Origin: Diphasiastrum complanatum
Lineage: Eukaryota; Streptophyta; Lycopodiopsida; Lycopodiales; Lycopodiaceae
Direction of reading: 5' to 3'
Length of the DNA stretch: 64,000 nt
Assembly: GCA_029204225.1 (NCBI GenBank)
Contig: CM055103.1
Location: 20,834,709-20,898,708, forward strand
Each line of letters starts with the position of its first letter. The stretch's first letter is position 1. The notes below the pieces were generated by a model. The model did no database searches. It saw nothing but the letters and a program-made list of their open reading frames with translations, and had not been told where the DNA came from. The position numbers were made by a program, and so were the translations under genes. Positions 1-64,000 of the stretch are shown here, piece after piece.

Positions 1-1850
1 GGATCGCCGATCCAGTTACTTTAGGACTCATTGTAGTCGCAGGATAGATTGCACCGCGAGGTTTGTTGGCCATGCACCCTTCATCTTCGCGACACACCTC
101 CAGCACGAAAATTCACACTATCCTGCCTAAATTGGGATACATGTCAATCGCATTAAGCACGCCAGCGGACCACTACACCCACCTATATCGATTCTATGCT
201 CGCTGATCACGGGACGGACAGTCCAACTGAGTTTATCGTTCACCTGCCATACCGATATCAGAGCTCAACCTCCAGAGCTGTTTTCCGGGGCAACGGCAAA
301 AACATCTAAATCATGACTTGCGGATTTCGCGAGGCATCCCGGTTCCTCTTCCACGCATGAGGTATACTCTTAACTTTCTTATCATTGTTGCAAATGGGAA
401 TGAGATATGTAAGGGACATCCACTCTCGTAATCCTTATTGTTGGAAATAAGTAATCTCATGGCATAGCATGTGTGAACTCTAGGGTTATGTGGTATGACG
501 AAGTGGGTAGAATATGAGGTTTAGGATGTGATGGAATTTAGTATTACCGTCTTTTCTATGACACTTGTATGCTGAAGCATTGGTTTTTAAAGGCTTTGCC
601 TAAGTTGGAATCACCCTGTAGTATGAGTTTTTCCATTTCCGCTTTGTTATTTGCATTCAAGTCATAATGCCCGACCTCTTTGAAATAGAAGAGCGGGTTG
701 TTACCGTACGTGGCTGAAATACACCACCTCGATTAGGGGTCATCGTAGTCATCTCCATCGTCGTAACTGCCTAGCGAAATATCTAGGCCTGACGTTTGGC
801 AAAATACCACCGCCTATCAAACAAGGCGGCGCGTATAATTGGCACCCTCACACTGCACGGGACTAATCATGATATTATAGTATAATCATTTTATGACTGT
901 CTCTTTATTTCACCATGCTTGGTTGAACACTCTAGCGACACATTCCAAGTAAATCACTAAGCAATAGACGATGACTTCATCTCATTTGACCCATGATTGC
1001 TAACTGAGTACCCATACAAAGATCTCTATAGTATTTGTAAGTGATTACAGTCGTGTGACCTCTAGCAGTGAATCTCGACCATGGTGAAGTACCAAAGACA
1101 CTGGCATAGGTAACACCATCCGAAACCGCACTCTGAGTCATAGACATAACCCCATCTTGACAGTGGTAGATACCTAGGATGGGGAATGCGCCGAACTACT
1201 CCCTCCCTCGTGGGGGGTTGGACCCTTGAATATAATGGATGAGAATAGTTCCACCCTACACTAGGGGATGTCTGCCAATTGATTCGGGAAGGAGCCACCC
1301 ACTATTACTTCTATACCTCGGCGCTCCAGCCCCACTTACATGCAGGAGATACTATATTTAGAATACAACATTGCGGGGGCTATAGTTACATCGAAACATA
1401 TGAGTTCATTATTGATGGGTTCTGGCACCTAACTTACACCGTCTCCACCTACTACACGAGACCCACCCAGTCGTTCATACCATTTGGATCCCCAGTGCAA
1501 TCACCCGGACCAGCTGGCAGTACTAACAGACCCCCAGAATTAGATCCCCTAGAAACAAAGAGAGATGAAACCAGTAGTGATGACCCCTTTGCAGACTTCT
1601 ATATAGAGGGGTGGACGATCTAAAGAACAAAAAATCTAGGCATCAAGACCGATAGGACTGAGATTGCAATTACACCTCCCTGCAACCGTGTCTCTGGGGG
1701 CCTGGAAAACCCTCATCGGCTGGGGAGCACGGGGTGATTGGGATGGCCCTTGGGATTGGAAGCGGCATTCCCCAATCACTCACGTAAGGGCAGTGTGGGC
1801 CCTTCCCCTGTAGGGCTTCCTGGCGAGACCAATCCCTCGTCGGGAACTTT
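1..1850. other. Unassigned sequence, no gene recognised
   Basis: I see no recognisable gene here. The longest open frame (plus, about 1279-1623, 114 codons) has no motif I know and no obvious exon structure. The sequence lacks the A/T-rich runs of most of the window. It may be old retrotransposon leader or LTR sequence, because LTR-like sequence follows it, but this is a guess. Confidence 0.4.
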
Positions 1851-2100
1851 TACCCTATCATTGGGTTCTCTCTCTATCCGAGAGCAAGCCATTTCTATAC
1901 TTAGTTTTTCTCATCATGAGTTTCCCACACATGTGAATGTACTTTGGTGAATCATTTATGCATGTTTCTATGTGCTCTTGCTTAGATTTGTGAGATAGAT
2001 CTTGAAATCAATCCGTAGCTTGATCTTTGTGCAATCACCCACATCTTAGGAGATCAATCACACATTTGGGCTATCTCCAAACGTGTGAAAACTTCACATG
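1850..2100 (+). repeat. Fragment resembling a copia LTR 3' end
   Basis: The stretch 'ctctctatccgagagcaa' is nearly the same as at 26,240 and similar to 54,810, both in U5-like parts of copia LTRs. The following 'aggagatcaatcacacatttgggct...cgtgtgaa' resembles the end of the 54,427-55,012 LTR ('ttaggagatc...cacgtgtgaattcagca'). No clear primer site follows, so it is probably a truncated LTR. Confidence 0.35.
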
Positions 2101-2239
2101 GAGAGGGTTTGTCCTTGGACTCAGGCTTATGTTGCTCTTTGCAGGTTGCTATGTGCGTATCATCAAAAATCCTTGCAAAACGCTGGCATCCTCAAGGGAT
2201 TGTGGTTGTTTGCTCTTGACCTCTAGCTAATACTCTTTG

Positions 2240-2820
2240 GGCAAGCCCAAAATAAAATGCAACTTGAGGAGAACTCTGTCAATGCAGTTAACAAACCGTA
2301 AAGCAGCTTCTTGGAAGTCTTGTAAAAAGACATCCATGGGTTTCGTCCCATTTGCAATGTAGCAAATCGATGATAATATTCAAAATTGTCGAGGACTGGC
2401 ATAAAGGCGGCCTTAAAGGCTACCTGAAAATCATCCCAAGTAGTTGGGACTGTAGCATGTTCCTTTAGATCCTGCCACCATGAGTACACTTTACCCCGTA
2501 AAAACATAATGGTCATCACAATTTGGGAGCTATCTGGCAGATTCTGCATGAAAAAATGTGAAGTCCATCGATCGAGCCAAGCCAAGACCACGTCCTGGTG
2601 TCTGTCCTTTTTTTCCTAGTAAAATATTTCGGGATAAACATCGGGTTGAGTAGTGCCTGCCGAGATTGGGACATAGCCCTCAATTCGGTCTCCTCCCATT
2701 CATGCTTAGAGCGCATATGTCGACAATCTGTTGTTGTAATAGATTTATCGCAGGCGCCATTTCTTCCATATCACCCCCAGCTGGTCTTGGAGCTTGGGTG
2801 ACATTCATAGGAGTCTCCAT
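2240..2820 (-). pseudogene. Ty3/gypsy gag relic
   Basis: Read on the minus strand, an N-terminal part beginning METPMNVTQAPRP (start about 2820) continues, after a frameshift near 2600-2690, into a typical retrotransposon gag core. Features are a 'FLRGKVYSWWQDL' segment, 'TTWDDFQVAFKAAFMP' and a downstream helical stretch. This is the capsid region of plant gypsy gag. No zinc knuckle, protease or RT follows on the same strand, so only a fragment survives. It is not functional. Confidence 0.75.
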
Positions 2821-2829
2821 GGTAAAGGT

Positions 2830-3490
2830 AAGGCGTAGGAAAAAACTAGAGGAAAAATGAAGAGCAATGGCGTGCAAACCGTTAAAAACTAACAACTTAA
2901 GCTCAAATGTCCAAGAAAATGGGCTAAAATAAGCTTTGGGAGCTAAAACAAGCAACTTAGGAAAATGGGTGAAGGAATGAGAACATACACTCCTTTACCC
3001 CCTTCCCCCAAGCTCCTCCCCTTCCTCCATGCAAAAAGGACAAGTGGGGCCCTAGAAAGGCCCCATTTGTATCTTCTAGAATCTCTCTACCATGTGGACT
3101 ACAAAAGGGTGCCACATGGCCCATGGACTTCAAATGGATATCAAAATTAACTAAAGCCCCTCTCTCACCTCCCTTCCCCTACGCACCACAACTCCTCTCC
3201 AAAGCTTTGGAGATTTGCAGGTGCAGAGAAGAGAGGAGAGGCTATAAGATCACAAGGACACACCTGCCTGTGACACGTGATGGCAGCAAATTATGTCGAT
3301 AACGCCAGGACCTCCGTCATGCCCCTTGCGAGGCCGAAGGGCGCACCGTTATGGTACATAACACTCTTCCATTATCTTTTCATTTAATTCTTGTCTTAAG
3401 AGTTTTCTTTGAAGGTCTTCATCTTTTCCTCTTTGGAAAGGAGCCTAGTCAACCATCCTTTCTCGACTATACTTTGCAACCACTTCTCAT
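2830..3490. other. Probable leader of the gag relic; no gene
   Basis: This lies upstream (minus strand) of the gag relic. I see no coding frame worth naming. It is probably the element's leader, but I could not place an LTR edge or a primer site. Confidence 0.3.
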
Positions 3491-3768
3491 TAAAATTTGG
3501 CAGCATCCATCAATGACTTAATTCCACTTTTTTTTTGAGGCATTCCTCCACCCTTGTATGACTGCAACAAACACTTCATCGTATTCTTGATTTTTTGAAG
3601 TTCCAAGTTCAAGTTGATATTTTTTATTTTTTCACCTATACTTTTGCCTTCAATCTCCAACTTTGTGCTATCTTCAACCTTTTCATTTTTGCTAGGGGCT
3701 TGGTTAATAGATTTGAGATCCTCCAACATCACTATCTTCAAGCTATCTTTTTTCTTCTGTGATTGCAA
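3490..3768 (-). CDS. Short lysine-rich ORF, unknown
   Basis: This is a 92-codon open frame rich in Lys, Glu and Leu, with a charged helical composition and the ending 'GIKSLMDAAKF'. It has no recognised domain and no flanking exons. It lies just beside an ancient direct duplication (about 4.1 and 4.65 kb). It could be a remnant of a transposon protein or a chance frame. Confidence 0.2.
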   Translation of the reverse strand: MQSQKKKDSLKIVMLEDLKSINQAPSKNEKVEDSTKLEIEGKSIGEKIKNINLNLELQKIKNTMKCLLQSYKGGGMPQKKSGIKSLMDAAKF

Positions 3769-4089
3769 ATGAATTTTTAACTTCGATTGGACTTTTGAGA
3801 AACTGCTACTTCAATGTTTGTAGTTTAAGTTCTAGATTCTACTCTTATTGCAAATCATGAACATGAGTTTGTTGCTCATATTCGGTTTGTCTAGGATATT
3901 TTCATATAACCACTTGATGAATTAAGTCTTACTTGAAAGAGATGACATCTCTTGAAAGTGGGAGACAATTCCACTAAATTTTGAGCTTGTTGTTGTGGAG
4001 CATATATTTTAACGATTATCAGTGGAGACTCTAGTGTACCATTGTTATTCCATCATCATGCGTAAAATCCAAAATGTATTTTATTCATC

Positions 4090-4750
4090 CAAAATGTGAT
4101 CATAAGAAGCAAGTGGAAGTCTACAAGAATCTTTTTGGACAATATCAATAAATCAATACATGGAATGCATGCCACTTACTAACCCAAGCATTCTCTTCAT
4201 CAACTTCTATACCCTCATATTACATCAAGAGTTGCCCATCCACTTCCTCAATTGCTTTTATAAGCAAACTATTAAACTTCAAATCTAGATTATTTCCACT
4301 TATATCTGTCAATGAACTCACTCAGTTACCAATTTGGCAAAAAAAAAATAGGCATTTCTTCAACAAAAGCTCTTCAATGATCTCTTAGACTCTTTTTCTC
4401 TATCTTCAAGGCGTTCCTCCAACCCGCGTAGGAACTGCTGCTTCAGCGTTTTCAAGTTAAGTTTTAGGCTAGAGTCTTACCATTGAACGTGCGGTTGTAT
4501 TTCAAATTTTTCTCAATCTGTCATTGTGATTATTTTAGCCCTAGGCTCTATTCCAATTTCCGTGCCCACGTGAAATTTTTCAGGTATGATTGCAAGAATG
4601 TTGTGGTGCATATAATCCAAATTTTATATTTTTCAATATATGGCGGTGAGAAGCAAGTAGGAGTTTACAAGCGTATGTCCAGCGGATATCAGGAAATGGG
4701 TATACGGCATGCATGCCAGTTACACTAATGCATTCTCTTCATTTTAAGAA
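4090..4750. repeat. Diverged direct duplication
   Basis: The segment at about 4098-4205 ('agaagcaagtggaagtctacaag ... gcatgccacttac ... gcattctcttcat') recurs at about 4649-4745 ('agaagcaagtaggagtttacaag ... gcatgccagttac ... gcattctcttcat'). Upstream parts near 3790 and 4430 ('aactgcty cttcarygtttt') also match. The two units are about 550 bp apart and strongly diverged. No coding frame is evident. Confidence 0.55.
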
Positions 4751-5127
4751 ATCACACTCAATTCCAGCTTCCAGGTAAAGTCGATTTTGTTTTTGAGTTT
4801 AAAGAAGCAAAATCCAATTTTCTGTGAATATCAACCAAGCACCATAAGCTTTTCAAAAATTTACTAGCAGATTTACAACACAGGGCCCGCCGTCACCTTC
4901 ATGAGGCCCAGATTTCCAAGTGCTGGTTTCCCCAATATATCTCTAGACTCTAGAGTCTAAGAGACTAGCACGTTCATTAAGATCCCCAAAGAAATCTGAA
5001 AATTCAAAATTTTCATCTGATTCCTGAACCAGAGATCTGTTAAGGAATGTCAAGGCTTCTTTGTCTTTTCCATTTCCCTGCCAAAAAAGCAAATATCATC
5101 ATAATGTTTTTGTCACATATGGTTACT

Positions 5128-5250
5128 CTTGATAACCAAGGGACATGTGATAAGAAATTTGCATTCAGCCCATAAAGTTAAAAAAAGCTTGATAACCAAG
5201 GGACATGTGATAAGACGTTTACAGTTACAGTCAGCCAATAAAGTTAAAAG
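5128..5250. repeat. Tandem repeat, two units of about 60 bp
   Basis: 'cttgataaccaagggaca' followed by 'tgtgataag' starts at 5128 and again at 5188. Each unit continues into 'cattcagcccataaagtt' or a close variant. Copy number is two. Confidence 0.8.
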
Positions 5251-5296
5251 AGAATATTGTACCTTGTACATGGACTCCTGAGGGTTTTCACAAGAA

Positions 5297-5756
5297 TACA
5301 GTCAACCCTCTATAAATGTTACCTCTATATATGTTAACCTTGGCTATTAGTCAATTTTTGGCTACTCCCAAGGATTTTACATAGTAGAAATGTTAACTAT
5401 TATTTGTTAACAGAATTTATTCCCGCCTTCAAGAAATTGACTTGGTTAGATATTATTTTACAGATAGGGGAGGGCTATGTCCAACAAGTTAGGTTTTTAG
5501 GGCACATTTCTTTTAGGGCATTTTGCTAGCCCAGGCCCTAGCCGTCAGATGCAGGATGTGCACATCTCCTTCATTCCATTCCAGCGCACTAAGTGTTCCA
5601 TCCCACTAGCCCAGCCCCTAGCCATCGCGTTACAGCCCTTGAAATATGTTAATTTTTTTTTCCCACCATGTTTATATGTTATAGTGTTAACCCTGTATAT
5701 TAGTTAACTTTTTATTACTCTCGAGGGCTATTAACATTTATAGAGGGTTGATTGTA
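5297..5756. mobile_element. pogo-like MITE with TA target duplication
   Basis: The left end reads CAGTCAACCCTCTATAAATG and the right end is its inverse with one mismatch (CATTTATAGAGGGTTGATTG). Both ends abut TA (5297-5298 and 5755-5756), so the element proper is 5299-5754, 456 bp. TIRs starting CAGT and a TA duplication fit the Tc1/mariner superfamily, pogo/Lemi type (established knowledge). The interior has further imperfect inverted stretches ('gttaac' repeats) but no transposase, so it is non-autonomous. Confidence 0.75.
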
Positions 5757-6038
5757 TCGATATCGGTTTGTCAGCACTTTAATTTGGTAAGACACATCTA
5801 CACAATATTCATTGAATTGTGATGTAGAATAATGTAGTAGCTACTTCCTAGTGTTCTGGAAACCTCCTTGAGGTTTCCTTCCAATTCCCTGCATTTTTTT
5901 GAAGTTATCAATTTTTTAAATTGTTTGCCTTTGAGATCTTGCATCTCAATTTTTTTGCTAGCAAAACATAAAAGGTTATAAACAAATGTTTTACTAGCAA
6001 TGGTTTTATGGGTGTAAACGAGACTGTTCCAGAGTACT

Positions 6039-6338
6039 TAATTGCCTTTCGACTGATTTTAAGGCCCTTTTGGGCCCTATATTATTTTGCATAATATAGG
6101 GCCCATTTTTTTTCTCGTTTTAAAGCAAATGTGTGTGTGAGAGAGAGCGTAGCACAAAGAGAAAGCGAACGCTAGAGAGAGAGAGGTCAATAGAGAGAGA
6201 GAGAGATAGGGATAGCCCACAGCAGGAGAGAGAGAGCACAGGAGAGAGAGGGAGAGCGGGACATTGCAGGAGAGAGAGAAAGCGCAGCAGGAGAGAGAGG
6301 GACAACGACGGAGGAAAGAAAGATAGGGACAGTGCATA

Positions 6339-6419
<81 letters not shown>

Positions 6420-6448
6420 CGTCAAAAAAATCAGTCGAAAGGCAATTA
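6039..6448. mobile_element. TIR element filled by a GA microsatellite
   Basis: A perfect 22-bp inverted repeat, TAATTGCCTTTCGACTGATTTT at 6039-6060 and its complement at 6427-6448, encloses a hairpin (6072-6104, 14-bp arms starting GGGCCCTATATTAT) and a GA-rich tract ending in a pure (GA)n array at about 6341-6417. A related end, with one change in the TIR, lies at about 17,626-17,690 and is again followed by CT repeats. No protein is encoded; the apparent Ser-Leu or Arg-Glu frames are microsatellite artefacts. Confidence 0.65.
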
Positions 6449-6453
6449 CGTGA

Positions 6454-6530
6454 GGTAATGGTCCATTGGTAGGACCATTACCACAAATAATCCGGTCCCC
6501 GGACAGCTCGTGGCCTCCGCCACTCGCTGT
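6454..6530 (-). mobile_element. Truncated copy of the nested-hairpin MITE
   Basis: This matches, in inverted orientation, the right two thirds of the MITE at 17,497-17,620. It starts with the hairpin GGTAATGGTCC...GGACCATTACC (6454-6482), continues 'acaaataatccggtcc', then the GC-rich centre 'cagctcgtggcctccgccac'. The match ends near 6530, where sequence resembling the gag relic's downstream region resumes. Confidence 0.6.
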
Positions 6531-6639
6531 AGTAGCGTTCATATTTGTTGATGCAATAGTGGTGGATGTTGTAGTGGTTTGTCCTGCTGTATAAGGCAAC
6601 ATACCAATATTCGGCTCATCATCTGAATCTTCATCCTCC

Positions 6640-7163
6640 TCTCATATTGCATCGTCCATAGCGTTTTGCAAAATTGCGTACTCATTATGGCGTTTCAGCT
6701 CACGCATGATCCTTTTAGGTAGACCTGACAAAACCACATAATCATGGCATTTTCGTTAATCATCTCAGGTTCGCACTCAGATTTGAGGCGTTTAACCCGT
6801 TCAATGTAATCTCAAACCATTTTCCGCTTTCTCATTTTAATTTTACTTAAAAGTAGGAAAGGTTCTTCCATAAACTTTCGAGGTTTGAACCATGATTAGG
6901 GCTCGTTTAACAGTTTCCCAATTCGTACGCTCAGTTTCATCTTGATTATAATACCAATCTTGTGCTGCACCCGTTAAGGCCATTGTAAATAGCTTAAGTT
7001 TATCTTGAGGGAAAACTTCTCCATAGACTTCACAAGATTCAGTATAGATATGGAGAAATCTAACTGGATCCGTTAATCCATTGTACTTAGGTAGATCCAA
7101 ACGGGATGATCTCCTAACAATGATTGGATTGACTTCCTGAGGAGCACCTCTAGGAGCATCCAT
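6640..7163 (-). pseudogene. Ty3/gypsy gag relic
   Basis: The N-terminal frame runs from 7163. It contains 'LDLPKYNGLTDPVRFLHIY' and 'KLFTMALTGAAQDWYYNQ', a typical plant gypsy gag core. After a shift near 6840 it continues with 'ERVKRLKSECEPEM', the region that normally precedes the zinc knuckle. A homologous gag lies on the plus strand at 50.2 kb ('MPKYNGSTYPIRFFQIYEQ'), so both belong to one family. The LTR and primer site at 8.45-9.07 kb are correctly placed upstream to be the 5' end of this element. Confidence 0.75.
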
Positions 7164-7169
7164 TTTTTC

Positions 7170-8440
7170 AAATTAAATCACTTGACAAGAATCAGATTCC
7201 TAAACTGTGAAAAAGATTCTACGATCAAGCAATCGACACTTCTCAAAATAAAGAATTCTCAGAATCAGAATAAACTTGAACCAAATTTGACAAAAAATTT
7301 GACAGAGACTTAATTTGGAAAATAAGAATTCAAAAATAGTACTGGCGAATATTTTATGGACAAAGATTGACTCGACGAAGGTTCAGCAATGTTATTTTTG
7401 GTAAAAAAATCTCTGATTAGGCTTTTTCTGACAAGTTTGGTGGAAATGACCTTCGCCGAACTCATAGATAAAGAATCTGAGTCAGATAAGACTAGAGTGG
7501 AACTGGCGAAGGTTCCCTCTGAAAAAAATGGGGTTTTTGTAACTTGGCGAGAGTAAAAATGGATTTTTTGAAAGATCCTGATAGATCTATTCTTCGTCCA
7601 ACTCACAAATGATCACTTACTATAAATTGAATAAACAGAAAACTCGGCAAAAGATCTGGTAAAGAATCAAGAGTAATATTGGTATTTTTGCAAAAAAGAG
7701 ACTTTTTTGACAAAAACAATGTGACAACTGATCTTTTGAAAAACCTTCACAACTTACTGATTATCAAAAATAGTAAGTGGGACTGACACAGACTTTGGCG
7801 AAGGTTTAGGCGAAGGTTCTTCTCAAAGAATTGATATTTTTGTTAAAAAATGTAATTTTTCACAAAAGGTTACCAGCAACTAGATGAACAATCACTTTGG
7901 CCTTCTATTTTCGGTATTATTCTTTGCCGACCTGGCAGTAGATAGATCTGAATCACACCTTATATGCACAGTGAATCGAGAAAAGGTTTTTTTTATGTAT
8001 TTTTTAAGATTTTGATGGTTTTTTGGTGTTTTTTGATAGTTTTTGCAAATCTTTTGAGAATGAATCTTCGCCGTTCAATCTGAAGAATCGGTGAATGAAA
8101 CCAAAGCTTTCTACAACTCGGCGAATGTTTCCTAAAAGAGAGTAAAAAATTATCAACTCTGATGGCAATTTTGCCTCCTTTTGACCAAGATCTGACAGAT
8201 TTGACCGATTTTTGTTGTTTTTTTTTATTTCTCAGATCCAGATGGATTTTAAGAATGGTGATATGAATAGTTGTCCCTGTTTAATAATCAGATTAGATTT
8301 CAAACAAGCAAATCCACTCAAATCAGGCAAAATCACTTCCAAACTAATCCGAAATGCAGTTTTAACACTATTCATGCCACGACAAGATGCCTAATGCAAG
8401 CTAACCATCCAACAAACATGCTGCAAACTGAAAAATTGGT
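7170..8440 (-). other. Untranslated leader of the gypsy element, with dispersed short repeats
   Basis: This lies between the primer site and gag on the minus strand. There is no coding frame. The motif 'ggcgaaggtt' or a close variant recurs (near 7376, 7505, 7797, 7808 and 8110), often next to A-runs. I read it as retrotransposon leader. Confidence 0.5.
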
Positions 8441-8446
8441 GTAGCT

Positions 8447-8464
8447 CCTCGACAATGGCACCAA
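8447..8464 (-). other. Decayed gypsy primer-binding site
   Basis: The minus strand reads TGGTGCCATTGTCGAGGA. The usual plant gypsy primer site is TGGCGCCGTTGCCGGGGA. The differences are C-to-T or G-to-A, as expected from methylated-cytosine decay. It lies 3-4 bases downstream of an LTR ending in CTACA. Confidence 0.6.
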
Positions 8465-8467
8465 AAT

Positions 8468-9068
8468 TGTAGTGGTTTTTTTTCCTGGCCTATCCTCAAC
8501 CCAAGATCTAAGCAATCTAGCATCAAGGAGATGAAGTTGGTTGTCACGCGTAGGTTCGTTCCCATGAGAGCGATAGCATATCTCAGAATTCGGCATAAAT
8601 GGAAGATCCACATCTAACTCTAACATCCATTAACCCTAAGCATTAACACTATGTCCACAATGAAGATAGCTTACTCTTTCTCTCTCTCTCCCTTTCTCTC
8701 TCACAAAGCATATGAAATAACAATTCCCATAACAATCAGATCAACAATTAGCAAATGCAATAAAAACATGAGAGACGGAGGAAAAGTCATAGAGAGCAAG
8801 GACATTCACAAATCCATTCCATAAGAGAACCAATCTGCATGTATTGAAATGAGGATATGAACATCCGGGAGCAACTCGAGTTTACCCCTATTTCTAGTGG
8901 AGAGGAGGACCTTAGCCTCATTAGGGCCCTTTTTGGACTCAAAGGGCCTCTTCGCTAATTATAATTAGTGTTAATGACAACACGTGTCCCAATAAAATAT
9001 TGACAACTGAGAGGGAATGGTCTAGATGCAGATTAAATCAAGTGTGGGCCCACAGTACACCTCTAACA
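8468..9068 (-). repeat. Gypsy 5' LTR
   Basis: On the minus strand it starts TGTTAGAGGTGTACTG and ends CACTACA, about 600 bp, and is followed at once by the decayed primer site. Orientation and position fit the gag relic at 6.6-7.2 kb. No second copy was found, so the start is less certain than the end. Confidence 0.5.
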
Positions 9069-9228
9069 TTAATCCTACATTAACCCTAGATAAAGTAATA
9101 ATTATGCCTACAAGTTAACATCAACTAGCCTGTCTATCTACTCATAGCCATATCCTAAGCGAGCCTAGTCCTTATTTCAAATTTTGAAAGTTCACAAGCT
9201 TGTATCTCTCATTTCTCTCTCATTTTGT

Positions 9229-9230
<2 letters not shown>

Positions 9231-9314
<84 letters not shown>
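9231..9314. repeat. (CT)n microsatellite
   Basis: An uninterrupted CT array of about 84 bp. Open frames across it encode only Ser-Leu. Confidence 0.95.
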
Positions 9315-9317
<3 letters not shown>

Positions 9318-9420
9318 CTGTATACTCCACAAATATTCTATTTTTTGCATTTTGGTTCACCTTATCTGAAGATCTCACACACTATTTTGCATATCCTACA
9401 TTATCATTACATCATCCATT

Positions 9421-10412
9421 ATGGCCTCTACTCAATCAAGGAAGCCCAAGAATCAACTAGCTTCCATTGTTGATGAGCATTGGGTGCCCCATACATTTTC
9501 AACTTTTGACTGAGTTTACATGCAACCATCGGGCAAAGGAACTCACAAGGTTGCAAAGAGGAAGCGAAACAACCAAGACTACCATTGGAAAGAAAGGATC
9601 CACGAGTTCAAGATCGACCAAAACGGCGAATACGTTGCAAATGTGCAAGACATATACATGCGTCGAGATATTTTATTGGATGTGGTTGTTGCTGATAGAA
9701 CCATATAGTCACATTGTATGTCTCACCTCTTTTATTCTTGTGTTAACTATTATGTTTGAATTATTATTATGTCAGTGTAATGGATAATAATGTTGCATTA
9801 ATGCCTGGTGCAGATGCCTTTCCTTCAAATAGCTTCGACTGGCAAAACGTGAAGTCCTTCACTGGAAAATTCTCTGCCATACACGCCAAATATGGAGAAC
9901 TAATATATGGCGGGTTGGCATCCTCTGCCCTGATCAAAATGGGCATTTTCTTTTACGATCACATATACGAAGTTCCAAAAAAAAACTTTGGCCAAGGCAA
10001 ACTAGCACCAACTTCTGAGCCTACGATCAATTCTCATGAGTGGCCATACGCTGACCAACTGACTATTGAATTAACGAAGAGGCAACTTCTCAAAGAGATT
10101 ACTGGTAATATGAAGCCAACATTCGGATCCAAACGATTCTACACTAGCATCTCTGTGTCGATCACCGTATTTGTTTCCATATTTAAGGCGGTCCCCTTTA
10201 GGAAAACAAATACGATGTGGGCTTGGAAAGCAATAGAATCATCATTGTTGGATAACATATTTGTCGTATGGGATTCAAAGGAAATGGAGCATAAAGGAGA
10301 TTTAATAAGGTGTAAGCTCTCTTTTGAAACAATGACCATAAGGTATCATATTTCACGTCAAACATGCTCCTTAAGTTTCATCTATAGGCGATATAAGTTT
10401 GGTCATGGTTGA
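9421..10412 (+). pseudogene. Uncharacterised gene, interrupted
   Basis: A frame opens with MASTQSRKPKNQLASIVD at 9421. It has one in-frame TGA (9511) and continues in the same frame through 'MQPSGKGTHKVAKRKRNNQD' to a stop at 9708. A second long frame starts with MDNNVALMPGADAFPS at 9780 and runs to 10,412, with 'HAKYGELIYGGLASSALIKM'. The frames differ, so an intron or a small indel separates them; a 'tattatgtcag' acceptor lies at about 9765-9775. I do not recognise the family. The gene converges on the unknown minus-strand gene at 10.9-12.25 kb and may belong to the same accessory element. Confidence 0.4.
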
Positions 10413-10683
10413 TGGGACCCGCTCTAGACGTGGAGACGAATCAGCAAGAAGTGGAGATATCCATACATTTGCCCCATGATGAAATACAAGAAATTCATAT
10501 CAATAAGGTTTGCAGCCTAGAAAATCTTCGGCATTTAGTATCTGATTTCAGTACTGTTTATGTGAATGCAGTGATTTGAAAATTTAAGTAACATCTATGT
10601 GAATGCAGTGATTTAAAATTTTCAGTACTATGGGAATGGTAGTCTCTTTAGGCATGTTGTAGCTAAGATAGGTTTCCTTGCAT

Positions 10684-10771
10684 TGGCATGAAAATCATGC
10701 CAAGGCGCGACGAGGGCCCTTTTGACCAGGTCAAATAGCCCTGGTCGCGCCCTGGCGTGATTTTCATGCCA
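10684..10771. mobile_element. 88-bp foldback (hairpin) element
   Basis: Left arm TGGCATGAAAATCATGCCA, continuing to ggcgcgacgaggg, is mirrored by a right arm ending in TTTTCATGCCA. The arms are about 34 bp with about three mismatches, around a short loop. It has no coding capacity and no clear target duplication. It could be a MITE or, less likely, a small-RNA hairpin. Confidence 0.7.
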
Positions 10772-10869
10772 TAGAAAAGACAAAAGAAATTTTTATCAGA
10801 GAAAAAAAAATTAAATTCTAAATTCAAAGAATAAGCACATCATATAATCACAATAGATAATTAGGAGAG

Positions 10870-12254
10870 TCCACAAGAAAAAAACGACAAAATCTTTATT
10901 CACATTCGGTCCATTTCCTTCAAAGAGGACTTCAGCTAGTACTGGATTTAACATTTCTAATGCTAATTTAGGAGCATCACTCTCATTCTCATAAGGGCCA
11001 ATTAAACCCGAGAGAATGAGCCGGGTCTCGAATCTAGGGCAGAAATCATTCAAAACGGCTTTTCAGAGGACACAGTAAGGCTTTGGTGCTAACGGTGACA
11101 ACTCCACCTCACCAATGTCCTTGGAGAGTGCTTTGCATTTAAGAAGCTCCGTCGGTCTATCTGGACTATACTTGTTGCTGAAGTAGAAAATAAAGTTGTT
11201 GGGCAAGTTCCCAATGTAGTGGGCCATAGACCTGTCCAGAGTTCCTGCTTCAACTTTCTCCCGAATGCCACCCCTTCACATAGCAAATGCATCAAGCTCC
11301 ACTGCGTCCTGTATTTGGTTTAAATTATTGTAAAATGAGTATAATGAAGACAAACAAACATAACAAAAATACACAAGTTGAATTGTTGGGTCAAACTTGC
11401 CTCGGTCCCTTCATCAATGTCTTCGGTTTGCACAAGCTGAATTCCTTTGCCTTTGTACTTCATGTCAGCAGTTTTCCCTTCGAGTACCTCGAATGGCCTT
11501 GTTTGAGCGTTTTCAATTGGCAAAGCACTCTTGCCAGTGCTTGCTCGGTGGTGTCCGTGTCATGGCCGATCAACTTCACATACGTGTCGTCGGGCTGGGT
11601 CTGGTCGAAAGTGGAACTGCCATTCTGCAAATTTACCAATGCTGCCAGCATCTCATCTTCTCGCAAGCCGAGAATATGTTGCAAGTCATGCATGAACACA
11701 TACTCTTGCCCATCAATGATGATTGGAGCAAGGCCATGGATTCGAAGCATGACATCATCGGACTCATCTATATCTTTTGGCTCTGCTGATGTGGATGCAC
11801 CTGTTGCCTCTTGCGTAGCCAAGACTACTTCGTGCTCCGCATATAAATCTTCCTCTTCACCCGGGTCATGCATCTCGTTCACTTGCTCACTAGGATTGTG
11901 TTCGTTGCGGGCCATAGTCGTTGGAAATTCATTAAGCAAAAAAATAACAATAATCTCACCGGATAGAAACTTCCTTCCCACACTTTCAAGATCAAAAGTT
12001 TTCAGCTGATCCTTTGTTAGCTCCAAGTAATGATCGTTACCCAAGTGACTAATAAATCTGTTGAGACGAGCGATAAAGGGTCTATCTCCTTTCCATATAT
12101 AACTAAGCAAGTTATATGGAATCCACATGATAGTTGAGCCAGGAATTCGTATGGCATAAGGCTTCAAAGTTTCATCTATATACTCACTCACATACGTGAA
12201 TGCATCTGTATTAGCCCGTAGAGTGGCAAGCGTGTCTATTCTACCGGTGAACAT
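10870..12254 (-). pseudogene. Uncharacterised gene beside the RAG1-like relic
   Basis: The frame opens at 12,254 (MFTGRIDTLATLRANTD). It runs about 240 codons through 'MWIPYNLLSYIWKGDRPFI' and an acidic linker, to 'GQEYVFMHDLQHILGLRED'. Near 11,530 the coding frame shifts and continues as 'PIENAQTRPFEVLEGKT'. A 92-bp intron with an unusual GC donor (GAG|GCAAGT, 11,401/11,400) and a 'tacag' acceptor (exon resumes at 11,308) joins it to 'DAVELDAFAM', a TGA, 'REKVEAGTLDRSMAHYIGN', a second TGA near 11,060, and 'LILSGLIGPYENESDAP'. I do not recognise the family. With two stops and a shift it is inactive. It starts about 330 bp downstream of the transposase 3' half on the same strand, so the two may have been neighbours in one element. 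Confidence 0.45.
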
Positions 12255-12587
12255 ACAATAAATACAATCTAACTGATCTAAAAACTATGTGGGGGCTAGC
12301 AAATTGGCCAACTCTATTTTAGAGGACGACATTGTGATACAACAAAGAACACTAATTTACCAACAAACTAGTAGTTTAATTGAACAAGACAAGCTAAAAT
12401 AAGAGGAAAGAAATTTCAACAAAACAAGAAGTGACAACAAAATGAAAACCCCCACTCTTATATAGAAGGACGTGTTTCCAAAAATAGATATTAAAACAAA
12501 GCAATTTCTATTTATAACAACAATCCAATTTGTCAGTAATATTTATCACAAAGGAATATTCGAATTAAAATCCAACATAAATTGCTT

Positions 12588-13659
12588 CTATTCCATCTCA
12601 TCAGTTTCCGTAGCTTCTCTAGTGTTGTTTTTCAAAACATTGGATGTTGGTGTCCTCGACATCCATCTCTTTCCAACTCGGACTCTAGACATCCTCCATT
12701 CTTGATGCCTTGTTTTAGCATTAGAGGATTGCCATGCCGTTTTTCTAACTGAATTTGAATTGGAGATCATTGAACTCAACTCTTCAGTTCTTGTATTTTG
12801 AAAGTGTCCTCGGCCCAAAACTCCTCTGTAAAACCATTGGAATATCTCAACCAATGCATTACTAAGACCCTTTCCTCCGCCATGGCGTGAATTCTTGAAA
12901 TATGCAGCCTTTGCCCTGTAATGACTCTTTTCCATGCCTTGCATATTCCAGATAGCTAATGATCCATAGGTTTTCATAAACCAAGGTCCATGAGCATAGA
13001 AGATGTGCTGTTCATAGAAAATATGTATTAGTTTAAATCTTGATAAATACATAAATACGAAAGTGAAAAATATGAGACACACATACCATATAGTGAGTTA
13101 TGTGTGTTTCTCCCCATGCATTGATCATCAATTCAGTAAATGTTTTGACTTCTCTTGCGTATCTATCCAAATCTTCATCTCTCACAATATTTTTGTTGAT
13201 AGTTTGTGACAAGGCATCAAATGATTGCCAAACCTTAGCACGTGTACTTGCCATGCGAGGATTTGAGCCAATATTTGTTGTGCATTGACATATTTTCTTC
13301 CAGTACTCCCATTCAACACTGCTTTCACGTGCAGTATGATTTGACAATAAGTGTCTTGCTTTTGCACTACCCGGTTGAAACTTTTGCTGGACCATCTTGC
13401 GTTTTTCCACTCATCTCAATGTCTTTGATAAGACTCACGTGACCCCCATGCAATCCCATATCGGATAAAATTATCTCTAGATTTCTAATGCTAACATCTG
13501 CTCTTGATTTGGGCTGCATGTTCCATGCGTAACAACAATGCAAAAATAATAATTTGTCCAGTATTTGTAATTCACCATGCATTGTGCAAAAATGGACTCT
13601 TTCAAGAGGAATGTTTAACACAGGACTCCAAGCTTTGTCTAGATTGTGCCTATTTGGTG
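12588..13659 (-). pseudogene. RAG1/Transib-like transposase, 3' half
   Basis: Coding starts directly at the edge of an LTR-like repeat (13,659) with 'RHNLDKAWSPVLNIPLERVH' and 'FCTMHGELQILDKLL'. A one-base frameshift near 13,385 leads into 'GSAKARHLLSNHTARE' and 'KVWQSFDALSQTI'. A phase-0 intron (13,008-13,086, ATG|GTATGT to gaacag|CAC) joins 'WGETHITHYM' to 'HIFYAHGPWFMKTYGSLAIW' and then 'NMQGMEKSHYRAKA'. The frame ends at 12,588 after a basic tail. The spliced H-x4-H pair, with a glutamate exactly 20 residues after the second histidine, matches the spacing of the zinc histidines and the catalytic glutamate of RAG1 (H937, H942, E962 in mouse; established knowledge). The 5' half lies on the other strand at 19.1-20.24 kb. 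Confidence 0.6.
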
Positions 13660-14240
13660 TCATGTGCCAACCTTAGCATTCAAACATCTAATCCATTTAT
13701 TAAATATCAAATTACAATGGAAATGCAAAAAATCAAGAAACTAGTCAAAAATCAAGAAGAAAGCTAAAAGTAGCAAAACTTCACCAAATTTGATAAAATA
13801 AGGTATCTTTATTCATGATTATTGGTCATTCACAAGATAGGGCCTGATTCTAGAGCATGATCATAGCTCTCATGTGATTTTAGACACATGAACCACTTTC
13901 TCCATCAAGAAAGCTCTCCAAGAGAAGCTCCAAGATCTCTTAAAACTCAAAATTACAAAATGAACAATAGCCTAGCACGACCTCAGCTATTTATAGTGGT
14001 CATGATTATTGATCATTCACAAGATAGGGCCTGATTCTAGAGCATGATCATAGCTCTCATGTGATTTTAGGCACATGAACCACTTTCTCCATCAAGAAAG
14101 CTCTCCAAGAGAAGCTCCAAGATCTCTTAAAATTCAAAATCACAAAATGAACAATAGCCTCCAAATTTAGCACGACCTCAGCTATTTATAGTGGTCATTT
14201 GTGCCTCTACTATAATTTGAGGCCTTATTTGTCATGAAAT
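13660..14240 (-). repeat. LTR-like repeat, minus copy with internal duplication
   Basis: In minus orientation it ends ...GGCACATGACA at 13,660, right against the transposase 3' half, and matches the plus-strand LTR at 20,380-20,783. A TATA-like 'ctataaatagc' and 'gaatgatcaataatcatgaa' are shared. About 190 bp is tandemly duplicated (13,810-13,980 and 13,985-14,190). The 5' edge (near 14,240) loses similarity to the other copy just before the expected LTR start, which suggests a breakpoint. Confidence 0.65.
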
Positions 14241-15060
14241 GGATGAGAAATAAGTTGTATACGAGGTCAAGTGAAAAAGCTAAAAGTTGAGAGAGAATTA
14301 GTGGGATTCATTTTTCTACATATTTGAAAGTCTGAGATGGTCCAACATTGTATGGCAAAGTGGCAATATATCTTCAAATTGGAGATATGTAGATTTATGA
14401 TATATGAGTACTCAACTCTTGTAAATTACAATGCTTGCTTTTCTTTGTCTTACTCATTTTAGATAAGCAAATAAGGACCATATACAATTGAATAATCCTA
14501 GAGCTAAGTGAGGATAAAGGCACTAGATGATACAGAAAGAGAAGAAAAATTGAAAGGGAAAATTACTGAGTATCGTGTGCACATGAAAAGTGCATATTTA
14601 GAAATCATAACATTTAGCAAGCATATCAATCTTATCTTTTGCCATTAGATCGATGGGGAAGATTGAAAACAGTGTGCAAAAGAAAGAAGGATAATCGATT
14701 TTTATGGTTTGCCATCTATGGAAGTAATTTTTCAGTTTGAAATGATTCCAGTCCATAAAAGATCTAAGCTTGCAAATATGTAGACCATCAACATAGAACA
14801 GATTCTAAAGTATAGTGATCTCCCAAAAACGGAATTACTGTCAGCTCATCACGCCAAACGAGTATTCTCAATAGAAAGAAGGTGCTCTCACTGTTGTGTG
14901 CGAAATTAGATCTAAATTTTCAGAAATGCGTAAGAATGAAGGGTATTGATTATTGCTAGTATTAGCAATGAGCATGCATCCAAAGTGAAAGTAATCATTG
15001 GTTTGTCTCTCACTTACATTGTTGTCAGTTAATGGGTCCGCATATAATTTCCCTCGTCAT
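14240..15060. other. 3' flank of the MATE gene, no gene seen
   Basis: A/T-rich sequence without coding frames of note. It separates the MATE stop codon from the LTR-like repeat. It presumably contains the MATE 3' UTR, but I cannot place a polyadenylation site with confidence. Confidence 0.4.
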
Positions 15061-16629
15061 TTAACAGACAGGGATCTCCTCCTTGTGACAATCACTTGAT
15101 TGAATGGGCAGCTTTTTGCTTGCAGACGAGTCGATCCGTCCCATTGCCTTCATGGCTTGCTTGTCCCAATCGATGAACAGTGTGATCAGGAAAAGAGTAA
15201 CAGTCTTGATTGCCATCCCCACAATCATTCCTATCCACAGCCCCAAGTCGTTGTATTTGAAGACGAAGGCTAATATGATTGAGCACGGCAATCCCACAAT
15301 GTAAAACGACCCCAGGTTCGTGTACGCTCCAAGATCTTGCCAGCCACATCCCCTCGACACGCCTGAAATAACACCTTGGATGGCATCCATGAATACAAGT
15401 GCGACAAGGAAAGGCATACATTGGTAGACGTACTCGACAACCTTGGCATCGTTTGTGAAGGCCCAGCCATCAACTTTGCGCAGTACTGACATTAGCAAAG
15501 TTGCCATCAAAGCACCTTCCAATACAGCCATTACGACGTTAACTGTCACCGCAAACTTCGCGGCTTGTGGGTGGCCAGCTCCAAGCTCATTCGACACACG
15601 AGTACTGACGGCAGCACTGAGGCTAAATGGCACCATGTACATGAATATCAAATTCGTGAGACAGATGGTGAAGGTAGATGTTTGCAGCTGAGGGTCTGGC
15701 AACAGTCCTGAGAGAATGACAAGTACTTGGAATGACCAAATCTCCAAGCATAGCATGACTGCGGAGGGGATAGCCAGCTTGAAGAAACTTCCGAGGTCAT
15801 TATAAGCCTCCCTTGAAAAGGATGTCCAAGTCTTTTTGCACCGGGGTGAAAATTTCACATAGGCAGCCAGGAGCGCAACAGTCAGCCAATTTGAAATGCC
15901 GAGGGAAAGGGCTGCTCCGCGAAATCCCATGCCCAACTTGAAGATGACAAGCCAACAGAGGAGGATATGGAAAGGTAACGTGGTCAGTGATATCACTGCC
16001 ATCGGCAACACGACACTCTGTGTCTGCAAGAACTTCAACAAGGGTTGAAGAGAGGCATATGCAAATATGGTTGGAATCAGCCACCGGGCGTACTCCCCCG
16101 CTGCAACTGAAATCTCAGGGTCCTGCCCAACAGCCTTGAGTAGATTACCCATGTTCCACCACAAAACAGCGATAGGTAGGCTTGTAAGGTACAAAACCAA
16201 GATGGCACGTTGAAGGAAAATACCCAGCATGCGATACTGCTTGGCTCCGTAAGCCTGCCCGCACAAAGTCTCCAATGCGGAAGCCATTCCCATGAAAAGG
16301 CTTGTGCCCGTAACACTTGCGATGGAGTTGGCCAGGGAGGCACTGGAAAGCGCGAGTGCACCCAAGTGCCCAACAAACATGATCGACACTACAGTCAGTG
16401 AATACCAAAGCAAATTCACACAGATCATTGGGAAGGCAATCCTTAGCTGCGTCCCAATCTCTTCCCTTAACCGATTTTCTGTGCGTAAGTTCAACGTTGT
16501 ATCGTATTTCCCAGCTCCACAGTTGAATCCTCCATCCCCAGCGTGCGGATTTGTGGTGGATTTGGATGGCTCCTCTCTGTTTATCAAGGGCTCTCCCAAA
16601 CTACAGCCCTGATAGGCCATCGCTCCCAC
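15061..16629 (-). CDS. MATE-family transporter (DETOXIFICATION-like), intronless
   Basis: A single uninterrupted frame of 522 codons encodes a complete plant MATE efflux carrier. Such proteins exchange protons for organic cations, flavonoids, alkaloids or xenobiotics at the plasma membrane or tonoplast; the substrate cannot be read from sequence. A hydrophilic N-terminus of about 60 residues is followed by about 12 hydrophobic segments in two six-helix halves. Family motifs are clear: 'MFVGHLGALALSSASLANS' in helix 2, 'ETLCGQAYGAKQYRMLGIF' before helix 4, 'STRVSNELGAGHP' at the start of the second half, and 'QGVISGVSRGCGWQDLGAY'. Start choice: M1 at 16,629 gives MGAMAYQGC; M4 is an equally possible start. 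It most resembles the ALF5/DTX1-19 clade, whose members usually have several introns, so a retrocopy origin is possible. No disabling change is seen. Confidence 0.95.
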   Translation of the reverse strand: MGAMAYQGCSLGEPLINREEPSKSTTNPHAGDGGFNCGAGKYDTTLNLRTENRLREEIGTQLRIAFPMICVNLLWYSLTVVSIMFVGHLGALALSSASLANSIASVTGTSLFMGMASALETLCGQAYGAKQYRMLGIFLQRAILVLYLTSLPIAVLWWNMGNLLKAVGQDPEISVAAGEYARWLIPTIFAYASLQPLLKFLQTQSVVLPMAVISLTTLPFHILLCWLVIFKLGMGFRGAALSLGISNWLTVALLAAYVKFSPRCKKTWTSFSREAYNDLGSFFKLAIPSAVMLCLEIWSFQVLVILSGLLPDPQLQTSTFTICLTNLIFMYMVPFSLSAAVSTRVSNELGAGHPQAAKFAVTVNVVMAVLEGALMATLLMSVLRKVDGWAFTNDAKVVEYVYQCMPFLVALVFMDAIQGVISGVSRGCGWQDLGAYTNLGSFYIVGLPCSIILAFVFKYNDLGLWIGMIVGMAIKTVTLFLITLFIDWDKQAMKAMGRIDSSASKKLPIQSSDCHKEEIPVC

Positions 16630-17490
16630 TCACCTCTCCTCTTTCTTCTCTTTTGCTGCAAAGTTCAAACTGGCAAATTGCAATCACAACGCTGCTCTTT
16701 CTCTTCTACCTTCGGTAATCCCTCCACTTATCATTATATGTATTGATTGCTACCCACCAACAGTGACAAATGATATCATTCATTCATTCATTGTGAATTT
16801 GGAGATCCTCCTAAATCATAATGAAGCACGATAGTTATATATATCAGGTGGAGATGGAATTATAATGAATCACGATAGTAATTATATCAGGTGGAAATGG
16901 AATGATGAGAGAGCTGAAGCTGATGGCCATGGGCCATGGCCCTATATTTGGGGGACCTGGAGGCTGGCCTAGCCCCTTGTCCCCTGGGCCCTGGATCTTC
17001 TGGAATCTGTAGCCCTGGCCGCTCTTCCCCTCTTTGGAAAGCCACCAAAAGTATAAGAATGGAATATGTAAAGTATATTTCATAAAATACTGTTGACTTT
17101 TGAAGAGACGACAACCTTTTTTAAATGCAAATTTTTCGTTTCTCATTTTTATATGGATAATTGAAGACTTCAGAGATTGCTGTAAATGAAGTAGAACTTA
17201 GGCTACATTATAGAGTTAATACAATAAATTTTTAATTTAGATTTTTAGTATTGGCAAAATATCTAAGATGCAAGATTTAAAAGGCAAAAATTTTCAAAAT
17301 CAACAAGCTTTTCTATTTGCAGGTTTCCAACAATGCCCAGCCCCCAGCCCTAGGATGCTTTAGTACACAAATATGTGAGTACACGGCAATGGGCATGCAA
17401 GGACGGACTTGGTTTTGGAGCCAATTTGACAGCAGGCCTTCGCCTTCTAAGCTCATCAAATCAATCATCATCCCCTGAATAAGTACTTAT
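16630..17490. other. Upstream region of the MATE gene, with a short tandem repeat
   Basis: This is the 5' flank and probable promoter/5' UTR of the MATE gene on the minus strand. A two-unit tandem repeat (16,818-16,861 and 16,862-16,904, 'ataatgaaKcacgatagt...atcaggtggaRatggaat') lies about 190-275 bp upstream of the start codon. I cannot assign a specific TATA box or factor site. No other gene is seen up to 17,490. Confidence 0.4.
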
Positions 17491-17496
17491 GTAGTA

Positions 17497-17620
17497 GGTA
17501 ATGGCCATTGAGAGGGCCATTACCATAAATAATCTGGAACCCGGCAGCGAGTGGCGGAGGCCACGAGCTGTCCAGGGACCGGATTATTTGTGGTAATGGT
17601 CCAACCAATGGACCATTACC
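17497..17620. mobile_element. 124-bp MITE whose terminal repeats are themselves hairpins
   Basis: Left arm (17,497-17,541) and right arm (17,576-17,620) are inverted repeats of each other: GGTAATGGYC...GGNCCATTACC, then aYaaataatcYgg. Each arm also folds on itself (GGTAATGGCC/GGCCATTACC with perfect 10-bp arms; GGTAATGGTCC/GGACCATTACC with perfect 11-bp arms). The centre is a GC-rich 'gcagcgagtggcggaggcc'. A truncated inverted copy sits at 6454-6530. Confidence 0.65.
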
Positions 17621-17625
17621 TCACG

Positions 17626-17654
17626 TAATTGCCTTTCGGCTGATTTTTTTGATG

Positions 17655-17688
<34 letters not shown>

Positions 17689-17690
17689 GT
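17626..17690. mobile_element. Partial TIR element with CT array
   Basis: 'taattgcctttcggctgatt' matches the TIR of the 6039-6448 element with one change, and it is again followed by a T-run and (CT)n (17,657-17,685). The other end is missing. Confidence 0.5.
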
Positions 17691-17988
17691 GCGCTGTTGT
17701 TGGAGGGTTTGCGGATCCTGAGGCAACCCTAACCCTAGTTAATAAGTGAGAGGGATTTGGCACCCTGCGTGTGTAAGTCCAACCTGATGATCAAATAGTG
17801 ATTTGATAATTAGAAAGTCAATAAAAGGACTTTAGGTCTTTTTGCGGGACTTTTAATGTCGTAGGCTAAAATGTCAAGTTAGTGAATAAAGTTGGGACTC
17901 CCACCAAAATTGATTCAAATTCAAATTCAAATTGGTTCCCTCCAATTTTGAATGATTCCCACTCTTTTTTAAATTTGAATAGCTAGGA

Positions 17989-18200
17989 AGGTAGAAATGC
18001 TTCTTGGTTTCCAAGGGGAGGTTCGAACCTGGGACCAAAGAAACTTTGGATGCCAAGCTAACCAGTTGAGCCAACCCCGTTGGGTGCAAGGTAGAAATGC
18101 TTCTTGGTTTCCAAGGGAAGGCTCGAACTTGAGACCAAAGAAACTTTGGATGTCAAGCTAACCAATTGAGCCAACCCCGTTGGGTGGAAGGTAGAAATGG
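17989..18200 (-). repeat. Tandemly duplicated tRNA-derived SINE
   Basis: On the minus strand each unit contains a pol III A box in GGTTGGCTCAACTGGTTAGC, then a B box GGTTCGAACC about 35 bases on (second copy decayed, AGTTCGAGCC). The units are 100 bp (17,989-18,088 and 18,089-18,188), and a third begins at 18,189. Acceptor-stem pairing is poor, so this is not a working tRNA gene. A tRNA-derived SINE head is the best reading. Confidence 0.6.
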
Positions 18201-18540
18201 ACCAATAGGACTCAAAAAGGGCCTCTTCTTTGCCTAAACAAGTTTTCTAATCATAATTAATTTAGTGCTAATCAATCCTATGTGGCACCTTTACATTGGG
18301 TTACCATACAAGGTGAGCAAGAGTTAAGGCCTAAATGTAGGTCTCATTTTCATAGACTATTGTAGGTTATTTGCATAGACTATAATAGGCAACTAATAGG
18401 TAAGTTACAAATTACAACTAAATTAGGGTTAGTATAGGACGACCTTTCATTGTCCTCACTACAATAAGACCCTAGGGATGGAAACTAGTATATGCTAATA
18501 AAGCTTATATCATGGTTAGTTCACATTGAACTTTGACACC
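18200..18540. other. Intergenic; possible element end
   Basis: No coding frame. 'cactacaataagacc' at about 18,458 resembles the CACTA-type terminal motif of plant DNA transposons and lies just upstream of the split transposase 5' half. No matching inverted end was found, so I give it little weight. Confidence 0.25.
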
Positions 18541-18542
18541 AT

Positions 18543-19079
18543 TTGATTAAGGTATATTGTAAAGTTCTACATAGATTATTTTGGGAAATTCGACATCTTC
18601 AAGATGACAACCAAGTATCAGTTACATGTGAAGTTAGAGAAGGATTATGCAACCACCAAAGCTGCATGGGTGTTAACTTAAATCCGTATGAGATGTATTG
18701 TTGGAGATTAAAAGACAAAAAACATATTGAGCTATGGGTAAGAGGTGATTTATACCCTCATAATCCATTGGTAGATGCTCCTCCTAAATTTTCTGATGTA
18801 CATAGTTTGTTAAGGTTCGTTGAGGATAGTCGGAATGGACTGCTTGGCTATTGTCAAGCAATGGATTCTCGAAGATTCCAAGCTGAGACATTGGCAAATA
18901 CGGCAAACATTCATATCTTGAGTATTAATGACAATTTAAAGTCATTGCATGAAAAAAATATGAAATTGGAGCAGGAGATAAATGGTTTGAAAATAGAGCT
19001 CGCCAGTTCTGTCGCAAAAATTGAAGTATTGCAATCTTCAATCAGTATATTTCAAAGGACAATATATGGCTTACAATGA
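18543..19079 (+). CDS. Uncharacterised ORF with coiled coil, upstream of the RAG1-like 5' half
   Basis: An open frame of 178 codons from MIKVYCKVLHRLFWEI to 'ISIFQRTIYGLQ'. The first part has several Cys and Trp residues ('GLCNHQSCMGVNLNPYEMYC', 'LKDKKHIELWVRGDLYPH'). The second half is a heptad-like helical region ('NDNLKSLHEKNMKLEQEING'). I do not recognise a family. It ends 16 bp before the next candidate start (ATG 19,095) on the same strand, so it is either a separate small protein of the same element or the N-terminal part of the transposase cut off by a stop. Confidence 0.45.
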   Translation: MIKVYCKVLHRLFWEIRHLQDDNQVSVTCEVREGLCNHQSCMGVNLNPYEMYCWRLKDKKHIELWVRGDLYPHNPLVDAPPKFSDVHSLLRFVEDSRNGLLGYCQAMDSRRFQAETLANTANIHILSINDNLKSLHEKNMKLEQEINGLKIELASSVAKIEVLQSSISIFQRTIYGLQ

Positions 19080-19094
19080 AAGCATAGAGTCTCG

Positions 19095-20242
19095 ATGGAT
19101 CAGCAAGCACAAAATGAAAACACTAAGAGACACAAACTAGAAGCTTTGGCACCAGGTGGTGGTGCCAGTAAAAGATGTATGAGGGACACATAAGAGTTCT
19201 TGCAAAAGACGGTTGGAAAAGATTTTATTTATGGAAAATATATGAAACATTTTTCTAAGGGTAAAGATTTGATTAAGATTGTGGAAGATGAAACAATTGA
19301 TTCAATTCGCTTGAGAATTGCAAAAAAGCTAGTCGACAAGTTCAAGCCAAATCCAAATGTTAAAGAGATGGTGTACGCATGTGACCAAGGAGGTGTGAGG
19401 GTATAGAGCTTCAAAGAAATATATGAAACGCTCTGACAGAAATGGGTTAAAACGCCATCAAATAATACCTACTTATAAACTTGTTGAATCCGCCAAACGA
19501 GAATACAATTCGATTTTGCTCTCTGAATTAGGAGAGTTTCAGCATATTGAGAATTCTTTTACAGTAACCAATAAGAAGAAAGGACCTCCGACATGTTTTC
19601 ATTATCATCAAGACAACAATATATTCTTAGATCTGGAAAAGGTCCAAGCGATGATGATCCGACATTACGAAGTTGAAACAAACGGTAAGAACATTTATTG
19701 TGGATTTTGATTTTCATTTGTATGCTTTTCTTCAACTAATATATTTTCGTAATGAAATTTTTTGTTTTACAGATTGCGGAGGTAAAGTTATATCTGTTAT
19801 TAAGTTGGACGAAGCAGAAATTGTAAAAGGGCGTAAACTTGAATGTGTCACAATCACCTTGATGAATCGTGAATTGCAACAGTTTGGCGGAAGTTATTGT
19901 AAAGAATTTAGCGTGCAATTCGAAAATCACATATGGTGGATAGCTGCATTTGAAGTTCCTAAGGAGTCTCACGACGTACTGGAGTGGCTATTTGAAAAAT
20001 GTAGTATATCTAAAATTATACATGCACAAAATGAAGGCAAATTGTTCAATGTTGAAGGAGAAAGCTTTGCTGTAGAATGGCACCTAGCTGCTGATTTGAA
20101 GACCTTGAAATGCATGTACGGTTGTGGTCTCGGTGCAAATGCAAAGAATCTTTGTATATATTGTATGTTTGAATCTGGACGGAACAAAAGTATTTTGAAT
20201 TGCAACCAACGTCTTGCACCAAATGTCATGTGCTGCATGTAA
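19095..20242 (+). pseudogene. RAG1/Transib-like transposase, 5' half
   Basis: The frame starts at ATG 19,095 (MDQQAQNENTKRHKLEAL), has a TAA at about 19,190 and runs in frame to 19,406 ('LRIAKKLVDKFKPNPNVKEM'). It then shifts to 'SKKYMKRSDRNGLKRHQ' and 'IIPTYKLVESAKREY'. A clean 88-bp phase-1 intron (19,685-19,772, G|GTAAG to ttttacag|AT) joins it to 'DCGGKVISVIKLDEAEIVKG' and 'KLECVTITLMNRELQ'. Further on come 'IWWIAAFEVPKESHDVLEW', 'VEWHLAADLK' and 'ANAKNLCIYCMFESGRNK'. In RAG1/Transib proteins the corresponding parts are a Ser-Tyr-rich '(P)SY...AK' segment, the first catalytic Asp, an acidic second strand and a CxxC zinc pair followed by Arg. The first Asp (KLDEAE) and CIYC fit; the second catalytic acid is unclear. 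It ends about 135 bp before an LTR. Confidence 0.6.
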
Positions 20243-20379
20243 TTAGCCCATGAGCTTACTAATGAATTGCCAAATATGGCCATGGAGCTAAAGTAGACTA
20301 GAATTAGTCATTAGGACAGTTAATAAGGTGGCTCGAACAACCCCGCTATATTTGTGAATAGCGAACTTGTAATAATGGT

Positions 20380-20783
20380 TGTAAGGCCCAAATTAGCCAA
20401 ATAAGGTCCCAAACTTATAGTAGAGGCACAAATGACCACTATAAATAGCTGAGGTCATGCCAAATTTGGAGGCTATTGTTCATTTTGTAATTTTGAGTTT
20501 TAAGAGATCTTGGAGCTTCTTGGAGAGCTTTCTTGATGGAGAAAGTGGTTCATGTGCCTAAAATCACATGAGAGCTATGATCATGCTCTAGAATCAGGCC
20601 CTATCTTGTGAATGATCAATAATCATGAATAAAGATACCTTACTTTGCCTATTTTGGTGAAGTTTTGCTACTTTTAGCTATCTTCTTGATTTTTGACTAG
20701 TTTCTTGATTTATTGCATTTCCATTGTAATTTGATGTTTAATGAATGGATTAGATGTTTGAATGCTAAGGTTGGCACATGACA
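20380..20783 (+). repeat. LTR (plus copy)
   Basis: It starts TGTAAGGCCCAAATTAGCC and ends GGCACATGACA, with a TATA-like 'ctataaatagc' about 55 bp in. A primer site follows at once. It is the inverted relative of the repeat at 13,660-14,240, and it follows the transposase 5' half directly. Confidence 0.65.
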
Positions 20784-20787
20784 ATTT

Positions 20788-20797
20788 TGGTATCAGA
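20788..20797 (+). other. Primer-binding site (tRNA-iMet type)
   Basis: TGGTATCAGA lies four bases after the LTR end. It matches the first ten bases of the usual copia/iMet primer site TGGTATCAGAGC. Confidence 0.65.
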
Positions 20798-20799
20798 TC

Positions 20800-21378
20800 A
20801 TTAGATCCTTTCCCCATCAGATTTGGTGGATTTTGTTAAATTTGATAAAGTTTCTTGTTTTAGTTTTCTTGATTTTTGAATTTCCAGCAAGTTCTGATTC
20901 AATTTTTGACCATTTAATCTTTATTTTTTGTGTAGTTTCTTCTTGTAGATCAATAGATCTTTCTTTTAGCTTTTTAAAGGTACTAAGATTTTCTCATTTG
21001 GAGCTATAATGACCAAGTTATGGCCATTTTAATATTTTCACTCTAATTTTAGTTAGTGACAGATTTTTGCAGTCCGTTTTTCTCCATTTTTGGCTGAATT
21101 TTGTGACTGTAATTCATAGGATTGTAGATCTCCGTATTAGCTAGAATTTGAGCCAATTTGCAGCCAAATTGGTTGAAAATTGAGAGAGATATGACAATTT
21201 TTGTGAAGGAGGTCTAGAACTAGTTTTTTGGTGGAAATTTGGGAGAGAATCACTTCAACTTCTCATTTTTGAAGTTTTGTTCTTTGTAAAAAATTTTCCA
21301 GTTCTTGCATTTTGAAGTTTTCATTTAAAAAAAAAAAGGTCCCTAAACCTAAATCCTAACCTGACCTAACCCTAATTC

Positions 21379-21380
<2 letters not shown>
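20800..21380 (+). other. Non-coding leader of the LTR element
   Basis: A/T-rich sequence after the primer site with no coding frame. It ends in A- and C-rich repeats ('cctaaacctaaatcc') and a (CT)n array. Confidence 0.4.

Positions 21381-21381
<1 letters not shown>

Positions 21382-21413
<32 letters not shown>
21382..21413. repeat. (CT)n microsatellite
   Basis: A 32-bp CT array directly beside the first captured gene fragment. Confidence 0.95.
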
Positions 21414-21415
<2 letters not shown>

Positions 21416-21424
21416 GCAGAAATC

Positions 21425-21551
21425 GCGATCCTCCTCTTGCTTTGAATCTAAAAACGGCTCTGCGCAGTAGCTCGTCTTCTTTGGATGTCCATCCTGCTTG
21501 AACTACCCCTCTTGAATCCCTGCATAACCCGGTGCTTTGAGGTGAAATATC
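21425..21551 (-). pseudogene. MYB3R-like gene fragment (first MYB repeat)
   Basis: Minus-strand translation gives 'AGWTSKEDELLRRAVFRFKA', the start of an R1 MYB repeat as in plant three-repeat MYB3R cell-cycle regulators (usual pattern GGWTxEEDxxLxxAVxxFKG). Upstream is a Ser/Gly-rich stretch with a possible splice acceptor ('ctgatcag|GATATT'). The repeat is cut off after the first helix, where the expected NWKKIA is absent and unrelated sequence follows. It lies on the same strand as two fragments of unrelated genes. Confidence 0.55.
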
Positions 21552-21673
21552 CTGATCAGAAGAAGACTGATTAGCATCGCAACAAGATTACAATATGATA
21601 CTTCCAACAAAATTAATCACATATGCCAGTTTAACTTACTTTCAATAATCTCCTGATAACATCTTTATTAACT

Positions 21674-21883
21674 TTACTTTCCAAGACACTGCTTGCGCTT
21701 CATGTCTGTGATATTGGAAAGCCTAACGACCACAACTGCATTGTTGGCTGCCACATCTGCCTAAGTCCCAGCTACACAGAGCATCGTATGAGGGAAACTG
21801 CTTCGCAGACCACCCAAGGCAAATCTTGCAATGTCAAAACTTAAACATGGCCATTCCTCAGTAATTTGGATAATTTCAGATGC
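21674..21883 (-). pseudogene. GRWD1/RRB1-like WD protein fragment
   Basis: Seventy codons in one frame include 'ITEEWPCLSFDIARFALGGL', 'FPHTMLCVAGT', a TAG where Gln is expected, and 'VVVVRLSNITDMKRK'. Plant and animal glutamate-rich WD proteins (ribosome assembly factor RRB1) carry a WPCLSFD...FPHT...AGTQA segment before their first WD repeat. No WD repeat follows. It is a captured or decayed fragment. Confidence 0.55.
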
Positions 21884-21976
21884 AAGCATGAAATATTTAT
21901 TCTACTCTGACTCAGTTCTTTACGGAGAGCGACCATGATGGTAAAGCTTCAGGAAGAATTGAAAGGGAAATTGAAG

Positions 21977-22082
21977 GTCTCGCATGCAACCTTGCTTTCA
22001 GGGTCTTGTTTCAGACAGGCATCCAAAACAGCATCAGAAATTTGATCGCAGAGTTTATTTGGATGTCCTTCATTGACAGATC
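21977..22082 (-). pseudogene. S-adenosylmethionine synthetase fragment
   Basis: Minus-strand translation gives '[20 protein letters not shown]' and then '[15 protein letters not shown]', the highly conserved N-terminus of S-adenosylmethionine synthetase (MAT). Family enzymes have GHPDK, so Asp is changed to Asn here. The similarity stops sharply on both sides: the initial Met and about 8 residues, and everything after residue about 44, are missing. The fragment lies upstream, on the same strand, of the WD and MYB fragments. Confidence 0.85.
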
Positions 22083-22305
22083 TCCATCTTGCAAAGAGCT
22101 AGCAAGCGAGCGAGCGATCGAGCTGAAGAAGAGCAGCAGACCACGACGACGAACAAAGGTGCTCGCTGGCTCTCTCTCAGCTCCACAAAGACGACGATAA
22201 CAGACAGTTTCATCAGTTACCTAGTTCTTCTCTCCATCGGCTACCTCTTTTCTCTCTCAACCTTCGCGTCGGCTACCTCCTCTCTCTCTCTCTCTCTCTC
22301 TCAAT

Positions 22306-22389
22306 TGCGTCGGTTGAGAATTTCTCTCTCTAATGCGTCGGCTGAAAATTTTTCGCTCTAATGCGTCGGTTGAGAATTTCTCTCTCTAA
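22306..22389. repeat. Tandem repeat, 3 x 28 bp
   Basis: Units begin 'tgcgtcggttgagaattt' at 22,306, 22,334 and 22,362, with few changes. A related 'gcgtcggctac' and a CT array precede them. Confidence 0.85.
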
Positions 22390-23060
22390 GTTCTCATATT
22401 TTTTTGCTTACGGTGTCCAAATGTTTTTAACGGTCCGAGTTTCTTCCTTGAGCACATGAGAGATTTTTCTAAATAATCAACATTAAAAATATCGTTAAAT
22501 TTTAGGATTTTTTATGGCTTCTTTCTTTTTTTTTCACGGTCCAATGCTTCAATGAGACCAATTTTTTTATAGTAAAGGCCCCTTTCTAAGTTGTTAATTC
22601 CCCTGTCTTCGTGTAGCCTTAACTTTTGCATTTAACGTCGAAATTCAGTGCATTGAAAACAAAAATTGCTCAATTCGCTGCACTGAGTACAATGGTCATC
22701 ATTTCATCATCATTATGTACTACTTATTTTTTTTTTTTAAATTTTAGGACCCTTTGTCCTAAGTTGTTTACACTTTATGTTCTATTCATTCAATTGACCA
22801 TATCTCATCCGTTTCAACTCGGATTTCAGTGCCGTAGAAAGCAAACTTCATTAGCTCAACAAGATTGTCAGTGTATAAGTCTTATTTGGATCAAAAATTG
22901 ACCTTTTCAAAAGTCCTTTTTACTTGCTCTAATCGAAAAATTCATGCCTATTGTCACTGCATAACTGCACCTTGATAAAACTAGTTTCCATTACATTTCC
23001 AAATTCTTCCCAAGATTGTAATCCACACTAACAAGATTTAGTTATTCCACATCGACTCTA
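22390..23060. other. No gene seen
   Basis: T-rich sequence with no supported coding frame, between the 28-bp repeats and the acidic ORF. It may be transposon leader. Confidence 0.4.
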
Positions 23061-23874
23061 ATGGATTGGCATTATGAACAAGAGGATGACGATCAGTCAT
23101 ACTGTGATGACGATTGTGACAATGATGTGGGGGAATATTGGGATCAAGGTGATGATTGCATCAAAGATTATGACCAAGGTGACGACATCGCTGATAACAA
23201 TCAGTATCAAGACCAGAACGATGATTTGGCTAAATAATGATCAGTATCAGGACTACAACGACATTTCTGAACTAGACCATTACTTTGAAGATTTCAACAA
23301 CGATCAGCAAAACGAGGAACAACACGAAGTAGTCATTGAAGATGGCTCTACAGATGAAGCAATTGAACCCTTCGATGATCAAGATGAATTGGACTTCAGT
23401 GATGGTGATTATCAAGGTCAAGATCAATTCCAATTCAGTACTGTGGATCAGTTTGAAGCGATAAGCGTGGATGAGCAACAACACGTGCATTGTGGAGCAG
23501 ACGACCAATATGAGCCCATGGATCAATTCTATGATCTTGAAGAACTCAAAAGACGATGTCACCATGGTGCAGAACAACATTTCGATCATAATGAAGATGA
23601 TAATGTTAATTATCAGATATATGAAGATGCCTATGAAAATGAAGAAATTGACAACAATGAACTAGGTTCTCTCTACACCACTACATGTATGACTAGTCCT
23701 TCTTTGATGGGAACATCAGTTGCCGATGCAAATGATTTTAAGGAGGGAAGGAATATTATTGTGGCAAGTGGATGCTACAGATATGGGTTAGTAATGTGTC
23801 GATTCCTTTTAAACTCTGGCTGTGGGGCCCCTCCATGTATAACCTGTCTTGTAATCACACAATGTGTCAAATGA
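23061..23874 (+). pseudogene. Very acidic Asp/Glu/Gln-rich ORF, frameshifted
   Basis: It starts MDWHYEQEDDDQSYCDDD at 23,061. A stop is reached near 23,237, but the same acidic character ('NDQYQDYNDISELDHYFEDF', 'FDDQDELDFSDGDYQGQDQF') continues in the next frame to about 23,740, so one indel explains the break. The protein is low complexity (D, E, Q, N, Y, H), has no transmembrane segment and no recognised domain. The last 40 codons look non-coding. It may be a retroelement accessory protein or a decayed host gene; I cannot say which. Confidence 0.4.
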
Positions 23875-23879
23875 TAAGA

Positions 23880-24285
23880 ACATTAAACCACCAAAGTGAG
23901 CAGGTAAGCCTCAACAATGTATCACCACCTTTGTGGCTTAGTGGTCTAATAAAAATTACCACAATGGTCTATCATCTCACTGATCTGTAGATAAATGGTG
24001 GCATAAGATACAACACAACCCTAGTTATTGAACAAATAGGCTTATTCCAAGAAGGCCATTCATCCCACCACACAATCATGTGAGTGCTATGGACATGTAG
24101 CATCTGTGTCTCAGTGAAGTTGAACTCCCAATGGGTTTCTAACCTAACATCTTAGCCTAACCATTCCATTCCATACATGATAGCTCAAATGCCAATATAA
24201 AACCAAAGCCAATCCAACATCAACTTGATTCAAATTTCGAAGCATCCAAATAATTTTGAAAAACCATTTTCGAATTTTTGTTTGA

Positions 24286-24319
<34 letters not shown>

Positions 24320-24870
24320 CACATGTGTTCGAAATTCTAAACATACTATTCAATAAAACACCAAGGAAAAAATTTATGCATTGTATCAGAGCGAGGTCGC
24401 TTATAGCTAACTGTTTTTAGATATAGCTATCAAAATTTATGACTTACAAGATTACAGTTCGGCACAAACAAAAAAATAATAGTATGCACTCCAAACCAAA
24501 ACTCCAACATAGCAAATTATATTCTTAAAACCAAAACACTGTACATATAGTATCTTCGGTGGCAACCCATGCATGACTAGGTTTGCTGTTAACGAGACAC
24601 GTGTCCCATCAACTATCTAGTCACTAGCACAATTGGCCCTAGTCTACTGATTGGACCTCAAACCCAGTGACACAATAAATCTACTTTAATATTAATAGCC
24701 TCTCTAAAAATAGACTTTAATATCTAGCCAAGCTAATATATAGCATCAATTTAGTGTAGAAAGCTTTGATTTAAGTTTTCTTACTTTTCTCTTATAATGA
24801 GTGGCTTAGTGAAACTATCAACTAGTTGTTCATCTATACTACAATGAACAACATTTATTTCTCTATTCAA
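23880..24870. other. Intergenic with TG repeat and possible LTR end
   Basis: A (TG)n array lies at 24,287-24,318. 'TGTATCAGAGCG' at about 24,382 resembles a tRNA-iMet primer site with one deleted base, so the sequence before it may be a copia LTR. No coding frame is supported. Confidence 0.35.
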
Positions 24871-24876
24871 CAATCT

Positions 24877-25215
24877 CTATCGCAAGATGCGTTTGACTAG
24901 CTTCCAATGAATTTCAATAGGTGCTGTCATAAATTGACTTATAATACCAACAACATAACATATATCTGGCCTAATTGTGGTAAGGTAAATCAAGCTTACT
25001 ACCAATTTAAATGGTTGTGACTCATCAAGCTTAGAAAGATTTTTATCTAGTTTGATAGGGGTGTTCACTGGCTTACAATCTTGTAGCTTGAACCTATGCA
25101 ACAATTTCCTGACATATTTGATCTGTGTTAGCCCCACTTCATGTCCTTTTTGCCACACTTCCACTCCACTCCAAGACAATAGTACATTAGGTTGAGATCA
25201 TCTCGAATTGATTCA
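24877..25215 (-). pseudogene. Copia reverse transcriptase, C-terminal part
   Basis: Minus-strand translation gives 'LMYYCLGVEVWQKG' (with a small duplication), 'GLTQIKYVRKLLHRFKLQDC', 'KPVNTPIKLDKNLSKL' and 'RPDICYVVGIISQFM...HWKLVKRILR'. This is the end of a Ty1/copia RT domain. Its upstream part lies at 26,410-26,760 on the same strand; a plus-strand fragment is inserted between them. Confidence 0.8.
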
Positions 25216-25231
25216 TTAGATCAGGCTTGAT

Positions 25232-26440
25232 TGTGAAGATTAGTAAAATAATACCTTCCTATCTCGAGTTTGGGGCCATGTCCATGGTTATTTCCATTAT
25301 AATCTATGTTGTACAAGTGCTTACACTATTTTTCTTGGAGGAAACTTAGTTTCTTGGCTGTCAAAGAAGCAAGCAACTATTTCCTTATCATCCTGTGAAG
25401 CTGAATACAAATCTCTTACAACCACAACAAAGGAGGTTCATGGATCAAAAGGCTACTTTTGGAGCTAAAGTGTTATGCAGATGAAGACCTTCCAATTATC
25501 AAGAATGATAACATTTCTGCTCAAGCGCAAATAATCCAGTGTTCCATGCAAGAAGCAAACACATTGAGGTAGCTCATCATTTTGTAAGAGAAAAAGTCAT
25601 TGGGAGAGAGATCTCATTGGAGTATATTGGATCTTCAAATTGTGTTGCAAATCTTCTCACCAAGCCATTACTCAAGAATGCCTTTATCAAAATGAGGTCT
25701 AATCTTGGTCTAATTTCGAAGTCTATGTTGGATAGGAACATATATTTTAAGGAGTGTGAAGATTAGTAAAACATTATCTTCCTATCTCTCGAGTTTGGGG
25801 CCATGTCCATGGTTATTTCCATTATAATCTATGTTGTACATAAAGGTATGTGAATTGAGCACATAACCTTCTAGAATAGGTCGAGTTTGAGTTAGGTAGA
25901 TTCAAATTTGATGACATGCAATAGTTTAGATAGCATGCAATGTCTTTCTATATGCATGCAAGCCACATGCAAAGTGGTTTCCATGATTTACACATGTCTA
26001 GGCAGTATTATGAGTTGACATGTAGTACATGCAATATCCATGCATGCACTTACACATGTGGATCATTAGTAGTTGAGTTAACTCAGTTAAGTGGACTTTC
26101 CATGCAACTCCACTATAGGAATTCGAGTCTCTTTCATGTAGGGAAATCTTGGCATGTTTTGCCATATTATGAATAATGAGATTTTGGTGTTTTGGATTCA
26201 TTCTCTCTTTACCCGAGTGTTTCATCATTGATTTTCTCTCTCTACCCGAGAGCAACCTATTTCTCCCATACTGAGCACTTAGAATTATTTCTGACATTCA
26301 TTCCTCATAGTAAGAAGTTAGATTTTTCATTCAGATGTACGCCATTGTGCTCTTGCCATAGATTTTCAAGTATACTGTTCTCTGATCAATCTTGTCCAAT
26401 CACAACACCTCAGTAGGATCTTGTAGGGTGTGTGGTGAAG
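25232..26440 (+). mobile_element. Inserted 3' end of a second copia element (RNase H and LTR)
   Basis: It starts with 84 bp of LTR (25,232-25,315, TGTGAAGATTAGTAAA...). Then follows the copia RNase H C-terminus ('SWLSKKQATISLSSCEAEYK' after small indels, 'NPVFHARSKHIEVAHHFV', 'NLLTKPL'; 25,345-25,766). A PPT-like 'ttttaaggag' comes next and the LTR starts again at 25,755, where the same 84 bp recurs, and runs to about 26,430. The whole fragment interrupts a minus-strand copia RT. The right LTR edge is approximate. Confidence 0.65.
25345..25766 (+). pseudogene. Copia RNase H C-terminus
   Basis: The last frame (25,539-25,766) encodes 'HARSKHIEVAHHFVREKV' and 'NCVANLLTKPLLKNAF', the conserved end of copia pol. 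The preceding part needs two or three small indels to read. It is inactive. Confidence 0.75.
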
Positions 26441-26760
26441 TTCATACGTGCTAAAAACTTCACATTGATCATATTTACCACATCTTGATTATTTCCAATA
26501 ATAATTAGGTCATCAACATAGAGTGCAACCAAAGCAATCACATCATCAAAGCAAAAGATCACATAGAGATAAGGATCTAAGTGTGTCCTTACCATTCCCT
26601 TAGATTGGAAATATGCATCAATCCTGATGTACCACACGTGGTGCTCGTTTTAGCCATAAAGTGTCTTCTTCAAATGAAAAACTTCATGTTCTTGTCATTC
26701 TTTAGCAAATCCATCAAGTTGATCCATAAACACTTCCTCCAAATTCTTGACATGGATAGC
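26410..26760 (-). pseudogene. Copia reverse transcriptase, central part with catalytic YVDD
   Basis: Minus-strand reading gives 'LKKTLYGLKRAPRVW' (with a frameshift), 'IRIDAYFQSKGMVRTHLDPY' and 'VALYVDDLIIIGNNQDVVN'. YVDD is the RT active site. The frame then breaks at the junction with the plus-strand insertion (about 26,440) and resumes at 25,215. Confidence 0.8.
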
Positions 26761-26769
26761 CGGTCACTC

Positions 26770-27459
26770 CAATGTATGTGGTTATTAGTTATGCCTCGTC
26801 ATTCTCGGCTTGTCCAGTAAAGTAATTAATAATTGTGAAAAATTTCAGATCATATAAGATCCAATTCCATAACCTGATCTTCGGTTAGAAATAGATCAAC
26901 TCTATCAATCCCGCCAATGTAGAAAAATCAACATCTACTCAAAGAAAGAGATGAAAACTCACTAAGAACCTGATCAAACATCAAACATAAGATATGAAGA
27001 AGTTGATGTTCGTACAAAAATAGTAAGCTACTATATCTCACACGTGTGGATCCAAAAATAGCATAAAATAAGCATTCTACACACAAGATTAATATTGCAA
27101 GATATCACCAATATAGTGCACCAATGGATAGATGAACCCAAGAAAACTCATGTATAAGCATGAAATGAGATAAGAGAGAGAGAATGTGTCTCTTCCCACG
27201 AGTTACAATTAAAATAGCAATGATCGACTTATACAGTGCTTTCTAATTTCGATGACACCACGTGTGTTCAGTTCTAGAATTATCGGGCCGTCTTTCTTTT
27301 ACGAGCCCTTTGAGTGCTTTTAAGCAACTTTATCTTTGTATTTGCTTATCAGTTTGAATATATAGTTTGTGGGAGAACAATTCTGTTGTCTTGTCTTGTT
27401 GCACTTGACGTTGTGCTGTGGTGATTGATTCGGTCGGGTTTTTAAACTGTATTCCTCAA
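26770..27459 (+). repeat. Probable LTR ending at 27,459
   Basis: The right edge is supported by the primer site TGGTATCAGAGC at 27,461. The left edge is not resolved. The interior has no gene; 'tcttcccacgagttacaa' and the T/G-rich end are typical of U5 regions. Confidence 0.4.
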
Positions 27460-27460
27460 C

Positions 27461-27472
27461 TTGGTATCAGAG
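27461..27472 (+). other. Primer-binding site (tRNA-iMet)
   Basis: A perfect TGGTATCAGAGC follows the LTR-like end. Confidence 0.75.
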
Positions 27473-30400
27473 CCCTTGGTGGCTACAATCACCGGACAGG
27501 AACAGAGAGTTGCGAATTCACGACGGTTTGTTGGCTAGGAAGCACAAAACCGAGTCTGTGGAGATTCGTGGAATGGCTCAAAACTGTAAAGAGAATTCAA
27601 AGACAGAATTGTCGACTGAATCAAAAAGCAAGCAAAGATTGAAACCCAAAATTGTGAAGGAGTGTTGCTTGGCGTTTGTGGTTTGGAGCAAAAGTCAGCT
27701 TGCTGAAGGGCGACCTCAGTGGGATAGGTAGTTGTCCAAAGAAATTCTCAAAAAGACTAGATAAAGTCCAAAGAATAGTTGTTCTTCACTTGGAGTTTTG
27801 ATGGTTTTTTTGTGATGTTTTTCACCTAGAATTGAAAATTTTGGCTTGCAATTTATCATTGCTACTAATTTAGTATGTTTTTCAGATTGTACTTGCTGTT
27901 TTGCAGTCATTATTGATTGGATCTAATAATTGCATGTCAGTTGAAAAGTCAAAAAGGTACTTAAAGAGTGATTTTTAGCCAAAAATTGGAATTTTTGGAC
28001 TAGAAATGGGCTGTACTAAACCATAATTGACTGAAATAAGAACTTATAGTGCTTGCATGTAATAGATTTACAGGGATTTTGGTCTGATTGCACTTAATTG
28101 TGGATTTGATCCACAAATTTTGGTCAGAATTGGTCAAAAAACATGGTTTTTTGATGGCTTTTGGACTAACTTTGAAGATTCTCATAATATTCATGGCCAA
28201 TATTTTGCATGCATATTTTCAGAGGTGTAATGAAGCTGTCCTAAGGCTAAGGATCTCAAAAAGTCAAAAAAAAAGTTTATTTTTGGGGACTTTTGAGCAT
28301 GAATACCTATCAAATGGTGGCCTAAACCTGTTGGATCTTGTTACAAGCTTAGATATATGATGGATTGCCTTTGATTTGAGCCATCATGCATCCAATTTGG
28401 TTGTGTGAGGCTTAGGCACCATTATTTTGAAATTTTGCTTGTTGAAGGAGTCCAAAAATGCATTTTTGCATGATCTGAGTCTATGATTGCTTTTTGGACT
28501 TAATAGAAGCCTCTATGCCTCTCTAATGAACCTTAGAAGAGTGATTGTAACATCTGATTGGATGCTATATGGGCTGGAGCTGGATTTTTGATGAATCAAC
28601 CTTGTAGAAGTGCGCCCTCCTACCTGTTTTTTGATCAGTTACAACTGTGTGAAACCTAGTGGCAAGGTGATGTGGAAAGTGTCTTGTAGACCTACTCTCC
28701 ATCTGTGCTATGCTTTACAGCGACCAATTTGGGGTCCTATAGAGAAAGTTATGGCTATCGGAAGTTTGGCAATTTTTGAACTAAAATTCGCAAATTTTTC
28801 GTAATGTTCTAATGCATGCATGCATGTAACTCAGCGTAGTGCTTTTCTCTTGATCAAATGTATGGATAGACCTATAGGATGCATTGTACATGGGTGTTTA
28901 GTAGATTGATCAGAGAAAATTTCATGCATGAATCTATTTTTTGCAATTCTAGTTCAAAAAGCTGACTTTCCAGTTTCTAGGCAATTTACATAAAAAATTT
29001 GATGTTTTTTTTGGAAATCACTACATGTTATATCTGATGCATGCTGGTTGTTTCAGAATCATTTCAGAATGTGATGGTAACTGTGAAACTGCTAAGGCGA
29101 TGCTTTAGATCGATTTTCATAGTTTAGGTCCATATCGAACGGAATTTAAAAATTGCTAAAACGTAAAATTTGAAGTAACCATGGATGTTTTAGATTTGTT
29201 CAAATTCGTTGGTTATTGATCAAACATAAATCGTTTGTAAAGTGAATGATCTTACTGAGTTGAAATCAATCAGTTTTTTAGGTCACAGTTCCTCACCATT
29301 AAAACCCTGGGTCATAAATTCAACCCTTTCAATCAACATCGTTTGCCTCTGGGAATTTGAATTCCTTTTTCCCAATGTTAATTAGAATTTTGAGAAATTG
29401 AAGATTCTAAGAAAAAAGTGAGTGGCAAGTCTGATAATCCATTTATGGAACCATCTATATTTTGCAATTGGATATGGATCTTGCAATTGAAAGTAGATGA
29501 AAGGTGTTCCATACTAGAATCTAGTAATTTGGATTCTTTTTGTGGCATTATAGAGTGTTTCTTTATAATGACTAAGACAACCAAGAGAAATTCTAACCTG
29601 TAAAAGAATTAAGTTTTTTTTTTTATATTCTGAAATAGATATTGGATATCTAAGATAGTACGGTATTCGGTTTTGTTGAGATCCATGTTCCTTTTGGGTT
29701 AGTGAATGCACTTACGACATTTCAATCGTACTTGGATGATACATTTCGTCTCATCCATGCTGGGGTACAATGTGGAGTGGCATTCTTTGGGTTATGAGGA
29801 ATTTCAATGGTTAGAAGTATCTCCTAAAATTGGTTGTGATTCTGATCCTATATTTGGATATAGGATAGCCAAATAGTCTTTTTGACTTTTTGGGTAAACA
29901 GATCTAGAAGTAGAGAATTCTTGGAGGAAAAACTGGTAGTATGAGACATCTGTGATTCCAAAGGAGATTTCTTGGGTGAGAATGATCTGTAGACTGATGG
30001 TTAGTAATTATTGTAATGGCCATACTAACAGTGAAATCCATTGATTTTTTGTTTTGGATATTTTGGAAAATTATGAGATATAGATTGATCCCACATGGTA
30101 TCTCATTATTTACAAAATTTGGAAGCCCTGAAATCTATTTCTCTATTATTTTAAACCTCTACTTTTTAAAAATTTCTTAAATACTAGACAATTGGATTGA
30201 GATTTGTACGATTCCTTCCAGTGTAGAACTTGGTTCTGAAGGACTGTTATAGTTATATGAAATGATACTTCCATTCAATGGTGAATATAGCTCAAAATCA
30301 ATTGATGTTTTCAATTGATTAAGTGGAGTTTAGATTTCCTGAACACAAATGTTAATCTCGATTTGATAGTTGATTATTGAGATGTAATATTTCTATCGCT

Positions 30401-31660
30401 CGGGATAAGATATTCTATGATTTTAAGGAAAAAGTCTGGTGTGTAATAGTATTGAATACTAATTACTGACTTTTTCAAATCTTTGATATCTTATATGTTG
30501 TCTCCTGAGAACTTTTTAACTGAAATTATGGAATTTCTTTTAAAAGAGGGAGAAGAAAAGATAGGAATAAGGCTTTCAATGAATCAGCCAGTTGCATAGA
30601 TTTTTGAAAAAAAATCCACTATGTATGCAAAGGTAGAACTGTCTAGTTGAAATAGAGGAATTCTTTAAGTGATTATTTTGAATAATCTAGCACTAGAAGA
30701 GTTTTGGGGATATTGAACTGTGAGATATTCATGAATATGAGAAGTAGTGGTAAAGATTAAATTAAGGTTCAATGATTGTTGTCAAGTACCATTTTGTTAT
30801 GGATTGGATCAGAGGAATAAAGCTTTAATCTTAACCTTATGTCCAAAGATGTCTATGTAAGTTAGCCTAATCTTGGTTTGTATACTAAGATCTGAAGTAG
30901 TCCATGTGAAAGCTGTATTATCAGCAAGTCCATTTACTTCAGATTCTGTTCATACTTCTAAAGATTTGCTAGATCTTGTACATAGTGACCTTTGTGGGCC
31001 AATGTAGACTCCTTCCACAGGTGGAGCTCTTTATTTTCTGACTTTTATTCCCTAATTGGCCTTCCATTCAAACATCATCATCTAGCTATGCTACATTTAC
31101 CAAAGCTTCGAGTTTAAATAACAAGATAATCATATAGCTCTGTATAATCATAAACAGATAGAAATGTCGGGACTAATTATCCAATAAATACATAATGATG
31201 ATCCATTTGCTTCTTATCATACATTTCGTGTTGTCTTTTTTCAGCCAAAAAAGCTACAAATTTCTTGAAAACTTCTTTGCATATTTTGGAACTTACTACT
31301 GCTAATTAGTAGAGATTCTGTTGTGGATTCTACAATAATCTTACATCACATGGTCAATGATCGGCCACTCTTTTGAATACAAATATATTGTGTTCAATCA
31401 CAACCTATCCATCTCTAGAAAGAATTGTGGAACTCATGCTAGTATGAGAAAACACAGGAGCGGTCTTTTTATGAACAATTTCATGTTCAAGTTCTAGATG
31501 TTGTTGAAGATAGAATCGAAAAGTTTTATGTTCGACATTACAAATCAATTAGCAAGCTTGGATACAACAAACTAAGATGTAGTCTTGTAAATTCAAAGGC
31601 CAACTGGTATTTAAAGAGACGCAAGCTTTTGTAATTCTCTTCGTGATATATTTGTTTCTT
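27473..31660 (+). mobile_element. Heavily decayed copia-type element body
   Basis: Downstream of the primer site only scattered coding traces remain. The clearest is an integrase-core start at about 30,955-31,050 ('KDLLDLVHSDLCGPM', a stop, 'TPSTGGALYFLTFI'), which is the copia HSDxCGPM...GGxxYFLTFI motif. A short RT-like 'HVPFGLVNALTTFQSYLDD' occurs near 29,690. Nothing longer than 90 codons is open. 28-30.9 kb holds no gene I can support. Confidence 0.5.
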
Positions 31661-32460
31661 AATCTCACACGTCTTTGGAGTATGTTTGCTAGTTAAGCTT
31701 TTGGCTAGTTTATTTCAGGTTTTGGTTTGTTTTTATGCTATATGCTACAAGAACTGTGTTTGTTAAAAATTGTTATTGTGACAATTTTAGATATTCTATT
31801 TTTTAAAGCTTTCAGTGTTCTTGATTTTTGTTGAGACTTTTACAATGAGCCAATAGATCGTTTGTTCAACTCAATGCAAGGCTAGAATTGCGTAGCTAGT
31901 TATTCTAGACTCGTGTGAACAAGCGGAAGGATTGTAGTAGGCCTTCACTTGTTTGCCTAATTTGGAGATAGACTTGTAACAAGCTTGAGACTCGAGAGTC
32001 GAGCGTTGCAAAACCTCTTAGTTTCTTCTTCAATTTCGCAAATCTTCCTAATCTCGATTCCAGATATGAAAAAAATATTTCCTTGTCGTTTAATGGACGA
32101 CGTAAGCTCTGTCGTGTAGCAAGACTCTACCAAGGCCAACCAAGGCCCTGCTACGCAAAAAAGGATTCACCTTGAATTCACAGTTCATGTAACCCACAGC
32201 ATGGCTTGCAGGTAGGGATAGAACATAGAACGATGGCATCTTAGCTTCGTTAAAGGGGAAATTGTTCTGCACCAAGGCTGACCTAGAGAAATCCAACACA
32301 CACACACCATTCCCTAATTACAAATTTGTAAAAAAAGCTGTGCAATGATAACCTGAAACCTAGAATAATTTAAACTTAAAGATGACGACTCCTTGCTTCA
32401 ATGATGTAGTGACTGTAAGATTATCATCCATTCAAGGCTCCACCTGTTGATTATCTGCAG
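31660..32460. other. 3' flank of the ALKBH10-like gene; no firm gene
   Basis: On the minus strand a stretch at about 32,155-32,275 has good coding character ('NNFPFNEAKMPSFYVLSL'), with splice-like borders (ttctctag| and AAG|GTGAAT). I do not recognise it and no further exons were found. It may be 3' UTR or an exon of another gene. Confidence 0.3.
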
Positions 32461-32466
32461 GGGATC

Positions 32467-33256
32467 TTAAGCTTTGCTGCTTGAAGACGAATCTGTAGAT
32501 TGTACCACAATTGAACTTTCAGACATTGGTATCTTCCGGGGAGGACTAGGCAATATGAAAGGATTGGAGGCTGCTTCCGGAGGCTGCAAGGTACCAGTTG
32601 ATTGCTGGGAATTAGGCTGAAACAGGGTAGGAGATATAGATGAAGATGCTTGATAGAAATCTGCATTGGAAGAGGGGAAAAAGGCAGGACTGGAGGCAGT
32701 TCTTTGCATGGAAGAAGGGGGACTCAAAATCCCTTGTCTGCGTTGGAGGGTTGTATAAGGTGGCCGACCAGGGCCACTTGGAGATGTGTTGGAAGGTAGA
32801 AAGACGCCCGTGCCAGCGCTGGCTGTTCGCACGATCCGAGGCATGGGGGACCATCCTGGAACAAGTACAGCTACTGGAGAGAAAGACCCAACTGGGTGTG
32901 CTGCAGTAGCTGGAAACAGAGGCTGCAGAGAGGGGGTGTGTACTTCTGAAGGGGTTTGTCCAGATGGGACTGTCAGACGAATAGGTAATACTCTTGAAGC
33001 AGCACCCACATTTTGCAGTTTCAAAGGAACTTGAGTTCTGCCAGAGCTGTCAGCCACCTCTACTCCAGGAGAATCACTAGCTTCTCGCTCAGAAGATGAC
33101 GCGGAATATGTGGGTTTGTTTGTTGCCGGACTTACGCTTCGTGACTCTTCCTTTGCTGTCCTTTTACCAAGTATTATGTGGCAACACTTTTCAGACATGG
33201 CAGATATGGCATGGATGGCTATATTAGCGCTGTTCCCCTGGAGAACTAACACAGAT
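32467..33256 (-). CDS. ALKBH10-like gene, exon 6
   Basis: It starts after gttggcag|ATCTGT and completes the Gly codon left open by exon 5. The first 40 residues finish the oxygenase fold ('SVLVLQGNSANIAIHAISA'). About 220 Pro/Ser/Ala-rich residues follow, ending in a Ser-Lys-Ala tail. Perfect phase and family match across a 5.3-kb intron support the join. Confidence 0.8.
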
Positions 33257-36200
33257 CTGCCAACGAAGACAAAGGCCAAACATTAGAATAAATTTCCAAA
33301 TAAATCCATACAAAGCCAATGCAGCCACAGCAGATATAAGCTACGGGATGCAAGAATCCTACTTTAATTTGGGAACCGGAAAAAGCAAAGCAACTGCTCC
33401 GACGTGGGTATTGGACTGATCGCCATTCTTTGTATTGCTCTACATTTACATTTTTGAGATTGGGGCGTTTTTGCATAAGTTTCAGATTTATGAAGTACTT
33501 TAACTTTGTATGTTCAACTTGCTTACAAGATCGGGAGCATTTTGAGCAGGTTCAAATGGTCAATCAAAAACCAAGTACCAGAAAGTTCAAGCACAGAAGG
33601 AGAGTAAGTGCAGAAAACAGCCTATACACTAAATAGTTACTCTTTACGAAATAGTGGTAGATAAAGCTAAAAACAGAATTCTCATGCACTCAATTGATTC
33701 TGGCTCAGAGCCATGGGTAATATGGGAAAGCATAAACCCTTCTTGACCAAATCTGATCTGTAAAAGTCACAGTACAGAAGTTACTAGAAATCGCCTGAAG
33801 ATAGTTATATTGAGCAAGCAAAGTCCCGGAGACGCCATGAATTGATGAAGCTGAATATTACATAAACCTTCATACCGAAGATTTCAACATTGGAACAATA
33901 TAGAGCTGAAATAACTGATCATGTTCATGAGGCTAAATAAGTTGTTTAAGCAAGTCAAAAGGAATAAGTTGTTTAAGCAAGTCAAAAGGACTAGGGAAGA
34001 TTAAGGTCCATTTCACACCACATGCTTGGCAAGTCCAAAATTAAAATAGAGCTCTCCTATTGGTTGAGGAGAAAAAATGGGACTCCCACCCTTTTACATT
34101 AAGATCCACTTGCCACTATGTGGCAGATGGATGACATGATAGGGACCCCAATGCACACATAGGGGCAACTCAAATCCATTTTTGGGCCAGCCAATGTCCC
34201 CTGGCATGTTGGCCTGCATTTTAAAGTCTTTTTAACCCTTCAGTGCCAATATTCCTTTCAATGAAATGCATTTCAATTTTGACCTTTTCAATGAAAGGTG
34301 ATTGCTTGAAAAAGAAACTTAGGGCACCCACCCTTCAACCTTTTAACATGAAAATTTTCATACTTGCATTTCAAAACACAACACCTTAAATAAAATGGAC
34401 CAATCCTATGTCAAGATTCAAATGGGCCAATCATATTGTCAAGATTCAAATGGGCCAATCATTTTGCACTTACCAACCAAATGTGAAATGGGGGTGGTCC
34501 ATTGCCTGTCAACTCACTTGCCTAGATTCAAAAAATGGTTAACAAGTCAAAGGGCTAGGCAAAGGGACTTGCCGGTAGTCTGGAACCGGCCTAAGGTTGG
34601 GATTGTGTTTGAGGTTCAGAAACTGTCTGATCTCAGGCTAAACAATAGTCAGTGATCTCGGATACCTTAGTTGTCTTATAGATTCCCAAGGAAAATTTCG
34701 TTAGCCAGAATATTAAAACACCGTTCAAGAAAATTCCTGTTTTCAAGAAGTTTTGGTCTTTCAAGCAACATGGGTTTCCTGTTTTCAGAATTTGTCCACA
34801 CCATTATCCAAGAAATGCATACTTCGCCCAACATTGGCCAGCGTCAACCAATCTTCCATCTTCTAAGGACATGGAGATTTCTTGCTATGGTTGAGTTTGT
34901 TCTAGGGTGAGCTTAAGGGCTGCAGACCTGGGCTAGATCAGGGCTAGCAGGCAGTACCCTATTGCAGGCTAAATGCCAGACTGAGCAGGTTGTCAGAGGG
35001 GCTGCTTCCCAGCCCAGATAATTCTCCAGAGTCTGGGCTGCCTATGAGAGTGCGAGCATAACTCTGTTGCATTGTGTCATGAGTTGATACCCCGCGGTTT
35101 TTTGAAAAAAATGCAAGATTTATTGACTGAAGCTGGTTATGCTACTGAGAAAAGGTGGTCCGCAAACCATGCCCCCGACCATGTTTTCAATGCCTCTGTT
35201 TGTAACATATCTTCTATTGGGTTGCCCTATGTTGCAAAAAGCTCGTGAGAGTATTCACAGTGCTCAAGACCAAGCTAGGCGTTAGGGTAATCTTAAAAGG
35301 CCTCCTAGAGATTTTAAGGTTGATGGCTGGGTTTATCCTAGAATTCCAAAAGATTCTGTGGTATTGCTACTGAAAAGCATCATAGGTTGTCTACTAGATA
35401 TTTTGGACCACTTCAGATTATAAAGAAAATTGGACCTTTAGCTTATTTACTTGATCTACAAGGCAAATCCACGACTCATCGTGTGTTTCATCTGAGTTGA
35501 TTAAAATTGAGTTTACATGAAGGTGAGGATTTAACCCAACTAGAGGATTTATCACTTAGTGTACCTTTGGAACCTGAAAAGTACTCCTTTGGTATAAATG
35601 AATCTCAATGTGATTAGACGATGTATAACCAATTTTTTTTAAGTATTTAAAATTCTGCTAGATTTGTGCTCCACATCATTTACTAAAATCACCTTTCATT
35701 CCTTTGAGATACATATTCACACTAGGCAGGGTCTCTTTGAAAAAGTGAACCCTAACAACACATTAGTCGTTGATATGAACACATACTGCAGACTATCAGG
35801 GTGATGTTACGTGGTTTGAAAAGCATGCCCAAAATTTAAGGAAATTCTTAGTCAACTTGGAGGTCTCGAGAATTCAAACACCAATTTACAGGTACTTGGT
35901 GGACATCTTCTTAGCTACTTAGCTAATCATCACATTTCCTTGCTACTTCAAATGTACCGTCTAATAACATGACTTACACATTTCTCTCAAAAGATGAAAC
36001 AGCTTAAATAACTTATGCAACAAACAGGCACAGCCAGTGCCATAATAGACCATAGAAGTTAATGTACCAAAGAAAGTTATGCTACAAATTTTGCATTGCT
36101 GTCCAGCTTGAAACCCCAACTGATTTTGCACTCAATAAGGACTGCATTGAGAAATCTACATTTTGCTCTAAACTCGGCAAAATTTATTAAATAGAGGCTA

Positions 36201-38768
36201 TACTAAAACATGCCTGTGACTTTGATTGCATGCATTGAAACAAGTGTTAAATACTGAGTGCAATTAAAGGTCACTTTTTCTAATAGTTAACATTGCCAAA
36301 GCTGTCAGTATAGAATTATGTTTAGATCACTTCGTACCTTGTATGTTTCATTTCATACGTATGGAAGAACGAAAATGACAAAATACCGAATCTTTCTATT
36401 AGGACCCCGAGCTGGTCATTTTCAGGCGTGCATTACGAGATAGGAGGAGATTGTGCTCCATTTCCAGCAAATACTGCTTCTGGTAGCAGTTGCAATGCCT
36501 TTTGTTTTCGATCAGCAGTGGATGTTGTTTTAAGGCCATCAGTTTGTAAGTTTTCAACTTTTTGTTTTCAGCCCTAATTTGACATGTTCTTGCATTCCAC
36601 TGCAGATTAAGCTATTCTCTACCAATTTTCGTGCATCTTGGTATTGTTTTCACCCATTCCCTTGTGCCTAGCAATATTCTACTCTTTGTTTTGTTCAGTT
36701 TGTTGGTTTTGATGTGTTTTTTACACTCTACCACAGGCTAAATTAAGTAGCATGTATGCCTGATCTTATTTTATCTGTTTCACATTGTCATGACATTTTC
36801 TCTAGTCCACCACTTCATAGCAAACCTCCTTATAGCTGGCAAAGTTTTGTTTGCTTCAGGGTTAGTATACAGCCTTTTCTTTGTAGCCACTTTTGGTATA
36901 GGTGTTAAGGGGTATGATCAGCACACGGGTCTAGAAAACAAGCTTTACTACGATCGGAGGTGGAGATGATTGATTCTAAGGGGAATTGTTGTGCTTTCTC
37001 ATGTGCACTCAAGTAATGGTGCCATTATTCTAGATAGTTGTTCTTAAGCACCCTCAGGGGTTGACATAGGCAGAAGTCAACATTGGTCTGTTGAACAAGA
37101 GAATGCACTCTACAAAAGGCAACATGGCATATTTGCATGGCCTCTGGATAATAACTGTGAGTCTAGGGTGCATCCTCTCACTTTGTTGTACTGTCATAGG
37201 GAGCATACTCCCCTCTGGAGGGCTTTCCATTTGTATCCTCTCAAACAATTGTTCAACATCCATTTGTGAGGAACTAGAGCACCTGAGCACATTTTCACGT
37301 TAAAAAGTGTACTAGACTCTCTATTTAGCAATCTGAGAGATTGATATTTTGCAACACCAACTCAAGCTTAGTTTATTACCTCAAGGATGCGAGGGACCCC
37401 ATGACTGCATTGTAGTTCCAGAGCCAGCAACCAGCAGTGTTGTTCCATAGCTCCGTATGGCCCACTCTATTGTATTTTGAGATCAGACCCTTTATTTTAG
37501 AAATTCACCTATCATCTGCTTATCTATTTTGTCTTGGTAGTACCCAGTTATAATTCAGGCCGAATCAAATTCATGTCAGCACGGCCTCAGGAATCAAGTG
37601 CATAATTTAGATTTCTTCTGTAAGTATTTTACTATTATTTTCTTGTTAAGCGCTGTTTTGTCTACAAGCTTTGTATTAGGTCACTTTCTTTGATTATAAT
37701 GTTTTTGATCGATTTTAGACTATTTTCTGGTTTTTTCATGCAGGAAATATTTGGAATGACATTTCAAATACTAGGGAACTATGGTTGTTGAACTACAACA
37801 GTCAAGTGCCACTAGTACAAAGCAAAAGTTAGTTAGTTGAATGCTTATAATAGGTTCTTGGAATAGAAAAACTTAGAAAGAGATGAATATTGATGTGTCC
37901 ATTGGATAAAGGTATTAAGTAGAAGCATCATCAGGTGTACCATTTATCAGCCTGTTAAACTTCTCAAACTTCTTGCATGTCTGGGTGCTTGCTATCATGT
38001 ACTCCTAATCAGATATCCAACATTTGATAACACCTATCTTTAATGTGCTCGTTATATCTTCTGTTTGTGCCTAATGCATGCTTTTCCACTGCTGCACATT
38101 TCTGCTAGTTTGTGTAAACTCTAACAAACACCATCAAGTAACCACAACCTTGTCATTGTTCTTTATGTCAGAAAAACATCTGTACGCCTAAAAATCTTCC
38201 CAGAGCCCTTTCTCATGTTTCACTACAATTATTTGAGAATTTTAATGCAGACTGTCCCTAGATGTGAAGTTTTAGTGAGATCCGTATCTTTAGTTGCACA
38301 CTGTTGTTGAACCTTTGTGTCTTGACACTCAATTAGAAAAATTGAAAATTTGTACAGGAGGATAATAGAACTTAAGTTCACTGTAACCTGAAAAGAAAGG
38401 TTCTGAACTTTCACAACGTCCTGCACTCACATCTGTATGACTACTATAAAGGCAGAGGAAAACAAAATTGTCTATGTGAATGAATGGCAACCCAAGCTCT
38501 ATAAGGGTCATAAAGGAAGGCACTCATTCAACCTACTGACTGTGACTTCGGAATAGAATGCTTACCCCACAGGAAGAAGCAGCTTCAGTGGGTCCTTGAT
38601 TTCTGAAAAAGAACCTATTTTTGCACGCATGCTGCCTATTACTACTGAACACTCTGAAAGCAATGAAATGAGAAAAAGTGGCTGCTCCAAATCCATGACA
38701 CTGATATCAGCTATTGCGCTTTCCCCCTAGCCAAAACAAATGTAGTAACACATCACTGAGTCAAGATA

Positions 38769-38818
<50 letters not shown>

Positions 38819-41353
38819 TTTGCATCCATCAAGTGCACTTAAGGACTTATTTGGTTTTAAATTAAGAGCAAAGCAAGATCAGAACACAGATGTTACCTTC
38901 TCCAATATCGTGATTTTATATGAATCTGGTCGTTTGTTGTAAGATGTAATATTCCACCGAACTAAGCGATCAATTATTGCTTGTAGAGGTGCTGGAGTCA
39001 CGTCTGCAATGTCCTCTGCCAAAAAAAACAGATATCAATTATGTTCCCATTGTTTTAGCACCAGTTGAAGCTTTATGGTTGTGTGCTTGGTACCTGAGCA
39101 TAGTACTGCTAAATCAACTTATTGTTCTTTGAGGCCAGTTTCCCGGCATGTTAAGTTGCTAGGGGCAACTTCACAAAAATAGACCAATCAGATCGTAGGG
39201 TTCAAATTGGCCAATCAGATTGCAGCCCATCATTTGGCACTTCAGAACAAACACCTAGTTATGCACAAACAAATAGTGTTGCTTCTACCTTGAGAGAGAT
39301 TATGTACAATATGAAGATAAAGCAGGCTTGAAACATGCCTTTATTGCCACCTCCAGTGGTTTTTCCAGCAGAATCCCAATCTGCAACCAGTAATGCCAGT
39401 TGACTACGTTCTTCATTGTTAAAAATGTTCTCATAGAGCTCCATGCCTTCAACTACATTAATCTGCGAAAGAGTGTATCCTGTTTTTGTTAGGTCTTGCT
39501 ACAAAACAAGTGAAACGCCATCAAAAGACAAATTTTGTCAGCTAAGAACAGTTAAGCAAACTCCATGATGAACCTGCATATCATCAAATCATCAAGAAAT
39601 CTTAAAGAGAAACAGGCTATACCATCCAGCAAAACACTTGATAAATTTTGGCCAATCTTTTCTCAGGAAACTTAATCAAAAGGATCAAGAGGGAAAACTG
39701 GTGAAAAACCCTTCATACCAGTTGACCTTCAAAATCTTCATGGCAAGAAAATTTGCTGGACATTTTCATTGCAGCAAATCTTGCATCTTCCTCAGCATTA
39801 GAATAAAACTTGCTATCAATGGAACATTTTGATATGTATCCTGCAGATGCCAGAGTGATTAACAAACATGATTACTCTGGCATTATGAATACTGTCCAGT
39901 TACAGTGAATGGACTGGCAACTTTTTGCAAAAGATTTGCTGATTCGCTCAAAGTTTGAAGACCGACATGAAGCATCAAATTAAAGCACGTACCAAGCAGC
40001 AAATGAAAGCATTTTCCACGCATATTTTCTAGTCATAAACATGAAATTCAATGTTGTGTTTAAATGTGCCATCTGACCTCCTTTCCACTTGAAATATAAT
40101 ATAAAGCACTCATGTCAATGAAACTGTGACATATTTATGGGGCATATACATAGACAGTGGACACGAAGTGCTTAATCTTTCGTTTAAACATGACCTTAAC
40201 TGATAACCATGTTCCTAAGAATACAGGTTAGAAACCTCAATTCTGGCAATGCAAATAGAGATGACTCCTCCGTGCAAAGCATCAGATTAACGCCAGGACA
40301 ATGTAAGTCATTTCTTCTCCATTTATGACAGCGTGTTAGGTTTAATATTCTTGTCCTGCAAACTTTGTGAATTCTCTACCTCAGGCTGCTTTTTTGTTAC
40401 AGAACCTGCCCAGTTCAGTTCTGCCGTCATATTTTTCCTACATTTACTTTAGATAAATTTCGAATCCAGCGAAAATCACCAAGAACTCTTCTGAGAACTG
40501 AAGAAAGATAGAAAACAGAGGGCGTTTGTGCATAGAAGAAGCGTTTACCTTCACGTTTTTTAGATGTCAGTCCAAACCTGTTCTGCGAATTGCGCTTTCT
40601 CCACTCACTATTTTTCTGCCCATGAGCATGAGATGCTAGAGGTGGGGACGAAGAAGTACCCTGAAGATGAAGCTGTTTATTCTGAACTGCACCATTTTCT
40701 GTAACTTTGTATTCAAGCAAACCTTGAGTTACAGAAGGATGCTTTTTCAGTAATTCTTCTCTTTCATTATTTCCTAGCTGATTTTTGCCTTTCTCACTAT
40801 CATCTTTCAGTCCTTCTAATCTGTCTGATGCACGGTTTTTGAGAATAATTTGTTCAGCATCCATTTTGTTCAGACTTCCTTCCTTTTGCGCACGAACACT
40901 AATCATGCCATTGCTGTTCAAATCGATCGTTTCAACCTCGGTATATGTCGGTAATAGATCCGCAGTCCGAGCTTGATGCTTTTTCTGTGCGACCTGCTGA
41001 AGGGCAAGCATAACCTCTGACACAGAGAAATATTGCTGCAAATGAAGGATAACGTTCCAATTGTAGCGTCTTTGTTGGAGGCAAGCGAAAACGAGATCAT
41101 ATTCTCCACTGTTGCCAATTATCCGCAAATGCTGGCAGAATGCATCAATAATGGCGTTGGCTGCAGCAAATTCACTACGTAGCCATGATATGAAGTTATC
41201 ACGCTCATCTGGTACCCAGTGCTGAGGTACAGGAGGTTGGAGATGCATAGCCACAGCTCTATTGTCAATGATATACACATTATCTTTGCTAAAGATCCCC
41301 GCTCTGTTGCGAGATTGAAATGGCCCGTTTGCAGCTGCCATTATTTGCCACAA
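32467..41353 (-). CDS. ALKBH10-like 2-oxoglutarate/Fe(II) oxygenase-family gene, six exons
   Basis: Exons: 41,353-40,549; 39,840-39,719; 39,462-39,351; 39,015-38,897; 38,726-38,566; 33,256-32,467 (702 codons plus stop; all phases agree). Family members such as ALKBH10B remove N6-methyladenosine from mRNA. The conserved N-terminal helical domain ('FISWLRSEFAAANAIIDAFC') is in exon 1. Oxygenase-domain parts follow: 'INVVEGMELYENIFNNEE', 'VTPAPLQAIIDRLVRW', 'QPLFLISLLSECSVVIG', and 'GSVLVLQGNSANIAIHAI' across the last junction. A Pro/Ser-rich tail includes 'TASAGTGVFLPSNTSPSG', as in the hydroxyproline-rich-annotated members. Odd points: the segment usual between exons 3 and 4 (a 'KGxxRExIQLG' region) is missing. 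Where catalytic members have 'GDHSQPH', this one reads 'GESAIADISVMDLEQP', so the iron ligands appear lost. Intron 5 is 5.3 kb. Start: M1 (41,353) or M5 (41,341). It could be a non-catalytic paralogue or an early pseudogene. Confidence 0.8.
34393..34465. repeat. 28-bp tandem repeat inside intron 5
   Basis: About 2.6 units of 'aatgggccaatcatattgtc' plus 'aagattca' (start points 34,393, 34,421, 34,449). A related sequence ('ttcaaattggccaatcagat') sits in intron 3 near 39,200. Confidence 0.75.
35080..35620 (+). pseudogene. Gypsy integrase C-terminal relic in intron 5
   Basis: Plus-strand translation with several stops gives 'LQKARESIHSAQDQAR', 'KLSTRYFGPLQIIKKIG', 'PLAYLLDLQGKSTTHRVFHL' and so on. 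This is the integrase C-terminal region of a Ty3/gypsy element (usual pattern KLxxRYxGPFxIxxKIGxVAYxLxLP...HPVFHxSxLK). It is antisense to the host gene and long dead. Confidence 0.75.
38566..38726 (-). CDS. ALKBH10-like gene, exon 5
   Basis: 161 bp between ttggctag|GGGGAA and GTGGG|GTAAGC. It encodes 'GESAIADISVMDLEQP', 'ISLLSECSVVIGSMRAKIG' and 'PLKLLLPVG'. In active relatives the stretch before the 'SLSEC' strand carries the iron-binding His and acidic residue; here I see neither. Confidence 0.8.
38770..38817. repeat. (CT)n microsatellite in intron 4
   Basis: An uninterrupted 47-bp array, about 45 bp from the exon 5 acceptor. On the transcribed strand it reads (GA)n. Confidence 0.95.
38897..39015 (-). 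CDS. ALKBH10-like gene, exon 4
   Basis: 119 bp between tttttggcag|AGGACA and GAGAAG|GTAACA. It encodes 'DIADVTPAPLQAIIDRLVRW' and on to 'SYKITILEK', which corresponds to the family's 'IEPIPxxLxxIIxRLV' segment. Confidence 0.8.
39351..39462 (-). CDS. ALKBH10-like gene, exon 3
   Basis: It follows ttcgcag|ATT and encodes 'INVVEGMELYENIFNN' to 'DWDSAGKTTG', the first strand and helix of the oxygenase domain. I chose the donor GGAG|GTGGCA. A GC donor 15 bp further (AAAG|GCATG) keeps the same phase and is an alternative. Confidence 0.75.
39719..39840 (-). CDS. ALKBH10-like gene, exon 2
   Basis: 122 bp between ctgcag|GATACA and CAACTG|GTATGA. It completes a Gly codon and encodes 'YISKCSIDSKFYSNAEEDAR' and 'FSCHEDFEGQL', the acidic link before the oxygenase domain. 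Confidence 0.8.
40549..41353 (-). CDS. ALKBH10-like gene, exon 1
   Basis: It encodes 268 codons plus one base and ends GAAG|GTAAAC. It holds the conserved N-terminal domain (residues about 45-130, including 'EYDLVFACLQQRRYNWNVIL') and then a charged, poorly conserved linker. The open frame runs on past the donor, but that part has no family similarity. Confidence 0.85.
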
Positions 41354-42338
41354 TTAACACGCTTCCAGCCGACATTCACTCAAAATTAAAATCTGCTATG
41401 AAGAAGCAAAATCTAATACGTTTATGAAATAAAACCCGCACATCTGACGAGAATTGTAGGTGTACACGGTGGCTAAACAGACAGGACTTGAGATCCAAAT
41501 GCCAAGTGCTTAGCGAAATAAAACGCTTTGATTTTCTTTGAAATCCTTGCCCTGCTAAATATTTAAACCATGATCAATACCAACTAATCTACAAAGATCC
41601 AGAGAAATTGTTTCCAGATATTACTGTTCAACCGCTGGGTGATTCAACTACAGAATGCTAGTGCGCAATCTCAGAAGCCAATCCAACTCACCACAGCACA
41701 AACCCGATACATATCTCCATACATCTTCGTAATCCTACGTGCATTTCCAATATGCAAGCACTAATTATCTCTTTTCTATCTGAACCTCCTACAGATCCCT
41801 TCGATCTGTATCACGATTATAACGTCGGTTGATAGCGACATGAGATGACAGGTATCATCAAATATCTTGTGATCTGCCATAGCCGTTATAAAACGAAGAA
41901 GAAGAAGAAGAAGAAAAAGCAACAAAATTAAAGTGATGCATTATTCATTCACCAAACAATGAAATGAACGCAGCAGCTCTTTCTGAAATGAAATGCGGAA
42001 GAAGAAAAAGAGGGGAGGAATAATTTTACTCGTTATTCGTGATGCTCTTCTGGTGATGCTGATGCTGCTTTTACCTCTCTGTTCTGTCTCTCTCTGTCTG
42101 TGTCGTCGATGACGCTACATATGCATAGAAAATAAAGAAAATATAGAGGACGAGAACGTGGTTTAGTCGGGAGGAGGACGAGGAACGAACAGAGAGGAGC
42201 CAGCTAGCAGCATTGAGAGCAGCTAGCAGCATTGAGAGACGGCGTTTTTCAAGAGATGCCAAAAACAAACCCAAAATATATAATCAATATAATAACAAAA
42301 AGTATGGCCGACGACCATGTTACATACATATCTCTCTA

Positions 42339-42340
<2 letters not shown>
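41354..42340 (-). promoter_or_regulatory. 5' flank and probable 5' UTR of the ALKBH10-like gene
   Basis: It holds a GAA-rich run (about 41,897-41,920), CT-rich tracts near 42,085 and a small tandem repeat 'agctagcagcattgagag' (two units, 42,202-42,238). Polypyrimidine/GA tracts are common in plant 5' UTRs, but no transcription start can be fixed. There is no other gene here. Confidence 0.35.

Positions 42341-42423
<83 letters not shown>
42341..42423. repeat. Compound (CT)n(CA)n microsatellite
   Basis: CT at 42,341-42,374 runs straight into CA at 42,374-42,423. Confidence 0.95.
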
Positions 42424-42427
<4 letters not shown>

Positions 42428-43385
42428 ATGCAAACCAATCATTCTTTATTATTTTTCTTTGGTGAAAACAAAACTAGAGCGTTAGGTAATAAATTACATA
42501 CATGTACATAATATTCAAGAGCTATGTATATTCACACTTTTATTTATTATTCATAACATTACATGCTTTCCAGCGACAAGATATGTTCCACATTTACATC
42601 TTTTATTTTTAATCACAACAATGTGCCTTGCAAGCACTAGCAACATAATGTTTACACCTCATTCACATGCACAACTTAACCATTTCTCATCATGCATGTA
42701 TATTCCATGTGGTCTTTTATCTCACGTAGGTCAAAATTCAAATCTAGGTCATTGTGAATCCAATAATTGTCTTATGTAACTCACCAAATAGGGGGCTTGT
42801 ATATTGTACTTGCCAATTAAGCTCCTGCAATGCATACCTTGATGATAAATAGGCAAAACATAAATTGTTACAAAGTGATCCAATCAGTCCAATCAGTTGG
42901 CTGGTAGTAGTAAGCTGTTTCGATGATTTGCTAAAATTGAGGTGTTACTTTTAGGTGAGTTTAAAGCATATAAATGAATTTTTTGAAGTTTTAGTTCTTC
43001 TAAAATGTAATTTTTTTTTATGCTTGAAATATCATGCGTAAAACAAATCATGATGTGATCACCTTGGTTAAGATGGGTGGCATGTACTTTTAGTACATCA
43101 ATGCTTATCGATGCATTATAATATCTAGTGTAATCTTTGTTAGGCCCAAAAGGAGCTATTTGCTTTGAGAATAAGGCGGTTCCCTCTTTAGGCACTCCAA
43201 AGTACTTAAATAAGGATAAGAAGCCAACAAGGGCCCAAATACACTTAATAATACTTACTGAGGGCTAACTATCTTACAAGATAGTTATGTTTATGTAAGT
43301 CAGGGGATTGGCTATAATCAGTCAAGAGACATCAATGCGAAATCTTTTGAAATGGGTCAAAATCCTAAAAAAGAGTAATTATTTT
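42424..43385. other. No gene supported
   Basis: A/T-rich. A 100-codon minus frame at 42,893-43,195 has no recognised motif and may be chance or old retroelement sequence downstream of the copia relic. Confidence 0.3.
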
Positions 43386-43399
43386 TCAATGTTTTAATT

Positions 43400-44650
43400 T
43401 ATGCCAAAAAACAACCTTTTTATGAAAAAAATTGAAGTAGTGCAACTGATAAAAATACATTTGATACTCTAGAAGTCGAGCTTCTTCCTGAGATCGTGAG
43501 GAATCTGCGCAAAAGCAGTACATCCAAAAACTTGTAAGTTTGATAAAGGAGGTTTGGTACCTGTCCAAACTTCGAATGGTGTTTTGTCTGAGAGACCTTT
43601 AGTAGGACATTTGTTCTGAATATAGGTTGTTGTTGAAATAGCTTGAGCTCAGAAGGACTTCGAAAGTGTCGCATGTGATAACATGCACTTTGCCAATTCA
43701 ACTAAGGTTCTGTTCTTTCTCTCAGCAAGACCATTTGACTGAGGGGAATAGGAAGTAATGTGTTGTTGCTCAATGCCGTTGTTAAGGTAGTACTCCTTGA
43801 ATTCGGTGGAGATGTATTCTCCCCTGTTATTTGACTTCAGTGCTTTGATTCGTTTACCATTTTGATTATTAGCATGCTCTTTGAATTGTCTAAATTTGAT
43901 GAAAGCCTTTGATTAAACAACTGTTCTTCTGGAAAATTTGTCAATAAAGGTAATGAAATACTTTGCATCTAGCAATGATGGAGTTTGCATAGGTCCACAT
44001 CTATCTATATGAACAACATCTAACAGACCTTTTGTTGTATGTCTATGACTTGATCTAAAAGGAATCCTAGTCTACTTTTTTCAAAGATGCAGCTATGACA
44101 GACAGGGAGATCGACCTTACCAAAAGGATAGTCGAAATCAAGAACCATGGATTGTCTGGACATGTTCAAAATAGATGCATAATTCAAGTGTCCTAAGCGA
44201 TGATGCCATAGTAATGGTTTATTGACAAGAACAGAGGTTTTCAAGACTTGACTAGACTCAGAATAACAATGTGCCAATCTATATAAGTAACCTTGCCTCT
44301 TGCCGAGTGCAAGGATCTTATTACTCCTATCAATAATTCTGCATTGATCAGACTCAAACTCTACCCTATGACCTAAATCTGTAGTTCTACTTACTGATAA
44401 CATATTTGTAGAGAGTTTAGGAGCATACAAGACTTTTGACAGTAGTTTGAATTGATCTTGCTGGAATCTCAATCTTACAGTACCTTCACCTTCGATAGTG
44501 TGAGTACTATCATCACCAAGATGAGCATACTTCTTTGTGTTGTAAGACGTATAGGATTGGAAAATCTCACGATGATTGGTCATATGTTGAATAGCTCCAG
44601 AATCCAAAAATCACGAATCATCCGAATTCGTGTACTTGTCTGTTGTGTCG
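43400..44650 (-). pseudogene. Copia protease-integrase relic
   Basis: In order on the minus strand: 'SWFLDSGAIQHMTNHREIF' (protease, active-site DSG), 'LLSKVLYAPKLSTNMLSVSR', the integrase zinc region 'WHHRLGHLNYASI...CHSCIFEK', then, with frameshifts, 'SPQSNGLAERKNRTLVELAK' (third catalytic residue) and 'KTPFEVWTGTKPPLSNLQVF'. The frames shift at about 44,030, 43,900 and 43,640. There is no RT beyond 43,400. At 44,655 it abuts an LTR-like repeat that ends ...CTATGCTACA. Confidence 0.85.
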
Positions 44651-44654
44651 TCAG

Positions 44655-45480
<826 letters not shown>

Positions 45481-45640
45481 CCCTCGGCACTAGGTTGGAA
45501 CTGTCGTGAAGGGGCGCTGTTGTCGGTTCTTTTATTGCTGGGACATGGCTACTTCAGAAAAAGCGTGGATAAAATTCGCTTACGTAAAACCTGAGGCTTT
45601 ATTAGTGGATGATCAGCAAGAACTGGGACTTGCCAGATTT

Positions 45641-46126
45641 TCAATAATACCCATAAGGGTCTGGTGGCCATTCCAAATAACCTTGTTCATCAACAATTGG
45701 GTAGTTGAGGCATTCCATCAGAGTATCTCTTGCTTGACTCTCTTGTCTGTCCAGGTATTCATGGTATGCCATAACCTGAAGACTTTTCTCAGCAGTCAAT
45801 ATCAAAGATTTAGGACAAGGCTTTGTCATTGTAGGTGTTGGTGCTTGTTGTATTGGAGGCCTATTTGGGCTTGGATTCCCTGGATTTGGCCTTTGAAGAA
45901 TGGATATACCCGGATTTGGCATTGGTTTGGGCTGCTGTAGTATGGAACAATGAGACTTTGGTTGAATCTTGCTTGTTGAGGGACAATCATCAACTTTAGG
46001 CTTGCTGACAGCATGAAGTGCAAGGTTCTTGGTCTTTTGTTGCACTTGATCTTCTTGACCTTGCTGCACTTTGTTGCCTTGCATGTGGCTAGTATAATTG
46101 ACTAGCTTCACTTTGAATGGTACCAC
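45641..46126 (-). CDS. Pro/Gln-rich ORF, probably retroelement-derived
   Basis: 161 codons from MVPFKVKLVNYTSHMQ through a Gln-rich and then Pro-rich stretch ('KPMPNPGISILQRPNPGN') to 'LQVMAYHEYLDRQESQARDT'. There is no recognised domain. It sits between two LTR-like repeats together with copia pol traces, so it is more likely part of a mobile element than a host gene. The opposite strand also has an open frame over the same region, so coding is not certain. Confidence 0.3.
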   Translation of the reverse strand: MVPFKVKLVNYTSHMQGNKVQQGQEDQVQQKTKNLALHAVSKPKVDDCPSTSKIQPKSHCSILQQPKPMPNPGISILQRPNPGNPSPNRPPIQQAPTPTMTKPCPKSLILTAEKSLQVMAYHEYLDRQESQARDTLMECLNYPIVDEQGYLEWPPDPYGYY

Positions 46127-46499
46127 GTCAATAGTCGAATTCCACGATTTTTCAATTCAAATAGTCTAATAGTCTGAGGTTCACAAGGGTTCAAATATTT
46201 GATTCGACGATTGATCGAATCGATGATGATACTTTGACTCAACTGTCTTCGACGGTGTGATTGCATAGGTAACTGTCTTCAAATCTTGTGTATTTCTGCA
46301 GATTGTGTGACAGTGCGAATAAATATGCAACAACATGAATGAATTAAGATTAACAATGGAAGTTAGGAAGAAGAGAAAAATAAATCCAATATCCTCCTTA
46401 ATCTAGATCTATGAATGCCTTGATCTTCAGACTAAGTGATGCACAAAATCTATTGTGTGCATCAATGCTCAATGCCTTGGTGAATATATCTACTATCAT

Positions 46500-46990
46500 G
46501 TTCTGTATCTCATAGTACTCTAGAAATTACCTCTCTATTGAGAACTTTATAGTACACTAATTTAAAAAAGGCATTCAAATCAGAAGTGCTTGGTTTGTAG
46601 CCATGATGGATGAGAAATGTATTGATCCTTTGAAACCAAGCTTTGGCTAATTGTTTCAAGCCATATAGTGCCTTATGGAGTTTGGATACATGATTTTCCT
46701 TACCATTGATAATATATCCCTTGAGATGTATCATATAGATATCCTCTTCAATGATTCCATTTAGATAAGCTATTTATACATTGAGTTGGTGTACCTCCAA
46801 GTCGACTATAGCAGTGTACGATAGGAGTGCTTGACTATAGGATTGAAAGTCTCATTGTAGTCTATGTTTGGGATCTGTGAAAATCCTCGCACTACTAATC
46901 GAACTTTTCTTCGATCGATACTTCCGTCAGCTTTGTACTTAATCTTAAAAACCCATTTGCAATTGATAAGATTGTTGTTGGCAGGCAATT
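46500..46990 (-). pseudogene. Copia reverse transcriptase relic
   Basis: 'NCKWVFKIKYKADGSIDRRK' and 'RLVVRGFSQIPNIDYNETF' mark the start of copia RT. After a shift come 'KLHKALYGLKQLAKAWFQRI' and 'FLIHHGYKPSTSD'. The catalytic YVDD part is missing. It is probably the same element as the integrase end at 47.4-47.7 kb. Confidence 0.85.
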
Positions 46991-47368
46991 CAACTATTGA
47001 CCATGTCTAATTTTTAAATAGAGAGGCATATTCTCTATCTATTGCTTCTCTCTAGAGATCTGAGTCTAGTTGGTTGAGTGCCTCTTTCACAATACTCAGT
47101 TCCTAAATTAGATAGCAGACAGACTCATCAATGTACCTTGTAGGCTATGTGCATACTCTAATTAATCTTCATGGATGTGGCATAGGCTAAGGATCTTGTC
47201 CTTTGTTTTGTTGCTTTTGAGTAGTAGCAACATCTATTTGGATTCGTTGTCAAATAGTTGTTCGACTATCGACACATTCAAACATGAGGCTCAAATTGTC
47301 ATGTCGATGATAGGAGCATTCGATGGTTCTTCATCAGGAGCTTTGCTCTTTCCCTTTAAGTCGATGAA

Positions 47369-47725
47369 TTAATTCTTGATAAAGATGAAATCCCTATTGA
47401 AGAATGTCTTTGAGATATCGAAATCATACAACTCATAGGTATTATCTGAAGAAGTATAACCAATGTCGATGGATTTAAGACTTTGGAAGTTTAATTTCTT
47501 CCTTGTCTCTTTTGGAATCTGCATAGCAATACAACTGAATACTTGGAGGTTTCTCACTGATGGTTTAGATTTTGTCTTAACAGAGATCTGGCTTGAAGAT
47601 TTAAGATCTATATCAACCTTCTCTTTACGTTTATCCAATAAAGGTGGCACATCCACATGCTCACTGATTTTTGGATCAACCATTGAAATTGTCTCATTTG
47701 GTGGGTTTTTCCAATTCAGAACCAT
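47369..47725 (-). pseudogene. Copia integrase C-terminal relic
   Basis: 'SVRNLQVFSCIAMQIPKETR', 'KLNFQSLKSIDIGYTSSDN' and 'TYELYDFDISKTFFNRDFIF' correspond to the end of the copia integrase (usual LRVFGCxAxxxxPxxxRxKLDxxS...GYSxxxKxYRxxxxxxxxVxxSRDVxF). The first part of the integrase is not found upstream. Confidence 0.8.
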
Positions 47726-48496
47726 GTTATATGTTGCTTAGTTTTTTTTTAGTCATCGGTCCTATAGACTTCTCTTCTTTCACAATGACTGCTTTTGGTG
47801 GTTTCATTGGCGGGTCATCAAGAATATGTTGGACTCAAAATCTTGTAGGATCCTTATGGCTTTAGATTTGCTCATCTATCAGTTCTGCATTCTCATCATA
47901 GGATAAAGCATGACTAACATGAATAAGTTCATCTTCAATTGTATTTGGGATTGGATCAGTTGAAATTCAAGCTACGTTCATCATAAAGCTAACTAGAAAC
48001 AAGATTACGGTCTTCCATGGGAATGTTGCTTACTTCTGATTTGTCATCACATCAACACATGTAATCTCTATACAATCAACATTTGCTGCTTGCAATGATT
48101 GTACATTAGTAGTCATGAGAGAGCATCAAGATTGTGGCGCCGCTCTTTTGTGTAGGCCACTATAGTCTGCAAGTGCCATTCTTGCGATCTGTTATATGTT
48201 TTTGGCTCTTTTTTTGGACGGATTGCCATAAAGAGTTGTTTTTTCTAATTTTTATGGGTTTTTTGGATTTATGGAAGGGATTGGGTGCTTGGATCTTATA
48301 CCTCCCACCTCACAATCTCTCACCACAGTACAATCAAGCAGAAACTCACAAAAGAAATGCAAAACTAACTCCTAACCACGCTCTACTCTAACTCCCCACT
48401 AAAATTGACAACCACAAAATCTGAAAGAAAGGGTGAGAGAAGAAGAGAGTGAGAGAAAGAAAGAGAGAAATGCTATGCGGCGAGACGAGTGTGTGT

Positions 48497-48929
<433 letters not shown>

Positions 48930-48930
<1 letters not shown>

Positions 48931-50014
48931 ATCATCCATACCAAAAGACTTCAAAAAACCAAGAATTCTGCAATTTTGGAGGGAAAAAGTGAGCCAAAAA
49001 GTCATCAGATTTTGATTTCTCCCTATCCACTAGATAAGAACTCTTGCATGATTAGCAATAGCATGACGACATTCTCTCAGCCCTGCATAGAAGCCTATGA
49101 GAGTTACCTCCCATCATATTTTCAGAAAATGAAAAAAATCCATAAAAATTCAAAAAATCCCTGTAAAAATTATTAAAAATTCAAAACTATTCAGTAACCT
49201 TCGTCAGACCTCCTGTAGCTAGATCTCTCTGAGACAAGCTCATATATGAGTTTGCGAGAGTTATGTTTTAGTAGAAGACCCCCTACAAGAGTTCCCCAGT
49301 CCCAAAAGAGCCAAAATGAAGTGTTTTGCAGTCAAAAGCTTTGATATCTTAAAATGAACTGGGAAGTACCTCTCGTCCTCTTAATTGTAGCTAGATCTGG
49401 TATGGATCTAGCTTTGTATAAAGTGACAAAGGTTAACTCTCATAGATCTGAAAGTTATTGATGTATGAGGGGGTGTTTGATCACTTTTTGGCTCACATAT
49501 TCATCAATACTTTAAATTAACTCTCGCAGACTTGATCATTGATGGAAATACCTTTCTAAAGTCATGGACCATGTTGCGAGAGTTACTTGGTGAGGGTTCT
49601 CTAATTCTGAAAATAAGTTTACTTTTTTCAACACTTGAAACTCTCTTACAGTTTATTGGAGCAAGAAGAACTCTTGTAGACTCATCCGTGAGTTTATCTC
49701 AGTGAGATCTAGCTATAGGAGATCTAGGGAGAGTTAGTTGCAACCAAAACTGAAAAAAATAAGGTCTGCGAAGGTTCTGACAAAGAACTCTTGTAGAGCC
49801 AACCGTCGCATGATGAACCTTCACAGATATGACCAGTAGCTAGATCTATCTAGGTAGGCCAATCAAAATAAGGATCAGAGAGATCTCAAGAAAAAACAAC
49901 CGAAAAGAGCTAAAATCTCACTAATAGCCAATCAAACTGATTAGAGATCCTCACAGATCCAGATTGCTTTTCTCACATCCATCAAGATCTAATATCCTTG
50001 GACCTCTCCGACGA
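48930..50014 (+). other. Leader of the gypsy element at 50 kb
   Basis: No coding frame. Short motifs such as 'actctcgcaga', 'aactcttgtaga' and 'tagctagatct' recur many times between 49,200 and 49,900, as in the leader of the related element at 7.2-8.4 kb. The LTR is not located. Confidence 0.4.
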
Positions 50015-51650
50015 ATGAATCTAAGATCAGGACGAGCAGTACAAGAAGAGTTCAAAATCAAAAACCAAACCTTTCCAGTGTTGCAACCGCACATATTGAA
50101 GCAGAAGCAAGACCAGCCGCAATGGACCAGAAGCAGAAGCAGGACCAGTCGCAATGGCCCCAAAATATCAGCCCGTACCTATTGTACCTTTGCAAGCAAT
50201 CCAAAAGACACCTGAACTCGAGATGCCAAAATACAATGGATCCACATATCCTATCAGATTTTTTCAAATCTATGAACAAGCGTGCAATATCTACGACGTA
50301 TAGACTCTCGAGGAAAAAATAAAGTTGTTTCCTATGTCATTGGTAGTTGTAGCCCAAGACTAGTTCTTCAACCAGTCGGCCGAGGAAAAAGCCATGTGAG
50401 AAGGGGTCTCATCACCCGATTCAAACCAAGAAAGTTCATGGAAGGCCCATTTTTCTTAAGCAAAATCAAAATGAAAAAATGAGAAAGGATCCGAGACTAT
50501 ATGGAATGAGTCAAGCATCTACGATTCGAGTGCAACATGGACCTGACTCTAGTGATCATGTGGTTCCTAGCTGGGTTACCATGAAGCATAAGAAGAGAGC
50601 TTAAGCATCGGGATTAATATGCTATGTTGCAAGAAGCCATGGAAGATGCCATTAGAGAAGAAGATGAAGGGTCAGATAATGATTCAAGCCATCATTTGAT
50701 TCCCTCGGTAGCATCAACCTCCAATGCTTTCAGCATTTCACATGATCTACTAATGGATCAAATTACAAAGCTCCACAAATAGCAGATGGATTAGTTTACA
50801 ACCCAGTTTAATCAAAAATTGAAGGCTTTGCAAAGTACTGTAGCATCTTCTTCTATTGTGCTAGATCATAATCAGCTACAAAACCCACAACGAGAAAATG
50901 TATGATGCCTAGTTTGTATGCAAATCCATACAATCAATGAGTGTCCAGTTTTGAAACAAAATCTCAAACTGACACATCGGTATTGCCATCTGTGCAATGT
51001 ATAACTCAAATGAAAAGGGTCAAGCCATGCTATAATATCATTATATGTTGATGATTCCTTAATTATTAGCAATTCAAATCAGTTATTACTAAGAAACCAA
51101 ATCTCGACTTTTATCGGAATTCAAGATGACTGATTTAGGCCCAGTCCATTACCTACTCGGTATGGAGATTCATACACGAAACGACATTCTGCCCATTAAA
51201 CTCTCGAATTATTCAACAAAAGAGGAATCAATACCAGACTTCTTATCATTATCATCAAGAGGCACCTAATGCGGCCATGGTATGGGACTCCAATGAACCA
51301 GCAACGCATGGCATTACCTGCACCACCAGGGCCAGCTAACAATCAAGTGGCCCGAGTGAACCTATAAACAATGGAACACGATGTTCCACCCCAACCTAAG
51401 CAACAACAGTGGTATGGACCAGATGAGCCATATGTAGATCCGACCATCAATAAATACTTTGGAACATACGTTGCCCAGCCTCAATGCCAAGGTGGAAGAA
51501 TTTACGATTGCTACGGATGCAGAGAAGCGCATAGAATCATCGAACGTCTAAGGGCATTTACACACCCTTCTGTCGAGAATGCGGATATGGGCACTGTTAC
51601 AAGAATTTTCCATCAAGACCTAGAGCGAGTGCACCACTAAATCTGATCAC
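50015..51650 (+). pseudogene. Gypsy gag relic with zinc knuckles
   Basis: It starts MNLRSGRAVQEEFKIKNQ at 50,015. After frameshifts the capsid core reads 'LQAIQKTPELEMPKYNGSTY' and 'IRFFQIYEQACNIYDV', closely related to the gag at 6.6-7.2 kb. The C-terminal part (51,371-51,650) carries the Cys motifs 'RIYDCYGCREAHRI' and, in another frame, 'FCRECGYGHCYKNF'. A fragment of copia RT (about 51,010-51,220) lies inside it. Confidence 0.7.
51010..51230 (+). pseudogene. Copia RT fragment inside gypsy gag
   Basis: 'YVDDSLIISNSNQLLL' and, one frame over, 'SEFKMTDLGPVHYLLGMEIH' and 'TRNDILPI' are unmistakable copia RT (active-site YVDD and the DLGxxHYxLGMEI segment). Flanking sequence is gypsy gag, so this is either an insertion or a template-switch product. 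Confidence 0.8.
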
Positions 51651-52750
51651 ACTATAAACAACAAAAGCTCCAGAAAAAGTGCCACAAAAATCTGCCATGT
51701 CCGATGCTAGCTGTTACGTGAGCCTAGAAACGGAAGGGAGTGGCACCATCACCACCCTCCTCAGTATCACTGGATAAACTTTTGGCCGTCGGCGGACTAT
51801 ATCCTACTAAAGCCAAGGAAGAAGGTCAACAATATCAGAGAATATGCCATTGGATACATGAAGCCCAGACAGAGGAAGTTGCACAACCCAAGGAAACACT
51901 TGCAAAACTTCTAGCCACTGTAGTGTTAAAAAATCACAATTCTAGCTTGACTAATTTTGGTCATATGACTTGTATTTTGCTAAATAGTCATGATGTAGCA
52001 TGTCACACATGTCAAATAGCCTATGATATCTTTCATAATGATATTCTCAAGTTCATCTAAGTGATAGCACCTTTGTAATGAGTCCAAATCCAAGAGAGAG
52101 TAGGAGCTGTTTTTGGTAATTTTTACATTGTTGAGAGATTTCCATGACTCGAAACATAACTAGGTAGGGATGCAAGATCCACTTAAATAGCATTAGGGAT
52201 AGGGTTAGGGATGCTCAGGTAACTCCATACCTACTCAGATCTGAGATGGATCATGTATATATAGGTGATGATCTCTCACTCAAACCAATCAAGCAATTTT
52301 TTGATTTTCCTCTCATATTGGTGCAATTACTATCTATGTTTGTAGTTATTTTAGTTCTTGTGATTTCTAATCATTATTGGAGTATGTGTGGGTCTGGTGT
52401 ACTATGCTCAGAGTATGGGAGGCTGTACACTCACACGTGTGAAGCCACACACAAGAATTTGGGCCATTTAGTGAGAATTAGGCATAGATTTTGGTAGATT
52501 TTGATGGTGAAAATTGTGCTATTCTTATGGAATCATAGTCTATGTCTTCTCTCATCATTTCAAGTGACTTAGAATCATTTTTTTGATGTTATTTTTACAT
52601 TTATCAGAGCCTAAATGTTGAAATGAGTTAAATCCTTGCTTCTCATTAAGTTCTAGCACCATCAGTAGGCTCACCATTAAGAACAGATCTTAATGATTCT
52701 TTGTACAATCAAGAATTACCATTCTAAATGGGAGAGCCTGAGGTTCTATA
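51650..52750 (+). other. Gypsy gag-pol linker, decayed
   Basis: Contains one 106-codon frame (51,740-52,060, Lys/Gln/Thr-rich, 'GGLYPTKAKEEGQQYQRI'), probably the gag C-terminus. The rest is A/T-rich without recognisable motifs; 52,070-52,740 may be an unrelated insertion. Confidence 0.35.
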
Positions 52751-52757
52751 GACAGAA

Positions 52758-53458
52758 TTGCTCACAAGTATATTGACTAGAAAAATGAACTTATCCCTTG
52801 GAGAGTTTCTACAAATTGCACCACAAGCGAAGAGCGTTGTGGCAGAATGGATAAATTTGGAACTTGAACCAGCAACAAAAGAGCCATTGTATTGTGCAGG
52901 CTATGAGGGAACCACTAACTTCCTCAATATTGGAGCAACGTGGAAAATGAGCAACACAATATCACCCTACCAATTAGACACAAGCGATATGAGGATGAAG
53001 GGGCAGTGGTAGATGGAGGATCTGGTGTCAACTTGATCTCCACTACCTTAGGTTCTCAATTGAAACCAGCAAAATTTGCTATCAAACTAGCTGATCAGTC
53101 TTGTGTGAAACTAAAAGGTGTAGTTGAAGACATTCTAGTAAAAATAGTGGGAGTGCAATTTGTAATCACCTTCGTGGTAATAGAAATTCCAGAGTCTCCT
53201 TCTGCTTATCAAGTTCTACAAGAAAGACCTTGGTTGAGAGTCACGCAAGTGGTTCACAACTCGGGAACAAGAAATCTCACCTTCGAGGATAGAGAACAAG
53301 TAGTAAAGGTAGATCCAACCACTTGGGTGGTGAAACCTATTACACCCAAGGCTAATGATGGTTTTTATATCACAGATCACAACATTGATTTCCCAAGGAA
53401 GCCAAGGGAAGTCATTACAATTCTCAAACTGATATTGTGTGTTGGATGGAAGCATTAG
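52758..53458 (+). pseudogene. Gypsy aspartic protease
   Basis: The frame 52,940-53,458 encodes 'GAVVDGGSGVNLISTTLGSQ', a retropepsin active site (Asp-Gly-Gly/Ser-Gly), then 'LADQSCVKLKGVVEDILVKI' and 'VIEIPESPSAYQVLQERPWL', a typical pattern of plant gypsy proteases. The upstream overlapping frame (52,758-53,012) holds 'LEPATKEPLYCAGYEG'. Small shifts join them. Confidence 0.75.
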
Positions 53459-54426
53459 CCATAGTTGACTGTATGGCTGGGCATGCATGCCAACCGGAAT
53501 TAGATACAGAACCCAACACATCTTCACCAAAAGGTTACACCCTAGACACGCTAATAACTTATGGGGTGAACATGATAAATGTGGCACGGTTAGTAGCAGA
53601 ACCTATACCCAAGAAAGTTGAAGATGATTTGTGTTGGTACCCTGACAACATGCCTTTTCATACAATGAAAAAGCTGAGCTAATAAATGAACAGATCCTAC
53701 AACATGTGGATCTTGATCGGTATGGAATGAGAAGAATACCAGCTCAACCTCCACAAAAATTGCCAATAGCTAAAGTTTCCAAGATGGAACCACCCAAGGC
53801 ACCTACCACAAGGAAGAATCACATAAAGCAACGCTACAATCAGGTGATACGTTGGAGTGATCTATTGAAAGAAACGATAGCTATGGTTGATGCTACGTTC
53901 CCCAGAAAGATAACAAGGATGTAACCAAACATGTTGATAGAAAAAGAAAAAGAAAAATATCAGACTCCTTGAAATCCATCCAGTTGGAACTCGACACAAC
54001 GTCATCCCAAATGACTAGAAGCCCGCAACTTACAAGTCGTGCTAAGATCAACCTGTTGAAGGAAGAATTTCGTCGAACACTAGTTCACGAGATGCCAAAA
54101 ACATAAAAAATTATACCTTAGATGACATAGTAATTATGCTGCCGAAAGCGAAAAGAGAGCCTAATAAGGATAAGGAAACTAAGGAACAAGTCTTTGAAGG
54201 ACTTGCACGGACACAACCGATGAATCTAGTAGAGCCAGACAAAGAGGAGAAGATTGTTTATGTGGAGAACTCGATGCCAATTTCATTTATGAAATCGAGC
54301 ATACAAAATGGGTATCACCAATAGTCATAGTACCTAAAAAGAACGGCAAAATGCGAATATGTGTAAATCTAAAAGCGTTAAATGTGGTTACAAAGAAAGT
54401 GTCAAATATTGGAAAAATCTATCTAA
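53459..54426 (+). pseudogene. Gypsy pol linker and start of reverse transcriptase
   Basis: A linker with several broken frames leads to 'WVSPIVIVPKKNGKMRICVN' followed by 'LKALNVVTKK' (from about 54,309), the first conserved block of gypsy RT. The RT is cut at 54,426 by the TG of a copia LTR. The rest of RT, RNase H and integrase are not found after the insertion within the window. Confidence 0.75.
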
Positions 54427-55012
54427 TGTTGTGAGTAGGGGTCCTAAAAATGCCAAAGATGAATTAAGCTCTTTTGGCTTAGTAAAGACCCATCTTAGAA
54501 TAAAATATTCAAGGTAGGTAGAAGTAGAAACTCGAGCTACCATAGGAATTGCCATTTGTACTTTACATGCCACATTTAATGCATGAAAAGACTAGGTGGC
54601 ACAATTAGACATAGTGAGGTGGCTTGAGTAAGTCTAGATAGCTTGAAAGGTGGATTCACAACACCAATCCAACTCAAAGTAGGAGGAGAGTTCATGGATC
54701 TATATATATGTGATGTACTCTCATTGATAAAATGATGAAATTTGTGTGAATTGCAAATTTGGAGACAAGCTCTTTGTGCCCTCTCTCTCTACACGAGTTT
54801 TGTACTTTCTATTTTCTCTCTCTAGCCGAGTTGAGGCATTTATTATGCTTAGTTTCATATTTTGTTGACAGATCTTGCTTGTAACACAATAATATTTATT
54901 GTGTGATCAGCTTTCCTATTGACAACCAATGCTAGTCTGATCTTTATGGTATTATTGGGCTTAGGAGATCAAAAGTACATGTGTAGGGCGTCCCACACGT
55001 GTGAATTCAGCA
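54427..55012 (+). repeat. Copia 5' LTR
   Basis: It starts TGTTGTGAGTAGGGGTCC and ends CGTGTGAATTCAGCA, 586 bp, and is followed directly by TGGTATCA. It cuts the gypsy RT in two. U5-like 'tctctctctagccgag' is shared with LTR pieces at 1.85 and 26.2 kb. Confidence 0.75.
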
Positions 55013-55020
55013 TGGTATCA
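55013..55020 (+). other. Copia primer-binding site
   Basis: TGGTATCA, then GTTAC where GAGC would be perfect. It lies directly after the LTR end. Confidence 0.65.
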
Positions 55021-55142
55021 GTTACAAGCAATTCTATTCAAGAAGTTTGCAGATTTGATCAGATTTCAGGCTAGGAATTGTCTAGATTCTACTTTCTAGC
55101 TAGTTTGCAGTTTTCTGGTGATTTAGAGCTTCAAACCACTTT

Positions 55143-56351
55143 TGTTGTAAAGCTACCTTTACAAGCTTTACTTCCGGCGCCAGCTATGTCCCCGACGCCA
55201 GCAGCGCCCCTGCTGCTCCCGGCGCCACTGTGACCAGAATCCAGTCGGCGCCAAGTTCCTATGGCTGAAAATCTTTGATCGGTTCCAGCGGAGTCCAGAG
55301 AGCTCAGATCGATGTGCAATCACCTCACACGATCTAGGCATGATTAAAGGAAGCCTGAGGATCAATAAAATCTAGAGAGAGAAAATGACTTTCTAGAAAG
55401 AGAAAATCCTAGAGAGAGAAAAACGTGCTTTACCAGCTTGGGTAGAGTGCTTGGTATGAGGGGGGGTGCCGAATCACACCAATACTATAGGGGGGTGCGG
55501 GTTGCGACTCAGGGCGAGCTCCAACCAAGTCTCAACCTCCCTTGCTGGAATGTTATCATGGCTCTCGCCTTGGCATGCTAGCGCCCTAGAGACTAGGGTT
55601 GGTCACACACTTGAAATGTAACCTTCTTAGATTTATCAATAAAGTGGGATTTTTCTCAAACTGACTCTGATTACCTTCTGGGTTTCAGTGTTCGGTAAAA
55701 GCACTAGTTGTAAGGTCGCTCTCAAAATTTGTAACTTGGCACATAGCTGAGGGTCGTATCCCGGGACGCCAACGGTATGCCGTCGGGACCATTCGGTCCG
55801 TGGCGCCAGCGGTATGCTGTCGGGACCATTTGGTCCAGGAACTGGTTGTTTCCATATCTGTCACGGCTTGTGGTTCTGAGTGTTCCTTGCATGAACGTGA
55901 ATGGGTTAAGCTCTTGGGGAATGGGCTCTAATCTGTTGGCTGAGTTGGATGGCTTGCTTGGGTGGATGTTACTTGTTTATGGCTGTCCAGTCTGGCGTGG
56001 TGCCAGGTTGGCTTCCAGCGCTCGTGACGAAGCCTTTAGTTGGTTAAGTCTGATGTAAGTCAGACCGCTTGCTTGGAATGGGTGTTACTCGTTTGTAACA
56101 AAGCTTCGAGTTGGTTAAGTTTGATGTATGTCGGGCGGCTTGCTTGGAGGGAAGTCACCCACATCGGGACCCCCGATCTGGCATGGTGCCAGGTTGGATC
56201 TCAATGTTGGTTTTCGGAACTTCAAGTTGGCTAAGTCTAATCGTTGTTGGCGAGTTGGCTGCTTGTATGTCAAGTGGGTTTGGATGGCAAGAGTTGAAGG
56301 CTGGGAAGCTAAGTCGTGGTTCCCGGCTCCCTTTGGGATGCCTGCACTACA
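55143..56351 (+). repeat. 5' LTR of the LARD-like element
   Basis: 1209 bp, TG...CA. It contains short tandem repeats: 'ggtatgcCgtcgggaccatt' twice near 55,770-55,835, and a ~75-bp motif built on 'gttggttaagtYtgatgt' and 'gcttgcttgg' repeated three to four times at 55,930-56,260. Confidence 0.9.
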
Positions 56352-56353
56352 TG

Positions 56354-56366
56354 TGGTATCAGAGCC
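56354..56366 (+). other. Primer-binding site of the LARD-like element
   Basis: TGGTATCAGAGCC, a perfect tRNA-iMet complement, two bases after the LTR. Confidence 0.85.
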
Positions 56367-56436
56367 GACTGGCCGGTCAGCTATGCGGATCTCACAAAAA
56401 TGGTCACAGTTTGGGGTTCATCAAGACAACTGTTGT

Positions 56437-56832
56437 GCAAGGTGCTGCCCACAGTGTAAGCACGGGTGCGTCCACGGTCGGGGTGGTCGACAGAACGGGG
56501 GACTTGATGAGTCAAGGTGCTGCCCTTGAGGTGTAAGCATGGTCAGTTCTCGCGGTTCGGGCCTGGCGCTGTCTGCATGTAGGACAGATGAGGCAAAGTG
56601 CTGTCTAGGGAGGTGAAAGCACGGTCTGTATCTTGTGGGGTGTGAGGCGACATATTCGAACTGTACAAGTTACCCATTGATACAGAGATGCTGCTTGAAT
56701 TCGGGTGTAAAGCACGGGTGGTTAGCTGCCGGTGCGGGATAGCTGCCGATCGTTTAGCTATAAGGGCTATCGACCAAAAAGTGGTGGGGTGTGACTGAGG
56801 CAATGTGCTGCTTAATGGTGAAAGCACGGATA
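56437..56832 (+). repeat. Degenerate tandem motif array in the LARD interior
   Basis: Five copies of 'gtgctgcc...ggtgtaaagcacgg' at about 56,441, 56,515, 56,596, 56,688 and 56,805, spaced about 75-115 bp. No common reading frame. Function unknown; conserved spacing of short motifs in a non-coding element could reflect RNA packaging or dimer signals. Confidence 0.65.
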
Positions 56833-57083
56833 GTTGGAAGGGTGTCCTATGTGGGCTGATTCCGTGATCGATTTGTATGGGCGCGGCCAGACAAAGGTCC
56901 GTTGGCAGGACCATCTCAAAGGGTGACCTTGTCTTTGTTACTTGTTAGTAAACCTGCCTGAGTGTCTTACGTGTATGTATTCGTGCTTTTCCTGGTTTGC
57001 ATGATTGCTTGTGATACAAGGAGCTGATGGCTCGAGAAGGAACCTTTTCTTTTGAAGGTTGATACCATCAAACAAAGAGGACT

Positions 57084-57495
57084 ACAGAATCTGTGGGGCA
57101 GATTTGCAGTTCAAATACTCGCACATGAACGGCAACGAAACGACTCAATGTTTGCAAAGGATGGATGGCTAGCCTGTTTCTTGGGTTAGTTTCATTTGCG
57201 ACAACGCCCACCAGACGCAAGCAGGAAGTCAAAAGTTGGAAAGGGCAATTTCAGGGGAGATCTTCTATGGAGCAGTTGGTCTTCATTTTGGGACGGCCAC
57301 CTTCGGAACTGAAACTCACTGAGCATGGGTGATATCCAGAATCTGTGGGGCGAATTTGCAGTTCAAGTACTCGCACGTGAACGGCAACGAAACGACTCAA
57401 TGTTTGCAAAGGATGGATGGCTAGCCTGTTTCTTGGGTTAATTTCATTTGCGACAACGCCCACCAGACGCAAGCAGGAAGTCAAAAGTTGGAAAG
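57084..57495 (+). repeat. 160-bp direct repeat in the LARD interior
   Basis: 57,084-57,243 and 57,337-57,495 are nearly identical ('cagaatctgtgggg' to 'agtcaaaagttggaaag'). A second, more diverged pair of about 190-bp units follows (about 57,510-57,690 and 57,695-57,895, 'gtgaaagtYRagt...tcaaagagctactt'). Confidence 0.85.
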
Positions 57496-58472
57496 AAACA
57501 TATGAGTACACTGGCTTGTGTTACGTGTAAGGCAGCTGATCAATGAAGGAAATGTGAAAGTTGAGTCTTGCATGAGAGACTTGGTATTTCAAACGGACGC
57601 TAAGGGACGGTTCGCGTTGAGATCGGACTAGTGCAAACTCTGGGTGCATGTGTTTGATTCAAAGAGAGCTACTTGAAGCCAAGCTCGATGTACACTTCTT
57701 GTTTTGACTGTGAGGCAACTGACCAGTGATGGAATTGTGAAAGTCAAGTTTTGCGCGACGGACATGGTGCTTTAAACAAACGTGAAGAGATAGTTCGGAT
57801 GCGGATCAAACTGGTGCGACCCTTTGGCTTTCCACGAGGTCAATGGTTACATTTGGGCTGATTCAAAGAGCTACTTCAAGCTGAGTGCGAGGTGCATTGC
57901 GGAGTACTCAATCTTTTCCTACCTTAAAGAGCCAAGATGGAAAAGTGTCAAGATCAGGTTGGGACAAGGAGAGAAATCAAGGTGCAGAAGCAACAAGGCA
58001 CGGAGTGGACCATAAAGTGGGCAATCAAACGATAAATCCTTCGGCTCAGGGAGCCTTGATACCTGTGCGGAACTGAACAAATCTGGAGCTCAAGGGGCTC
58101 AACACAAAGTGCATCAAGGACAAATCAGGAGCTCAAAGGAGTTCCAAAGTCAAAAGTCAGAAGCAACAGGGGCGAACATTTCAAAGAAAGGCCTCTGTCA
58201 CCAGTTAATAAGGTTCTCGGGTATTACGAAAGCGATATCAAATCTACGCTTTTCCTAGACAAAGATATATTTTCAAGTTATGATGTAATTTTTCAGTACA
58301 AAGAGCTGAGCCTCCGACTTGTGGTGTGCCAGCTTCAATGTTAATAAAAAAGTGGCCAGTAAATTGAGTACTGTGCCAAGTAGCTTAAATGTATAGTTAT
58401 TTTAATTGGGAGACACCTTTACTTTAATCTGACATCTGATGAGGACATCAGATTTTATAAAGGTGGGGTGGA

Positions 58473-59660
58473 TGTTGTAAAGCTACCTTTACAAGCTTTA
58501 CTTCCGGCGCCATCGGTGCCAGCTATGTCCCCGATGCCAACAACGCCCCTACTACTCCCGGCGCCAAGTTCCTATGGCTGAAAATCTTTGATCGGTTCTA
58601 GCGGAGTCCAGAGAGCTCAGATCGATGTGCAATCACCTCACACGATCTAGGCATGATTGAAGGAAGCCTGGGGATCAGTAAAATCTAGAGAGAGAAAATG
58701 ACTTTCTAGAAAGAGCAAATCCTAGAGAGAGAAAAACGTGCTTTACCAGCTTGGGTAGAGTGCTTGGTATGAGGGGTGGTGCCGAATCACACCAATATTA
58801 TAGGGGAGTGCCGGTTGCGACTCAGGACGAGCTCCAACCAAGTCTCAGCCTCCCTTGCTGGAATGTTGTCATGGAGCCTTGGCATGCTAGCACCCCAGAG
58901 ACCAGGGTTGGTCACACATTTGAAATGTAACCTTCTCAGATTTATCAATAAAGTGGGATTTTTCTCAAACTGACTCTAATTACCTTCTGGGTTTCAGTGT
59001 TCAGTAAAAGCGCCAGTTGTAAGGCCGCTTTCAAAATTTTTAACTTGGCACATAGCTGAGGGTCGTATCTCGGGACGCCAGCGGTATGCCGTCGGGACCA
59101 TTCGGTCCATGACGCCAACGGTATGCTGTCGGGACCATTTGGTCCAGGAACTAGTTGTTTCCATATCTGTCGCGGCTTGTGGTTCTGAGTGTTCCTTGCA
59201 TGAACGTGAATGGGTTAAGCTCTTGGGGAACGGGCTCTAACCTGTCGGCTGAGTTGGATGGCTCGCTTGGGTGGATGTTACCTGTTTATGGCTGTCCAGT
59301 CTGGTGTGGCGCCAGGTTGGCTTCCAGCGCTCATGACGAAGCTTTCAATTGGTTAAGTCTGATGTAAGTCAGACCGCTTGCTTGGAATGGATGTTACTCG
59401 TTTGTAACGAAGCTTCGAGTTGGTTAAGTTTGATGTATGTCGGGCGGCTTGCTTGGAGGGAAGTCACCCACATCGGGACCCCCGATCTGGCATGGCGCCA
59501 GGTTGGATCTCAATGTTGGTTTTCGGAACTTCAAGTTGGTTAAGTCTGATCGTTGTTGGCGAGTTGGCTGCCTGTATGTCAAGTGGGTTTGGATGGCAAG
59601 AGTTGAAGGCTGGGAAGCTAAGTCGTGGTTCCCGGCTCCCTTTGGGATGCCTGCGCTACA
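58473..59660 (+). repeat. 3' LTR of the LARD-like element
   Basis: 1188 bp. Compared with the 5' LTR it carries a small insertion ('catcggtgc') and lacks about 26 bp near the start ('actgtgaccagaatccagtc' region). Otherwise the copies differ only by scattered substitutions. Confidence 0.9.
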
Positions 59661-60278
59661 ACTTTGAATGGTCCAGATCAGGTACTGTACGTAATTTCAG
59701 GTGCTGGCACATGTGAAATCCACCCATTTTCAGTTTGGTGGTTCTCTCTCACCTTAGATCCAAATTTCATGCAAATTAGCCCACTAGAAAGCTAGAAATG
59801 TGTAAAATCTAATGCAATTTGAATATGATAGTTGGATAAGCCAATCAAAAGTTATAAGCTTTTGAAGAGTAATAGGTAGGGCGCCTAGACCTATAGCAAA
59901 TCGTGTGTACATGTCATTTATTGCCTGAATGATCACAAAAATCATCCAAAAGTTGACCAATCTCATCTACATGTGATTTAGACAAAACTTATAGGTTCTA
60001 GGCAAATCGTTTCATACAAATAGATTGTGTTTGAGTCAATTTAACATTTTTGGAGTATTTCACATGTGTGAAATTCAGAGAACCATAACTTTTGCCATAC
60101 TTCATATTTTTTGATGATTCAAATCTTGTTTTAGAGAGATTGTCAAGATAGTGAGATCTATCTCACAATTTTTTTTGCTTAGTCTTACATAGGATTTGGT
60201 TTTGTACCCTTGAGTGGTTCCTATAGTGAGAAGATAAGCAATTCTTTCATCCATCTTTTTTTATTTCCATCATTATTT

Positions 60279-61358
60279 ATGACTTCAATGGGTGTCTTTC
60301 TATTAGAAGCAAGTGAAAGATTGCCAACCTCCAATTACTCAATTTGGAAGGTTAGAATGGAATCTGGCTTAATACTACAAGATGTGATGGATATTGTACT
60401 TGGCTTCCTCAAGAAATTCCAAAGTACAAAAAGAGAGCTAGGATGGCTCTGCATTATATAAAGATGAATGTCTCAAATGACATCTTAAGAGAAATTGGTG
60501 CTTGTACTAATGCCAAAGATGCTTGGGATACTCTCAAGTCCATCTATGAGGCAAAGAATACTTCTAGACTTCTAACACTAAGAAACCAGTGTACAGAGAA
60601 GTGATGAATGTGCTTCAGCTTATGTAATGAGAGTTAAAGACCTCCATAGAGAATTGTCATGCATAGGAGACTCCATCAACCAAAATGAACTCGTTCAAGT
60701 CATACTTAATGGGTTAAAGGAAGAATATGACAACCTTGTTCAAAGTTATGCCATTAAGGAGGAGCTACCAAGTTTGGAAGCACTCCAAAGTGTGCTCATT
60801 TCTGAAGAATCAAGAGAAGAGTATAAACTCTTGAAAATGGAGAGACTGTCTCTCAACATTGATGATAAAGCTCTCTTTACCAAAGACAAGCACAAGACAA
60901 GCAGTAAGAATCAACACCAATCCTCTTCAAGCAAGAACAATCTTATTTCCAAGGAGAAAGGAGAAGAGGATGAGTCCTCTCAAGATTCCACATCCAAGAA
61001 GAAGAAGAAAAACATAAAGTGTTTCTTTTGTGGCAAGAAGGGGCATTATGCCACCAATTGCTTCAAGAAGAAGAGTCAATTCAAGCAAGCCAACATTTCT
61101 AATGAAGAGAAGGAAGATGCTCATGCAAGTGATGGAGAGGGATCTCTTATGGTCTCGAGTTTTTCTTCATCACCTTTCAAGAAGGATGGTTCGTGGTATA
61201 TCGACAGTGGAGCTTCCTCACATATGTGTAGCTCCAAGCATTCTTTTTCATCCATGTCACCTTATGAAGGAGCCAAGAAGTCCATCTACACAGCACCTCT
61301 CAATCTCCATGTCAGAGGCATCCTAGATTCTCAAGATGCTCTTAGTGAAGCCAAATAA
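60279..61358 (+). pseudogene. Copia gag and protease
   Basis: Gag starts MTSMGVFLLEASERLPTSNY at 60,279. It shifts frame near 60,400 ('RARMALHYIKMNVSNDILRE') and again near 60,600, then runs open to 61,358. It has 'LSCIGDSINQNELVQVILNG', a Ser/Lys-rich linker and the zinc knuckle CFFCGKKGHYATNC (CX2CX4HX4C, about 61,019-61,060). The protease active site is 'WYIDSGASSHMC'. It is nearly intact, with about three indels, and follows the copia LTR/primer site interrupted by the LARD. Confidence 0.85.
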
Positions 61359-62704
61359 ATTTTGAGTGTGCTATTGAAGGCATAGGGACCATTCCCTTAA
61401 AGCTTTCTTCATCAAAAGTTCTTTCTCTGTCTAGAGTACTTTTTGTTCCTAAGTTAACAAAAAATCTTATTACTGTTGGGCAATTGTTTGATAGTGGACT
61501 AGATGTGAATCTCAATGTTGACACATGTACAATCAAGAAGCATGATGAGATCCTTGCTGGGTCTAGATATGGTGGAATCTACAAGCTTGATCCCAAAGAG
61601 TATGCTAACTCTTGTGATGGTGCTTTTGCTTCTCATATTTCTTTGGAGGAACTTTGGCATAGAAGGTTGGGACATCCTAACTATAGTTTTATGGTGTCCA
61701 TGGTCAAGAAAGCCAAAGCTATTGGCTTTCCTAATCTTATCTCCAAGAATTTCAAGCCATGTGAGGCTTGTGCCATATCTAAGTCTCATAAGAAGCCTTT
61801 TTCAAAGTCATCTATCAAGACTACACATCCATTGGAGCTCGTACACTCGGATGTGCACTTCTCATCTTCAAAGAGCAAGGGTGATGCTACTTGCTTTGTA
61901 ACTTTCATTGATGATTTCACAAGATTTACTTGGTTATATCTTCTAGCTTCAAAGTCTATGGTGTTTGACTATTTCCTAAAGTTCAAAGCTCGAGTTGAAA
62001 AGCAATTTTCATACAAAATCAAGATTCTTAGAAGTGATGGAGGTGGTGAGTACACGTCCAATAAATTTCATGATTATTCTGAGCTTGAAGACATTAAAAG
62101 GAAGTTTTCTTGTGCATATACACCATCTCAAAATGGGGTGGCTGAAAGAAAGAATAGAACACTGTGTGAATGTGCCAAAGCCATTAGAATTGAGGCATCC
62201 TTGCCAAAAGACTTTTGGGGTGAGGCTATCAATTGTTCAAACTATCTTTGCAATAGACTCCCTCATGTTGCACTTGGAGGAAAGTCACCATATGAAGCAC
62301 TCTATTTGAAGAAACCTAAGGTTGAAGACCTTAGAGTATTCGGATGCATATGCTTTGTCCATATTCCCTTGGAAACGAGAAAGAAGGATGATCCTTGTGC
62401 AAGCAAAGGAGTAATGGTTGGATATTCATCCAACAAGAAAGCCTATCGAATCTACATGCTCTCTACTTCTAAAGTAATTGATAGTAGAGATGTAGTTTTT
62501 CATGAAGAAGAAAAGTCCAATCTTGGAGGGGCCGAGATCAAGCAACCTCAAAATCTATCACCTTTTGTTATTGAGGACAATCAACATGTGGAGGAGTCGA
62601 GATTTGAAGATGGAAGTCCTCAGATTTTCACTCCTAGAAGATCCATGAGGGAGAGATCCACCACTATCCATCTCTATTCCATCTTCTATCTCCATCTTTG
62701 TTAG
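61359..62704 (+). pseudogene. Copia integrase
   Basis: After a frame change 'SRVLFVPKLTKNLITVGQLF' leads into an open frame to 62,704. The zinc domain is 'WHRRLGHPNYSF...CEACAIS'. The DDE core is visible as 'ELVHSDVHF', 'KILRSDGGGEYTSNKF' and 'NGVAERKNRT'. The C-terminal part has 'VFGCICFVHIPLETRKK' and 'VIDSRDVVFHEEE'. All three catalytic residues are present. The frame ends where RT should start, and no RT, RNase H or 3' LTR follows, so the element is truncated at about 62.7 kb. Confidence 0.9.
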
Positions 62705-62739
62705 ATAAATCCATTTTTGTCTCTATTCTCATCCATACT

Positions 62740-63146
62740 GATCAACCATTTACCGATTCTCTTCTCTCTTTTTTCTTTTCCATCTCCCACAAAAAAAAAC
62801 AAAAGTTGGAATACCAGAGTCATTGAGCAAACCTTGAAGCAATTCACCAACCAGCTACTTTGCGACATTCTAGTGCTGAACTATGGAGACCACCCTTGTA
62901 GGATTATCGAAATTAAAAAAGTTCCCTGCTGAAACAATCCGAGACTACACCTATCTGATCTATCATCTAGTGAAGGACTGTGATCCCCCGATTTCCCAAC
63001 AGATCATCATGGCAAAGTACTATGCCGGACTGCCCAATAGGATCAGATCTGGTATGGAAGAGTTAGCATCCTATGCGTCGCTTGCACAACTTTGTAAGGA
63101 TGCTGCCTTGATGGAAATCTCACTCGGGAAGAAGGATTTTCCCTAG
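62740..63146 (+). pseudogene. Gag-like fragment of another retroelement
   Basis: The frame at 62,883-63,146 encodes 'METTLVGLSKLKKFPAETIR', 'YLIYHLVKDCDPPISQQIIM' and 'YYAGLPNRIRSGMEELASY'. The 'FPxETIRDYTxxxxxLxxDC' pattern resembles the second half of a Ty3/gypsy-type capsid. No zinc knuckle follows. It could be another gypsy relic or the continuation of an older insertion. Confidence 0.5.
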
Positions 63147-63149
63147 CTA

Positions 63150-64000
63150 CTGTGCAATTGTTTTGACAATCACTATTTGTCCAGTTAGCTATAGCCACAA
63201 CTACCACCTATAAAGATAGTGACATCCATGCCTAACGTCCATGCCTACCAACTACTTGACAATGACATCTACTACTTCAGCCAAGGTCCACATCGGACAA
63301 CTCAACGTCTCTATGCCATTCTATATATATATATATATCTACACAAATGTACATAATAGGTTGTTGATGATGATGTTGATAATGATATTTGATTTATTCA
63401 TTCATAATCAAACATATTAGATGTTCTCTACATCAATTAGATTCAAACATAGAGTCAGAATAAGCTATCAAATGATCTTTGAATTGTTGTAGCCATTATA
63501 GAACTAAGACTTAGTTTTCGAATGTGCAATTACTACCACAATTGTCTCATGCTCTCCACAATTGTCTCAATGTGCAATTGCTACCACAATTGTCTCATGC
63601 TCTCCACATCACCTGACTTGTAATTCTTTACTTTTCAAATCAATTAATTGTCTTATTGTGTTCAAAGAAATATTAGTGTGCATTGTATGCTTTCTCTATC
63701 GTTCTATCTGAATGTTCTTATTAGATGTTTCTAAACTGTTTGACTTATGTTTATGCGACAAACAATTATTTCAACTTTATGTTTATGCTCCATGATCACC
63801 TCTATTGGTTTTTACAACTTCGAAATCAGAACTAAGTCAAATCAACCGAGTCTTAGAACTCAACACTCTGATTCAAATCGATAGACATAGTACATGCACC
63901 GAGGAAGTGCCCTCCAACACCATTTCCTAACAATATGCTTAATTAAGACTTAAATAGCTAAAATTACATCAAATTGGACTTCTATATTTAACATCTTCGA
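63150..64000. other. No gene seen; small tandem repeat
   Basis: A/T-rich. A short (TA)n lies near 63,322. 'gtgcaattRctaccacaatt' plus 'gtctcatgctctccac' is repeated twice at about 63,519-63,607. Confidence 0.5.

Follow-up and report, generated by a model that had tools for sequence, protein, structure and literature searches.

The relic in the window (the whole stretch of 64,000 nucleotides that was analysed) is one damaged copy of a DNA transposon that encodes several genes and is common, in high copy number, in the Diphasiastrum complanatum genome. This element is probably a RAG1/Transib-related plant transposon with a histone H3 of its own. RAG1 is the enzyme that shuffles antibody genes, and its relatives lie at the root of vertebrate adaptive immunity; histone H3 is a DNA-packaging protein. 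Full-length copies encode the transposase, a second open frame (ORF2), a convergent gene 3 and a convergent histone H3 protein. The first-pass annotation had assigned the interval 12588..20242 to a transposase relic. The relic is indeed present, but a host MATE gene and fragments of LTR lie in this interval as well, and the element extends to position 8919. The window copy and the sequences inserted in it are laid out as follows.

8919..8953, minus strand: 3' terminal inverted repeat (TIR), 35 bp (CATTAGGGCCCTTTTTGGACTCAAAGGGCCTCTTC read on the plus strand)
9421..9666, plus strand: gene 3 first exon (MASTQSRK...), by tblastn 85% to copy L034; convergent to the transposase, one internal stop
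9957..10540, plus strand: gene 3 middle exon, containing one stop and one change of frame; without confident Pfam family
10534..10539, no strand: internal deletion junction; about 1.46 kb gone (L031 8439-9898), histone H3 gene included
10811..11275, minus strand: ORF2 second part, broken
11463..12284, minus strand: ORF2 first part, 274 aa in the window copy (364 aa open in L034); without Pfam family
12590..13007, minus strand: transposase exon 3
13008..13086, minus strand: transposase intron, 79 bp, where most homologous proteins end
13087..13657, minus strand: 3' part of transposase exon 2, with a frameshift at about 13367-13410; the LTR element's CCAAA target duplication occupies 13653-13657
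13658..14255, minus strand: LTR sequence of the gene-splitting retroelement, end ...CATGACA; far border approximate
15064..16629, minus strand: host gene of DETOXIFICATION type (MATE) in a single open frame; it separates the transposase halves and is outside the element's own content
18208..20223, plus strand: element 5' part; outermost ~16 bp of the 5' TIR gone
18604..19684, plus strand: transposase exon 1, coiled-coil-like N-terminal region; frame interrupted in places
19685..19772, plus strand: transposase intron 1, 88 bp
19773..20223, plus strand: transposase exon 2, 5' part; CCAAA at 20219-20223
20224..20783, plus strand: the retroelement's second LTR (TGTCATG ... CATGACA), with borders taken from the sequence itself

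We assigned the two transposase halves to a single copy because each meets an LTR end at an identical 5-bp sequence, CCAAA, and because copy L031 is continuous across this point. The duplication common to both halves ruled out two unrelated relics. The best structure match of the MATE gene was 5y50, DETOXIFICATION 14 (E 6.7e-131). The 3' TIR of the window copy is 2 bases shorter than the 37-bp repeat of L031.

The clean 79-bp intron noted in the 3' half was exact (GT...AG, 13086-13008, minus strand), and the spliced sequence reads ...GETHITHYM / HIFYAHGPWFMKTYGSLAIWNMQGMEKSH... The H-x4-H pair was located at 13007 and 12992 and the catalytic Glu at 12932 (high base of each codon), with 20 residues from the second His to the Glu. 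The RAG1-like context claimed for this stretch was borne out by phmmer, whose alignment to mouse RAG1 is gap-free over it. In the plus-strand 5' half, the Asp of VIKLDEAE lies at 19808 and CIYC at 20153, as had been proposed; this half also contains the segment IIPTYKLVESAK, which the first-pass annotation had likened to a Transib motif. The second catalytic acid, previously described as not clear, was found to be the Asp at 20093 in HLAADLKTLK, 20 residues before the CxxC, as compared with 19 residues from D708 to C727 in mouse RAG1. The DDE layout is complete: D, D and E, with CxxC between the second D and the E, and H-x4-H ahead of the E. That so short a motif had matched by chance in junk DNA, as the insignificant sequence profiles might suggest, is vanishingly improbable and was ruled out by 17 homologues (E 7.4e-102 to 7.5e-57). 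The genome furthermore yielded 216 matches from 150 scored of 10071 candidates, and comparison with a second element family, ~73% identical in DNA, gave a transposase dN/dS of 0.15-0.34.

The core fold was RAG1/Transib-like in two predicted models (mean pLDDT 68.3 and 70.4, with the Glu in a low-confidence stretch), which are partial because introns interrupt the protein. At the sequence level, the Pfam RAG1 profile matched the transposase with E 0.044 (12.3 bits, below the cut-off of 25), an HMM-HMM comparison with a single mouse RAG1 sequence (hhalign) was insignificant (E 0.12), and a PDB search with transposase profile A1, which does not include exon 3, did not find RAG1. A phmmer search of the PDB, listed up to E 10, returned 6 sequences, all of them RAG1 (E 0.72-0.95). 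Thus, the proposal of a RAG1/Transib-like DDE relic, either a plant-side member or a sister family, holds for the fold and the catalytic layout, while membership in RAG1/Transib proper is not borne out, given the insignificant profile matches and the element's ends (see below). These results support placing the transposase in a sister group of RAG1/Transib, as a divergent relative that has both a DDE site and a zinc site of C2H2 type. The view that such transposases are known mainly from animals is partly outdated (Tao et al.). A scan of viral contigs for relatives gave 18 pattern matches and no relative.

The transposase might instead represent another CMC/Chapaev-like DDE family, sharing with RAG1 the common CxxC/H4H core alone. 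The layout of CACTA-type transposases, D...CxxC and HxxxH...E, is comparable, the TIR and target site are not Transib-like, and CMC transposase structures were absent among the matches listed. We nevertheless consider this rather unlikely, as the relic's transposase contains the RAG1 motifs GS-x3-W-x3-G-x-E and IT-x-Y-x-H-x4-H-x-P, and the first model matches RAG1 across 390 residues. This alternative may even be compatible with the sister-group reading, since Chapaev has been placed in the Transib superfamily (Kapitonov and Koonin 2015; PMC4411706).

The TIR of the element is CATTAGGG, with variants GATTAGGG in L034 and CATTAGAG in L045 and L057. Its start is unlike that of an RSS heptamer (CAC...; CACWRTG). 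The TIR of AanRAGL begins CACACCC (PMC9435367), and a 5-bp target site duplication (TSD) is typical of Transib (PMC4411706, PMC9435367). We found an abutting TSD in none of 12 end pairs, two of which (L031 and L034) were read end to end and 10 of which were joined by coordinates and orientation. One pair had 5 bp in common one base off each end, and another shared 4 bp, at an offset of 2 on one side and 0 on the other. The dinucleotide TA occurred two bases past the 3' end in 10 of 25 distinct flanks (30 3' flanks in all) and at the mirrored place in 3 of 17 distinct 5' flanks.

The histone H3 gene lies beyond 12588..20242; it was lost from the window copy and is present in full-length copies. 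It encodes a protein of ~400 aa that starts with (M)ARTKQTAR and ends with an H3 fold, which scored above the Pfam cut-off (1.9e-26) and is nearest to H3. Among 150 listed histone places, 61 had a listed transposase place no more than 8 kb away (0.2 by chance), and 58 of these 61 were on the opposite strand to the transposase. This linkage was observed in one genome, with none of 24 H3 matches listed on a contig of the same length as that of a transposase match. The ~73%-identical family carries the same histone gene at the same place and on the same strand. Its presence in two families and the many listed histone places ruled out a one-off capture in a few copies. L032 has the histone tail and lacks the fold. 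The histone of L043 was placed among main-family copies (96/72), not beside them, and no histone was seen in the 7.9 kb examined of L044, the other divergent copy, where similarity stops inside ORF2.

The transposon histone resembles plant H3.1 and CENH3 in its fold and its first eight tail residues, and differs from them in having a ~300-residue SR/Q/P-rich tail, lacking K9 and forming its own clade. Loop 1 is longer in CENH3 than in H3; the transposon histone aligns to H3.1 gap-free, with no loop-1 gap, which ruled out a CENH3 identity. K9 was absent from all 14 tails (D in 11, and V, N and R in one each), while K4 was present in 13 and the exact MARTKQTAR in 6. In the tail sample, 8 of 20 stretches had a tail and 12 were dropped (11 without a tail and 1 chance match in another protein). 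In a tree built with 20 of the 24 H3 matches and one plant H3 fragment, for which the bootstrap had not settled, the transposon histones formed one clade at 100/100, and both families have non-H3 residues in common.

The element's set of genes, the linkage and the histone's long conservation are observed, and because of this conservation we infer that the histone serves the element. Selection has likely maintained it for some task in the life of the element. A host gene fragment captured passively, spread by transduplication and functionless, as suggested for fungal hAT elements, seems improbable, although dN/dS inside the main family is high and decay-like (0.25-0.82 in the 4 histone pairs listed) and 37 of the 150 listed histone places contain a stop codon. 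Passive capture has precedents in the hAT-H3 elements of Pyrenophora tritici-repentis (PMC3538342) and of Pseudocercospora fijiensis and five further genomes (PMC6710886). The fungal copies, however, are near-identical in Pyrenophora (PMC3538342) or inactivated by RIP in Pseudocercospora (PMC6710886), unlike those described here. Between the two diverged families, which share the gene in place and strand, pN is 0.2 with saturated pS, and the protein and the start of its tail are conserved; the shared non-H3 residues and the single clade also argue against passive capture. Histone pS (0.82-0.85) was higher than that of the pair's other genes (0.49-0.70).

As judged from its fold and catalytic layout, the transposase would excise the element at its 37-bp TIRs and insert it elsewhere. 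The histone might enter nucleosomes on the element's DNA, or compete for them; with K9 missing and R2 and K4 retained, it might weaken silencing by H3K9 methylation. Such an anti-silencing job is a tentative proposal. The fuller version, in which a selected H3 variant that cannot be methylated at K9 shields element chromatin from silencing while its R2/K4 end still meets H3-tail readers, is slightly more doubtful. An equally tentative alternative is that the histone serves transposition directly, acting on donor or target chromatin or giving H3 chaperones or readers of the H3 tail something to grip. The same conservation applies to it, as does the retention of K4 and of MARTKQTAR; the loss of K9 from every tail suits anti-silencing at least equally well. 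RAG2 reads H3K4me3. Like RAG2L, which is convergent to RAG1L in ProtoRAG (PMC9435367), the histone gene is convergent to the transposase. If the fuller anti-silencing version is true, this would be a transposon supplying its own nucleosomes, the mirror image of RAG2, a reader of the same H3 end. Because K9 is lost and K4 kept, it can be tested directly whether transposons are able to escape heterochromatin via a histone of their own.

Compared with RAG1, ProtoRAG (BbRAGL) and RAGL, the element has introns and a different TIR, and an abutting TSD was not seen. Pfam detected no RAG2 domain and no confident family in ORF2 and gene 3, the known partner being the H3-like histone. It differs from Transib in its TIR, its several genes, the lack of an abutting TSD in all 12 pairs and the lack of a significant sequence match. 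A divergent RAG1 sister family that is abundant in a plant provides a wider tree for testing the origin of RAG. In the literature found, transposon-borne H3 was limited to fungal hAT elements, and an exact-phrase search for a transposon-borne histone was empty. Those elements are likewise DNA transposons with an H3-like gene in many copies, and their H3L tail also has insertions. In contrast to their hAT transposase and fungal hosts, the present element combines a RAG1-like transposase, a plant host and a histone without K9 that is conserved between diverged families. Among the cases found, this conservation would be the first sign that a histone cargo pays, the fungal cases being accident-like.

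A query with the joined transposase protein retrieved 17 homologues, and a profile query 35, the 17 among them. None of the 35 has a listed Pfam domain, and a Pfam scan of 10 gave nothing above the curated cut-off. In an alignment of 18 rows, many of them partial, the first catalytic Asp (D1) was found in all 14 rows covering its position, the second (D2) in 17 of 17 and the CxxC in 16 of 17. Most rows ended at a conserved intron after HYM; the next exon was present in six homologues (P0011, P0021, P0027, P0033, P0034 and P0035), and all six carried the H-x4-H pair and the catalytic Glu (E). In L034, a genomic copy of the transposon, the spacings D1-D2, D2-C, H-H, H-E and D2-E were 95, 20, 5, 20 and 257 residues, as compared with 108, 19, 5, 20 and 254 in mouse RAG1. 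The transposase reading of the first-pass annotation holds for fold and catalytic layout, and we infer that the RAG1-like active site performs cut-and-paste.

In the broken copy of the window, the intron previously reported in the 3' half was indeed read from the sequence:

window 13086-13008, minus strand, transposase intron, 79 bp

Beyond it lie the expected H-x4-H pair and a Glu 20 residues further on, and the plus-strand half contains the Asp of KLDEAE and the CxxC. The second catalytic acid, which had been left unclear, was identified as the Asp at 20093 in HLAADLKTLKC; it precedes the CxxC by 20 residues, whereas D708 of mouse RAG1 precedes C727 by 19. LTR ends adjoin both transposase halves, each with an identical 5-bp duplication (CCAAA), and L031, a complete copy, is continuous across the point of the split. 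Therefore, a single copy was struck by an LTR element; this insertion came first, and the halves were later moved apart, in opposite orientation. Between them lies a plant DETOXIFICATION-type MATE gene. The copy terminates at 8919 and lacks about 1.46 kb of the element, including the histone gene. At 17979-18207, a sequence of about 115 bp (ggtagaaatgcttcttggtttccaagg...) is, by eye, duplicated in tandem and adjoins the element's truncated 5' end; a 48-nt inverted repeat (81%, 10-nt loop) lies inside the element at 10675-10780. Long ORFs at 60582-62701 and 44023-44610 may be Copia gag/pol pieces, which they resemble.

A genome search with the transposase gave at least 216 matches, from the best 150 of 10071 first-look candidates, and we fetched 8 element copies and 4 extensions. 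L031 (8262 bp) has perfect 37-bp TIRs, and L034 (8742 bp) has both ends; the 3' part of another copy (L037/L041, C1:3514200-3530100) contains a run of N, either a gap or a withheld stretch. The three-exon transposase is followed by ORF2 on the same strand, while gene 3 and the histone gene converge from the opposite end. In 12 end pairs, 10 of them paired by position only, we found no duplication of at least 3 bp abutting the ends; one pair shared 5 bp displaced by one base at both ends, and a second pair shared 4 bp with offsets of 2 and 0. Of 25 distinct 3' flanks (L046-L084), 10 had TA two bases past the element, as did 3 of 17 5' flanks at the mirrored position, perhaps reflecting an insertion preference without visible duplication. 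The TIR (L031 3262-3298 and 11487-11523) is itself near-palindromic (GGCCCTTTTTG-GACT-CAAAAAGGGCC), and either end of the element could fold into a hairpin.

The C-terminal 103 residues of the L034 histone scored 93.1 bits against the Pfam histone family PF00125 (cut-off 26.4) and matched plant H3.1 without gaps (9e-24). N-terminal to this fold, some 300 residues rich in SR/Q/P begin with (MSEE)MARTKQTAR. Of the 8 main-family copies that we fetched, 7 contained the fold; in L032, the tail was present without it. Genome-wide, all 150 scored places (best 150 of 5613 candidates) matched the histone at 76-100% identity, 113 without a stop inside the match. Among the matches listed (150 places for each gene), 61 histone places had a transposase place no more than 8 kb away (0.2 by chance), 58 of these 61 on the opposite strand, with the histone a median 2.6 kb downstream.

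The 14 tails compared came from L031-L034, L037, L043 and 8 of 20 fetched regions. None of them has K at residue 9, which is D in 11 tails and V, N and R in one tail apiece; K4 was retained in 13, exact MARTKQTAR in 6, and R2 was replaced by W in 5, a change that would fit CpG decay. The data show the gene content of the element and the linkage and conservation of the histone; the histone probably works for the element. We favour a model in which it would compete with host H3 on element chromatin, so that K9 methylation would be blocked; it may equally well act in the choice of targets or in recruiting chaperones.

Selection was assessed against a second family (L043; 72.8% DNA identity over 3.8 kb), which likewise encodes the transposase, ORF2 and gene 3 together with the histone fold and tail (MARTKQTARRNPRETALLH), in unchanged position and strand, its fold carrying one stop and a frame break. 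Across families, dN/dS was 0.30-0.34, 0.19-0.23 and 0.15-0.17 for transposase exons 1 to 3, 0.14-0.21 for ORF2 and 0.19-0.21 for gene 3; the within-family ratios listed were mostly higher, as expected for decaying copies. For the histone, pN was 0.19-0.21 and dS was saturated because pS reached 0.82-0.85. This pS exceeds that of the other genes (0.49-0.70), which may reflect base composition or a different history. In a 25-row tree with bootstrap not settled, the element histones formed a single clade with a long stem (100/100), that of L043 falling within the main-family copies. L044, a second divergent copy, has no histone in the fetched 7.9 kb, its similarity stopping inside ORF2, which counts against selection.

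The middle exon of gene 3 (9957-10540; also in L034) is conserved across both families (67% amino acid identity, dN/dS about 0.2), and its only Pfam match was weak and PB1-like (E 0.12). ORF2 (11463-12284), under similar constraint (dN/dS 0.14-0.20), matched no Pfam family; its product could act as the transposase's functional partner.

Tao 2022 (PMC9435367) described potential Transib-like proteins from plants and, from a pelagophyte, a RAGL whose element has a CACACCC... TIR and 5-bp TSDs. Among the matches listed from open-access titles and abstract openings, no histone-bearing element of RAG1/Transib type or from plants was found; the histone-bearing element is a larger finding than the transposase itself. 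The superfamily was defined by Kapitonov and Koonin (2015, PMC4411706). The element described here is a RAG1/Transib-sister transposon that carries H3, a rare habit known in fungal hAT elements (Manning 2013, PMC3538342; Dhillon 2019, PMC6710886).
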